IMG/VR virus record: IMGVR_UViG_3300042914_003281
Coordinates: 1 to 41,880 of that record
Length of the DNA: 41,880 nt
Source: a virus
Reading direction: 5' to 3' (one strand)
The notes below the pieces were generated by a model that was not told the origin of the DNA, made no database searches, and worked only from the letters and a program-made list of their open reading frames with translations. Shown piece after piece: positions 1 to 41,880 of this stretch. A program made the position numbers and the translations under genes. Each line of letters begins with the position of its first letter. The first letter of the stretch is position 1.

Positions 1-16
1 GTTCTTGCGTAGGGGC

Positions 17-78
17 GCGCGCCGCGGTCCCGGGCGGCGCGCTTGGGGCGGAGGGTTGGGGGCCGCCGGGCCGGCCCC
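17..78 (-). terminator. Two GC-rich hairpins after the first leftward gene
   Basis: Two perfect inverted repeats follow the stop codon at 86-88. At 59-78 a 7-bp stem (GGGGCCG/CGGCCCC) closes a 6-base loop. At 17-42 a 9-bp stem (GCGCGCCGC/GCGGCGCGC) closes an 8-base loop. Neither is followed by a clear T tract on the minus strand, so termination is inferred from position and stability. Confidence 0.4.
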
Positions 79-85
79 GGGGGGC

Positions 86-481
86 TTAGGCAGCCATCGC
101 GGCGGCGAAGGCGGCGGCGATCTCGGCAGCCTTGGCGGCGGCCTTGCGGGCCTCGCGGCGGGCGGCGGCCTGCTCCAGCTTGTCGGCGATCTCGCCGAGC
201 TCGTCGCACAGCGCGCTGGCGGCGGCGAGGTTCTCCCGGCTGATCTGGGCGGCCATCTCAGCCATCTCAGCGTGGTTCATGTAGTAGGCGAGGTTGCCAA
301 CCTTGGTGCGGCAGACGTCGACCAGCACGTCCTCCTGGTTGGTGTTCAGCGTGCCGCCGTCGCGGACGATGCGGATGGACTTCCAGATGCGGATGCTCTC
401 GTGCTGCGCGTTGGTGTAGGCGGCGCAGGCGTTGTCGTAGGCGAGGGCGGCAGCTTCGGTCTTGGTGATCTTGGTGGTCAT
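86..481 (-). CDS. Hypothetical early protein, 131 aa
   Basis: I do not recognise a family. The product is mostly predicted helical, and its last third (about residues 90-131) is rich in Ala, Glu, Lys and Arg like a coiled coil. The ATG at 481 is preceded six bases upstream by GGAG, within the initiation sequence GGAGCCGACCATGAC that is shared with the genes starting at 1038, 3515 and 10053. The gene has its own promoter (532-560) and is followed by strong hairpins, so it looks like a single-gene transcription unit. A host-takeover role is possible only by analogy with small early phage genes. Confidence 0.75.
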   Translation of the reverse strand: MTTKITKTEAAALAYDNACAAYTNAQHESIRIWKSIRIVRDGGTLNTNQEDVLVDVCRTKVGNLAYYMNHAEMAEMAAQISRENLAAASALCDELGEIADKLEQAAARREARKAAAKAAEIAAAFAAAMAA

Positions 482-531
482 GGTCGGCTCCGTGGGCGGC
501 GGGGTTGGTTTTGCTCCCCGCTGGCCCCATG

Positions 532-560
532 AGTGTATCCACCCCTCGCCAAGCGGTCAA
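532..560 (-). promoter_or_regulatory. Leftward sigma70-type promoter
   Basis: Read on the minus strand: TTGACC (555-560), a 17-base spacer, then TACACT (532-537). It belongs to a conserved module in which CTATTGAC always leads and, in three copies, an 18-bp palindrome lies exactly 12 bases upstream of the -35. It drives the gene at 86-481. Confidence 0.8.
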
Positions 561-572
561 TAGGTCATGGCT

Positions 573-590
573 ACTTTCTTCAAAGAAAGT
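573..590. promoter_or_regulatory. Palindromic operator-like site, copy 1
   Basis: This is a perfect 8-bp inverted repeat with a 2-base spacer (ACTTTCTT-CA-AAGAAAGT). It is centred about 56 bases upstream of the predicted transcription start of the 532-560 promoter. That spacing is typical of activator rather than repressor sites, and the binding protein is unknown. Confidence 0.6.
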
Positions 591-622
591 GGGAAGCCGC
601 ACCACGTCGACGTTTGCGCGGA

Positions 623-644
623 CCCGGCGACCGAAGCCGCCGGG
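623..644 (-). terminator. Hairpin after the zinc-finger gene
   Basis: A 7-bp perfect stem (CCCGGCG/CGCCGGG) with an 8-base loop lies just past the stop codon at 658-660, reading leftward. The sequence from that stop, TAAGCCCC followed by GCCGGCCCGGCGGC, nearly repeats the sequence after the stop at 86-88. No T tract is visible, so the terminator role is inferred. Confidence 0.4.
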
Positions 645-657
645 CCGGCGCCGGGGC

Positions 658-1038
658 TTAGGCCCGGAGGGCGCCCTGCAGGGCTGCCTGGACCTGGGCG
701 CGCTGGCTGCGCAGGCCGTCGCTCACGACGAGGTCGGCGATCTTGCCGCCGGTGACGTTGAACCAGACGGCCGCCTGCCCGATGTGGGCGACGAAGGCCG
801 TGCCGTAGGCGGCGGCGTGGCGCTCGATGAATGCGACACCCAGGGCGCCGAGGCTGACTTCGCGGTGAGCGGTCGCCGGGGCGGAGACCTTGACACCGGC
901 GGGCAGGCCAGCCGGGGCGATGCCGGTGCCGCCGCAGACGAAGCACAGGCCGTTTTGGATGTGCCGGAAAGCGCTGATGTTGCCGGTCCCGTCGCACTTG
1001 AGGCAGATGGAGGCGGTCTTGATGGCGGCGGTGGTCAT
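658..1038 (-). CDS. Small DnaJ-type zinc-finger protein, 126 aa
   Basis: Near its N-terminus the product has two CxxCxGxG motifs, CLKCDGTG and CFVCGGTG, about 20 residues apart. This is the repeat that binds zinc in the DnaJ cysteine-rich domain. No J domain (HPD) is present, so this is not a full co-chaperone. The remaining roughly 80 residues are unrecognised. I chose the ATG at 1038 over the longer reading frame to 1104 because it carries the shared GGAGCCGACC initiation sequence and because the upstream extension would run into the promoter. Zinc binding is well supported by sequence; the partner and role are unknown. Confidence 0.75.
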   Translation of the reverse strand: MTTAAIKTASICLKCDGTGNISAFRHIQNGLCFVCGGTGIAPAGLPAGVKVSAPATAHREVSLGALGVAFIERHAAAYGTAFVAHIGQAAVWFNVTGGKIADLVVSDGLRSQRAQVQAALQGALRA

Positions 1039-1086
1039 GGTCGGCTCCGTGGGCGGCGGGGTGGTTGGTCTCCCGTCCGCCCACAA

Positions 1087-1115
1087 AGCATATCCACCCC
1101 TCATCGCAGGGTCAA
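1087..1115 (-). promoter_or_regulatory. Leftward sigma70-type promoter
   Basis: Minus strand: TTGACC (1110-1115), 17-base spacer, TATGCT (1087-1092). It shares GGGGTGGATA in the spacer/-10 area with the 532-560 promoter, so the two are recent duplicates or under common selection. It drives the zinc-finger gene at 658-1038. Confidence 0.8.
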
Positions 1116-1127
1116 TAGGCCGCGGCT

Positions 1128-1145
1128 ACTTTCACGAAAGAAAGT
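1128..1145. promoter_or_regulatory. Palindromic operator-like site, copy 2
   Basis: The outer arms ACTTTC and GAAAGT match copy 1 at 573-590; the middle six bases differ. It again starts 12 bases upstream of the -35 hexamer. The retained outer arms with a diverged centre suggest that the arms are what a dimeric regulator reads. Confidence 0.55.
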
Positions 1146-1174
1146 GAGAGCCGCGCGCCTGTCGACGTTCCCGG

Positions 1175-2434
1175 CTACCAGTCCGCCCCGTCGTCGCTGG
1201 CCATCGCAGCGAGCGCCGCAGCCAAGACCGGGTCGGTGGCCTGCGGGGCGTCGGTCGGCGGGGCGGCCGGGGCGTCGGCCCAGCGCGCGGCGAGCTCGCC
1301 GGTCGTGATGCCCGGGATGGTGATCGGCTCGATGGGGGCGGTGATGTCGTCGGAGAGCGGGGTACAGCCTGCGTCGGTGAGCCATCCCGGCGTGACGCGC
1401 AGCGAGCGGACGCCGCCCGGGGTGCCGGTGATCGCAACCTTCGCGGGCTTGCCCTCGCGGGCGGCCTTGGTCTTGGCGCCCGGGTCGGCGGCCGGGTCGG
1501 GGATCAGGGCGGTGGACGCCCCGGCGCGGTAGAGCGCCCCGAGCAGCGCGGCCTTGGCGGCTTCCTTGTGGGCTTCGGCCCGCCTCATGCCGTCGGCGGC
1601 CGCGGCGTACTCTGCGGCGGTCCGGGCCAGCCCCGGCGCGCTGTGCTGGCCCTCGGCGCGCCAGAGGCGGACAGCTACTGCGGCATCGTCCGGGCAGCCC
1701 ACAGGCACGGGCTCGCCGTCAAGGACGTGCCGCTGGCGCCACGCGCCGACCGCGTCGAAGAGGCTGTCAGCGGCAGCCTGCGCACCTTCGTCCCAGGTCA
1801 GGCGGACGCGGCGGTGCGCGTGCGGGCCGGCCCAGACCCACAGGTCGCAGTAGGTCAGCGCGGGCGGGTAGCCGGGGCCGGTGTCGTTGGCTTGGCAGGC
1901 CCGGATCGTGGCCATCTGGGCGAGGACTTGCAAGGCGTACTTGCGCGGGATGGCGGGGCCGCGCGGGTCGGCGAGGGTCGCGGCGATGCCGTAGCCTTCG
2001 GGGCGGTCCGGGGCGTAGTTGGCGAGTTCCCAAGCGCCGCGGGGGATCTTGACCTCGACAAGCCCGGTCACGGGGGCGCTCATGGTCTCGCATACCAGCG
2101 CGTCCGGGCTGACAGCGAGCCAGGGCCGGTCAGGGTGCGCCCAGCGCGTGATCTCATCGGCGAGGGGCCACGCGCCGTCGGGGCGGTGGTGAACGCAGTA
2201 CTCGGTGAGCGCGACGTGTTCGAGGCGCGTCCCGACCGCGCGCGGGTCGCTGGGGGCGTCCGGCTCGGGGTCGCGGGGCAGGTCGCCGCGCAGAATGGCG
2301 GCGAAGCGGGCGGGGCTGACGAAGCCGAGGCCGAAGGGCGTGGCCATGTCGCTGGCGCCGAGCATCGGGCCGCCGTCGGGTGCGGGCGTGTTGCGGGCGG
2401 CGAGCCATTCGGTACGGCTGGCGAAGGTGGGCAT
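1175..2434 (-). CDS. YqaJ-type (lambda exonuclease superfamily) recombination nuclease, 419 aa
   Basis: The N-terminal 200 residues carry the expected order of motifs: GASDMATPFG near residue 26, GTRLEHVALTEY near 68, LAVSPDAL near 107, the PD-(D/E)xK core GLVEVKIP, and the helix ALQVLAQM. These make a two-metal nuclease that resects 5' ends of duplex DNA for single-strand annealing or recombination. The last 200 residues are Ala-rich and unrecognised. It is the third gene of an operon behind the genes at 2674-3108 and 2439-2669. Its start follows GGAGGACTGACCCC, the same junction as the gene before it. No separate annealing protein of the RecT/Beta type was found; the SSB at 12,667 is the only obvious single-strand binder. 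Confidence 0.88.
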   Translation of the reverse strand: MPTFASRTEWLAARNTPAPDGGPMLGASDMATPFGLGFVSPARFAAILRGDLPRDPEPDAPSDPRAVGTRLEHVALTEYCVHHRPDGAWPLADEITRWAHPDRPWLAVSPDALVCETMSAPVTGLVEVKIPRGAWELANYAPDRPEGYGIAATLADPRGPAIPRKYALQVLAQMATIRACQANDTGPGYPPALTYCDLWVWAGPHAHRRVRLTWDEGAQAAADSLFDAVGAWRQRHVLDGEPVPVGCPDDAAVAVRLWRAEGQHSAPGLARTAAEYAAAADGMRRAEAHKEAAKAALLGALYRAGASTALIPDPAADPGAKTKAAREGKPAKVAITGTPGGVRSLRVTPGWLTDAGCTPLSDDITAPIEPITIPGITTGELAARWADAPAAPPTDAPQATDPVLAAALAAMASDDGADW

Positions 2435-2438
2435 GGGG

Positions 2439-2669
2439 TCAGTCCTCCTTGGTGGGCAGTACAGCGGGACCGAAGGCAGCCACGAGCAGCGCGACGATGG
2501 CCCGCGCCGTCGCAGCGTCGATGTCGGCCTCGGTCACGCTGTTTGGGGTGAAGTGGTCGGTCGAGTGCTCGGTGTAGCGGACGGCGACGCTGCCTTCGCC
2601 CGGCGCTTCATCCCAGTGATCCCAGACCATCGCGCAGTCGCGGGTGATCTTGACCGTCTTGGTGGGCAT
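2439..2669 (-). CDS. Hypothetical protein, 76 aa
   Basis: A small acidic protein with no recognised motif. It has a charged N-terminal half (KTVKITRDCAMVW) and an Ala/Val-rich helix near residues 48-68. The start codon lies four bases past the upstream stop, and the GGAGGA ribosome site sits inside the end of the upstream gene, so translation is probably coupled. The same start junction (GGAGGACTGACCCCATG) is repeated at the next gene in the operon. Confidence 0.7.
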   Translation of the reverse strand: MPTKTVKITRDCAMVWDHWDEAPGEGSVAVRYTEHSTDHFTPNSVTEADIDAATARAIVALLVAAFGPAVLPTKED

Positions 2670-2673
2670 GGGG

Positions 2674-3108
2674 TCAGTCCTCCGTGGCGGTGTAGCCGAT
2701 CAACTCGGCGATCTTGCGCAGCGTGCTGGTGTCCGATTTTTGGGCAGCCTCCAGTAGCTTGTGCTTGTTGTTGTGCCGCCACACGTCATCCTCAACCGCT
2801 TGGGCAGTGAGGGCAACCAACGGGCAACGGAAGCCGTTCGATGCGGCGGTGTATGTGGTGCCCTCATGCGTCTTCGGGATCTTGATCGCACTCCGATCAG
2901 CACGCAGATCACCCTTGTATTGCTCAGCTTGGTACAGCGGAAGCGCAACCCAGCTCTTCACCGTCTGATCGACGATCCGCCATTCGCCCCACATGGGGCG
3001 GCGCAGCGGTCCGCCCCTCCCGCGCCCCTCTGGGCCGACGTTATAGAAGCGGCGGTTCTCGTCAAACACCCACACGGTGGAGCCGATCTGCAGATCTTTC
3101 GCGCTCAT
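2674..3108 (-). CDS. Hypothetical protein, 144 aa
   Basis: I do not recognise the family. The product starts MSAKDLQIGSTVWVFDENR and has a beta-rich, Trp-containing first half (WGEWRIVDQTVKSWVALPL). The C-terminal half is helical and polar. The ATG at 3108 follows a good AGGAGA site; the longer frame to 3258 has none. Its base composition is visibly less GC-rich than its neighbours, with runs such as ATTTTTGGG and TTGTTGTTG and more AT-ending codons, which suggests later acquisition. It is the first gene of the 3-gene operon ending with the YqaJ nuclease. Confidence 0.75.
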   Translation of the reverse strand: MSAKDLQIGSTVWVFDENRRFYNVGPEGRGRGGPLRRPMWGEWRIVDQTVKSWVALPLYQAEQYKGDLRADRSAIKIPKTHEGTTYTAASNGFRCPLVALTAQAVEDDVWRHNNKHKLLEAAQKSDTSTLRKIAELIGYTATED

Positions 3109-3311
3109 GGCCTGTCTCCTGTCAGTGAAAAGAACGCCCGCGTCGCACGCTTGGGGCAGCGCGCTTGACCCACCGGGGAGGATGTTCCGGCGGGCGGTCC
3201 ACGCGGGCGTCTTGCGGACCGGCCCGATGCGTCGGGCAGCGCCGCCCCGGCCGACCATGGAAGGGCGCGCACGGCGGGGCGGTGATGGACAGGGCGCGCC
3301 CTGTGAAGGGG
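3109..3311. other. Intergenic stretch with a perfect 16-bp palindrome
   Basis: No convincing gene is seen here. At 3289-3304 lies ACAGGGCGCGCCCTGT, a perfect palindrome with no loop, just past the stop codon of the gene at 3312-3515. It could be a protein-binding site or could weaken read-through. A 68-residue minus-strand frame (3122-3328) crosses the region but lacks a ribosome site and overlaps the upstream gene. Confidence 0.4.
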
Positions 3312-3515
3312 TCAGGCCGCGGCGTCAACCGCAGCGACAGCGGCGTTGTAGCGGGCCAGCGCGGCGGCCTCGGCGGCCGGGCCGAGGCGCCAGGACGCGA
3401 CGTAATCGCGGCGGGCGCAGGCGACGGCGCGGGCCAGCGGGTGCGCGTGCTTGCACGAGGTGTTGGTGCGGAAGGCGGCGCGGAGTTCGGCGGTCAGCGG
3501 GGTAGCGGTGGTCAT
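3312..3515 (-). CDS. Hypothetical early protein, 67 aa
   Basis: A small basic, Ala-rich helical protein with no family recognised. The ATG at 3515 uses the shared GGAGCCGACCATGAC initiation sequence, so the product starts MTT like those of the genes starting at 481, 1038 and 10053. It is the first leftward gene of the divergent promoter region (3516-3758). Its position as the first early gene hints at a fast-acting small effector, but nothing in the sequence shows a function. Confidence 0.65.
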   Translation of the reverse strand: MTTATPLTAELRAAFRTNTSCKHAHPLARAVACARRDYVASWRLGPAAEAAALARYNAAVAAVDAAA

Positions 3516-3564
3516 GGTCGGCTCCGTGGTGGGGCGGGGTGGTTCGCTCCCCGCCGGCCCCTTC

Positions 3565-3593
3565 ACCCTATCGCCTGGGTGTCTGCGGGTCAA
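3565..3593 (-). promoter_or_regulatory. Leftward sigma70-type promoter of the divergent region
   Basis: Minus strand: TTGACC (3588-3593), 17-base spacer, TAGGGT (3565-3570). The CTATTGAC lead is conserved. It drives the gene at 3312-3515 and possibly reads on into the 2674-3108 operon, for which no separate promoter is evident. Confidence 0.75.
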
Positions 3594-3605
3594 TAGCCGG
3601 TCGCT

Positions 3606-3623
3606 ACAAAGTGCAAAGAAAGT
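3606..3623. promoter_or_regulatory. Palindromic operator-like site, copy 3 (degenerate)
   Basis: It has the same length and the same 12-base distance from the -35 as copies 1 and 2. One arm (GAAAGT, 3618-3623) is intact and the other reads ACAAAG instead of ACTTTC. It lies between the two divergent promoters, so a bound regulator could affect both. Confidence 0.45.
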
Positions 3624-3681
3624 TGTGGACGCGCACGGCTGCGGTGTTCTCGCGGTCTTTGCGGTTCTTTGCGCGTCGCTA

Positions 3682-3711
3682 TTGACGGGTGCGCGGTGCT
3701 GGGGATAGGCT
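3682..3711 (+). promoter_or_regulatory. Rightward promoter of the clamp operon
   Basis: TTGACG (3682-3687), an 18-base spacer, then TAGGCT (3706-3711), again led by CTATTGAC. Two TTCTTTGCG/GTCTTTGCG half-sites lie just upstream. It drives the MazG-like, clamp and cytosine methyltransferase genes; the predicted start near 3718 leaves a leader of about 40 bases. Confidence 0.7.
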
Positions 3712-3758
3712 GCCGGGGCCGCGGTGCCGGGTGGATCGGCGGGCGGGCGGAGGTGGTG

Positions 3759-4298
3759 ATGAGTGGTGATGAAGTGGGTGGCATCCTTGCCGATCCGTGG
3801 CGCAGCCTGCGGTGGCGGGACTACCGTGCCGAGGTGCTGCGGTTGAGCGCGTACCGGCCTGACCGTGCGGCGTCTGCGGCGCGGCGCGGGGTGCTGTCTG
3901 AGCTCGGAGAGGCGCTTGGGGCGCTCGATGACCGGCGCGTGCTCAAGAAGGGCGCCGAGGTCTTCGTCGACCTGCGGGCCGAGCTGGGCGACGTGCTGTG
4001 GTACGCGGCGCTTGAGTCGGAGGGGGACGGCGTCGGGCTGTGGACCGCCGACCCTGTGCGGCCCATCTACGAGATGACCCTCACGGATCGGGTCGACCAC
4101 GTCGCGCACGCGATCGGCGTGGCGATGGGGGACGTGCTCGGTGGCCTGCCGCTGGCGATGGTTGCGACGTCCATGTGCCGTGCCGCGGGGTTCAGCGCCC
4201 AAGAGGTCGCGTTCTACAACCTTGAGAAGCTGCGGGCCCGGCAGTCGGCCGGGACGCTGCATGATCGCGAGGCCCGGGTGCCGGGCGGAGGTGTTTGA
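3759..4298 (+). CDS. MazG-like nucleotide pyrophosphohydrolase, 179 aa
   Basis: The pair LSELGEAL (about residue 46) and AELGDVLWYAAL (about residue 74) matches the ExxE...ExxD metal-binding helices of the MazG/all-alpha NTP pyrophosphatase family. The C-terminal FYNLEKLRARQSAGTLHD also matches the usual MazG ending. These enzymes cleave NTPs or dNTPs to the monophosphate and pyrophosphate; phage versions are thought to adjust nucleotide pools or alarmones. The ATG at 3759 has GGAGG five bases upstream. It is the first gene of an operon with the sliding clamp, whose start codon overlaps this stop (TGATG). Confidence 0.85.
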   Translation: MSGDEVGGILADPWRSLRWRDYRAEVLRLSAYRPDRAASAARRGVLSELGEALGALDDRRVLKKGAEVFVDLRAELGDVLWYAALESEGDGVGLWTADPVRPIYEMTLTDRVDHVAHAIGVAMGDVLGGLPLAMVATSMCRAAGFSAQEVAFYNLEKLRARQSAGTLHDREARVPGGGV

Positions 4299-5518
4299 TG
4301 TTTGACTGTGTCGTGAACGGCGATGTTGTGCGCCTTGTCGTCGGGCTGGCCGCTTCGGCGGCGGCGCGGGATCGGGACGTGTCCGGCGGGGCGTCGGCGG
4401 ACGTGCTGATGATCTTGACGCGGGATGGCCTGTCGGCGGTCGGGACCGACGGCGTGGCGCGCCTGACGACGCCGGCCCTGTCGGTCACGGAGTGCCGCGG
4501 GGTCGGGCGGGTCGCGGTCCCTGCGGCCCGGATCGTCCAGGTGCTCGATGCCCTGAAGGGCGCCGGGCCCGTGGCGCTGAAGGCCGGCGGCAAGGACGGG
4601 CGCGTCCTGACCGTCAAGGCCGGCAAGACGGAGTACAAGCTGCAGTGCGGCGAGGTTGACGACTTCCCGCCGGCCAAGGACGAGGTCACCTACGGCGCTG
4701 GCATCACGCTCGGGGCGGCGGCTCTGTCGGACGCGCTCGGGGCGGTGATCCCGGCCGTGTCCGACGACGTCAACCGGCAGGGCCTGAACGGCGCGGCGGT
4801 AGAGCACGTCGCCGGGCCGGACGGGCGCGCCGCCGGGGCGCTGCGGTGGGTCGGGACGGACGGCAGCCGCTTGACGTGGGCGGAGGTCATCGTCGACGGC
4901 GATGCGAAGGTCGACCCGGATGCGGTGCGCATCCCGCGGACGTCGCTCTTCGGCAAGGCGCAGGCGCACGCGCTGCGGCAGGTCATCCGCGGCAACGGTG
5001 ACCCGGACGGCGCGACCGTGACGCTGGCCTGGGGCCCCCGGCACCTGCGCGCCGAGGTCGGCGGGGTGGTCGGCCCCGACGGCGTGCGGGCGCAGGCGAC
5101 GGTGGTTGAGTACCGGATGATCGAGGGCCAGTTTCCGGACTACCGGTTGGTCTTGCTCCCCGAGTCCTCGATCCGCATCACCGCGACCGTTGACGGCGGG
5201 GCGCTGGCGGCGGGCCTGTCCCGTGTCGGCCTGTGCGCCGACGACAAGAACAGCAGCATCCGCGTCGCGCTGAACGAGGGCCGGATCGGACTCGCGGCGG
5301 TGTCGCTGAAGGCAGGCAGCGCGCAGGAAGAGGTCGACGCCGAGGTCGACGGGGCGCCGCTGCAAACCGGCTTCAACGCGCGGTATCTGGCCGATGCCGT
5401 CAAGGCTGCGGGCGCGGGGCCGGTGACCTTCCGCTTGGCCGGCGCGCTCGATCCGGTCGCGTGGTCCGGGGCGCGGGCCGGGGTCGGCGGCGTGGTCATG
5501 CCGATGCGGCTCGACTGA
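4298..5518 (+). CDS. dnaN: Bacterial-type DNA polymerase III beta sliding clamp, 406 aa
   Basis: The product has the length of a three-domain beta clamp (usually about 366-400 residues) and ends GVVMPMRLD, matching the conserved clamp C-terminus. Further matches are EGQFPDYRLVLL before the third domain, and ALNEGRIGLAAVS and FNARYLADAVKA within it. As a dimeric ring it would tether polymerases and other proteins to DNA. The start is the ATG inside TGATG, preceded by GGCGGAGGTG. The domain core is clearer in the C-terminal two thirds than in the N-terminal domain. No polymerase gene accompanies it, so it must either load onto host replicase sites with the host clamp loader or serve phage proteins. 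Confidence 0.92.
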   Translation: MFDCVVNGDVVRLVVGLAASAAARDRDVSGGASADVLMILTRDGLSAVGTDGVARLTTPALSVTECRGVGRVAVPAARIVQVLDALKGAGPVALKAGGKDGRVLTVKAGKTEYKLQCGEVDDFPPAKDEVTYGAGITLGAAALSDALGAVIPAVSDDVNRQGLNGAAVEHVAGPDGRAAGALRWVGTDGSRLTWAEVIVDGDAKVDPDAVRIPRTSLFGKAQAHALRQVIRGNGDPDGATVTLAWGPRHLRAEVGGVVGPDGVRAQATVVEYRMIEGQFPDYRLVLLPESSIRITATVDGGALAAGLSRVGLCADDKNSSIRVALNEGRIGLAAVSLKAGSAQEEVDAEVDGAPLQTGFNARYLADAVKAAGAGPVTFRLAGALDPVAWSGARAGVGGVVMPMRLD

Positions 5519-6585
5519 TGGCCGCCCCGCGCTGTCTTGAGCTCTTCGCCGGGGCTGGGGGCGCTGCCCTCGGCCTCGGCGCCGCGGGCCTTGAGCACGC
5601 CGCTCTGTGCGAGTGGGACCGGCACGCCTGCGCTACCCTGCGCGCGGCTGGCTTGGGCCCGGTCGTCGAGGGTGACGTCAGGGACTTGCAGGCCATCGCC
5701 GCGGTCGCTGGCGAGTCGGTGGACGTGCTCTGGTCGTCGTTCCCGTGCCAAGCGTGGTCGACGGCTGGGGCGCGCAAGGGGGCGCACGATGGCCGCAACG
5801 GCTGGCCGTGGACCGTCGACGCGCTGGACCGGTTCCGCCCGGCGTGGTTCCTCGGCGAGAACGTGCGCGGGCTGCTGCTTCACCGCAGCGGTTGCACCGC
5901 GGCGGGCGGGCAGCGCGGGCTCTTCGGCACGGCCCCGGCGGAGGACTGCCCCGGCTGCTACTTCGAGCGCGTCATCATGCCGGACCTGCGGGCGCGCTTT
6001 GCGCACGTCGGTTGGTGGCTCCTCGATGCCGCCGACTTCGGCGTGCCGCAGCACCGTCGGAGGGTCATCCTCTGGGCGGGGCCCGCGCCGTTGGTGGAGC
6101 CTGTGCCGACGCATGGGCCGGGCCGGGCGCAGGGTTGGGTGTCGATGCGGGAGGCGTTGGCACTTGGCGAGACCGACGGCGTGGCGCAGTACAAGCGCAG
6201 CAGACAGGGTCAGGTGGCATGGGAAGAGGTGCCGCTTGACGACCCTGCCAACGCAGTCGGCTGCTTTCCCGAGGCCTGCGGGGTGCCGTGGCTTGACCGT
6301 CCCTCCCCTACCGTCTCGGCGGTCGGTGAGCAGAAGGGCAGCGGACCAGGCGGGAACCCCGAGAAGATGCAGCGGGCCAGTGATGCGCTGTACCTTGGCA
6401 CCGGCCGCCGCCGATTGACGGTCGCCGAGTGCGCGCGCCTGCAGGACTTCCCCGCCGGGCACCCGTGGCAGGGCGGGGTCGGGGCGCAGTATCGGCAGGT
6501 CGGGAACGCCGTGCCGCCGCGGCTTGCTGAGGTGGTGGGGCGGGCGTTGATGACGGCGATTGAGGATGTCCGGGGTCTGTCTTGA
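5518..6585 (+). CDS. DNA (cytosine-5) methyltransferase, 355 aa
   Basis: All main C5 methyltransferase motifs are present in order: LFAGAGG (motif I, residue 9), SFPCQAWS with the catalytic Cys77 (IV), GENVRG (VI, about 114), VPQHRRRVIL (VIII, about 177) and YRQVGNAVPPRL (X). It transfers a methyl group from S-adenosylmethionine to cytosine. The start overlaps the clamp stop (TGATG), so the two are translationally coupled. Between motifs VI and VIII an extra cysteine-containing segment includes QRGLF (residues 132-136), matching the QxxLF clamp-binding consensus. No restriction nuclease lies nearby. The target sequence cannot be read from the protein. Confidence 0.95.
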   Translation: MAAPRCLELFAGAGGAALGLGAAGLEHAALCEWDRHACATLRAAGLGPVVEGDVRDLQAIAAVAGESVDVLWSSFPCQAWSTAGARKGAHDGRNGWPWTVDALDRFRPAWFLGENVRGLLLHRSGCTAAGGQRGLFGTAPAEDCPGCYFERVIMPDLRARFAHVGWWLLDAADFGVPQHRRRVILWAGPAPLVEPVPTHGPGRAQGWVSMREALALGETDGVAQYKRSRQGQVAWEEVPLDDPANAVGCFPEACGVPWLDRPSPTVSAVGEQKGSGPGGNPEKMQRASDALYLGTGRRRLTVAECARLQDFPAGHPWQGGVGAQYRQVGNAVPPRLAEVVGRALMTAIEDVRGLS

Positions 6586-6588
6586 CCG

Positions 6589-6616
6589 TTGACCGGCCCC
6601 CGGCGTGTGGTACGCT
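6589..6616 (+). promoter_or_regulatory. Promoter of the ribonucleotide reductase gene
   Basis: TTGACC (6589-6594), 16-base spacer, TACGCT (6611-6616); a second TTGACC lies seven bases further upstream. It starts just after the methyltransferase stop codon. The predicted transcript has a short leader of about 26 bases containing GGAGG six bases before the ATG. I saw no room for a cobalamin riboswitch. Confidence 0.7.
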
Positions 6617-6648
6617 GGGGGTCTGCCTTTGCTTTGGGGAGGTGTGTG

Positions 6649-8748
6649 ATGGGTGTGGAGGGTGTGACCGGTGCCGTGTGGGCCGATGATAAGGCCGCGG
6701 CTGAGGACGTTGTCGCGGGGTGGCTCGCGGACCTGAACGACGACGACGCGCTGGTGGGTCTGTCGCCGGGCGCGCGGCTGGCGTCGGAGATCGTGCGGCT
6801 GCGGACCTACGCGAAGATCCGGCCGGACGGGCAGCGCGAGACGTGGCGGCAGACTGTGACGCGCTGGGGCAGCTACATGCTCCACCGCCTGCGGGCGCAG
6901 ACCGGGGACGCGGGCGCGACCGACGAACTGCGCCGGGCGGTCCGGGCGGTGTTTGCGCGGGAGGTGATGCCGTCGATGCGCGGGTTGTGGGCGGCGGGTG
7001 ACGTGCTCGACCACAACGACATCGCGCTCTACAACTGCGCTTTCGCCCCGGCGGACTCGCTCGCGGTGTTCCATGAGTGCCTGTATGTCCTGATGCACGG
7101 GACCGGCTTCGGGTTCAGCGTTGAGCGCCGCTTCGTCGACCGCCTGCCGGTGCCGCTGGCGCCCGCGGACTTCAGCGCGCCGCCCGTGCACGTCGTCGAG
7201 GACAGCACGGAGGGGTGGGCTGAGGCTGTGCAGGTCGGTGTGGATGCGTGGTTCTCCGGGCGCGATGTGTCCTTCGACACGTCCGGGGTTCGCCCCGCCG
7301 GCGCGCCGCTGCGGACCAAGGGCGGCGAGGCGTCCGGCCCTGAGCCGCTTCTGCGCTACCTGGGCGGCCTGCGCACGGCGCTGCAGATCGCGGGGGCCGC
7401 GGGTCGGCGCCTGCGGCCTGTCGAGGTTCACGACCTGCTCTGCCTCGCGGCGCGGGCTGTGCAGGTCGGCGGGGTCCGGCGGTCGGCGATGATCAGCTTC
7501 AGCGACGTCGAGGACGCCGGTGGTGACAACGCGATGCGCTGGGCGAAGCACTACCCGGCGGCGATGGGTCTGGGCGCGGTCATCCCCGCCGAGCGCGGGC
7601 AGGCGAACAACTCTTGGGTCTGGCCTGATGGGCTCACCCGGGAGGACTTCGACTATGAGTGGCAGGTGCTCCAGACGTCGAAGGCCGGCGAGCGCGGCAT
7701 CTTCTCGCCGGCGCGCATGGCCTACCGGGGCGTCGAGCTCCGGGCGAACCCGTGTGTCGAGATCGGCCTCGCGTGGCAGGATGCCGCGGCGCCCGATGAC
7801 GGGTCGGGCGGCGGCCAGTTCTGCAATCTCAGCAACGTCATCCTGCGGCCTTGGGACGACTTGGACAGCGCGCGGCGAAAGGTCGCGCTGGCGGCCTTCA
7901 TCGGCACGCTGCAGGCTTCGTGCACGCGCTTCCGGGGTCTGCGCGCGGGCTGGGGCGAGGTGACCCGGCGGGACGCGCTGTTGGGCGTGGGTCTGTCCGG
8001 GCAGGCGGACTGCCCGCAGGTTGTGTCGTCGGTGGCAAAGCTGCAGGACTTGAACCGCTTGGCCGTCGACGCGAACGCATGGTGGGCGGGCATCCTCGGG
8101 ATCAACGTCGCGGCCGGGGTGACCTGCGGCAAGCCGGACGGCAACAGCAGCGTGTTCCTTGGCTGCTCTTCGGGCATCCACGCGCACCACGCCCGGCGCT
8201 ACCTGCGCCGGATCACCGTCAGCGCGAAGTCGCCGATCTGCGCGGTCCTGCGGGCTGCCGGGGTGCCGTGCATCCCTGAGTGGGAGAGCGACGCGCTGGC
8301 CTTGGCGGCGGGCACTAAGGCCCCCGAGGACGTCGGCGGGTGGCTCTTCGAGCTGCCGATGGAGGTCGGCGCATCCGCGTTGGTGCGCGCCGGGGAGACC
8401 GCGGTGGGGTTGCTCGACCGGTTGGACGTGATCAACACGGGGTGGTTGGCTGAGAAGGGCCACAACCAGTCCGTGACCGTCAGCGTCCGGGCGCACGAAT
8501 GGGACGGCGTGCGGGAGCGGGTGTGGGAGCGCGGGTCTGCCGGGCGCTTGGGCGGGGTGTCGTTCCTGCCGGACGATGGTGCGGTGTACTACGGCACGCC
8601 GCTCACTGACCTGACCGAAGCGGAGTACGCCGCGCGCGTCGCCGCCCTGCCGGCCGTTGATTGGTCGACCCTGGCGCTGTACGAGAACGGCGTCAGCGAG
8701 GCCGCGCAGACCTTCGCCTGCACGTCCGGGGCGTGCAGCATCGTGTAG
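6649..8748 (+). CDS. nrdJ: Adenosylcobalamin-dependent (class II) ribonucleoside-triphosphate reductase, 699 aa
   Basis: All five active cysteines of the monomeric class II enzyme can be placed. Cys130 (YNCAF) and Cys392 (FCNLS) are the reducing pair; Cys369 in NPCVEI with Glu371 is the thiyl radical site; and Cys691/Cys696 sit in the C-terminal tail TFACTSGACSIV. GTGFGFSVE and GKPDGNSS also fit the family. It reduces ribonucleoside triphosphates to dNTPs using adenosylcobalamin and oxygen-independent chemistry. The length is slightly shorter than the roughly 740-residue Lactobacillus-type enzyme. It has its own promoter and GGAGG site and ends a rightward block with two hairpin terminators behind it. 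It needs host cobalamin and a thioredoxin-like reductant. Confidence 0.95.
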   Translation: MGVEGVTGAVWADDKAAAEDVVAGWLADLNDDDALVGLSPGARLASEIVRLRTYAKIRPDGQRETWRQTVTRWGSYMLHRLRAQTGDAGATDELRRAVRAVFAREVMPSMRGLWAAGDVLDHNDIALYNCAFAPADSLAVFHECLYVLMHGTGFGFSVERRFVDRLPVPLAPADFSAPPVHVVEDSTEGWAEAVQVGVDAWFSGRDVSFDTSGVRPAGAPLRTKGGEASGPEPLLRYLGGLRTALQIAGAAGRRLRPVEVHDLLCLAARAVQVGGVRRSAMISFSDVEDAGGDNAMRWAKHYPAAMGLGAVIPAERGQANNSWVWPDGLTREDFDYEWQVLQTSKAGERGIFSPARMAYRGVELRANPCVEIGLAWQDAAAPDDGSGGGQFCNLSNVILRPWDDLDSARRKVALAAFIGTLQASCTRFRGLRAGWGEVTRRDALLGVGLSGQADCPQVVSSVAKLQDLNRLAVDANAWWAGILGINVAAGVTCGKPDGNSSVFLGCSSGIHAHHARRYLRRITVSAKSPICAVLRAAGVPCIPEWESDALALAAGTKAPEDVGGWLFELPMEVGASALVRAGETAVGLLDRLDVINTGWLAEKGHNQSVTVSVRAHEWDGVRERVWERGSAGRLGGVSFLPDDGAVYYGTPLTDLTEAEYAARVAALPAVDWSTLALYENGVSEAAQTFACTSGACSIV

Positions 8749-8788
8749 ACTACCGCCAGCGCACCCGCCAAGCGTGGGAGGCGTCACG

Positions 8789-8824
8789 GGGCCGTCGGGG
8801 GTGACCTCGGCGGCCCTTGCTTGC
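8789..8824 (+). terminator. Hairpin terminator candidate 1
   Basis: Nine-pair stem GGGCCGTCG / CGGCGGCCC with one G-T wobble and a 10-base loop, followed by TTGCTTGCG. It lies 40 bases after the reductase stop codon. Confidence 0.55.
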
Positions 8825-8946
8825 GCGCGGGGCGGTGGTGGGGTATGGTTGGGGCGCTGCAGGGTGCTTACGGCGCGCGGGCCTTGGGCCCTCCGGCTGC
8901 AAACACCTCGGGCCGCTCGGGTCACACCGGGCGGCCCTTTGCGTTT
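8821..8946 (+). ncRNA. Possible small RNA between a weak promoter and a terminator
   Basis: TTGCGC (8821-8826), 17-base spacer and TATGGT (8844-8849) form a weak sigma70-type promoter. A transcript starting near 8856 would run about 90 bases into the strong hairpin at 8910-8937. It contains a further short hairpin, GGGCC-TTG-GGCCC. No open reading frame with a ribosome site fits. The promoter match is poor enough that chance is a real alternative. Confidence 0.25.
8910..8946 (+). terminator. Hairpin terminator candidate 2
   Basis: Eleven-pair stem GGGCCGCTCGG / CCGGGCGGCCC with one T-G wobble and a 6-base loop, followed by TTTGCGTTT. It is the most terminator-like of the three related hairpins because of its T-rich tail. 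Confidence 0.65.
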
Positions 8947-9007
8947 GGGGCGCGGTGTGGTAGGCGGGCAGGCGCACGGGCCGGGAGGGGCCTCGGCCGG
9001 GCGCGGT

Positions 9008-9040
9008 GGCCGTCCGGGTAGTCCGGGCGGCCGCTTGCGT
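9008..9040 (+). terminator. Hairpin terminator candidate 3
   Basis: Ten-pair stem GGCCGTCCGG / CCGGGCGGCC with one wobble and a 5-base loop, followed by GCTTGCGTT. The right arm and tail nearly repeat those of the hairpin at 8910-8946. Confidence 0.5.
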
Positions 9041-9058
9041 TGGGGCAGGGCAGCACGA

Positions 9059-9088
9059 AGCCCCGGCGCCGGGTGGGGCGTCGGGGCT
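9059..9088 (-). terminator. Hairpin after the leftward methyltransferase gene
   Basis: A 12-base arm pair (AGCCCCGACGCC / GGCGCCGGGGCT on the minus strand) with one mismatch and a 6-base loop, 26 bases past the stop codon at 9115. It lacks a T tract in the leftward direction, so its role is inferred from position. Confidence 0.4.
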
Positions 9089-9114
9089 CGGGGTGGATGG
9101 GCGCGGGTGGTGGG

Positions 9115-10053
9115 CTATCGCGGGGTGAAGAGCGACGGCTGGCGCTTGGTGCCCTCCTGTGCGCGCAGGTTCTCGGCGGCGCGGTTGAAGTAGGACTCTT
9201 TGAGCTCGATGCCCACGAAGCGCCGGTCATTGCGCAGGCAGCCCACGCCCTCGGAGCCGACGCCGGCGAAGGGCGACAGGCAGACTTCGCCCGGGTTGCT
9301 GTAGAGCACGCAGAGGCGGTGGATCACGTCAAGCGACAGCGGGCACATGTGCTTTTCGTCGGCATCCTCGCGGGCGGCAGCGACGTTCAGGGTGTTCGTG
9401 TGCTGGACGTCCATCCAGACCGGGCTAGCCCACTTCTGCCACTGTTCCAGCGGGAAGGTTTCGGACGTGTGCGGCACGGGCTTGACGAAGTCCTCTTCGC
9501 CCTCCGCGGCCCACTTGCGGAAGATCAGCACGTACTCAGGCATCCCGGCGCCGCTGAACGTGCTGTCCGTGCGGATTTGCTTGTAGAGCAGGCGCATGTT
9601 GTTGGTCTTGCGCTGCTCAATGACGGGATCGGTCCAGAGCACGTACTCACAGGCGTACTGCCAGCCTTCCTCCTCGTGAACGCGGATCAGGTCGCCCCGG
9701 AAGTCGTGCCAGCCGGCGCGGCCGTGGCTGCCCTTGTAGCGGATGATCTGCTTACAGTGGACGGCGCAGATCCGGCCGGGGCGGGTCAGGCGGTAGAGCT
9801 CGCGGGCGACGAAGCGATAACCCTCGATGAAGTGGTCTTCGCTGTCGACGTTGCCCAAGTCGCGGGCGCTGTCGCTGTAGGTGTAGACGTTGGCGAAGGG
9901 CGGCGAGAACAGCGCGAGGTCGACGCTGTGCGCGGGAAGCTGCCGCAGGACTTCGACGCAATCGCCGTTGTAGAGGGTGAAGTCTTCGCCGTGGGCGGAC
10001 CCGAGGCAGGCGATGGGCGCGGGGTTGGTGCGGTCGGTGGGTTCGGTCGTCAT
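9115..10053 (-). CDS. DNA N6-adenine/N4-cytosine methyltransferase (SPPF type), 312 aa
   Basis: Motif IV LFSPPFANVY is near residue 58, and motif I SPFAGVGSEGVGC with VGIEL follows near the C-terminus, the beta-class order. An SPPF/SPPY catalytic motif is compatible with N4-cytosine or N6-adenine methylation, and the sequence alone does not decide. The last residues are RQPSLFTPR: QPSLF (305-309, at 9127-9141) closely matches the QLxLF pentapeptide that docks proteins on beta clamps. The ATG at 10053 uses the shared GGAGCCGACC initiation sequence. It lies 16 bases after the SNF2-like helicase gene and is probably co-transcribed with it. Confidence 0.92.
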   Translation of the reverse strand: MTTEPTDRTNPAPIACLGSAHGEDFTLYNGDCVEVLRQLPAHSVDLALFSPPFANVYTYSDSARDLGNVDSEDHFIEGYRFVARELYRLTRPGRICAVHCKQIIRYKGSHGRAGWHDFRGDLIRVHEEEGWQYACEYVLWTDPVIEQRKTNNMRLLYKQIRTDSTFSGAGMPEYVLIFRKWAAEGEEDFVKPVPHTSETFPLEQWQKWASPVWMDVQHTNTLNVAAAREDADEKHMCPLSLDVIHRLCVLYSNPGEVCLSPFAGVGSEGVGCLRNDRRFVGIELKESYFNRAAENLRAQEGTKRQPSLFTPR

Positions 10054-10069
10054 GGTCGGCTCCGTTGGG

Positions 10070-11464
10070 TCAGCGGGTGACAAGCCACGCGGGGACGCGG
10101 GCTTGGTGGGTTGGGTGGTACGGGTCGCGGTCGTAGGACCGGGCCACGGCGCGGCGGCTCGCGGCGAACATCTCGATTTTCATCGCTTCGTGATCGTCGG
10201 CCTTGCGTTCGATCACGGCCCAGATCGGCGTCTCCGTCTCGGCAGCAATGACGTGGACGTCGACCGGGCGGGCCTGTCCGAAGCGCCAGCATCGGCGGAC
10301 GGCCTGATAGAACTGCTCATAGCTGTAGGACAGGCCGATAAAGCCGACGCGGGCGCAGTGTTGCCAGTTGAGGCCCATGCCGGCGATGCCCGGCTTGGTG
10401 ATCAGCACGCCCCCGCGGTCGGTGAAGCCCAGCAAGCGGTCGGCCTTGGCCTCCGGGGTGTCGTTGCCCCGGACGTCGACGGCTTCGGGTAGAACAGCGC
10501 GCAGTGCGTCGGCCTCGTAGTTGGTCTCGCACCAAAGTATCCAGGGCTCGGCAGGCTCAGCGCGCACCAACGCGGCGAGGGCAGCAGCGCGGTCCTCGGT
10601 GGTCTGGCGCTTCTCGCGGTGCAGCCCGGTCGCGGAGAGGTCAGCCTGCCGGAAGAGCATCCCGTCGGCGCGGCCGGTCGTCGTGTCGACCTTGACCGTG
10701 TGGCGGTGGAGGTTGAGGTCGGGCAGCGCGTACCCGGCGTCCTCGAACGGGCCCATGTCCGACGGCCGGCCGATGCAACGGGCCCAGGACGTCACCCAAT
10801 CCCAGAAGGGCCGGACGGCGTGGCCTTTGAGCTTGTACTTGCCGGCCTCGGACTGATCGCTGATGAACCAGCGGGCCAGCATCCGGTGTGAGTCCATCAC
10901 GCCAAGGAACTCGGAATGGTTGCCCAACTCGGTGTGGTCGTTCGGGGCGGGGGTCGCGGTGCACGCCAGCTTGTAGGCGGTTGCAGCGAAGGACCGGATC
11001 AGGGCGCGCTTGATCGCCCCGGTGTAGTTCTTCAAGATGGACGACTCGTCAAGGACAACGCCTGCGAAGACGTCGGCGTCCAGCTTGTCGAGGCGGTCGT
11101 AGTTGCAGACCGCGATCAGCCCGGGGCGCACTTCGGATGCGTCCCTGACCTGGGCGACGTCGGCGATGCGGAATTTGGCCGCCTCGCGGACCGTCTGCGC
11201 GGCCACGGCAAGCGGCGTCAGGATCAGCACCGGGCGGCCGGTGTGGGCGCGCACCGCGGCGGCCCAGTGAAGTTGCATGCCGGTCTTGCCGAGGCCGGTG
11301 TCGGCGAAGATCGCCGCGCGGCCCTGGTGGACAGCCCAGCGCACGATCTCGCGCTGGAAAGGGAAGAGCGCGCAGTCATCGGGCGGCGCCCACGCGAAGC
11401 CCGCGGGGTGGGCTTCGGTGCGCTTGGCCTCCAGAAAGGCGCGGTAGAGGTCGGTGTCGTTCAT
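10070..11464 (-). CDS. SNF2-like superfamily 2 helicase/ATPase, 464 aa
   Basis: Walker A ADTGLGKT (residues 54-61), DESS (139-142) as motif II, TATPAPND (motif III), and the motif V/VI region LITKPGIAGMGLNW and QAVRRCWRFGQ identify an SF2 translocase close to the SNF2 group. It couples ATP hydrolysis to movement on duplex DNA. Many phages carry such a protein next to a methyltransferase, as here, and it may remodel replication or recombination intermediates. The ATG at 11464 follows GGAGGAAC. It has its own promoter at 11504-11532. Confidence 0.92.
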   Translation of the reverse strand: MNDTDLYRAFLEAKRTEAHPAGFAWAPPDDCALFPFQREIVRWAVHQGRAAIFADTGLGKTGMQLHWAAAVRAHTGRPVLILTPLAVAAQTVREAAKFRIADVAQVRDASEVRPGLIAVCNYDRLDKLDADVFAGVVLDESSILKNYTGAIKRALIRSFAATAYKLACTATPAPNDHTELGNHSEFLGVMDSHRMLARWFISDQSEAGKYKLKGHAVRPFWDWVTSWARCIGRPSDMGPFEDAGYALPDLNLHRHTVKVDTTTGRADGMLFRQADLSATGLHREKRQTTEDRAAALAALVRAEPAEPWILWCETNYEADALRAVLPEAVDVRGNDTPEAKADRLLGFTDRGGVLITKPGIAGMGLNWQHCARVGFIGLSYSYEQFYQAVRRCWRFGQARPVDVHVIAAETETPIWAVIERKADDHEAMKIEMFAASRRAVARSYDRDPYHPTHQARVPAWLVTR

Positions 11465-11503
11465 GTTCCTCCGTGGCGGCCCGTGGACCGGCGCCGCACA
11501 CAG

Positions 11504-11532
11504 AGCCTATTGCCCTGGCCTCTGGTAGTCAA
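11504..11532 (-). promoter_or_regulatory. Leftward promoter of the SNF2-like helicase operon
   Basis: Minus strand: TTGACT (11527-11532), 17-base spacer, TAGGCT (11504-11509), led by CTATTGAC. The 18-bp palindrome of the early promoters is absent. Instead CTGAATA lies about 15 bases upstream of the -35 (11548-11554), as at the promoter at 14533-14561. Confidence 0.75.
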
Positions 11533-11558
11533 TAGGCGCACGATAGTTATTCAGACGA

Positions 11559-12146
11559 TCACCGACTGCCCTTCGCGCGCCAAGGTGGAAGCAGGCTGAT
11601 CCGTGACGTGCTGCCCGGTCGCACGCCCTCCTCCCACACACAGAGGACCGACCCGCAGGTGTCCCCCGACGTCAGCGCGGCGCCACCGGGGCCACCCCAG
11701 CGCGGCCGGATGGGGCTCACTACCATGTGGTGCGGCGGGTCCTCGCCCGCCATCAGCTGACCGATCGTCGTCTCGCGCAGCAGCAGGGCCACGACCGACG
11801 CGCCGGCCCGGTCTTGTAGGGAGCGCAGATCGCGCACCGTGTCGTAGATGCCCTGGTAATGCGGGTTCGTGACGATCCACGTCCGACACGGCAGGCCGGC
11901 CGGTGGGCGCCACGTCGACACCGGCACGCGGTCGCAGGGGTAGCCGGGCGCGGCGTCCGGGTCGATGTCGCACCCGAGCACCTTCACACCGGGGGCTGCC
12001 CGCTGCGCCGCACGCCCGAAGGCCCCGCCGCCCGAGCAAGGCTCAAGGACCACGTCGGGTGCGTCGAAGCAGTCGATCAGCCAACGCATGCAAGCCGATG
12101 CGAGGCGGTCGTCGGTGTAGTAGCGGTCAAGGGGATCGCGGGTCAT
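11559..12146 (-). CDS. Putative DNA adenine methyltransferase, NPHY type, 195 aa
   Basis: VLEPCSGGGAFGRAAQ (about residue 33) followed by VLGCDIDP gives the S-adenosylmethionine-binding motif I and acidic loop. IVTNPHYQGIYD (about residue 91) occupies the place of the catalytic NPPY, with the second Pro replaced by His. The order (motif I before IV) fits the gamma-class or Dam-like arrangement. The protein is short and has no obvious target-recognition domain, so it may act with loose specificity or have lost activity. The start overlaps the previous stop (ATGA), and GGAGCCGACCCC precedes it. Confidence 0.75.
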   Translation of the reverse strand: MTRDPLDRYYTDDRLASACMRWLIDCFDAPDVVLEPCSGGGAFGRAAQRAAPGVKVLGCDIDPDAAPGYPCDRVPVSTWRPPAGLPCRTWIVTNPHYQGIYDTVRDLRSLQDRAGASVVALLLRETTIGQLMAGEDPPHHMVVSPIRPRWGGPGGAALTSGDTCGSVLCVWEEGVRPGSTSRISLLPPWRAKGSR

Positions 12147-12427
12147 GGGGTCGGCTCCGGATCAACATCCCCGCCCGCATCGGCCACCGGAAACAGCCGC
12201 AGCCATCGCCCCGCGGCATCCTCGGCGGCGCTGACGGCGGTTTCGCCCGCGGCGTGGGCGTAGTGCCTGCAGCACGTCAGCTCCGCCTCCGCGTCGATTG
12301 GCGGGTGCGTCTCGGGCGGGGTCACCGACAGGCGCGGGGTGCGGCCGCAGGTTGGGCAGTGCAGGCCCGCGGTCGGGTTGATGGGGTCGGGGGCGTCGTG
12401 GGCGTGGTCGCGGATGAGGTGGATCAT
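12143..12427 (-). CDS. Hypothetical small cysteine-containing protein, 94 aa
   Basis: No family recognised. HCPTCGRTP near residue 24 and a CC pair with nearby His (TCCRHYAHAAGE) near residue 51 could form a zinc site. The C-terminus is acidic. Both ends overlap neighbours by four bases (ATGA), placing it firmly in the operon started at 14533-14561. Confidence 0.65.
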   Translation of the reverse strand: MIHLIRDHAHDAPDPINPTAGLHCPTCGRTPRLSVTPPETHPPIDAEAELTCCRHYAHAAGETAVSAAEDAAGRWLRLFPVADAGGDVDPEPTP

Positions 12428-12654
12428 GCGGGCTCCGGTGCGGTGAAGCGCAGGGCGCCGGCCACGAAGTCGGCGCGGACGTGCGCGGGGTTGGCGCCCT
12501 CGGCGATGAGGCGGCGAGCCGCGGCGGCGACGACGCCGCGCTCGACTTGGATGCGGATGCCGGTGCGGCGGTGGGCGGCGGCGTGGATTGCGGCGATGAC
12601 GGCTTCGGCCATCGCCAGCGCGTCGGTGTGGTCGGTGGTGATGGCAGGCATCAT
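12424..12654 (-). CDS. Hypothetical protein, 76 aa
   Basis: A helical, Ala-rich small protein with no motif recognised. Two in-frame ATG codons start it (12654 and 12651). A GGAG is two bases before the first and five before the second, so the second may be the true start. It sits directly after ssb in the operon. Confidence 0.65.
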   Translation of the reverse strand: MMPAITTDHTDALAMAEAVIAAIHAAAHRRTGIRIQVERGVVAAAARRLIAEGANPAHVRADFVAGALRFTAPEPA

Positions 12655-12666
12655 CGCTCCGGTGGT

Positions 12667-13143
12667 CTAAAAGGGCACTCCGTCGTCGCCCCAGTCATCG
12701 GCCGGCGCCTTCGCCGGGGCGCGGGCGGGCGGCTTGCCGGCCTGCCGGTCGGCGCTGCGGCCGGCCTCGGGGCGGTCGCGGTCGCTGCGGTCGGACGTGG
12801 CCCCGGCGCTGTCTTCGCGGCTGCCGAGGAGGCGGATCTCGCCGGCGATGATCTCGGTGGACCAGCGCTTCTGCCCGTCCTTGTCGGTGTACTCGCGGGT
12901 TTGGATGCGGCCCTCGACATAGAGCGGCTTGCCCTTCTTGCCGAAGCGCTCCATCAGGGCGGCGAGCTTGTCGAAGGCGACCACGCTGTGCCATTCGGTG
13001 TGGTCGGTCCACTGGCCGCTGGCGTCCTTGCGGCGGTCGGTGGTCGCGAGGCGGAGGGTCGCGATCTGCATGCCGGAGGTGGTGTTGCGGAGCTCGGCGT
13101 CTTTGCCGAGGTTGCCGATGAGGATGCACTTGTTGACGGTCAT
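12667..13143 (-). CDS. ssb: Single-stranded DNA-binding protein, 158 aa
   Basis: The N-terminal OB fold is complete: NKCILIGNLGKDAELR, TTSGMQIATLRLAT, EWHSVVAFDKLA and GKPLYVEGRIQTREY (residues about 4-90). A basic, Pro/Ala-rich linker follows, and the protein ends DDWGDDGVPF, close to the DDDIPF tip that recruits partner proteins in bacterial SSB. It protects single-stranded DNA in replication and recombination. The kept acidic tip suggests that it can use host SSB partners. The start overlaps the previous stop (ATGA). Confidence 0.96.
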   Translation of the reverse strand: MTVNKCILIGNLGKDAELRNTTSGMQIATLRLATTDRRKDASGQWTDHTEWHSVVAFDKLAALMERFGKKGKPLYVEGRIQTREYTDKDGQKRWSTEIIAGEIRLLGSREDSAGATSDRSDRDRPEAGRSADRQAGKPPARAPAKAPADDWGDDGVPF

Positions 13144-13334
13144 TGGGTGTCCTTGGGGTCGGTGGTGACGAGGGGCCAGAGCTCGAGGCGGCAGCAGAAG
13201 ATTGTGGACGTGCGGCCGCGGTTGGACTTGACCGTGGCGCTGACGGTGTCGAGCGCGATCACGGTGACGGTGCGGCCTTTGTGGCGCGGGTCTGGGTCGG
13301 CCCTGACTTGGCCGATGGCGAGAGGGGTGCGCAT
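13140..13334 (-). CDS. Hypothetical protein, 64 aa
   Basis: A small, probably beta-rich protein (KGRTVTVIALDTVSATVKSN, then TIFCCRLELW) of a size and pattern seen in small SH3-like or KOW-like folds, though no family is recognised. I chose the ATG at 13334 over the 78-residue frame because CAGGAGCCCGCCAC precedes it. The same ribosome-site sequence precedes the gene starting at 14504. Confidence 0.65.
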   Translation of the reverse strand: MRTPLAIGQVRADPDPRHKGRTVTVIALDTVSATVKSNRGRTSTIFCCRLELWPLVTTDPKDTQ

Positions 13335-13356
13335 GTGGCGGGCTCCTGTATGGGCA

Positions 13357-14271
13357 TCAGCCCGGGTCAACGTCACCGCAGGCGGCCGTCGCGCGGCGCG
13401 GGTCGCCTTTGACGAACACGAGGACGTTTTGGTGGATCTTGACGTTCTTGCGGCTGGCCGTGAATTGCTTGTTCATGCGCGCCGCGCCGCTGCCGATGGG
13501 TGTCTGCAGGATGATCTCGTTGTAGTACCCGGCGCCCGCGTCCATGAACGCCCGGACCGTCTCGCCGACGAAGTTGCGGTAGAGCCCGCGCGGGCAGCGG
13601 ATTTCACCGACGACGATGGCGGCGAAGCGGTCCGGCCGCAGGCGGGCCCATGCCGCGGCGATGATCGCGCGGTAGGCTTCAAGGAAGTCCGGCCATGTCA
13701 TCGCGGACAGGTCCGCGGGGTCATCGCTGTAGCGTTCAAGGTCGCCGTAGGGCGGGCAGGTCAGCATGAAGTCCGCGTCCGGGGCGCCGGCAAGGGCATC
13801 CCGCGCGTCCCCGGTCACCCAGACGGGCGGGGCGGGCACGGGGATAGCCGCGGCCTGCGCGCGGTTCGCATCGACCTGCTCCGCACGCAGGTCGCAACCC
13901 CAGTAGGGCCGGCCCAGCGCGCCGGACACGATGCCGCGGACGGACCCGCCGGCGAAGGGGTCGATGACCTGCCCGGCCGGCGGCGCGTACCAGCGGACCA
14001 GCATCTCGGCGAGGACCGGGTCGAAGATGCTGATGTTGGTTGTGCCCTTGCTGTCGCGCAGGCCGCCAGACAAGCCCAGAACGTCTTGGTCGCGGCCCTC
14101 CTCTGATTTCAACCCGAGCGCCACCCATGCCCGCTTGCGTTCCTGCCAGTCACCGGTCTGCGCGTTCAGCACTGTGAACGGCTGCACCCCGAAGCGGGCG
14201 GCGGTCACCGACGACGCGGGCGGCGGGCGGCGGGCGCCGAACAGGTCCGTGCCGAACAGGGCGGCGCTCAC
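13357..14271 (-). CDS. DNA N6-adenine/N4-cytosine methyltransferase (CPPY type), 304 aa
   Basis: VIDPFAGGSVRGIV (motif I, about residue 102), YWGCDLR, and MLTCPPYGDLERYS (motif IV, about residue 168) show a methyltransferase in which motif I comes before IV. FVKGDPRRA and VGEIRCPRG are typical of phage DNA modification methylases of this kind. The N-terminal region (residues 1-75) probably adds recognition. The GTG start overlaps the previous stop (GTGA). It is one of four methyltransferases in the window and has no linked nuclease. Confidence 0.9.
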   Translation of the reverse strand: MSAALFGTDLFGARRPPPASSVTAARFGVQPFTVLNAQTGDWQERKRAWVALGLKSEEGRDQDVLGLSGGLRDSKGTTNISIFDPVLAEMLVRWYAPPAGQVIDPFAGGSVRGIVSGALGRPYWGCDLRAEQVDANRAQAAAIPVPAPPVWVTGDARDALAGAPDADFMLTCPPYGDLERYSDDPADLSAMTWPDFLEAYRAIIAAAWARLRPDRFAAIVVGEIRCPRGLYRNFVGETVRAFMDAGAGYYNEIILQTPIGSGAARMNKQFTASRKNVKIHQNVLVFVKGDPRRATAACGDVDPG

Positions 14272-14504
14272 AGGGCCAGCCCGTAGCGGCGCGCGAGGGC
14301 GGCGTAGGCGTCCGCGGTCAGCGCGTCCGGGTCACGCTTGATCGCGCGGTAGAACGCCGGGCGCAGGCGCGCGTCATGGCCGCGCCGGATGGCATCGGCA
14401 TCGCTGTCAAGACGGGGGAAGCGGGCGGCGATGGCGAGGGCGCCGGCGCGGTCGCCGGCATCCCAGCGGGCTTTCAGGGCGGCGAGCTTGGTGGGGGGCT
14501 GCAT
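14268..14504 (-). CDS. Small conserved-type phage protein, 78 aa
   Basis: The product is helical, with an internal pattern (KARWDAGDRAGALAIAARFP then ALTADAYAALARRYGL) that I have seen in small proteins of phages of GC-rich hosts, but no function is known. It is the first gene of the operon that includes the CPPY methyltransferase and ssb. CAGGAG precedes the ATG, and its promoter is at 14533-14561. Confidence 0.7.
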   Translation of the reverse strand: MQPPTKLAALKARWDAGDRAGALAIAARFPRLDSDADAIRRGHDARLRPAFYRAIKRDPDALTADAYAALARRYGLAL

Positions 14505-14532
14505 GGTGGCGGGCTCCTGTGTGGGCTGGGGG

Positions 14533-14561
14533 AGCGTAGCGCGGGAGGGCGCAGGGGTCAA
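14533..14561 (-). promoter_or_regulatory. Leftward promoter of the ssb operon
   Basis: Minus strand: TTGACC (14556-14561), 17-base spacer, TACGCT (14533-14538), led by GCTATTGAC. CTGAATA (14576-14582) lies 14 bases upstream of the -35 and overlaps the stop codon of the SF2 helicase gene; it matches the element at 11548-11554. Confidence 0.78.
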
Positions 14562-14578
14562 TAGCGGCGGGCAAGTAT

Positions 14579-16504
14579 TCAGCGGGTGCGCTTCTTGATG
14601 CCGCCGGTCGACGGCGCGGGTGGGATCGGCAGGTCGGCGGGCCACGGCTGTAGGGGACCGACGTTGTCGGCTACCCAGCGCACGGCGGTCAGGAGCACCG
14701 CGGCCTGGGGCTTGGTCAGGGCGCGGCGGTCGACCAGGGCGCGCAGCTCGGCGCGGGTCGCGGGGCAGGGGTAGTGCGCGAAGGCCCGGCCGTTGACCGC
14801 GCGGGCGATGGCAGTCAGTTGCTTGTCGGTCGGGGCGGCGCGGCCGCCCTTGCGGAGCTCGCGGATCATCCAGGGCAGGTACTCGGCCTCGGACGCAGGA
14901 AGGCGGCCGGTCTGGCGCAGGCCCTCGATGAGCGCAAGGGCCCACGCGTCGACCTGTTCGAGAAGCACGGCCTTCGGCGGCGGACCGGTCTCTGCCTCGG
15001 CGTCTTCGTCGGTGTCCTTGCGGTCGTCGTCGGGCTCGGTGTCGCCGGCTTCGTCGACGGCCTTGCCCAGCGCGTCGGGATGCTCCAGGCCGTGCGCGGC
15101 GAGGAGTGCCAAGGGGTCGAAGACGACGCCGGCGGTCTTGCCGGGATGGGTGCGGCAGACCCGGCCGACTTCCTGCACAAAGCGGACCCGGGCGCGCACG
15201 TTGCGGCGGCAGGCGAGGCCCATCAACCAAGGGAAGTCGGCGCCCTCGGATAGCATGTTGACGTGGACCAACACGGCGATCTGGCCTGCCCGCAGCGCTT
15301 CGATCCGGACGGTCTGCTCTGCCCAAGTCAGCGCGCTGTGGATGGATGCGGCGGGGTAGCCGTGGCGGGTCAGGCGCTCGGCGAAGGCGTCGGCGTCGGC
15401 GATGCTTCGGGCGTTGGTCAGGGTCGGGCCGGGCAGGCCGTACGCCTTGAACATCGCGATCAGGGCGTCGTCGACGTCGGGGGCCTCGGGGGTCGACGTC
15501 GGCGCGGCATCGTCGGGCAGGTGCGCGGCGCAGGCGGCGGTCCAGTGCAGCGGGGTGATGGGTGTGACTACGCCGTCGCGCAGGCCGTCGCCGAAGGTGT
15601 AGCGGAAGACCACGTCATCCCAGAGGCTCAAGGACTGCTTTTCGTCGGACCGGAAGGGGGTCGCGGTCAAGCCCACCATCCAGCGCGGGGCAAGGTCCAG
15701 CATCGCCGCTTGGTGGATCGGGGCCTCGGACCCGTGGCACTCGTCGACGATGAGCAGGTCGACCGGGCGGCCGGTCTCTTCGACGGCAGCCTTGGCCTGT
15801 GCAAGCGAGGCGAAGCAGGCGACGATCACGCGGGCGGGCTGGCGATAGCCGGCCATCACGAGGCCGGTGTCGGGCACGAAGGCTTGGATCGTCTCGCCGA
15901 GCTGCCGGACCAGCTTCTGCCGCGGCGTGGCGACGACGACCTGAAAGCCTTTGACGGCACACAGGCGGGCAAGCTCAGCGATAAACACGGACTTGCCAGC
16001 CCCCATGAACGCGCAGACGACCGGGCGCAGGGCGCGCGGCAGGCCGTCGTCGGGGGTGTGGGTTCGCCCCAAGGCTGGGCGCACGCGGGCCAGTGCAGCG
16101 GCCTGCCATGCGCGCAGGGGCCGGGCCGGGGCGTCCGGGATCGGGTCGTGCGGGCGCGGGTAGTGCCGGGGCGGCTTGCCGGCGGCCGGGGCGATGCGGG
16201 CGAGGACACCAGCCTCGGCAGGCGGTGGTGGGGCCTCGGGCCCGGGGCGCTTGCGCCGGCCTCGGGGCGCGGCAGCCTTCGCAGCGATGACCTCGGCGGC
16301 CGAAGGTGTGCCCGGGATCGGCGGGTAGCCCCCGGCGATCAGGCGGCGCGACAGGCGGTCAGCGACCCGGACAGCGCTCTCGCGCTCGGGCGCGCTGTGC
16401 GAGGACAGGGCCAAGTCCAGCGCGGCGCGGGCGCGGCGGCGCAAGTCGGCGGCCTCGGCGCGGTCGGCGGGCGGCGTGGCAGCCAGTGCGTCGGGCGCGT
16501 TCAC
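14579..16504 (-). CDS. Superfamily 2 DEAD/H-type helicase, 641 aa
   Basis: Residues 130-440 hold a complete SF2 core: RAWQAAALARV (Q-like), AFMGAGKSV (Walker A, about 165), VDECH (254), GLTATPF (278), then SEGADFPWL and QEVGRVCRTHPGK (motifs V and VI). The first 125 residues are Pro/Ala-rich and probably disordered; the region after 480 is acidic, then helical. It is likely to unwind or remodel DNA at forks or recombination intermediates. The GTG start overlaps the upstream stop (GTGA). It is co-transcribed with the primase and the DUF927-type ATPase. Confidence 0.92.
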   Translation of the reverse strand: MNAPDALAATPPADRAEAADLRRRARAALDLALSSHSAPERESAVRVADRLSRRLIAGGYPPIPGTPSAAEVIAAKAAAPRGRRKRPGPEAPPPPAEAGVLARIAPAAGKPPRHYPRPHDPIPDAPARPLRAWQAAALARVRPALGRTHTPDDGLPRALRPVVCAFMGAGKSVFIAELARLCAVKGFQVVVATPRQKLVRQLGETIQAFVPDTGLVMAGYRQPARVIVACFASLAQAKAAVEETGRPVDLLIVDECHGSEAPIHQAAMLDLAPRWMVGLTATPFRSDEKQSLSLWDDVVFRYTFGDGLRDGVVTPITPLHWTAACAAHLPDDAAPTSTPEAPDVDDALIAMFKAYGLPGPTLTNARSIADADAFAERLTRHGYPAASIHSALTWAEQTVRIEALRAGQIAVLVHVNMLSEGADFPWLMGLACRRNVRARVRFVQEVGRVCRTHPGKTAGVVFDPLALLAAHGLEHPDALGKAVDEAGDTEPDDDRKDTDEDAEAETGPPPKAVLLEQVDAWALALIEGLRQTGRLPASEAEYLPWMIRELRKGGRAAPTDKQLTAIARAVNGRAFAHYPCPATRAELRALVDRRALTKPQAAVLLTAVRWVADNVGPLQPWPADLPIPPAPSTGGIKKRTR

Positions 16505-18714
16505 TCCGCACCGCCGGGGCGCGGGCCGTCACCCATCGCGGCGTCGGATGCGGCGCGCAGGATGCAGACGCAGCGCATGGACTGGCCGTCGACCTTGACC
16601 GGCTTGTCGTAGGTCCGGGCCTCTTCGCGGGGTAAGGCGAGCCATCCCCGGGCGGCCCATTGGGCAAGGACGCCGGGCCCGTCGTAGCGGTCTTCGGCGA
16701 GCCACCTGCGGATGACGGTAACGGCGATGGCGACGTGCTTCCAGCGGTCGCGCGGGTCGTCGGACTTGTCGGGCAACCACTGCCCCAGCCACCCCCCGGA
16801 CGGCGGGCGGGGTTCGCCTTCGCGGTCAAGGACGTGCCGGCCCCAAAAAGCGGTCTGCTGTGCGGCGGCGCGGGTCAGGACGGCGCGCAGGGCGGTCAGC
16901 GGCTTGTCGGCGTCAGCGGCAGCGAGGACCGCGGCGCCGGCGGCGACTGACAGGGCTTCGTCGATGCCGGGGCGCTCGCCGTGCGGCAGGCCGGCGGCTT
17001 CGTGCGCGAAGGTCGCGGCGACGTCCAGTGCGGCGATGTGGGCGGCCAAGCGGCCGGGCAGGGCGCCCAAGGGGGCAAGGACGCCGGCCCATGCGGCGTC
17101 GCGGTCTTCCCAAGCCTCGGTGATCGCGGCCTTGCCCCGGGTCAGCAGCGCGTCGACGAACCGGGCGCCCAAGTGCCCATAGTGCCGGTCGGTCAGGCGG
17201 GCGACGGCGGCGGCTTCGTCGCGGCTGGCGAAGGGCGCGCCCTCGATTGACAGGCAGCGGGCGCGGGCGCCTTCGTCCTGCGACGTGCCCAGAAGCGGGC
17301 TCTCGCCGGTGCTGATGGTGAAGGAGCACCACGTCGCGCGGGTCTGCGCGCCGAAGACGAAGCCGCGGCCCTTGCCCTGCCCGTCGGCCAAGGTGTAGAC
17401 AGTCTGGCCGATGGTCTCGCGCTCTTTGGGTGGAACCTGCCGGGTGTCGTCGAGCATGAGCGGCAGGCAGGACAAGGTCGCAGCGGTGCGCTCGCGGTAA
17501 GTCAGCGTCGATGACCACTTGCCCACGTAGGTTCCGGGTGCGCCCCAGACCGATGCGGCGAGGTTCAGCGCGGTGGTCTTGCCGATGCTGGTGTGCCCCC
17601 ACAGGTCGACCACACAGCCGCGGCCGGTGGTCCACGGCAGGATGACCGAGGCCAGCGCTGCATAGACGGCCAAGCGCGCAATCGGGCGGGAAGAAGCCAA
17701 GGACCACGCTTCTTGCCATGACTCCCACGTCCCGCGGCTATGCACGGACGCGCATAGGGCCTCGTAGCCGCCCGGCGGGGTGAGGTGGATCGGCGGGGCG
17801 GCCGGGGGCGCTGTGGCCTCGGGCACGTCTTCGCCTTCTGGCGCGGCCGGCGCGGGGCCCGGGTGCCAGCCCGCGCCGCGCAGGAAGCCGGCGCCGTGGT
17901 GACCCATGCGCGCGGCAATGCGGCGGGCGGGCAGGCGCGGGCCCCAAGCACTGTCGAGCGCGTCGAGGTAGCGGGCGGCTTCGGTCGCGGTCGGGCTGCA
18001 CACGGGCGCACCGTGGGTCGCCAAGGTCAGCAGCTTGCGCCCATCCATGATGTCGCCGCGCGGCACCCACTGCCGGACCGGGCGCCCGGCGTCGTCGATC
18101 CATGCGACCTCGGCGTGATGCTCGCCGCTGTCGACGTCGACGGCGCGCCCGCAGAGGACCATCGGGCGCGAGGCGACGGGCTTGACCTTGTCTGTCGGCG
18201 CGCCGTCTTCGTCATAGATGACGCAGGATACGCCGTTGTCGCTCATCTCGAACGGCTGGGGCACGGTCGGCTGGCCGACCAAGTCAAGCAGGCGCTTCGC
18301 GGCGCCCGATGCGGTCAAGCGGGGCGGACCCTGCCGGGCCTGCTCAGCGGCCCATGCCTTCGCGGCGGCAGCCTGCGCCTTGGCAGCGTCGGCGGCCACG
18401 CGGCGGCAGGCGGCGTCAAGGGCGCGGTAGTCCGCGGACCCGCCCCGGATGGCCCCACCGGCGGCGAGTAGGTCGCGCAGGTCGTCGTTGCCGGCGACGT
18501 GCAAGAGCTCGGCGACGTCGCAGGCGGCGGACTTCAGCCGGGCCCAGGCGCCCAGGCGCTCGCCGGGGGCGACATGCTCGTTTGCGACGGCTTCGGCGAG
18601 CGGCCCCAAGACCGCGGCAGCGCGATCACGGCGGGCACGGGCGGCGGTGGTTTCGAGGCCCCAGTCGGCGGGCGGGGCGAGGGACAGGGCGGGGGCAGGC
18701 TTCGGCGCGGTCAT
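16501..18714 (-). CDS. DUF927-type replication ATPase/helicase, 737 aa
   Basis: The C-terminal half resembles the DUF927 helicase-like family: LWGHTSIGKTTALNLAASVWG (P-loop at residues 373-380), a tryptophan/STLTYRERTAATL segment and LPLMLDDTRQV (421-423 as the Walker B-like acid). The N-terminal 300 residues are Ala-rich with a possible strand-rich domain around 150-240. Phage and plasmid members sit beside a primase, as here, and are taken to be the replicative helicase. The ATG overlaps the primase stop (ATGA). The family match is from motifs and context, so the exact subfamily is uncertain. Confidence 0.82.
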   Translation of the reverse strand: MTAPKPAPALSLAPPADWGLETTAARARRDRAAAVLGPLAEAVANEHVAPGERLGAWARLKSAACDVAELLHVAGNDDLRDLLAAGGAIRGGSADYRALDAACRRVAADAAKAQAAAAKAWAAEQARQGPPRLTASGAAKRLLDLVGQPTVPQPFEMSDNGVSCVIYDEDGAPTDKVKPVASRPMVLCGRAVDVDSGEHHAEVAWIDDAGRPVRQWVPRGDIMDGRKLLTLATHGAPVCSPTATEAARYLDALDSAWGPRLPARRIAARMGHHGAGFLRGAGWHPGPAPAAPEGEDVPEATAPPAAPPIHLTPPGGYEALCASVHSRGTWESWQEAWSLASSRPIARLAVYAALASVILPWTTGRGCVVDLWGHTSIGKTTALNLAASVWGAPGTYVGKWSSTLTYRERTAATLSCLPLMLDDTRQVPPKERETIGQTVYTLADGQGKGRGFVFGAQTRATWCSFTISTGESPLLGTSQDEGARARCLSIEGAPFASRDEAAAVARLTDRHYGHLGARFVDALLTRGKAAITEAWEDRDAAWAGVLAPLGALPGRLAAHIAALDVAATFAHEAAGLPHGERPGIDEALSVAAGAAVLAAADADKPLTALRAVLTRAAAQQTAFWGRHVLDREGEPRPPSGGWLGQWLPDKSDDPRDRWKHVAIAVTVIRRWLAEDRYDGPGVLAQWAARGWLALPREEARTYDKPVKVDGQSMRCVCILRAASDAAMGDGPRPGGAE

Positions 18715-19664
18715 GCGGGCGATCCGTAGGCGCCGACGTCAAGCCCGGCGGCGGTGAGGAGGTCGGCGACGGGCCCGTGCCAGCCGCAGGACTTGACGTG
18801 GTTGCAGGACGCGGACCATGCCTTGCGCGGGTCGATGACGAACCATGCATCGGCGCGCCCGCAGCCGGGGCAGGTCAGCCCGAAGGCGACGTCGGACCCG
18901 TCGCGCGGGGCGACCTTGGCGCGCAGGTCAGCGGCGGCGGCGCGGCGCGCGGCAGGGTCGGTGCGCAGGGCGCGGTGGCCTGCCCGGGTCCGGCGCTCAG
19001 CGGGGTCGTCGGCCCCGCGCTCCCAGCGCACGGCAGCGGCGGCGCGGGCGGCGGACTTCGCGCGCGCGTGCTCAGCGGCGAGGCGGGCCAACTCGGCGTC
19101 GTACTCGGCCCGATCAACGTACTCGGCGACGTCGAGAAGATCGCCGGGCGCGTAGTCAGCGACCTCGACAGGGCCCTGCACAGGCAGCAGGTAGAGCCGG
19201 GAGGGGTCGACGCACTTCGGGTCGGCGGCGGCGTGCGCTTGCCCGATGTCCTGCAGAATCAGGCGCATCACCGAGGACCAGATGCCGCCGGAGACCGGGG
19301 CGGCCAAGGGCAAGACGAGGCGGCACTTCGGGGCGCCGGGCAGCGCGGACCACGTCGTGTATGCGCAGCGCTCGCGCTCGGGAAACAGGGCCATCACGTC
19401 GGGCACGTCGGCCCCGTCGTCATAGTCGAGCACAAGGGCATGGACCGAGACGATGCCGGCGGCGCGGCGGCGCAGGTCGGGCCCGAGGACGTGCGGGGCC
19501 CAGCACGGCGCGGCGAGCTTGTCAGCGGGGCGTGGGCGGCCGTGGCGCGTCAGGGCGCGCCGGACTTGCCCCCACGTCGTCGGGTGGGGCGCGCCTGTCG
19601 CTGAGGACCGGGCGCAGGTGTAGGTAGCCGTCGGGCACGGATGCCCGTCGTGGGTGCTCTGCAT
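18711..19664 (-). CDS. Archaeo-eukaryotic-type primase (PrimPol-like) with zinc ribbon, 317 aa
   Basis: ALVLDYDDGADVPD (residues 77-90) gives the DxD metal site. YTTWSALPGAPKCRLVLPL (102-120) matches the strand that follows the TTxSH motif, and DPSRLYLLPV (153-162) provides the third acidic motif. The motif II histidine, normally in TTxSH, appears to be Ala here. The tail has CPGCGRADAWFV and SCNHVKSCGW, a zinc ribbon. It should make primers for phage replication with the neighbouring DUF927 ATPase. The ATG at 19664 has only a weak ribosome site (CAGG), which lies inside the stem of the upstream leader. Longer frames lack support. Confidence 0.8.
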   Translation of the reverse strand: MQSTHDGHPCPTATYTCARSSATGAPHPTTWGQVRRALTRHGRPRPADKLAAPCWAPHVLGPDLRRRAAGIVSVHALVLDYDDGADVPDVMALFPERERCAYTTWSALPGAPKCRLVLPLAAPVSGGIWSSVMRLILQDIGQAHAAADPKCVDPSRLYLLPVQGPVEVADYAPGDLLDVAEYVDRAEYDAELARLAAEHARAKSAARAAAAVRWERGADDPAERRTRAGHRALRTDPAARRAAAADLRAKVAPRDGSDVAFGLTCPGCGRADAWFVIDPRKAWSASCNHVKSCGWHGPVADLLTAAGLDVGAYGSPA

Positions 19665-19667
19665 TGG

Positions 19668-19767
19668 TGACCTGGGGCACGGGGTGTCGCCGCTGTAGCG
19701 TCCGGGGCCCGGTGGCCCTGCACCGCCGGGTAGCAAGTCCGGCGGTGCAGGCGGGGTGCCCAGGTCA
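19668..19767 (-). promoter_or_regulatory. Nested structured leader of the primase gene
   Basis: An inner perfect 13-bp hairpin (CCTGCACCGCCGG / CCGGCGGTGCAGG, 19717-19751, 9-base loop) is enclosed by an outer 12-bp stem (TGACCTGGGCAC against 19668-19680, with one bulged G). The outer stem ends three bases from the start codon and contains the only plausible ribosome site. The predicted transcript begins near 19773, so the structure fills almost the whole leader. A role in translational control of primase, by protein or ligand binding, is inference. Confidence 0.55.
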
Positions 19768-19779
19768 GCAGGCGCCTTG

Positions 19780-19809
19780 GTTGTAGCGCAGGGGCGGCGC
19801 GGCTGTCAA
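19780..19809 (-). promoter_or_regulatory. Leftward promoter of the primase operon
   Basis: Minus strand: TTGACA (19804-19809, consensus), 18-base spacer, TACAAC (19780-19785). It differs from the other leftward promoters in lacking the CTA lead. It drives primase, DUF927-type ATPase and SF2 helicase. Confidence 0.65.
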
Positions 19810-20031
19810 GCCCGAAGAGTGCAGGAAGTGCGGTCGCGGTCGGGTCGCGGCCCTTGGTGTCCGGGTCGCGCGTTGTGGATGGCGATGCTGGCGCTGTTCT
19901 CGCCCTCGTGCTGCGGGCCGGTCGCAGGCCGTGTACCCGTCTGGTACCCGGCGAGAATGGCGCTCAGTAGGACGTTATCAGCAAGTATAAGCTATAAGGT
20001 TACCAGATCTGAGATACATCGTTTTTTAGGG

Positions 20032-20097
20032 GGAGCCTCCGCAGAAGAGAAGAAGACCCTCCCCTCACACGGGAGATCTTCTCTTCTTCTGCGCTCC
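20032..20097. repeat. Long purine/pyrimidine hairpin in the putative origin
   Basis: The left arm from 20041 (GCAGAAGAGAAGAAGA) pairs with the right arm ending at 20092 (TCTTCTCTTCTTCTGC) with two mismatches. An inner CTCCC/GGGAG stem closes a 7-base loop, and an outer GGAGC/GCTCC pair extends it. One arm is all purine on each strand except at its ends. Confidence 0.6.
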
Positions 20098-20171
20098 TCT
20101 CAGGGCAGAGAGTATGGGTCGCCGGACTGGTAACCGGGAGCCATTTCGCTCGTAATGTTCGCGGCGAAACA

Positions 20172-20270
20172 GGGACACACGGCCTGACGACCGGTGACGA
20201 CCGGGCATCTTAGGCCATTGAAATCACACGGCACACGACGACGACCGGGACACACGGGCTTGACGACCCG
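20172..20270. repeat. Direct repeats of about 23 bases
   Basis: GGGACACACGG-CCTGACGACC (20172-20194) recurs as GGGACACACGG-GCTTGACGACC (20247-20270), differing by one inserted base and one change. Between them CGACGACCGG and TGACGACCGG occur again. They could be iterons for a replication or packaging protein. Confidence 0.5.
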
Positions 20271-20287
20271 CCCGCGACCGGCAGGGC

Positions 20288-20316
20288 TTGACCCCACCCT
20301 TTCCCCGCGCTATTGT
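20288..20316 (+). promoter_or_regulatory. Late (structural) operon promoter
   Basis: TTGACC (20288-20293), 17-base spacer, TATTGT (20311-20316). The predicted start near 20323 coincides with the base of the nested hairpin at 20323-20399, so the late transcript would begin with that structure. It drives terminase and probably the whole structural block. Confidence 0.7.
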
Positions 20317-20322
20317 CCCTCC

Positions 20323-20399
20323 AGGCCGCCCGCGCCTACCCGACAAGCCGCCCGGACCTGCGCCGGGCACAAGGTCCGGACGGAGGGCGCGGGCGGCCT
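20323..20399 (+). promoter_or_regulatory. Nested hairpin at the start of the late transcript
   Basis: A perfect 14-bp outer stem (AGGCCGCCCGCGCC, 20323-20336, with 20386-20399) encloses a perfect 8-bp inner stem (CCGGACCT / AGGTCCGG, 20352-20359 and 20372-20379). It could stabilise the late mRNA 5' end, act as an attenuator, or mark a packaging (cos/pac) site, since it lies just upstream of terS. The sequence does not decide. Confidence 0.5.
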
Positions 20400-20530
20400 C
20401 CCTGCCGCGCTGTAGGGGCCCAGGACGGGCCGCAGCCGCGGGGCAGGGTCAAGGGTCGGGCGGGCCGACAGGGCGCGCCTGGGGGCAGCGGGGCGGGCCG
20501 TAGCGTCACAGGGCGCAAAGGGGTGCAAAC

Positions 20531-21007
20531 GTGAGCGGTCTTCACGACCTGTCAGACGCAGAGAAGCGGGCGCGGGCCGTCGAGGACTTGATCAACGGCG
20601 AGCCCCCCGGCGTCATCGCCGAACGCTACGGAGTCAACCGCGCGACCATCTCGCGCTGGCACACCCCCGAAGTCCACGCCGAGCGCGACAAGCGCCGCGC
20701 CGAGCTCATCGCCGCATCCCGCGCCCGCCTTGCCGGCATGGTGGGCCGCGCCATTGACGCGCTTGACGAGATCGCCAACGACCCGGCCGCCCCGCCGCCC
20801 GCGCGGGTCGCCGCCGCAAACTCCATCCTCGACAGGGCCGGCGCAATCAAGGTTGACGAGATCACCGTCCGAGTCGAAGAGGCCGACGCATCTTCGGTCG
20901 CCGCCGGCCTTCTGGCCATCCTCGGCCGCGCGCAAGCCGAGCTGGGCAGCCTGCCCGAAGTTGTCGACGCCGCAGATCCGTCCGACCCGGACTCGGACCC
21001 CGCGTGA
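20531..21007 (+). CDS. terS: Terminase small subunit, 158 aa
   Basis: Residues 8-48 hold a helix-turn-helix (IAERYGVNRATISRW) typical of DNA-binding terminase small subunits. The middle helices with AANSILDRAGAIK match the oligomerising region of several phage TerS families, and the C-terminus is acidic. It recognises the packaging site and regulates the large subunit. The GTG start has AAAGGGG seven bases upstream. Its stop overlaps the start of terL (GTGA). Confidence 0.82.
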   Translation: MSGLHDLSDAEKRARAVEDLINGEPPGVIAERYGVNRATISRWHTPEVHAERDKRRAELIAASRARLAGMVGRAIDALDEIANDPAAPPPARVAAANSILDRAGAIKVDEITVRVEEADASSVAAGLLAILGRAQAELGSLPEVVDAADPSDPDSDPA

Positions 21008-22746
21008 CCGTCACCGACCCCGCCGCGGTCCTCGCCGATCTGACCGCGCGGGTCAAGGCCCACGCCGCGGCCGGCGAAGTGCCGCCCGCGTCGCTGATCG
21101 CCGTCGTGACCGACCTTCACCGGCAGCTTGCGGTCTTGGCCCGGCACCGCGAGGCCCACCCGCTCGCCTACGCCCGCCTCTGGGCACCCGAGTGCCGCAC
21201 CTGCCCCCACCCCGACCCGGCCGCCCCCGCGCCGCCCAAGGGCCGCCGCGGCGCGCCGATGACCGAGGTCCGCGGCACGATCCACCGCTGTCCGGTCTGC
21301 GGCGTCGAAGAGGCCCGCACGTCGCAGATCGGCGCGGTGCGGGCCCTTCTCGCCGGGGACTTCGATAAAGCGTTCCTCTTGGGCGGCAGCCGCACCGGCA
21401 AGACCGAAGCCGGCGCGCAGGTCGCTGTCGCAATCGCGCAGGGCGCCGACCACCCCGACACGCAGGCATGGGCAAGGCTCAACAGCCTGCCGCTTGACCG
21501 CATCCAGCGCGGCCCCGGCCTGTTCTGGGCGGTGTCGCAGACGCACACGATGTCGCGCACGATCCAGCGCGAGAAGCTGGACAAGTACCTGCCCGCCGGC
21601 AGCAAGCGCCGCGGCTGGGAGGCCGACAACGAGGCGGAGGTCAGACTGCCGGGCGGCGGCAAGATCGTCTGCAAGGCGTTCGCCCAGAATACCAGCGAGG
21701 GCAACGCCAAAAACCCCTTTGAAGGCGCGAAGATCCACGGCGCATGGGTCGACGAAGAGCCGCAGTCGGTGCAGGGTTTCGACAGCATCGGCGCCCGGAC
21801 CATCGACTACGACGGCCTTGTCTACGCGACGATGACGCCCCTGTCGGGCTGGACCCCGTTCCTCTTGACCAACGTCGGGCACCTCGACAAAGGCACACCG
21901 GCGCCCCCGCGCCTGTTCGTGGCCTTCCTCCATGCGATGGACAACCCGCACGTCTCCCCGACCGTCGTCGCTGACAAGTGGGCGGGGAAGCCTGAGGCGA
22001 TCCGGCGCAGCCGCCTCCGCGGCGAGATCGTCGCGCTTGAGGGCGCGGTGCACCCCGACTTCCACAACGGCCCGCCCTACGTCGTCCCGTCCTTCGACCC
22101 CCCGGCACACTGGCCTCGCTACGGCGGGATCGACTTCGGCGCCCGTGCGCCCTTCTGCCATCTGTGGGCGGCACATGATGAGAGCGCCGACGTGCTCCAC
22201 GTTTACCGCGAGCACTACAAGGCAGACGAAATCCTCGCCTACCACGCCGCCGCGATCTGGGCGGTGGAGGGCTGCCCGACCTGCCAGCCGACCGACGGCG
22301 TGGGCAGCGACGAATGGACGCGCTGGCGCGTGCGCTGCGCCGACGGGACGCACCGGTGCGAGACCTGCGCCGGCACCGGCCTGACGTCCGACGCCCCGAC
22401 GATGCGGTGGGCGGACCCCGAGGGCAAGGACCAGCGCGGGATGCTGTCAACGCTCTACGACCTGCCGACCGCCCCGGCCGAGAAGGGCCGCGCCGCGTCG
22501 TTTCAGGTGCTCTTCGACCGGATGACCGTCAGCGCAAAGCATGGCACGCCCGGCATCATCATCCACGACCGGTGCGTCAACCTCATCAGGGAGACGGCCC
22601 GGCTCGTCTGGCGCAAGGGCCGCCACGGCGAGACCGCCGACCGCTGGGAGACCGACGGCGACGACCATGCCCACGACGTCCTGCGCTACCTCGTCTATGC
22701 CCTGCGCGGGCGGTACAGCACACCCGCAGAGGAGGGCACCGGTTGA
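21004..22746 (+). CDS. terL: Terminase large subunit with zinc-binding segments, 580 aa
   Basis: The ATPase domain has LLGGSRTGKTEA (Walker A, 127-134) and GAWVDEE (Walker B plus catalytic Glu, 247-252). The nuclease domain has GIDFGA (Asp377) and DDHAHDVLRYL (about 553-562) as metal ligands. It packages DNA and cuts the concatemer. Two additions are unusual: an N-terminal CxxC pair (CRTC 64-67, CPVC 96-99), and CPTC (424-427) with CETCAGTG (452-459) inserted in the nuclease domain between its conserved acids. Both look like zinc ribbons, the second with the DnaJ-type CxxCxGxG pattern. Confidence 0.95.
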   Translation: MTVTDPAAVLADLTARVKAHAAAGEVPPASLIAVVTDLHRQLAVLARHREAHPLAYARLWAPECRTCPHPDPAAPAPPKGRRGAPMTEVRGTIHRCPVCGVEEARTSQIGAVRALLAGDFDKAFLLGGSRTGKTEAGAQVAVAIAQGADHPDTQAWARLNSLPLDRIQRGPGLFWAVSQTHTMSRTIQREKLDKYLPAGSKRRGWEADNEAEVRLPGGGKIVCKAFAQNTSEGNAKNPFEGAKIHGAWVDEEPQSVQGFDSIGARTIDYDGLVYATMTPLSGWTPFLLTNVGHLDKGTPAPPRLFVAFLHAMDNPHVSPTVVADKWAGKPEAIRRSRLRGEIVALEGAVHPDFHNGPPYVVPSFDPPAHWPRYGGIDFGARAPFCHLWAAHDESADVLHVYREHYKADEILAYHAAAIWAVEGCPTCQPTDGVGSDEWTRWRVRCADGTHRCETCAGTGLTSDAPTMRWADPEGKDQRGMLSTLYDLPTAPAEKGRAASFQVLFDRMTVSAKHGTPGIIIHDRCVNLIRETARLVWRKGRHGETADRWETDGDDHAHDVLRYLVYALRGRYSTPAEEGTG

Positions 22747-22772
22747 CCTTGACACCGCACCCGGGCTATGAT
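22743..22772 (+). promoter_or_regulatory. Promoter for a possibly leaderless portal mRNA
   Basis: TTGACC (22743-22748), 18-base spacer, TATGAT (22767-22772); the -35 overlaps the terL stop codon. The portal ATG at 22779 falls seven bases past the -10, about where transcription should start, and no ribosome site precedes it. Confidence 0.55.
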
Positions 22773-22778
22773 CGCGGC

Positions 22779-24254
22779 ATGGCCACCCCGACCGACCCCG
22801 CGCCTCTTGCTGTCGCCCCCACGTCCGCGTGGGGCCGCATGTACCTGTCCGTGGCAAAGGCGCTCGGGTTGGTCAACCCCGTCGAGAAGCCGCGCGAGTT
22901 CGTGGCCGGCGGCGACTACGCCGCGGCCGCGCCGACCGAGGGCTTGTACAGCCCGGCCATCGCGCTCAGCGCGTACCTGAACCCGTGGGTCTACGCCTGT
23001 GTGCGCGCCATCGCTGGCGACCTTGCCGCCCTGCCGATTGTGGTCAAGCGCCGGGGTGAAGTCGTCGAAGGCCATTGGCTGCCCAAGGCCATCGCCAACA
23101 GCGGGCACCCGTCCAGCCGCACATGGCGCGAGGCGACCGTGCGGGACATGCTCCTCGCCGGGCGCAGCACGTCGGTCCTGCTCTACAGCAACCTGACCGG
23201 CGCCCCCATCGGCGTGCGGTGGGCCCACCCCGAGCGCGTCCGGGTCATCCCCGCCGCCGACGGCACCCCGCTCGGGTACGAGATCGGCAGCGACACCGTC
23301 AAGCAGTACCCGCCCGAAGCGGTGCTCTCTGTCCTGACGCTGGGCGTGCTGGACGGCCCCGATGCCCTCGCCGGCGTCGGGGCGACGCAGGTGCTCCACA
23401 GCGACCTGACCGCCGATCAGGCCCTCGCCGCCGGCACCGCGCGCAAGGCCCGGTCGGGCCGACCCTCGGCGATCTACCGGCCCGCAAGCAAGGACATCGG
23501 GCAGGGCTGGAACCCCGCGGCCATCGCGCAGATCAAGACGCAGCTCGCCCGCCTGTTCAGCGACAGCGACGGCGGGGTCGCTGTCCTCGGCGCGTCCGGC
23601 GCGGAGCTCGACCTTCTCGACTGGGCGCCGAAGGACATGGATGGCCCGAACCAACGCCGCTGGACCCGCGACCTCATCCTCGCCGTCTTCGGCGTGCCAC
23701 CCGTGCGCTTGGGCGTCGATGCTGCCAACATTTTCGCAACCGCCGGCGCGCAGCTCACGTCGTACTGGACCGATCTTCGGGGCAAGATCGCGCCGCTGGA
23801 CGAGGCGATGACGATGCTCGCCCGCCGGATCGACCGCGACGACAGCATCACCGTTGAGCACGATTTCAGCGGCGTGGGACCGCTCCAGGCCGCTGACAGC
23901 GACATCCTCGCCCGCATCGGCGCCCACATCGCGAACGGCATGGACCCCCGCGTCGCCTACGCCTACGAGGGCTGGGACGACGTGCCCGAGGGTGCCTTCA
24001 CCGCCCCCGCCGCCCCGGCAACCCCCGCCGGGCAGACCCCCGCGCCCGCGCCTGCCGACGACGCCCCGGGCGATGAGGGCGACGACCTCGACGAAGACGA
24101 AGACCTCGCCACCGAAGACGCCGACCTCGCATCGTCCCTCTCCGATGCCGCCGACGTGCTGACCAACCCCGACGCAACCGATGACGAGCGCGCCGAGGCC
24201 ATCGCCGCCCTGACCGCCGCCGCCGAGGCCCTCGCGGCCCGGGGCGACGGGTGA
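22779..24254 (+). CDS. HK97-family portal protein, 491 aa
   Basis: The sequence has the family hallmarks: ALSAYLNPWVYACVRAIAGDLAALPI near residues 65-90, the LAGRSTSVLL stretch, and FGVPPVRLGV...AGAQLTSYWTDLRGKIAPL in the C-terminal half. The portal ring forms the DNA entry vertex and docks terminase and the neck. The last 90 residues are Ala/Pro-rich, then very acidic (DEGDDLDEDEDLATEDADL), an unstructured tail not needed for the core fold. The ATG at 22779 starts a clear family N-terminus. Its stop overlaps the next start (GTGA). Confidence 0.93.
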   Translation: MATPTDPAPLAVAPTSAWGRMYLSVAKALGLVNPVEKPREFVAGGDYAAAAPTEGLYSPAIALSAYLNPWVYACVRAIAGDLAALPIVVKRRGEVVEGHWLPKAIANSGHPSSRTWREATVRDMLLAGRSTSVLLYSNLTGAPIGVRWAHPERVRVIPAADGTPLGYEIGSDTVKQYPPEAVLSVLTLGVLDGPDALAGVGATQVLHSDLTADQALAAGTARKARSGRPSAIYRPASKDIGQGWNPAAIAQIKTQLARLFSDSDGGVAVLGASGAELDLLDWAPKDMDGPNQRRWTRDLILAVFGVPPVRLGVDAANIFATAGAQLTSYWTDLRGKIAPLDEAMTMLARRIDRDDSITVEHDFSGVGPLQAADSDILARIGAHIANGMDPRVAYAYEGWDDVPEGAFTAPAAPATPAGQTPAPAPADDAPGDEGDDLDEDEDLATEDADLASSLSDAADVLTNPDATDDERAEAIAALTAAAEALAARGDG

Positions 24255-25474
24255 AGGTCGACCGCGACATCGCCGGGATCGACCGCAAGCCAACCGCGGG
24301 GATGGCTTCCAACGCCCGCCTCGGGCTGCGCCTGCGCGAAGAGCACGGCCGCGGCGGGACTGCCGTGGGCGTGGCGCGCGCCAGGGACATCGCAAACCGC
24401 GCGAACCTAAGCGACCGCACGATCCTGCGGATGCACAGCTTCTTCGCCCGCCACGGCGCACAGCAGACCGCCGCGGGCTGGGAAGACCGCTCCGACCCGT
24501 CCGCGCAGTGGATCGCTTGGCTGCTCTGGGGCGGCGACGCCGGCCGGCGCTGGGCGCGCGTGCGCAGGGACGCGATCATGGCCGCGCGCAAGCCGAAGCG
24601 CCGCGCAGGCCGCCGCGCCCCGGTCACCCGCGCCGCCGGCAAGCCCCCGCGCCTGACCATCGCCCGGTCGCGCCGCTTGGTCGGCAAGGCCCGCCGCACC
24701 CAAGAGCGCGCCATCCTCCGCGCATGGTCCGGGGCGCTCCGTGCCCAGCGCGACCGCATCATCGCACGCCTCGGGGCTATTGACGCAGCCCGGGGTGTAC
24801 GCGCTGGCCTATTGACGCCTACCGGAACCGCCCCGGTGCGCCGGGTGCTCATCGCAGACGACATCGCCATGCTCTTCAACGTCGCTGCTGAGGGCATGAC
24901 CATCGCTGAGGCCATCACCAACGTCATCGGGGCCACTGTGCAGGTTGGATGGGGCCTGTTCCGGGCATGGCTGACCGCACCGGATGGCCGCGGCATCGCA
25001 TGGGAGCCAACCCTGACCCCCGCGCCCGGCCTGTTGGCTGAGCAGGTCACCCGCGTCAACGAGACGACCAAGCGTCAGATCGAGGCCGAGGTCATCGCAG
25101 GCATCACCGCCGGCGAGTCCATCGGCGACATTCAAGAGCGCGTCCGGTCGTCGCAGGCGTTCTCCGCGGCCCGCGCCCTGACCATCGCCCGCACCGAGAC
25201 CAACCGCGCCCTGCAGGCCGGGACCGACCTCGCATACAGCCAAGCGGCCAACCTCGGCATCGACTTCGAAGTGGAATGGGTCCGCGCCCCCCTTCCCGTT
25301 GAACCTGACCGCTCCCATCGCCGCTGTCATGGTCAACGTGTTGCGCCCGGTGGGCTATTCGTGATACCGTCGGGGCAAGACGTAGGGGCCCGAGCCCCGT
25401 CCCCCGGCGGCTTCGGCATCGCCCGCCAAGACATCAACTGCCGCTGCGGCACCCGCCCCGTCTTCAAGGACTGA
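24251..25474 (+). CDS. Minor head protein, Mu gpF/SPP1 gp7-like, with N-terminal extra domain, 407 aa
   Basis: The C-terminal part (about residues 270-405) fits head morphogenesis proteins: ARTETNRALQAGTDLAY, then GFGIARQDINCRCGTRPVF with the typical CRC end. The N-terminal 110 residues (TAGMASNARLGLRLREEHGRGGTAVGVARARDI ... WLLWGGDAGRRWA) form a separate domain that I associate with other phage head-maturation proteins. The two appear fused here, joined by a basic Arg-rich stretch. The GTG start overlaps the portal stop. It probably assembles at the portal vertex. Confidence 0.82.
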   Translation: MKVDRDIAGIDRKPTAGMASNARLGLRLREEHGRGGTAVGVARARDIANRANLSDRTILRMHSFFARHGAQQTAAGWEDRSDPSAQWIAWLLWGGDAGRRWARVRRDAIMAARKPKRRAGRRAPVTRAAGKPPRLTIARSRRLVGKARRTQERAILRAWSGALRAQRDRIIARLGAIDAARGVRAGLLTPTGTAPVRRVLIADDIAMLFNVAAEGMTIAEAITNVIGATVQVGWGLFRAWLTAPDGRGIAWEPTLTPAPGLLAEQVTRVNETTKRQIEAEVIAGITAGESIGDIQERVRSSQAFSAARALTIARTETNRALQAGTDLAYSQAANLGIDFEVEWVRAPLPVEPDRSHRRCHGQRVAPGGLFVIPSGQDVGARAPSPGGFGIARQDINCRCGTRPVFKD

Positions 25475-25479
25475 CCACC

Positions 25480-26250
25480 ATGCTGTGCGCCCCGGTCACC
25501 GCCCGCCCCGCCGACGTGCGCCGCGCCTTCGTGGAGCGCCGCGCGGCCGGTGGCCTGCAGCCCGGCGAGATCGAGCCGGCGCCTCTGTTCCGGTCGGTCA
25601 TGCTGCGCGCCCTGCCGATGGGTGACGAGAAGCCGGACACCAACGACGGCGAGCCCCCGCGCTATCGCTTCGTGATGTCGATGAGCACGCCCGATGAGGC
25701 GTCGGACCTCGTCATGCAGGATTGGGATCTGTCGCGGTTCGCGCAGAACCCCGTGGCCTTCTTCAATCACAACAGTTGGGGCCTCCCCATCGGCAAGTGG
25801 GTCGACCTGTCGGTGACCGACATCGCCCCCGGCGTGCGTGCCCTGACCGGCGCCTTCGTCCCGTCCGACGCCACCGAGACCAGCCGCGCTGTCGCCCGGC
25901 AGCTCGCCGAGGGCGTCCTGAATGCCTGCAGTGTGGGCTTCATCCCCGGCAAGATGACCGACCGCAGCAAGTACCCCACCGACGACCCCCGCTGGGCCCA
26001 GCGCGGCTACGTCTATGAGGCGCCCCGCCTCATGGAATGCAGCATCGTCGGCACCCCGATGCACCCCGATGCCATCGCGCAGCGGTCCTCCGACGACGCC
26101 GAGGCCCCCGCCGCGGCCGACGTGTCCGCAGAGACCCCCGCGACCGTCACCGAGGCAGAGGCTGCGCCGGCCGACGCCGACGCCGACACGTTCGCCCTCA
26201 TCGAGCGCGCCCTCGCCAAGCTCTTCCCCGTCTCCACTTCCTCCGTCTGA
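25480..26250 (+). CDS. HK97-type prohead protease, 256 aa
   Basis: NPVAFFNHNSWGLPIG places the catalytic His97, NACSVGFIPG the nucleophile Ser151, and LMECSIVGTPMHPDA (186-199) completes the herpes-protease-like site of the U35 family. It cleaves scaffold domains during head maturation. The C-terminal 55 residues are Ala/Glu-rich and disordered. The start is close to the previous stop (five-base gap). It sits directly before the capsid gene whose N-terminal domain it should remove. Confidence 0.92.
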   Translation: MLCAPVTARPADVRRAFVERRAAGGLQPGEIEPAPLFRSVMLRALPMGDEKPDTNDGEPPRYRFVMSMSTPDEASDLVMQDWDLSRFAQNPVAFFNHNSWGLPIGKWVDLSVTDIAPGVRALTGAFVPSDATETSRAVARQLAEGVLNACSVGFIPGKMTDRSKYPTDDPRWAQRGYVYEAPRLMECSIVGTPMHPDAIAQRSSDDAEAPAAADVSAETPATVTEAEAAPADADADTFALIERALAKLFPVSTSSV

Positions 26251-26305
26251 TCCCTTCCCTCCGCGCCGGGCGGCCCTCCCGGTCATCCACCCAAAGGAGG
26301 CCACG

Positions 26306-27922
26306 ATGGCCAACGATAGCACCGCAGCCCAGGCGCAGGTCGACGCACTTGTCGCCAAGGCCCTCGCCACCGCCAAGGCGGACGTCGAGCGCAGCGTCAA
26401 CGACGTCAAGCTCACCCAAGAGCGGCAGGCCGCCGACGTCGCCAAACTCGACGCCGAGATCGCCCGCCTGAAGGTCCGCGAGATCGCCAACACCCCCGCG
26501 CCCTACGACGGCCCCGCCGGCAACCTCGTCCGCGAGTTCGGCCGCGATGCCGAGCTCCAGCTTCTGCCGACCGTGCGGCAGTACAGCTTCGACGGGCAGA
26601 TCCACCGCGAGCACGTCGACGGCCTGCTGACCAGCGCGAAGACCTACGGTGATGCCCACCGCGAGGTCAAGGATCTGTGGGATGCGATCCAGATCCGCCT
26701 CGCCCTGCGCGGTGTCTCGACCTCCCGCGCGTCGAGCGCGCAGATCCTCCGCGACGCCCGCGAGCACGCCCCCGAGGCCCTCGCCCGCATGGCTGACCGC
26801 ATCAAGCGGATGGGCCTCGCCAGCGATGGCATGGCCGTGATCAACCGCGTCTTCGGCGTCAGCGCCGGCAACGGCTCCGACTTCATCCCCTCCGAGGTGA
26901 TGTCGCCCGAGATGCTTCGCGTGGCCTCTGCCGCGATCATGGACAGCCCGGTTGGTCTCTTCATCCAGAAGACGCTCACGGACAAGAACATGGTCTCCCC
27001 GGTGAGCACCGCGCGCCCCCGCCCCTACCTGCAGGGTGCGGCGTCCGGCAGCGCCGCCGCCGAGTTCATCAACTCGGCGATGGCGACCGGCAAGCTGTCC
27101 TACGGCGTCAAGGACATGGCCTGCGCCGTGATCTACGACCGCAACGCTGACATGGACAGCATCATCGCCTTCCTGCCCGAGACCCGCGCGCAGGTCGCCG
27201 AGGCGATGGCTCTGGGCCTCTTCGACGGCATCATCAACGGCGACACCAACACCGCCCATCAGGACAGCCTCACCGCCTGGGCCCCCGAGGGCGTCTTCCC
27301 GGTCGGCAGCCCGTCGGGTGGCAGCGCGGTCGGCGGCAGCCTCGACCACCGCCGGTCCTTCCTGGGTCTCCGTGCTCGGGCGATGGACATCGGTGCGACG
27401 GCCAAGTACGACCTCGCGTCGACCTACACCTTCGCCAAGATCCAGGCCATGCAGGCCAAGATGAGCGGTGGCGTCGGTCAGAACAACGGCCGCGTCGCGA
27501 TCTTCGCGTCGTTCCAAGACATCCTGGCCCAGTTCAGCGTGATGGACCAGATCGCGACCCTGGAGAAGTTCGGTCCGCAGGCCACGATCCTGACCGGTCA
27601 GGTCGGCGCCGTCGGCGGCAAGCCGGTCATCCGCGCGTGGCCCCTCGGCCGCACCGGCTCCGAGACCGGCGCCTTCCACACCGACGGCCTGCACAGCGCC
27701 ACCGCCGGGAACAACACCAAGGGCGGCGTGGTGATGGTCGACCTTGACCGCTACATCCTCGGCACCCGCCAGGGCCTGCGGCTTGAGACCGACACCAACA
27801 TCCTGACCAACACCGGCATCCTCGTGGCCTCCGGGCGCTACGCCTTCGAGAGCCCCGACCACCTGTCGGCCCTCAGCGCCACGTCGACCGTGAACGTCGT
27901 CTACGGCTACAACGCCTCCTGA
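26306..27922 (+). CDS. Major capsid protein, HK97 fold, 538 aa
   Basis: The N-terminal 60 residues form a coiled coil (NDVKLTQERQAADVAKLDAE), the built-in scaffold (delta) domain cleaved by the protease. The body has GVSAGNGSDFIPSEVM near 190, followed by AGTQ-like and MDSPVG segments and the typical C-terminal strands (LRLETDTNILTNTGILVASGRY). At 538 residues it is longer than HK97 gp5 (385), suggesting an inserted domain between about 300 and 400. A near-perfect AAAGGAGG site precedes the ATG by six bases, in line with high expression. Confidence 0.92.
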   Translation: MANDSTAAQAQVDALVAKALATAKADVERSVNDVKLTQERQAADVAKLDAEIARLKVREIANTPAPYDGPAGNLVREFGRDAELQLLPTVRQYSFDGQIHREHVDGLLTSAKTYGDAHREVKDLWDAIQIRLALRGVSTSRASSAQILRDAREHAPEALARMADRIKRMGLASDGMAVINRVFGVSAGNGSDFIPSEVMSPEMLRVASAAIMDSPVGLFIQKTLTDKNMVSPVSTARPRPYLQGAASGSAAAEFINSAMATGKLSYGVKDMACAVIYDRNADMDSIIAFLPETRAQVAEAMALGLFDGIINGDTNTAHQDSLTAWAPEGVFPVGSPSGGSAVGGSLDHRRSFLGLRARAMDIGATAKYDLASTYTFAKIQAMQAKMSGGVGQNNGRVAIFASFQDILAQFSVMDQIATLEKFGPQATILTGQVGAVGGKPVIRAWPLGRTGSETGAFHTDGLHSATAGNNTKGGVVMVDLDRYILGTRQGLRLETDTNILTNTGILVASGRYAFESPDHLSALSATSTVNVVYGYNAS

Positions 27923-27953
27923 TCCACCGCCCCAACCACACAGAGGTGACCCC

Positions 27954-28364
27954 ATGTCGACCCCTTCGATCCGGCAGGTGGACTTGATCCTCGCCGCCGG
28001 CATCGCCGCCGGGACCGCCGCCGGCGACGTCTTCACCAACCCCCTGCCCGTGAAGCTCCGCATCGTCAGCGGGTATTTCACCCCGCAGGCTGCCGTGACC
28101 GCGAACGACACCAACTTCGCGACGATCACGCTGGCGAACGGTAGCACCACGCTGCACACGTTCACCACGCAGACCAGCGGCAGCGGCGGCACCGGCGACC
28201 TTGTTGCGACCACGCCGATTGCCTTGACCTTCGCGTCGGGTGCGGTCGGCACCGCGATGGAGATCGCGCCGGGCGCCGCCATCAAGCTGAACAAGGCCGT
28301 CACCGCGTCGGGCGTGGCCATCTACGGCCGCTACTCGCTCTACGTGGATGAGGTCCGCGTCTGA
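27954..28364 (+). CDS. Probable head decoration protein, 136 aa
   Basis: The product is Thr/Ala/Gly-rich with an all-beta pattern and no enzyme motif (LRIVSGYFTPQAAVTANDTN, TITLANGSTTLHTF). It comes straight after the capsid gene, where phages place decoration or head-fibre proteins. AGAGGTGA precedes the ATG. The assignment is from position and composition only. Confidence 0.5.
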   Translation: MSTPSIRQVDLILAAGIAAGTAAGDVFTNPLPVKLRIVSGYFTPQAAVTANDTNFATITLANGSTTLHTFTTQTSGSGGTGDLVATTPIALTFASGAVGTAMEIAPGAAIKLNKAVTASGVAIYGRYSLYVDEVRV

Positions 28365-28639
28365 TGCCCCGCACCCCCGCCGACGCCCCCACGCCGGCGG
28401 GGGCCGCCCTGCCGGGCGCTGAGGCCCCTGCAGCCGCCCCCGCGGTCGCAGGTGGCCCGGCGCCCGGCCATCCCCTCCCGCGCGCCTACGCAGCCGTAGG
28501 CCGCGCCCCGGCCGGCCCCGCGTACCTCACGCGCCGGCTGGTCACCGCCCCGGGGCCCCAGCGCGCCCCGGGCGACCCCGACGCCCCGGACGGCCCCGCC
28601 GAACCGACCGACCCGTATGGGGTGCCCCCGTGCCCGTGA
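28364..28639 (+). CDS. Proline/alanine-rich low-complexity protein, 91 aa
   Basis: More than half of the residues are Ala, Pro or Gly, with no predicted fold. The ATG overlaps the previous stop (TGATG), and the 3' end overlaps the next gene by ten bases, which supports it as a real member of the operon. It could be a flexible linker or a head accessory factor; it could also be a chance open frame in GC-rich DNA. Confidence 0.5.
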   Translation: MPRTPADAPTPAGAALPGAEAPAAAPAVAGGPAPGHPLPRAYAAVGRAPAGPAYLTRRLVTAPGPQRAPGDPDAPDGPAEPTDPYGVPPCP

Positions 28640-29226
28640 TCACCGCCGCCGCCGCGCGCCTGCAGATCCCCGGCCTGACCGGGACAGCCGAAGACACCAA
28701 GATCGAGACGCTGATCGACGTGGCTGACGCGATGATCGCCGCGGCGCTCTGCTCCGCGATGCCGGACAACGGCGCGCCGACCTTGGCATCGGCGACCTAC
28801 ACGCTGATCGAGCCCGAAGTGGTCGTCAGCGAGGACGGTTACACGCTGCTGGTGCGCGTTCCCAACATCACCGCGGTCACGTCCTTGCACGTCTCCACCT
28901 CGCGGGTCTGGGATGCGTCGACGCTGCGGGACAGCGCCGGCTACACCCTCGACGCCCGGACATCGATGATCGAGATCGACCCGGCATACCCGCCCCTGCC
29001 GCTGACCCGCCGCTCTGTGCGCGCAGTCGTGACCGCGGGATGGGCGACCCTGCCCGATGACCTTGCGCACGCCGTCGCGGTCTTGACCCGGCATCTCTTC
29101 GACCTGCGGCATGGCCAAGGCCGGACCTCTGTCAGCGAGGCCGGCATCTCCACGTCCCTGCGCCCCGAGACGATGCCGGACGCTGTGCGCCAGATGATCG
29201 CCCGCTACGCCATCCCGGTGGTCTGA
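28630..29226 (+). CDS. Head-tail connector (gp6-like), 198 aa
   Basis: Helices at the start (ITAAAARLQIPGLTGTAEDTKIETLIDVADAMIAAAL) followed by strands (RVPNITAVTSLHVST, TLDARTSMIEID) and a final helix fit adaptor proteins of the HK97 gp6 type that form a ring under the portal. Its position after the capsid genes agrees. The GTG start overlaps the upstream gene. Confidence 0.75.
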   Translation: MPVITAAAARLQIPGLTGTAEDTKIETLIDVADAMIAAALCSAMPDNGAPTLASATYTLIEPEVVVSEDGYTLLVRVPNITAVTSLHVSTSRVWDASTLRDSAGYTLDARTSMIEIDPAYPPLPLTRRSVRAVVTAGWATLPDDLAHAVAVLTRHLFDLRHGQGRTSVSEAGISTSLRPETMPDAVRQMIARYAIPVV

Positions 29227-29227
29227 C

Positions 29228-29809
29228 GTGACCCCCGCCGAGGCCGCTGCGATGATCAAGCGCATGGGCGCTGGCGGCTTCCGCGCGGCAGTCCAGCGCA
29301 CGATGGTTGAAGTGGCGCTCAGAGGCGAGGGCTACGCGAAGGGCAACGCCGCGACGGTCCTCAACGTCCGCACCGGGCACCTGCGCCGCTCCATCGCCGG
29401 GACCGTGCGGGACACCCCCGAAGGCCCCGAGGCGGTCATCAGCGCCGGCGGCCGCGTCAACGGCGGGGCGTCGGTGCGCTACGCTGGGACGCACGAATAC
29501 GGCGCGACCGTCACCCCGAAGCGCAGCCGATACCTCCGCATCCCCCTGCCACCTGCGCGCACCGCCGCCGGCGTCGACCGGTTCGGCGGGCCCCTGCGGC
29601 AGTCCGGCGCGGGCCTCTTCACCGTCATCAAGGCCAAGTCCGGCAAGCTCTTCCTGAAGCACAAGCCGTCCGGCACCCTGTGGTATATGTTGGTGGAGCA
29701 GGTCAGCATCCGCGCGCGCCCCTTCCTGCGCCCCGCCGCCGACCGCGCCGCTGCTGACCTGCCCAAAGTCCTCGCCCGCAACATCACCGCTGAGTTGAAG
29801 CGTGTCTGA
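29228..29809 (+). CDS. HK97 gp10-like neck/tail completion protein, 193 aa
   Basis: The pattern NVRTGHLRRSIAGTV ... RYAGTHEYGATVTPKRSRYL ... IRARPFLRPAADRAAADLPK is the usual layout of the HK97 gp10 family, including the TGxLRxSI and ARPFLxPA motifs. Such proteins complete the neck so that the tail can join. The GTG start at 29228 is one base past the previous stop. Confidence 0.85.
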   Translation: MTPAEAAAMIKRMGAGGFRAAVQRTMVEVALRGEGYAKGNAATVLNVRTGHLRRSIAGTVRDTPEGPEAVISAGGRVNGGASVRYAGTHEYGATVTPKRSRYLRIPLPPARTAAGVDRFGGPLRQSGAGLFTVIKAKSGKLFLKHKPSGTLWYMLVEQVSIRARPFLRPAADRAAADLPKVLARNITAELKRV

Positions 29810-30254
29810 CCGCGATACCACAATCACCGACGTCATGGCCGCCGTGGGGACGATGCTCCTCACCGCGTCGGGCCTGACCGCGGAGCGCGTGACCTACGGC
29901 GCGACTGACCGCCCCGCAGTGACCGGCGACTGTGTGGCATGGCGGATGATCACGTCGTCGGTGAACGTGACCGCCCCTGCGGCCCTGACTCGCGCTGAGA
30001 CGGTGACGACCTTCGAGCTGCGCATGTGGGCGCAGGGCACGGCGGATACCCCGTTGTCCCGAGACATCGCCGCCGTCGGTCTGTGGCAGCGCGTGCGCGC
30101 CGCGACCCTGACCGACCGGACGCTCGGGGCGACGGTGCGGGACGTGGTCCTGGGCGAGCTCACCGCGCCGTCCGCGGCCGCCGACGTCGGCGTGCCCGTG
30201 GGCTGCGCAACCGCGATCCTCACTGTCAGATGGCAGTGGCAGGCGGTGCCCTAA
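29802..30254 (+). CDS. Probable tail terminator, 150 aa
   Basis: The length, its place between the neck protein and the tail genes, and the alternating helix/strand pattern (RAETVTTFELRMWAQG, VGCATAILTVRWQW) match tail terminator proteins, which cap the tail tube and bind the neck. There is no diagnostic motif. The GTG start overlaps the previous gene by eight bases. Confidence 0.6.
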   Translation: MSDRDTTITDVMAAVGTMLLTASGLTAERVTYGATDRPAVTGDCVAWRMITSSVNVTAPAALTRAETVTTFELRMWAQGTADTPLSRDIAAVGLWQRVRAATLTDRTLGATVRDVVLGELTAPSAAADVGVPVGCATAILTVRWQWQAVP

Positions 30255-31066
30255 TGGCTTGGATCACCGCATCCAATGGTGCAAACTACGCTTTCCGCGT
30301 CGCTGTGACGTGCGACACCACCGGCGCGACCCCCGGCGGCGCTGCGGTTGTGGCGCGCCTGACTTTGGGTCCGGACCTTGTGCCCTTCTGGGACAACGTC
30401 CAAAGCAACGGCTACGACGTGCGCTTCGCCGATGCGGGCGGGTCCATCATCGCACACGAGCGCGCGACGTGGGACCATACCAACCGGATCGCGATCTTCG
30501 ACTTCGAGGTCGAACTTCCGGCGACCGCCCCGGCCGGCGCCGTCCGCACGATCTACCTGTACTGCAGCCCCGCGACTGCCGTTGCCGTTGACCCATCCGC
30601 CGGCCCCTTCGCCAACACCGTCAACGCCTACGCCGAGCCGGGGCGCATCATGCCAGCCGGCCGCGCCATCCTTTGGGATAGCCCGTCGTGGTCGCAGTCG
30701 GCGGGGTCCAACATCCCGACGCCCGCGCAGACCGCCGTGGTCGGCGTCGACGAGTACCGCCACATCTATGCGGTCTTGGGTTGGTCCCTGCGCTATCAGG
30801 CCGGGTACAGCCGCTACGGCTCCGACGTCGTCGAGGACGTCGATTGGCTGCTCACCGAGGTCACTGGCGTTCATGCCAGCGCCCCGACGTGGATGCTGCC
30901 CGGCAACCTGCGCCTGTTCACCGACGAAAGTGGTCACACCGTGCGCACTATCGTCAACGTGCAGGATGACAGCGACGGGCTCGCGGTCCTCCGCGTCGGT
31001 TGGTCCGGGTTCTTGACCGAAGAGAGACACTACCTCAAGTTGAGGGGCATCGCCCCCGCGATCTGA
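30254..31066 (+). CDS. DUF2341-like putative virion surface protein, 270 aa
   Basis: Residues about 15-110 run TLGPDLVPFWDNVQSNGYDVRFADAGGS, then an HERATWDHTN stretch and IFDFEVELPATAPAGAVRTIYLY. This resembles the DUF2341 pattern (D-x-R-F-T/A-D ... WV..P ... IYLYYG) found in lectin-like surface proteins. The rest is unrecognised. The ATG overlaps the previous stop (TAATG). It lies between tail terminator and tail tube genes, where such a gene is not normally seen, so it may decorate the tail or neck. Confidence 0.55.
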   Translation: MAWITASNGANYAFRVAVTCDTTGATPGGAAVVARLTLGPDLVPFWDNVQSNGYDVRFADAGGSIIAHERATWDHTNRIAIFDFEVELPATAPAGAVRTIYLYCSPATAVAVDPSAGPFANTVNAYAEPGRIMPAGRAILWDSPSWSQSAGSNIPTPAQTAVVGVDEYRHIYAVLGWSLRYQAGYSRYGSDVVEDVDWLLTEVTGVHASAPTWMLPGNLRLFTDESGHTVRTIVNVQDDSDGLAVLRVGWSGFLTEERHYLKLRGIAPAI

Positions 31067-31095
31067 TAGACCCCACCGACACACCGGAGGCCCCC

Positions 31096-32025
31096 GTGGC
31101 AGTTCCCATCAGTGCAAGCGGCGCCGGCATCAAGGTCGGCGTCGAGGTCACCCCCGGCACGGCAGTCAGCCGGACCCTGTCCTGCGAGATCAACGGGTCG
31201 ACGCTGACGTCGACCCGCAGCCGCACTCCGCGCGGCCTGCTCTCACACAAGTCATCGGGCTTCGTCAAGGATGAGCTGGTCACCGGCATCGAGGTCGGCG
31301 GGGCAGTGACCCTGCCGGTGTCGTACAACGGGCTCGGGATGCTCATCCGGGCCGCCTTGGGCGCCGCCGCGTCGTCGGGCACCGGCCCCTACACGCACAC
31401 CTACGGCCCGGCCGCGGCCCTGCCCTCTCTGACTATCGAGGAGATCTTCGGCAACAGCGGCCGCAGCATCATCTACAGCGGCTGCAAGATCAACAGCCTG
31501 ACCCTGAGCGTCACCCCCGGCGCCGAGAGCACTTGGGCCTTCGACATCGTCGGCATGAAGGCCGCGGCCGACGGCTCCGCCGGTAGTCCGTCCTACCCTG
31601 ACAAGGTCTTCGCGGAAGCCTACGAGTGCGCGGTGACATGGGGTGGGTCGTCCATCGGCACCGTCAAGAGCGCCGAGGCAGTCATCACCAACGGCGCGAC
31701 CCGCCGCCCGCAGGTCGGGGCCCTGACCAGCGCCGAGCCGTCCGTGGGCGTCCCGCGCCGGGCCACCGCGACCATCGTGATCGACAAGGACAGTTTCGCC
31801 CCCCGCATCGCTGAGACCGCCGACACCGTCGGCGATTTGGTGCTGACCTTCACCGACTCAGCGACCGGCGCGAAGACGATCACGATCACCTTGCCCGATT
31901 GCCGAGCGACCGTGACCGAGACGGTCGGCGGGTCGATGGCTGACATCACGACGTCGGTCGCTTTCGCCAGCAACGACAACCCCGCCATCGTCATCGTCAA
32001 CGCCGAGTCCTCCTATGACTCCTGA
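31096..32025 (+). CDS. Major tail tube protein, 309 aa
   Basis: GIKVGVEVTPGTAVSRTLSCEINGS at the start, GALTSAEPSVGVPRRATATIVIDKD and TDSATGAKTITITLPDCRATVTETVG near the end fit long tail tube proteins with an immunoglobulin-like fold. The GTG at 31096 has CCGGAGG seven bases upstream. It would polymerise around the tape measure to form the tube. Confidence 0.85.
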   Translation: MAVPISASGAGIKVGVEVTPGTAVSRTLSCEINGSTLTSTRSRTPRGLLSHKSSGFVKDELVTGIEVGGAVTLPVSYNGLGMLIRAALGAAASSGTGPYTHTYGPAAALPSLTIEEIFGNSGRSIIYSGCKINSLTLSVTPGAESTWAFDIVGMKAAADGSAGSPSYPDKVFAEAYECAVTWGGSSIGTVKSAEAVITNGATRRPQVGALTSAEPSVGVPRRATATIVIDKDSFAPRIAETADTVGDLVLTFTDSATGAKTITITLPDCRATVTETVGGSMADITTSVAFASNDNPAIVIVNAESSYDS

Positions 32026-32545
32026 GCCCGGACAGACCCCCGCCGCGCCGGACGTGCTCAGCGTCCTGCGCGCTGCCGCCGTGCCCTTCACCGCCGTCAT
32101 GCAGCCCGCCGACGGCGACCGCCCCGCGCTGTACTGGCGCGTCCGGCGCCTGTCGCCGGGGCAGGCCGCGCAGGCCGGGGTGTTGGAGGGCCTTGTCGGC
32201 GGGGCGCTGGCGAAGATCGAGGCCGCTGCGAAGGCCCCCGCCAACGCGCCGGACCTTGACCTGTCGGCGCTCGGGGCGTCGGTCCTCCGCAGCGCTGCGC
32301 AGGCCGCCGACCGGGTCGTGATGGCCGCGGTCGACGGGGTGTCTCTTGACGGGGTGACGTGGACCCCGATGCGCGTGGTCCTCCCCGGCGACGACGACCC
32401 GACCGCCGGGACCGTCGGCATCCAGACGATGCCGTGGGGCACTGTGTGGGCGTGCGCCGAGGCCGCGACAGGCTTCGCCCGGGAGGCGGCCGCGCTGGTG
32501 GCTTCGTTTCGTGGCCGCGCAGCCGGGGCTCCCGCTGACCGCTGA
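32015..32545 (+). CDS. Tail assembly chaperone (G-like), 176 aa
   Basis: It sits between tail tube and tape measure genes, the constant place of the chaperone pair. A mixed helical protein with RPALYWRVRRLSPGQAAQAGVL near the start. It overlaps the tube gene by 11 bases and the small second chaperone frame by 35. Chaperones bind the tape measure protein until tube assembly. Confidence 0.7.
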   Translation: MTPEPGQTPAAPDVLSVLRAAAVPFTAVMQPADGDRPALYWRVRRLSPGQAAQAGVLEGLVGGALAKIEAAAKAPANAPDLDLSALGASVLRSAAQAADRVVMAAVDGVSLDGVTWTPMRVVLPGDDDPTAGTVGIQTMPWGTVWACAEAATGFAREAAALVASFRGRAAGAPADR

Positions 32546-32711
32546 CCTTGCCGCGCGGCGGTACGGGGTGCGCCCCTCGGCGCTCATCGGGATAGACTGC
32601 CCGTGGCAGGCGCTCTATCTTGACGCCGCCGCCGCCCTTGCCGGCGAGCGCCACGACGCCGAGCACAGCCCCCTCGCCGCCCTCCTGACCGCCCTGACCG
32701 GCGCCCGGTGA
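32511..32711 (+). CDS. Second tail chaperone frame (T-like), 66 aa
   Basis: A small frame in the +1 phase relative to the chaperone before it, overlapping its last 35 bases. It could start at the GTG at 32511 or be made as a fusion by ribosomal frameshifting. The first frame ends CGC-TGA-C, the kind of slow stop at which +1 shifts occur, and the second frame is open well upstream of 32511. The tape measure gene follows after seven bases. Confidence 0.6.
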   Translation: MAAQPGLPLTADLAARRYGVRPSALIGIDCPWQALYLDAAAALAGERHDAEHSPLAALLTALTGAR

Positions 32712-32717
32712 CCCCAG

Positions 32718-35024
32718 ATGTCCGACGTGATCAACGTAGTCATCCGGGCCCGTGACGAGGCGACCAAGTCCTTGCTGTCCGCCGGGAACGCGGCCGATGC
32801 CCTCGCCGAAGCGCAGGCGGAGGCCACGAAGACCGGCGCGGCCCTTGAACAGCAGGCCGCAGAGACCGCCGAGGCCCTGAAGGGACAGGCCGCAGCGACG
32901 CAGTCAGCCGCAGACCGGACCTCCGGCGGCGATGCTTCACCCGATGGCGCGCCCGGGGCGATCAAGAAGACCGCCGACGCTGCGGACGACGCTGCGGGGT
33001 CGGTGTCGAACCTCAACGGCCGCGTGATGACGCTGCGCTACAACCTCGCGGACGTCGCACAGCAGTTGGCCGGCGGGGCGAACCCGTTCATGGTCATCAT
33101 GCAACAGGGCCCCGAGATCGCGGGCGCGCTCGGCAGCGCGTCCGAGGCCGCCGACGTCCTCAAGGCCGCACTGGGCGGGTCGATGACCGTCGCCGCTGCG
33201 GCCGGTGTTGCGGTCGCTGCCTTGGTCGCCGCCTACGCGGTCCTCGCGAACCAATCCGAACAGGCAGCCGAGGCCACCGGCCGGCTTGCCGCGCGCATGG
33301 AGGAGGCCGGCGCGCGCGCCGATGCAGCCCGCCCTTTACTTGAGGGAATCCATGCGGCGCTGGTGAGACTCCGCGGCGCGAACGACGACGCTGCGCTTGC
33401 TTTCAAGGAACTGACCGGCGAGATCGACAAGCACGAAGCCGCGGCCACGCGTTCGCGCAATGCGCTCGCCGAGGACTACCACGACCAAGAGCGCAACCTT
33501 GCCGGCATCATCGAGAAGGAGCGCGAGGTCATCCGCACGCGGGAGACCGCGATCAAGGCCGCAGAGACCGCCATCGGCCTGACCAACAGCATGTCGGCGG
33601 AGAGCGTTGTTCTCGCGCAGAACGAGATCGAGAACGCCCGCGCTCGCCTGCGCGCTGCCGAAGAGACGTCGGCGGCATTGCAGGCCGAGAAGGGTGAAGC
33701 GCTCGCCCTGATCGACGCGACCGAGGAATACAGCCGCACTATCGAAGAGCAGGACGAAGCCGAGAAGGCCGCGAACAAGTCCCGCGCCGAAGCCGCCAAG
33801 CGCCTCGCCGAGATGCGGCGCGAGTACGACAGCCTCGTCAAAGCGTTGGAGGCGTTTCAGGACGCCGAGCGCGCCGCGTCCGCGTTGGGGCCGGTGTCGA
33901 ACCTCATCCCCGCGCAGGCGATTGACGATCTGCGGGCCCTGCAGGCCGAGCTTGACCAGCTTGCGCCGCCCAAGGACGCGTTGACAGCCTTTCAGGCCAT
34001 CGAGCTCAAGCTGCTCGACATCGAGCGCGCAGCGGCCCAGATTGGCGCCCCGCAGGTAGCCGAGGCGGCCCGTGAGCAGGCGCAGGCGGCGATGCAGGAC
34101 TTGACGTCAAAGGCGATGGCAGAGGCCGCCGCCGCCATCGAAGAGCTCGGGACCATCTTGGGCAAGATGTACCAAGAGTCCATCCAGAAGGCCGCCAACG
34201 CCGGCAAGATGATCGGGCAGGCGCTCTCCGGCGATGTCAGTGGCGTCCTGTCCGAAGTCATACCCAAGATCGGCGTAAAGCTGGGGCAGGCCCTCGGGAA
34301 CGTCGCCGGTGACGGCATGTTTGCCAAACTCGCCAAGGCGATCCCACTGATCGGTGAGGCCATCGGACAGGCCATCAGCGGCATCCAGGCGTTGGGTGAG
34401 AATGGCGCCAAGGCGACGTCCAACGCAATCGTGCAGCAGATCCAGAGCATCATCAAGGGGCTAAGCAACCTGCCTGCGCTGATCGTCCAGTTGGTGCCGG
34501 ACCTCATCGTGAAGGTGCTCCCTGACCTGATTGTGCACCTCGTCAGCATCATCCCGCGCATGGCCGTTGCAATCGCCATCGAGCTGCCCGTGGCTATCGT
34601 CCGGGGCATCGTCGGTTGGTGGCGCGACATCGGCGGGTTCCGGGGCATCGCGGCATCCATCGCTGATGGCGTGCGCACTTGGTGGCGAGAGACCTGGGAC
34701 CGCGTGCGCGCATGGCTCCGCGACATCTTCACGCCGGGCGACCAAGGCCGGGGCCGGCGGGTCAGCGATGCCCGCGCCGATGAGCTGCGCGCCATGAGAG
34801 ATGCGGCGATGGCAGTCACAGACCCCCGCGGGCGCCCGGGGCAGCCGACCGATGCGCGCACCTACAGCCGCCGCGGAGGCGGGCCGCAGCCTGCAGGGCC
34901 GACGCTGGTCATCCAGGCCGCATCGCTCCACCCCGACGTGGTGCCCGCGACCCTGCGAGACCTCGACAGGATGACAAGGCCGGGTGGCCTGCGCCGTGGT
35001 ACAACGGGCCTGGGGGGCACCTGA
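32718..35024 (+). CDS. Tape measure protein, 768 aa
   Basis: A long, mostly helical protein with coiled-coil stretches (residues about 200-440) and hydrophobic segments at about 155-178 and 600-640. RYNLADVAQQLAGGANPFMVIMQQGPEI near residue 105 is a motif of tape measure N-termini. At roughly 0.15 nm per residue it predicts a tail of about 115 nm, in the siphovirus range. The last 80 residues are Arg/Gly-rich. Its stop overlaps the next start (TGATG). Confidence 0.92.
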   Translation: MSDVINVVIRARDEATKSLLSAGNAADALAEAQAEATKTGAALEQQAAETAEALKGQAAATQSAADRTSGGDASPDGAPGAIKKTADAADDAAGSVSNLNGRVMTLRYNLADVAQQLAGGANPFMVIMQQGPEIAGALGSASEAADVLKAALGGSMTVAAAAGVAVAALVAAYAVLANQSEQAAEATGRLAARMEEAGARADAARPLLEGIHAALVRLRGANDDAALAFKELTGEIDKHEAAATRSRNALAEDYHDQERNLAGIIEKEREVIRTRETAIKAAETAIGLTNSMSAESVVLAQNEIENARARLRAAEETSAALQAEKGEALALIDATEEYSRTIEEQDEAEKAANKSRAEAAKRLAEMRREYDSLVKALEAFQDAERAASALGPVSNLIPAQAIDDLRALQAELDQLAPPKDALTAFQAIELKLLDIERAAAQIGAPQVAEAAREQAQAAMQDLTSKAMAEAAAAIEELGTILGKMYQESIQKAANAGKMIGQALSGDVSGVLSEVIPKIGVKLGQALGNVAGDGMFAKLAKAIPLIGEAIGQAISGIQALGENGAKATSNAIVQQIQSIIKGLSNLPALIVQLVPDLIVKVLPDLIVHLVSIIPRMAVAIAIELPVAIVRGIVGWWRDIGGFRGIAASIADGVRTWWRETWDRVRAWLRDIFTPGDQGRGRRVSDARADELRAMRDAAMAVTDPRGRPGQPTDARTYSRRGGGPQPAGPTLVIQAASLHPDVVPATLRDLDRMTRPGGLRRGTTGLGGT

Positions 35025-35797
35025 TGGCTTCGCGGTTCTACTGGTACGCCCCCGGGTCTGCGCGCCTGTTGACGCTCGACGTGTACCCCGCCGCCCTGCA
35101 GGCTGACGTCGAGGCCGTCGCCGAGGGGGTGTCGCCCCTGTCCGGCCGCGCGGTGCGGGTGCAACAGGGCGTGCGCTGGCGCGTGACCCTTGACCTGCAG
35201 GCCGTCAGCGAAGACGACCGGTACGGCCTGCGGACGCTGGTCTCGCACCTGCAGCGCGGCGGCGCGGTCGGCTTCGCGCGCGACCCCGACAAGGCGCTGT
35301 TGGCATGGACCGTCAGCGCGATCACGCCGGGCACGTCGTCGTTCTTGACGTCGGGCGGGTCGCAGATGTTGGCATGGGAACCGTCCGCAGCGCTGGTGTC
35401 GGGCGACCGCCTCATCGTCCAGAGCCAAAACCCCGAGGGCATCATCGAAGAACCCATTGCCACGTCGGTGTCGTCGGTCGGGCTGGTCACGCTGTCCACG
35501 CCGATCCGGTCGCGCATGGCACAGACCCCTATCGCCGTCCGGCCCTACGGGTTCTGGCCTGTGCTGGTCATGGAGCCTGCCGACACCCCCGAGATCCGCA
35601 GCGACCGTGAGCTCTACTACGACGTGACGATGACCCTGACCGAGCACCCCGCGCACTTGGCCGCCCTGCGCGGGGTGACCCTTGGGGGCGCGACCACGCC
35701 GCACACGGCCCCGCTGGCGATGTCCTTGGATCAGGCCATCGGCCGCGCACCGGGGCCGTCCGGCTTCGTGGCCTCGGCCTTCCGGGTGCGGTCGTGA
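35024..35797 (+). CDS. Probable distal tail protein, 257 aa
   Basis: It lies directly after the tape measure gene, where siphoviruses encode Dit. The sequence is beta-rich (WRVTLDLQAVSEDDRYGL, GDRLIVQSQNPEG, YYDVTMTLTEHP), compatible with a ring-forming N-terminal domain. No diagnostic motif is seen, so the call is from gene order. Confidence 0.55.
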   Translation: MASRFYWYAPGSARLLTLDVYPAALQADVEAVAEGVSPLSGRAVRVQQGVRWRVTLDLQAVSEDDRYGLRTLVSHLQRGGAVGFARDPDKALLAWTVSAITPGTSSFLTSGGSQMLAWEPSAALVSGDRLIVQSQNPEGIIEEPIATSVSSVGLVTLSTPIRSRMAQTPIAVRPYGFWPVLVMEPADTPEIRSDRELYYDVTMTLTEHPAHLAALRGVTLGGATTPHTAPLAMSLDQAIGRAPGPSGFVASAFRVRS

Positions 35798-37380
35798 GTT
35801 GGCCAGCCGACTTCCGCGCGCGCCTTGACAGCGGGGCGCTGGCGCCGATCTACGCGCTGACCGTCGACGGGTCGCCGGTGATCCTGACCACCGCCGACGT
35901 CGCGGTGTCGGGTGGGCTCGGGCTGACCGTCGCCCCGTGGCTCGACATCGGCGCGCTGACCTTCGGCAGCGCCGGCGTCGCCCCGATTGAATGGACCCCA
36001 GAGGCCGGGGCGTGGCGCTTCGGGGTGTTGGTCGGCGGGCCGGGTGATGGGCGCCTGCTGACCACCCTGCGCGCCCTGCGCCGGGGCAACCTTGTCCGGT
36101 TGCGGATGGGGTTCCCGGGGATGCCGTACACGGACTATCAGCCGGTCGCCGCGGGCCGCATCGCTGGGCTGGCCAACGACGGCCGGGGCGTGCTGACCTG
36201 CGAGGTCTGGGATCTAGTGTCTGCCCTCGCCGGCCGGATGCGCGGCGACGGTGACCTGCGCAGCGAGCCGCAGTTGTTCAGCGCCTACCGCGCGCCCGGG
36301 TCCATCAGCGGGGCCGGGTACATCGTCGGTGACACGACCCTGCGCCTCGCCGCCGCGCCGCCGTCCGGGGTGCGCTTGACCGGCGGGACCGGGGCGGTCA
36401 AGGTGACCCCCGCCAGCGGCGCCGAGGCGTTCTACCTGACCTACACCGGCATCGCGACCGGACCGGACCGCCTGACCGGCGTGGCGACTGCCGACGTGCA
36501 CGGGACGGTGCGCGTCAACGCAGCCATCGGGTCGGTTGTCGAGTTCGTGCCTTTCGTGTACGGGGACATCCGGCAGTTCGTGGCGCGCATCCTGACGTCA
36601 ACCGGCAGCGGCGGGAACGGCGCCTATGACGTGCTCCCGCGCGATTGGGGATACGCGCTGCGGGATGGGCTTGAGGTCGACGTCGCTGACATCTTCAGCA
36701 GCGTCAACGATGCCCTCGCCCCCGGCAGCGCGGGCGCCAACGACATCGAGGCCATCGTTGACCCGCTCCCCGCGGACGGCGGGCAGTGGCTCACCGGCAT
36801 CCTGCAGGGCTTCGGCGCCTTCTTGACGCTCAGGCAGGGCCTTTTGACGCTGCGGTGCGCGCAGGACATCCGCCCGCAGTCGCGCGCGACGGCCCGCATC
36901 CAGCGGCTTCGGGTCACCGATGCGCAGGCCGTCGAAGGCCCGGCGGTTGAGCAGGCGACGTGGTCGAACCTGACCTATGGCCCGGTCGGCATCAAGAGCA
37001 CGTCAGGAACGACGACCGGCGCGGCGCCCGCGTCGCAGTACCCGATGGGTGGGCTCAAGGTCTACGACGTCACCGAGTACCTGTGGTCAAACGAGACGGC
37101 CATGCGCGCCGCCGCGGCCGACCGCCTGTCGGTCTGGGCGAACGTGCTCCCCGAGGTCATCAGCGCCGACTTCGCGGGCCTCTGGCATTGGACCCTGTGC
37201 CCCGGCGACGTCGTGCTCTACAGCGGCACCCAGACCGGCGGACTGTACCTGTCGACCGCCGGGGGATGGGCCGACCGGATGGCGATGGTCGTCAGTGTGC
37301 AGCCTGACCCGCTCCGTGGTACGGTAGCGCTGACGCTGGCGACCCTGCCCGATGATGCGGCAGACCGCTTGGAGGTGTGA
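35794..37380 (+). CDS. Tail hub/baseplate-like protein, 528 aa
   Basis: The first 150 residues (GNLVRLRMGFPGMPYTDYQPVAAGRIAGLANDGRGVLTCEVWD) look like the strand pattern of tail hub proteins, in which a field of view of the type 'x-G-R-I/V...D..G.L...v.D' recurs. The later half has WSNLTYGPVGIKSTSGTTTG and a final strand-rich domain. It would form the tail tip with the gene before it. The GTG start overlaps the previous stop (GTGA). Confidence 0.6.
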   Translation: MSWPADFRARLDSGALAPIYALTVDGSPVILTTADVAVSGGLGLTVAPWLDIGALTFGSAGVAPIEWTPEAGAWRFGVLVGGPGDGRLLTTLRALRRGNLVRLRMGFPGMPYTDYQPVAAGRIAGLANDGRGVLTCEVWDLVSALAGRMRGDGDLRSEPQLFSAYRAPGSISGAGYIVGDTTLRLAAAPPSGVRLTGGTGAVKVTPASGAEAFYLTYTGIATGPDRLTGVATADVHGTVRVNAAIGSVVEFVPFVYGDIRQFVARILTSTGSGGNGAYDVLPRDWGYALRDGLEVDVADIFSSVNDALAPGSAGANDIEAIVDPLPADGGQWLTGILQGFGAFLTLRQGLLTLRCAQDIRPQSRATARIQRLRVTDAQAVEGPAVEQATWSNLTYGPVGIKSTSGTTTGAAPASQYPMGGLKVYDVTEYLWSNETAMRAAAADRLSVWANVLPEVISADFAGLWHWTLCPGDVVLYSGTQTGGLYLSTAGGWADRMAMVVSVQPDPLRGTVALTLATLPDDAADRLEV

Positions 37381-37382
37381 CG

Positions 37383-37760
37383 ATGGCCGCCCTTGACCTG
37401 TCCGGCTACACCCGGGCCCCTGCGACCCGCTTGATCGGGGCATCCATCGGCACCGACTGGCAAGAGGTCATCGTGCCGCCTTGGTGTACGGTCGTCGTCC
37501 TGACCGCGACCCATAGCTTCTACTACGCGCTGGCCAACGTCGAGGCGGGCCGGACGCAGCCGGTCGACGGCGCGGCGGCTTCGGGCACCGACGACAAGGT
37601 GGGTGTCCACGTCGCGGGCAGCGAAGGCAAGTACGCGGTCAAGATGCGTGACCCCGAAGATCGGCCCGTCGTCGTAGGGGTCACCCCGAACCGCTCGATC
37701 TTCGTGGCCGCGCAGAGCGGCACCACCGCCATCAGTGCTGAACTCGGGGTCGGGCGATGA
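37383..37760 (+). CDS. Small tail-tip accessory protein, 125 aa
   Basis: A beta-rich small protein (EVIVPPWCTVVVLTATHSFYYAL ... KVGVHVAGSEGKYAVKM) with no family recognised. The ATG at 37383 was chosen over the GTG at 37377 because GGAGG lies seven bases before the ATG but only one before the GTG. It stands between tail hub and adhesin genes. Confidence 0.6.
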   Translation: MAALDLSGYTRAPATRLIGASIGTDWQEVIVPPWCTVVVLTATHSFYYALANVEAGRTQPVDGAAASGTDDKVGVHVAGSEGKYAVKMRDPEDRPVVVGVTPNRSIFVAAQSGTTAISAELGVGR

Positions 37761-38809
37761 GCGACCGCCGCGGGTATGTCTTTACCCGGGCGCCGGGAGA
37801 GGCGGACGACCTCACCGCCCCCACGCCCCCGGCCGTCCAAAGCCTCGCCAGCGGCACCACGTCCGCCTCAGCGACGTGGACCCACCCCGGCGCGCCCGAC
37901 GGCACCACCTACACCTGCGCCGTCCGGGGCAGCGACGGCAGCACGCCGACCGCGTCGGGCTCGAACCTCGGCCCGTGGACGTGGACCGTCGCCAACGGCA
38001 CAGCCTACGCCCCGACGATCACCGCGTCGTCGGGCGGGCAGACTTCGCAGAGCAGCGCGCTGGTCAACGTCGCCGGCGATGCGGCCGGCTGGACCGCCGC
38101 CCTCGACCTTGACCTGACCGGTCTCACGTCCGCGACGCTGACCGACGGCGTGGTCAACACCGTGACCCGGGCCGCTGGCGGCGCCACGGTCGCATCGGTG
38201 TGGGCGTCGTCGGCATCGAACGCCGGCACCGTCACCGCCGGCGCGACCGGCCTGCGGTGCGACGGCGCGAGCGCGACCGGCAGCGTCAACGCGCTGATCG
38301 ACCTTGAGGCCGCCGCGGGGCTGACCTTCCCCGAAGACGCGATGAACGGCCTCGCCGTGACCTTCTACCTGTCCAGCCTGACCGACTGGACAGGGGCGGG
38401 CACCGCGTGGCGCGTCGGAATCAGCGCCGACCAAGCCCGGTTCTCGACCGGCACGTCGAACACGGTGCAGGGCCTGCTCTCCACAACGCAACAGCAGCGC
38501 CGCATCGCCACAAACGAGAGCTTCACCAACTGGGGATCGGCAGAGGCTACGCCGACCGGCGCATGGTGCGTGACGCTGCTGATTCAAGGCGGGTCGGTGC
38601 TGTGGGCCTTCTACGGCACCACCGCCCCGAGCGACGCCGACCTGACCGCGCTGACCGGGGCGGTGCTTCTGTCCTCGACCGTCACCGCCGACGTCAGCGA
38701 CGCCCCGGCCGGCACCCGCTTCGGCGCGGCGCTCTTCGGCGGCATCATGGCCCAGCTTCAAGCCGGGTTCACCCTGACCCGCGTTGTCGTCAAGACCCGC
38801 AACGTCTGA
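37757..38809 (+). CDS. Putative receptor-binding tail protein, 350 aa
   Basis: An Ig/fibronectin-like N-terminal region (residues about 25-105: TSASATWTHPGAPDGTTYTCAVRG, WTVANGTAYAPTITASSGGQ) is followed by a lectin-like beta domain (GLAVTFYLSSLTDWTGAGTAWRVGI ... WCVTLLIQGGSVLWAFYGT). That layout fits adhesins at the tail tip. It is very rich in Thr, Ser, Ala and Gly. The host receptor cannot be read from sequence. Confidence 0.6.
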   Translation: MSDRRGYVFTRAPGEADDLTAPTPPAVQSLASGTTSASATWTHPGAPDGTTYTCAVRGSDGSTPTASGSNLGPWTWTVANGTAYAPTITASSGGQTSQSSALVNVAGDAAGWTAALDLDLTGLTSATLTDGVVNTVTRAAGGATVASVWASSASNAGTVTAGATGLRCDGASATGSVNALIDLEAAAGLTFPEDAMNGLAVTFYLSSLTDWTGAGTAWRVGISADQARFSTGTSNTVQGLLSTTQQQRRIATNESFTNWGSAEATPTGAWCVTLLIQGGSVLWAFYGTTAPSDADLTALTGAVLLSSTVTADVSDAPAGTRFGAALFGGIMAQLQAGFTLTRVVVKTRNV

Positions 38810-38816
38810 GGACCGC

Positions 38817-39065
38817 ATGAGCACCCCTATCGCTGCCGCGTCCGTCATCGAAGTCGCATGGATGGGCGAGGACAACGTCCCCGCCGTACACTTGCGCCTA
38901 ACCCTCACGCAGCCCCCCGCCCGCGTCTGCGCCACCACCACACCCCCGACCGACCCCGACGAACTCGCCGCCTACGACGCCGGCCGCACCGCCATCGCCG
39001 ATGCGGTCTGCGCGGGCTTGGCCGCTGCTCTCGCCGCTGGTCAGCTCGACGGCCTGCCCGCATGA
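38817..39065 (+). CDS. Hypothetical protein, 82 aa
   Basis: No family recognised. A beta-hairpin-like start (SVIEVAWMGEDNVPAVHLRLTL) is followed by a Thr/Pro-rich middle and an Ala-rich helix. The ATG at 38817 follows TGAGGACCGC. It opens a run of four tiny genes between adhesin and lysis genes. Confidence 0.6.
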   Translation: MSTPIAAASVIEVAWMGEDNVPAVHLRLTLTQPPARVCATTTPPTDPDELAAYDAGRTAIADAVCAGLAAALAAGQLDGLPA

Positions 39066-39367
39066 CCGTCGACCTCGCGCTCCACGACTGCGGCCCGTGC
39101 GACACCGACGGCCCCGCCGTCCGCGACCACCTGCCGGACAGCCTCACCCCCGAGGCCCGCGCCTTCATCCTGACCCGGCTTGACCACGGAGAGCGCACCT
39201 ACGGCGCGCCGCTGCGGATCGGCTGGCCCGGCGCAGTCATCGAAGCCCCGCAGGAGTCCGCCGACCTCTGCGCCTACCTGCGCGCCGCCGACGCCCCCGC
39301 CGACCTGATCGACCGCGCCGCCGCGCTGCACAACGACGTGCTGCGCTGGGCACAGGGCGCCCGATGA
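39062..39367 (+). CDS. Small protein of a phage 'YG-PL' type, 101 aa
   Basis: HGERTYGAPLRIGWPGAVIEAPQESADLCAYLRAA follows the layout R..YG.PL...G......E..DL..Y.R that I know from small phage proteins sometimes linked to nucleotide pyrophosphatases, but no enzyme motif is complete. The start overlaps the previous stop (ATGA). Confidence 0.55.
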   Translation: MTVDLALHDCGPCDTDGPAVRDHLPDSLTPEARAFILTRLDHGERTYGAPLRIGWPGAVIEAPQESADLCAYLRAADAPADLIDRAAALHNDVLRWAQGAR

Positions 39368-39480
39368 TCGTCATCGTCCGCCGATCCGGCGCCGCGCCGC
39401 ACGTCCACCGCCTGACCCACGCCGACCTCTGCGCCTACGCCACCCGTCGCGCAGCCCGCGCGCCCATCCCGGAGTGCTGA
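39364..39480 (+). CDS. Very short protein, 38 aa
   Basis: Starts MIVIVRRSGAAPHVHRLTHA and ends ARAPIPEC. The ATG overlaps the previous stop (ATGA), and the next gene starts one base after its own stop. The tight fit in the operon is the main support. It is rich in Arg and His, and no function is known. Confidence 0.5.
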   Translation: MIVIVRRSGAAPHVHRLTHADLCAYATRRAARAPIPEC

Positions 39481-39481
39481 C

Positions 39482-39637
39482 ATGAAACCGGCCTTGATCG
39501 CCCGCCTTCTGCGCCTCGCCGCGCGCGTCACCATCGCTTCAGCCGGCGGCTTCACCCCCGCCGAGATCCGGCGCTTGGCGGCCGACTTGGCCGAACTCGC
39601 CGCCGACCTGATCGCGGACCTCGCGGACAAGGACTGA
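39482..39637 (+). CDS. Very short helical protein, 51 aa
   Basis: Starts MKPALIARLLRLAARVTIAS and continues with an acidic, Ala/Leu-rich helix. The basic, amphipathic N-terminus could associate with membrane, which would suit a place just before the endolysin gene, but this is inference. It starts one base past the previous stop. Confidence 0.5.
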   Translation: MKPALIARLLRLAARVTIASAGGFTPAEIRRLAADLAELAADLIADLADKD

Positions 39638-39641
39638 ACCG

Positions 39642-40079
39642 ATGCCCTTTGCCTTCGGCGCGACCTCGCTCTCCCGCCTGCTGACCTGCGACCCCTTGAT
39701 CGTGACGCTGTTCCAGCGCGCCATCAAGCGGCCGGACATGCCGCACGATCTGACCGTCATCTACGGCCACCGTAGTAACGCAGAGCAGGCCGTGCTCTAC
39801 GCGAAAGGCCGCACCACGCCGGGGCCGCGGGTCACGAACGCCAAGCCGGGGCAGAGCAGGCACAACACCCTCCCATCGAAGGCCATCGACATCGTGCCCT
39901 TCATCGACGGCAAGCCGTCGCCCGCCGACTGGGGCCCGATCCGCGCGTGCGCCCCGGTGATCCGTGCGGAGTGGGCGGCGATGGTTGCCGAGGGCCTGAC
40001 CGGCAGCGCGACCCTGCACTGGGGCGGCGATTGGGACGGCCCGCCCGATGGGGCACACTGGGAAGTCCGCGGGGTATGA
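39642..40079 (+). CDS. Endolysin, M15 peptidase (VanY/ L-Ala-D-Glu type), 145 aa
   Basis: GHRSNAEQAVLYAKGRTTPG followed by GQSRHN (His ligand), KAIDIVPF (Asp ligand) and GDWDG ... HWEV (second His) gives the full zinc site of M15 peptidoglycan peptidases. It cuts the peptide side chains of the cell wall at lysis. There is no signal peptide, so it needs a holin. The stop overlaps the next gene (TGATG). Confidence 0.93.
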   Translation: MPFAFGATSLSRLLTCDPLIVTLFQRAIKRPDMPHDLTVIYGHRSNAEQAVLYAKGRTTPGPRVTNAKPGQSRHNTLPSKAIDIVPFIDGKPSPADWGPIRACAPVIRAEWAAMVAEGLTGSATLHWGGDWDGPPDGAHWEVRGV

Positions 40080-40498
40080 TGCCGTCCATGCGCACCATCC
40101 CCCGCATCCCCGCCCACCTCCGCGGCCCCGCCCTTGTCGTCGTCGCGGGCGCCGTGGCCTTCGCCGTCGCCGCCTTCGCCGCCACCGCCGGCGCGCAGGT
40201 CGACGGCGCGCCTGTGCCGGGCGCCGCGCCCGACCCCCTCGCCGGCCTGCTGACCGGCGCTGGCCCGGCCGGCGGGCTGGCCCTGTTGGTTGGAGCCGCA
40301 TGGAAGCACCTGCAGGCCGAGGCGCAGCGGCACGCAGCCGAGCGCGCCGAGCTCCGCCGTGACCTGCAGGCCCTGACCGGCGCGGTGGCCGACGTGCGCC
40401 ACGCGCTGGACCTTGAGCGCGCCCGCCACGACGCGGCAACGCAGCGACTCCACGACCTGCTGACGGCCGCCCGCGCGGCCGCGGAGGCTCGCACCTGA
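40079..40498 (+). CDS. Holin or spanin-like lysis membrane protein, 139 aa
   Basis: A hydrophobic segment at residues about 15-36 (GPALVVVAGAVAFAVAAFAA), ending AGA like a signal-peptidase site, is followed by a short hydrophobic stretch near 60-75 and a long coiled coil (ERAELRRDLQALTGAVADVR). Two membrane spans would suit a holin. One span plus a coiled coil would suit an inner-membrane spanin. It overlaps the endolysin stop. Confidence 0.6.
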   Translation: MPSMRTIPRIPAHLRGPALVVVAGAVAFAVAAFAATAGAQVDGAPVPGAAPDPLAGLLTGAGPAGGLALLVGAAWKHLQAEAQRHAAERAELRRDLQALTGAVADVRHALDLERARHDAATQRLHDLLTAARAAAEART

Positions 40499-40707
40499 TG
40501 CAGCTCGAAGTCCAGCCCCAGCGGCAGCACAGACCGATGACCGACCCCGAGCCGCAGCCTGCGCAGCCGTCGGCGCAGACCCCAGCGCAGCCGCGGGCCA
40601 GCCTCTACGTCCTGCTGCTCAGCCTCGCCGTCGACGCGACCACGCCGCGGCCGACGCCACCCAACCCGACCGCACCGCCGGCCCTGATGCCGCGCGGGCA
40701 GACCTGA
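40498..40707 (+). CDS. Proline-rich small protein after the lysis genes, 69 aa
   Basis: It is rich in Pro and Gln around one hydrophobic stretch (ASLYVLLLSLAVDA). A proline-rich short gene after a coiled-coil membrane protein recalls Rz1-type outer spanins, but no lipobox cysteine is present, so that call cannot be made firmly. The start overlaps the previous stop (TGATG). Confidence 0.45.
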   Translation: MQLEVQPQRQHRPMTDPEPQPAQPSAQTPAQPRASLYVLLLSLAVDATTPRPTPPNPTAPPALMPRGQT

Positions 40708-40720
40708 CAGGAGCCTCACG

Positions 40721-41032
40721 ATGGGCCGCTACGAAAGCAACGCCGGCAACGACGACGTGGCCGGTGAACACGAGGTGTGGGTTGGGCAGGAGGAATGCCC
40801 CAACGGCGGGATGCTCCACGTCGCAACCGGCCCCGCCGAGCGATTCAGCGGGACGGCCTTCGCCACTCTGCGCGGGCTGGCGAAGGACGCGAACACCACG
40901 TTGCTCGCCTTCTGGAACGCGCTCACCGCCGCCAATGCGACGTGGCCTGCCCGTGTCGCCACCAAGGCGGCCGCGGCCGGCTTCACGCAGGGCCAGTGGC
41001 GCCAGATGGCCCGGGACGCCTTCGCGGCCTGA
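40721..41032 (+). CDS. Hypothetical protein, 103 aa
   Basis: Last rightward gene. No family recognised; the N-terminal 35 residues are acidic (NDDVAGEHEVWVGQEECPNG) and the rest is helical. CAGGAG precedes the ATG. Its stop is only three bases from the stop of the convergent leftward gene, so there is no room for a separate terminator between them. Confidence 0.65.
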   Translation: MGRYESNAGNDDVAGEHEVWVGQEECPNGGMLHVATGPAERFSGTAFATLRGLAKDANTTLLAFWNALTAANATWPARVATKAAAAGFTQGQWRQMARDAFAA

Positions 41033-41035
41033 GCC

Positions 41036-41311
41036 TCAGGGCTGGCCCGGCCCGTGGGCCCGCTCATACAGCCGCCCCGCCGCCCACACAACCCTGACCA
41101 GCGCCCACCACGCCCAGCCGTCCCGCACCGCACCGGCCGCCAGTAGCAGGCCGATGGCTTCGTGGACGGCAACCGCCCGCGCCCCGACCAGCGGCGGCAC
41201 GGGCGGGGCCAGCGGCGGCGGGCAGGTCAGCCCCCGCAGGTAGCCGCGCGCGGCGGCCAGGGCGAGGAGGAGGGCCTGCCTGCGGGTGTCGGTCACGCTC
41301 CCCCCGGGCAC
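41036..41311 (-). CDS. Hypothetical protein, 91 aa
   Basis: Ala/Leu/Arg-rich, with two weakly hydrophobic helices (QALLLALAAARGYLRG and WAWWALVRVVWAAGRLY). The start is uncertain: GTG at 41311 has no ribosome site, and GTG at 41296 has a G-rich run too close to it. It may be a small membrane-associated protein. Confidence 0.5.
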   Translation of the reverse strand: MPGGSVTDTRRQALLLALAAARGYLRGLTCPPPLAPPVPPLVGARAVAVHEAIGLLLAAGAVRDGWAWWALVRVVWAAGRLYERAHGPGQP

Positions 41312-41394
41312 GCCGCGACCGCCGGGAGGGGTGGGGCGAGCCTGCCCGGAGTCTACCGCGCGGGGGAGGGGTCCGGGATTTCACGCGGTGACAG

Positions 41395-41766
41395 CTACCG
41401 GCGCGCGGCCGCGGCTTCGAGGGCGGCGATGAGGGCGTCGGCTTCGGTGAGGCCGTCGCTCAGCTTGCCCATGCCGCGCCCGCGCATGACGGTCCACCCC
41501 GAGGCGGTCGGACGCACGAACAGCGTCGGCGACGCCAACGCCTCGCGCACGGCGGCGAGCAAGCACCCGACCGTCGCGGGGTCGGTGAAGTCCGGCACGA
41601 CGTGGTCACGGTCATAGTCGTGCATGTCCGGCCCGTCGGGCACGCGCCCGGCGATCTGCAGGTGCCGTGCCGTGCCGGGCGCCCAGCGGAGCCGCCGCAT
41701 CCCGGGCGCCCATTCGTCGCGGTTGAGGGCGTGGCAGGCGGCAAAGTAGCGGTCGGCGGCGGTCAT
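41395..41766 (-). CDS. Hypothetical protein, 123 aa
   Basis: No family recognised. DPATVGCLLAAVREAL and TEADALIAALEAAAARR flank a strand pair (PTLFVRPTASGWTVM), a layout seen in small phage proteins of unknown role. The ATG overlaps the stop of the gene upstream (ATGA). No strong promoter is visible between it and the gene at 41036-41311. Confidence 0.65.
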   Translation of the reverse strand: MTAADRYFAACHALNRDEWAPGMRRLRWAPGTARHLQIAGRVPDGPDMHDYDRDHVVPDFTDPATVGCLLAAVREALASPTLFVRPTASGWTVMRGRGMGKLSDGLTEADALIAALEAAAARR

Positions 41767-41880
41767 GCGCCCTCCACGGGGCGGACGTGGGCGCCGGCTT
41801 CGATGTAGGCGACATGGTCGCGCAGGGCCACGGCCACAACCGACCGGCCAAACCCGGAGTGAGCGTCCGCCCCGCCATGC
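41763..41880 (-). CDS. Partial hypothetical protein, C-terminal 38 aa only
   Basis: The frame read leftward from the window end codes ADAHSGFGRSVVAVALRDHV and more, stopping at the ATGA overlap with the next gene. The start lies outside the window. No function can be proposed. Confidence 0.55.
   Translation of the reverse strand, partial: HGGADAHSGFGRSVVAVALRDHVAYIEAGAHVRPVEGA

Follow-up and report, generated by a model that had tools for sequence, protein, structure and literature searches.

Candidate sliding clamp-binding motifs in two unrelated families of phage DNA methyltransferases

Two DNA methyltransferases encoded by a 41,880-base IMG/VR viral contig (GC content, ~71%; the whole of this stretch is referred to here as the window) carry short peptides, QPSLF and QRGLF, that, judged by their sequence, are very probably clamp-binding motifs. 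The best explanation for these peptides, and one that we hold with fair confidence, is that they are putative docking motifs through which the enzymes are recruited to a sliding clamp, so that methylation of nascent phage DNA is coupled to replication. With less assurance, we also lean toward a broader conclusion: at least two unrelated families of phage methyltransferases appear to have repeatedly and independently gained beta-clamp-binding motifs, and would together make up a wide and so far undescribed group of clamp clients, coupling methylation to replication, including on phage clamps with a canonical pocket. The motifs, their enrichment among relatives, the predicted disorder of the segments that contain them, and the conserved pocket of the clamp are the observed part of this mechanism.

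As originally predicted, the window encodes a beta-type (DnaN-like) sliding clamp of its own (positions 4298 to 5518, plus strand; open reading frame 4295/4298 to 5518). In profile searches, the protein matched PF02768 above the cutoff (1.8e-18) and phrog_947 over residues 40 to 406 (2.7e-44), and beta clamps from the PDB matched it down to 1.7e-28, with the sequence match to beta clamps extending along the protein. PF00712 scored below its cutoff against the protein, and a PF00712 search of the window DNA missed the clamp gene, although the protein profiles detect the clamp. Alignment to the E. coli clamp revealed that 15 of 18 residues of the peptide-binding pocket are identical in the phage protein, versus 23% identity overall. 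Two segments of the pocket are readily located on the plus strand, namely, TDGSRL (positions 4856 to 4873; TDGHRL at residues 172 to 177 of E. coli DnaN) and the C-terminal VVMPMRL (positions 5492 to 5512), which is identical to residues 360 to 366 of E. coli beta. The subsite I residues were taken from a published review (PMC11139829); the other positions scored are those generally assigned to the pocket of the E. coli clamp.

The first methyltransferase gene, which encodes a C5-cytosine enzyme (positions 5518 to 6585, plus strand; PF00145, 3e-44; phrog_116, 1.3e-61), begins within the end of the clamp gene: the TGA stop of the clamp (5516 to 5518) and the ATG of the methyltransferase (5518 to 5520) overlap as TGATG, which makes the proposed translational coupling of the two genes plausible. 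The second, an N4/N6 enzyme of the SPPF type, is encoded on the minus strand (positions 9115 to 10053; PF01555, 8.7e-16; phrog_67, 2.2e-38), directly downstream of a gene for an SNF2-type helicase (positions 10070 to 11464, minus strand; phrog_62, 3.2e-58). The window also encodes other replication proteins: MazG, a RecE/YqaJ-type exonuclease, a DUF927 primase-helicase, a second helicase, and a ribonucleotide reductase with weak matches to B12-type Pfam profiles. Among the window proteins scanned, none was recognized as a DNA polymerase; thus, the phage clamp would probably depend on host machinery for its loading and use. Two additional methyltransferase-like genes lie on the minus strand, both lacking QxxLF: one at positions 11559 to 12146 (phrog_799, 4.7e-10) and one at positions 13357 to 14271 (phrog_498/phrog_12517; PF01555, 1.1e-07). 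The product of the latter has ALFGTDLFG at its N terminus, i.e., DLFG without a Q, and this DLFG is not consistently present in annotated relatives.

Both peptides were found where the original prediction had placed them. QRGLF (positions 5911 to 5925, plus strand) corresponds to residues 132 to 136 of the C5 enzyme and lies in a loop (positions 5902 to 5931, plus strand) flanked by His/Cys and CPGC residues, within which residues 129 to 138 have a predicted pLDDT of <50. QPSLF (positions 9127 to 9141, minus strand) corresponds to residues 305 to 309 of the 312-residue SPPF enzyme, which ends in KRQPSLFTPR; its location in the tail therefore stands, while the residues beyond the F number three (TPR) rather than the four first counted. 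The tail that contains it (residues 304 to 312; positions 9118 to 9144, minus strand) has no predicted secondary structure and a pLDDT of ~47 to 54. The placement of the peptides in a non-core loop and a tail is thus consistent with predicted disorder at both sites, with the caveat that low pLDDT from shallow alignments suggests disorder and does not prove it. Both peptides fit the rule for beta clamp motifs, Qxx[L/M][F/L], in which position 2 is tolerant (PMC11139829); here, this position is occupied by P or R and not by the preferred aliphatic residue. In agreement with the original prediction, which noted no such peptides in the helicases, primase, SSB, or exonuclease, QxxLF occurs in no other likely protein of the window. 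Separately, residues 123 to 147 of the C5 enzyme form a loop framed by His/Cys and CPGC residues that is variable among relatives and may be a zinc knuckle.

Could these peptides be products of chance or composition, without function? For this genome alone, the numbers allow it: two QxxLF peptides in 11,336 amino acids, versus 0.52 in shuffled sequences, is near expectation (P = 0.10). The probability that both methyltransferases carry the peptide, and that of its falling within the C-terminal 10 residues of the SPPF enzyme, are each ~0.0005, but both tests are post hoc. The indication that the motif is more than chance thus comes from family conservation and not from a single genome. In a dereplicated set of viral SPPF relatives, Q..LF falls within the last 15 residues in 14 of 45, versus a mean of 0.30 in shuffles. 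The result was similar in a second set gathered by conserved core patterns, in which the tail played no part in selection (21/66; shuffle expectation, 0.36). SPPF enzymes in bacterial-genome loci, many of which are probably prophages, carry QxxLF in the last 15 residues in 24 of 77 cases, whereas other proteins of the same loci, used as controls, almost never do (4/434 and 2/373); several of these QxxLF-bearing controls resemble methyltransferases, and one is an overlooked copy of the SPPF family. Overall, enrichment over shuffles is ~20- to 60-fold in several separately fetched sets. Relatives therefore keep the peptide beyond chance, and a chance origin, which is disfavored for the SPPF family as a whole, strikes us as very unlikely.

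The enrichment does not extend to methyltransferases in general. Among 30 chromosomal PF01555 proteins of the same hosts, the motif was confined to relatives of the SPPF enzyme, and it was absent from the tails of all ~24 non-SPPF chromosomal N6/N4 methyltransferases, indicating that it is a trait of a phage-linked family. Within that family, roughly two-thirds of members lack the strict QxxLF in their last 15 residues. Some have no such motif at all (DELLG tails). In mycobacteriophage relatives, the tail is MPSLFD or VPTLLD, both without the Q, even though the mycobacterial DinB1 motif is QESLF. The homologue from an archaeal virus, whose tail reads QASLFTF, was excluded from the evidence, as this sequence can be read as either a beta motif or a PIP-like box.

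In annotated relatives, the SPPF enzyme usually adjoins or is fused to an SNF2-type helicase, and in several phages, the helicase/methylase is annotated as a single polypeptide. The helicase encoded at positions 10070 to 11464 is therefore a likely functional partner of the SPPF enzyme, and the arrangement suggests that DNA translocation or remodeling is also a function of this unit. It also raises the alternative that the C-terminal QxxLF docks onto the adjoining helicase, within one protein or between partners, and not onto a clamp. We consider this unlikely, because the tail or its Q-less form persists where the two activities already reside in a single chain (mycobacteriophages Charlie and Saal, Hestia, and vir525), because the linker is variable and predicted to be disordered, and because C5 enzymes, which are not fused to such a helicase, have the same motif in loops.

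The C5 family is enriched in the motif as well. Q..LF is present in 21 of 41 C5 representatives (shuffle mean, 1.05; maximum in 500 shuffles, 6), where it occupies three different loops. Site 1, the Cys-flanked loop near residue 132 that carries QRGLF or QEGLF, is filled only in the window and in L081/L194 and L195; these three related sequences all come from clamp-carrying phages, and conservation beyond chance is accordingly weaker for this site. Most other motif-bearing relatives instead have QxDLF or QxxLF after PTHGxP, near residue 190 (site 2), and one (L223) has Q..LF at residue 228. Site 2 is empty wherever site 1 is filled. Only 2 of 30 chromosomal C5 enzymes contain Q..LF, in both cases as QGTLFF within the apparent catalytic core. 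A motif that switches loops while the fold stays constant is expected of a docking peptide or short linear motif, and when the same motif occurs at different positions on unrelated folds, the simplest explanation is a partner in common.

We then considered which clamp this partner might be. The original prediction tied the methyltransferases specifically to the phage's own clamp and proposed checking whether QxxLF is kept only in phages that also carry dnaN; this part of it was not supported. We compared 48 records of >30 kb that encode an SPPF enzyme. A loosened tail motif occurs in 6 of the 11 records with a phrog_947 clamp and in 13 of the 37 in which no clamp gene was detected (Fisher P = 0.30); the records are mostly IMG/VR contigs of uncertain completeness. 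Homologues that accompany a clamp gene and lack QxxLF, which the prediction had counted as evidence against itself, also exist in part (L009, L013, L042, L080, and L315). Because the motif is kept without a phage clamp, its natural partner is presumably the beta clamp in general and usually that of the host. Canonical tails do tend to be found with phage clamps whose pocket is of the E. coli type (P = 0.02, and 0.07 once the set was dereplicated), a covariation that is only suggestive because it is based on 16 pairs. Host lineages show a related trend, qualitatively and with kinship ignored: the clamp segments of alphaproteobacterial DinB lack the Q, as do most alphaproteobacterial SPPF tails, and other lineages mostly retain the leading Q in both. 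The trend is imperfect, since mycobacteriophage tails are Q-less despite the DinB1 motif of their hosts. Collectively, these sequence comparisons suggest that phages couple methylation to replication mostly through the host clamp. In Arthrobacter phage Hestia (L255), genes for the helicase/methylase, an HTH protein, and DNA polymerase III beta are consecutive, which is another physical link of a methyltransferase with a phage clamp.

We propose that the QPSLF tail of the SPPF enzyme and the QRGLF loop of the C5 enzyme would insert into the hydrophobic peptide pocket of a beta-type clamp. In most relatives, this clamp is probably that of the host; in this phage, its own clamp and that of the host are both candidates. 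Docking would concentrate both enzymes where DNA has just been replicated, and new phage copies may then be methylated shortly after they are made, before methylation-sensing systems, restriction enzymes included, can act on them. The same contact could serve another end. Phage inhibitors of the clamp exist, e.g., Twort gp168, and the pocket in question is the one that host polymerases use. A clamp-binding toxin, SocB, has also been described (PMC9690074). Thus, the motifs might bind the host clamp to block or divert host replication, in competition with Pol III and other clients, leaving methylation incidental. However, the motif sits on two unrelated methyltransferase families whose catalytic-domain motifs are conserved, and such conservation would be superfluous in a mere inhibitor; we therefore regard this alternative as improbable.

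Clamp-recruited methylation has partial precedents. The known clients with a beta-clamp-binding motif (CBM), namely, Pol II, Pol IV, Pol V, Pol III alpha, MutS, MutL, and Hda, likewise carry a short Qxx[L/M][F/L] peptide within a tail or loop that is disordered, and the residues of the pocket that they use are conserved in the phage clamp; these clients, however, are polymerases, repair proteins, and regulators, whereas the putative clients here are methyltransferases. One of the nearest parallels is DNMT1-PCNA, in which a methyltransferase uses a short clamp-docking peptide for replication-coupled methylation (PMC9690074), the arrangement proposed here. DNMT1 maintains CpG methylation via a PCNA-binding motif, while the phage enzymes belong to two unrelated families and carry a beta-type motif. 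Transposases that bind the beta clamp show that enzymes of mobile elements can reach the host fork via QxxL(x)F (PMC5371812), in that case for transposition and not base methylation. The plasmid enzymes M.EcoGIX and M.BceJIII are also element-borne N6-adenine methyltransferases with activity tied to replication; their partner is Pol I, for which the authors name the clamp as a known contact, and a further host protein is suspected (PMC7736820). A point of difference is that they are single-strand specific. Words that start with "methyl" are absent from a 2024 beta clamp review (PMC11139829), and we found no description of methyltransferases as clients of a bacterial clamp in the open literature. 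The novelty of this class is provisional, as our search covered mainly open papers.

C-terminal QxxLF or QxxIF was also seen in other phage proteins (L090, L096, L239, L310, L332, and L387), which by eye comprise a DPPY methyltransferase, a probable C5-like enzyme, an apparent RuvC-type resolvase, RecT, Rha, and a dUTPase. By their sequences, these are possible further clamp clients.

Phages must methylate fresh copies of their DNA ahead of host restriction, and we know of no agreed account of how orphan phage methyltransferases keep up with replication. A clamp-docking tag would be a concrete and mutable answer, in that methylation would follow the fork or not according to a few residues of a tail. 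DNA methyltransferases are also a likely new class of beta clamp clients, in parallel to DNMT1-PCNA, and the docking motif could be used to recognize replication-coupled enzymes by their sequence alone.

Follow-up and report, generated by a model that had tools for sequence, protein, structure and literature searches.

A conserved structured leader that is predicted to pair the Shine-Dalgarno-like sequence of a phage primase gene and may restrain its translation

Described phage leaders and the present locus

Structured phage leaders that hide the ribosome site of the gene behind them are a kind of element already known. In phage T4, the gene 43 operator is described as combining a hairpin-loop of 18 bases, located about 40 bases ahead of the start codon, with sequence overlapping the ribosome site (PMC3014915). 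The same paper lists T4 e, soc, 49 and I-TevI, and Aeh1 mobE, as genes whose Shine-Dalgarno (SD) sequence and/or start codon is hidden in an RNA helix, and describes late promoters of T4 gene e from which the message lacks the structure's 5′ strand (PMC3014915). The leader of T4 gene 32 is reported to mediate autogenous control and to have kept this function while its sequence diverged (PMC535899).

The leader described here precedes a primase-like gene in a phage genome of 41,880 bases with 71.5% GC, the whole of an IMG/VR record, hereafter the window. T4/RB69 gene 43 and the present locus share a phage replication gene, an upstream RNA hairpin, an operator reaching the ribosome site and an early transcript, whereas the SD itself lies here in a long-range stem closing the whole leader. 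The UAAC-type loop of the T4 gp43 operator was not found in the leader, the hairpin loops of which, carried on 13-14 bp, are ACTTGCTAC or (A/G)(C/T)TGATCCC. T4 gene 32 (SSB) likewise has a leader structure before a replication gene, but it is characterised by a pseudoknot and a less structured UUAAA-rich SD region, whereas the present leader is GC-rich and its SD is paired (PMC535899). Unlike the T4 e group, this locus displays, by eye, no promoter of the late gene e type and concerns a replication gene heading an operon. No primase leader of such kind was found in the searched literature, a weak negative given the limited coverage of subscription papers.

Genomic setting and predicted transcript start

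The replication genes run leftward from 19664 and encode a primase-like protein, a DUF927 protein, a helicase and then a methylase-like protein and SSB; the packaging genes (terminase small and large subunits, portal and head) run rightward from 20531. The two groups are separated by a gap of 866 bases, on the left side of which lies the leader. The first gene of the replication operon (18711-19664, minus strand) encodes the 317-aa primase-like protein, a label that derives from PHROG primase/helicase matches covering part of the protein (E 2.1e-10). It had no Pfam match, a PDB sequence search returned no useful match, and its AlphaFold model is poor (mean pLDDT 56.5); its ATG start is kept among relatives. 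The start of the DUF927 primase/helicase gene (16501-18714, minus strand; Pfam DUF927, E 1.3e-35; phrog_8841, E 2.7e-81) overlaps the primase stop, and the helicase gene of the same operon lies at 14579-16504 (minus strand; phrog_16, E 9e-45; ResIII). The replication-operon protein encoded at 13357-14271, also on the minus strand, has a short N6_N4 DNA methylase match.

Upstream of the leader, a −35-like TTGACA (19804-19809, minus strand), of which TTGAC is present upstream in all eight sequences compared, is separated by a spacer of 18 nt (19809-19780 for the pair) from a −10-like TACAAC (19780-19785, minus strand). The latter is a weak match to the consensus hexamer, and a consensus promoter scan lists no promoter at the leader, the second hexamer being too weak; its TAC nevertheless recurs in all relatives. 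Six nt after TACAAC begins GCCTGCTGACCTGGGC..., and from the first G of the leader to the primase ATG (19664) there are 109 nt, with the predicted transcript start at 19773. Among the relatives TAC stands without exception 12 nt before the first base of the leader, so the predicted transcript starts exactly at the 5′ flank of the stem. In one relative, the metagenome-assembled contig RFPL01000036.1 (L058), TTGAC and TAC are separated at about 1100-1130 by 10 nt, against 17-18 nt in the others; TTGAC is thus 7-8 nt nearer TAC, and the −35 assignment is not universal.

Further upstream, a purine-rich hairpin with terminator-like tails on both strands occupies 20040-20093 and recurs in varied form at a similar place in relatives; it probably insulates the two divergent operons. 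A further structure, at about 19890-19965, folds in the window and was rejected, some of its pairs being broken in relatives as judged by eye.

Structure of the leader

From the sequence of the window alone, the initial annotation had proposed a two-layer leader between the predicted transcript start and the start codon, in which a 13-bp perfect hairpin sits inside a 12-bp closing stem that hides the only AGG near the start. This layout was borne out, and its coordinates, 19664-19809, are correct and include the promoter. The whole structured leader, from the predicted +1 to the A of the ATG (19664-19773, minus strand, as are all elements below), scores 110.9 bits against the covariance model described below, the window being among the model's own sequences. 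It opens with a 27-nt 5′ block, GCCTGCTGACCTGGGCRCCCCGCCTGC (19747-19773), which has one variable base across seven distinct sequences. The outer stem, recovered by folding, in the consensus structure and in the pair count, joins a 5′ arm at 19756-19767 to a 3′ arm at 19668-19680 by 12 bp, arranged as runs of 9 and 3 bp and with a single C bulged out. The 3′ arm contains the SD-like AGG (19671-19673), the first base of which lies 9 nt before the ATG and the computed unpaired probability of which is 0.00; no other AGG occurs in the 25 nt preceding the ATG. The SD is short (AGG/AGGU), and weak SDs also precede other genes of the window. The inner hairpin (19717-19751), identified by inverted repeat search and by the pair count, has 13 perfect pairs and a 9-nt loop. 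In the RNAalifold consensus, CGGG at 19708-19711 pairs across a 5-nt bulge with CCCG at 19752-19755, a helix that is absent from the window's own minimum-energy fold.

Of all perfect hairpins in the window with a loop of 3-12, the inner hairpin is the longest; hairpins of at least 13 bp arose in one of 15 dinucleotide shuffles of the whole window, and alone it is only moderately unusual. The folding energy gave z −2.35 for the exact interval of the initial annotation, a value matched by 2 of 200 shuffles. None of 200 shuffles equalled the 109-nt leader by itself (z −3.33) or the leader extended by 24 nt of gene sequence (z −4.03), and every leader of the family surpasses at least 199 of its 200 shuffles. 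In the computed ensembles of all nine leaders the AGG pairs with the 5′ arm at a probability of 1.00, and the openness of the AUG ranges from 0.11 to 0.83.

The fold had been said to match no riboswitch or tRNA, and this stood: ARAGORN reported 0 tRNA/tmRNA genes, and Rfam 15 gave 0 matches in the window at gathering score, the best weak match to the leader reaching 17.5 bits against the 54.1 required. A scan for intrinsic attenuators (hairpin plus T run) found none in the leader, the sole one lying at 20058-20076. Two coding readings were rejected. A coding leader is contradicted by small indels between relatives and by open-frame changes that mostly alter the amino acid, and in each of the two other close haplotypes a stop interrupts the ORF of a putative opposite-strand gene at 19756-20133.

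Conservation and covariation

Three close contigs, two of them identical over the compared stretch, carry primases 97-99% identical to that of the window, with 1, 1 and 0 leader differences in 107 bases; the fourfold primase sites differing in close relatives number 14/213 and 28/209. Between the window and c9081, 0 of 107 leader bases differ, against 28 of 209 fourfold primase sites, and such near-zero change in the leader beside changed fourfold sites argues for strong selection. No paired base varies in these close relatives, so covariation could not be judged there. More distant relatives came from a terminase-alignment scan, which gave 21 loci including L034 (primase 70% identical, leader DNA about 75% alike), and from a primase-alignment scan, which added L037, L038 and L039 (L040 being the same contig as L034); a scan of viral contigs with a primase segment returned the same seven contigs again. 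The primases of the distant relatives are about 69% identical to that of the window, and their leaders share a plan of TTGAC, GCTAC, the invariant 5′ block, a hairpin of 13-14 bp that differs in its letters, and CGGG, followed by a variable stretch, CCCAGGTC(A/G)C and then the ATG. Leader length is 108-110 nt in all.

Covariation, which the initial annotation had named as the check on the structure, was found. The pair count covered eight leaders, seven of them distinct, from at most four well-separated lineages, and left out c42350 (leader identical to that of c42475) and duplicate loci of the same contigs. RNAalifold returned, unprompted, the outer stem, the 4-bp CCCG/CGGG helix and the inner hairpin, together with a 2-bp helix that was omitted from the model. 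Over the seven distinct sequences 196 of 196 pair cells were paired, and seven of the 28 pairs were changed on both sides (six inner, one outer), with 15 such cells and a covariation score of 0.279. Shuffles, a control that ignores the relatedness of the sequences, averaged 3.4 two-sided pairs and reached at least seven in 1 of 500, the 15 two-sided cells and the covariation score in 0 of 500 each, and further pair types in 20 of 500; slid controls, in which the partner was moved by 1-3 columns, were 30-52% paired with 0-2 two-sided pairs. At least three primase lineages, as judged from the tree and identities, contribute to the two-sided changes.

The changes are unevenly distributed. In the inner hairpin, six of 13 pairs are two-sided, one is a wobble pair and none is broken. 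In the outer stem, one of 11 pairs is two-sided (17-96, A-U to G-C in two related sequences), one is a wobble pair (7-107, U-A to U-G) and nine are invariant. The wobbles, confined to these two pairs, are U-G in the message sense and never A-C. The 4-bp CGGG/CCCG pairs never vary and therefore give no covariation for or against that helix. By sequence comparison, the inner hairpin is a well-established conserved pairing; the outer stem is supported less firmly, by geometry, energy, one compensated pair and one wobble pair. Judged from its sequences, the leader is an RNA family with real covariation and without an Rfam 15 match.

Distribution of the leader

The covariance model, built from the seven viral leaders, was run over 52 sources. 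RFPL01000036.1, titled a Sphingomonadaceae MAG and lying outside the model, scored 110.8 bits, and apart from it none of the 52 sources outside the training contigs exceeded 15 bits. This contig was reached through a search with the 5′ block pattern over 84,980 genomes, which gave 21 matches, 20 of which were without a full model match and were set aside; having been found by the 5′ pattern, it offers only its hairpin and 3′ half as independent. Only 2 differences separate its leader from that of L039, and a primase 69% identical to that of the window lies directly behind it, then DUF927 and helicase. The Sphingomonadaceae title is a weak hint of the host, as the contig may be misbinned. The model and a primase profile, applied to 298 genomes of that MAG's family, matched in that MAG only, and there is thus no sign of prophages in that family; a search of the genome contigs with the DUF927 protein found none. 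Among the viral contigs, four of seven exact matches to a hairpin 17-mer (L009, L011, L013 and L014) and two of nine matches to the 5′ block pattern (L048 and L049) were discarded as chance.

Altogether, the leader is present in nine of nine records with a primase of this clade (the window, seven IMG/VR contigs and one MAG contig), in each case, with whole records searched, as one strong copy on the message strand at the primase start. It is absent from five related phage records, found through terminase kinship, with primases 31-39% identical; the best score there, 14.3 bits, lies elsewhere. In three such loci (L042, L044 and L045) the primase gene is, by eye, internal to the operon and closely follows the end of a preceding gene, which suggests that the leader accompanies a primase standing first in its operon. 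In L021, L022, L026 and L030 the terminase large subunit is 90-97% identical to that of the window and the primase 31-39%; by these identities, the phages concerned swap packaging and replication modules. In contig 3300009081_000018 (L006), the first 50 or so terminase residues differ and the rest are nearly identical, and the window's terminase small subunit was not found in that contig; on this alignment, a module junction lies inside the terminase gene.

Proposed mechanism and rival explanations

The leader probably does act as a switch or brake on primase synthesis. The reading we favour, with a probability of about one half, is that an SD-sequestering RNA leader restrains primase synthesis and that a trans-acting phage replication protein probably sets its closure. 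The leftward replication transcript would begin with 109 nt folded into the outer stem, the short invariant helix and the 13-14-bp hairpin, the last strand of the folded unit covering the SD-like AGG of the primase gene. With the AGG closed and the transcript starting at the 5′ flank of the stem, the full-length message would be poorly translated unless opened. The leader may in this way keep primase synthesis low, and that of the DUF927 protein too through the overlapping starts. The degree of closure would be set by a trans-acting factor, most likely a phage replication protein that in excess locks the leader, by analogy with T4 gp32/gp43. The invariance of the base strands against the freely changing middle of the hairpin suggests a sequence-specific partner, and the same analogy points to the replication proteins of the operon as the likeliest candidates. 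A narrower proposal is that the binder is primase or the DUF927 protein itself, which would recognise the invariant strands of its own leader and thereby close its own ribosome site, so that the supply of primase would follow its use at the fork. This is tentative and rather unlikely.

The alternative that survives best is an RNA leader without a dedicated binder, acting as a fixed brake, a kinetic timer or a 5′-end stabiliser and resulting in low, delayed primase translation or protection from decay. It fits the closed SD of nine of nine leaders, and for T4 e, soc, 49 and I-TevI and Aeh1 mobE translation is described as lowered by hairpins with no trans factor involved (PMC3014915). For such a device, however, stability would be enough, and there would be no need for a 27-nt 5′ block that varies at one base among seven sequences while the adjoining hairpin changes freely; nor was a conserved internal promoter like that of T4 gene e seen by eye in the leader. 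It is regarded as possible, though unlikely.

A serious rival, but one to which we attach a distinctly small likelihood, is that the element acts as DNA, either as an exposed-strand hairpin for primase initiation or as an operator, near an origin just upstream. About 250 nt upstream of the leader, an AT-rich stretch (19969-20028) has 35% GC, and all eight leader-bearing sequences have a 60-base stretch of 27-35% GC there, which is the minimum over the 450 nt searched; the short repeats nearby (CATTCTC, GTTACAA/TTGTAAC or CGCGACC) differ between lineages. This stretch is a candidate replication origin or operator array, and as a possible origin it keeps the DNA-level reading alive, as do the divergent replication/packaging boundary located here and the restriction of the element to the primase clade of the window. 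GC skew turns at about 20 kb, but gene direction turns there too, so the skew is uninformative on an origin. Against action as DNA stand the constant length from predicted +1 to SD, the single strong copy per record on the message strand, the wobbles that fit the message strand (two pairs only), and the 3′ arm, the fall of which on the SD would be a coincidence. Primase recognition hairpins are known from RSF1010, where ssiA and ssiB are paired sites, one per strand, in the origin. The present element resembles them as a hairpin beside a primase gene and differs in occurring as a single strong copy in each record, located at the predicted mRNA start and ending on the SD; the single copy speaks mildly against an RSF1010-type ssi site.

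A riboswitch through which a small molecule, for example a nucleotide, gates primase would agree with the layered fold and the invariant blocks over the SD, but Rfam offers no match at gathering level and its weak matches to the leader include no riboswitch, no complex junction is conserved besides the stacked helices, and the element was found in a single gene context only, which makes this reading very improbable. A chance hairpin in GC-rich DNA is hardly credible, for although one shuffled window held a hairpin as long, the compensatory changes and the model match outside the training set speak against it.

Implications

The leader family occupies a clear regulatory position, ahead of the first gene of a phage replication operon. 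Should a replication protein work the leader, primase/helicase would join the autogenous circuits of the T4 type, in unrelated phages, and the circuit would be one for primase rather than for SSB or polymerase. In that case, rapid, compensated change in the inner stem beside frozen outer strands would also make RNA-protein co-evolution testable, with seven natural versions of the leader at hand.
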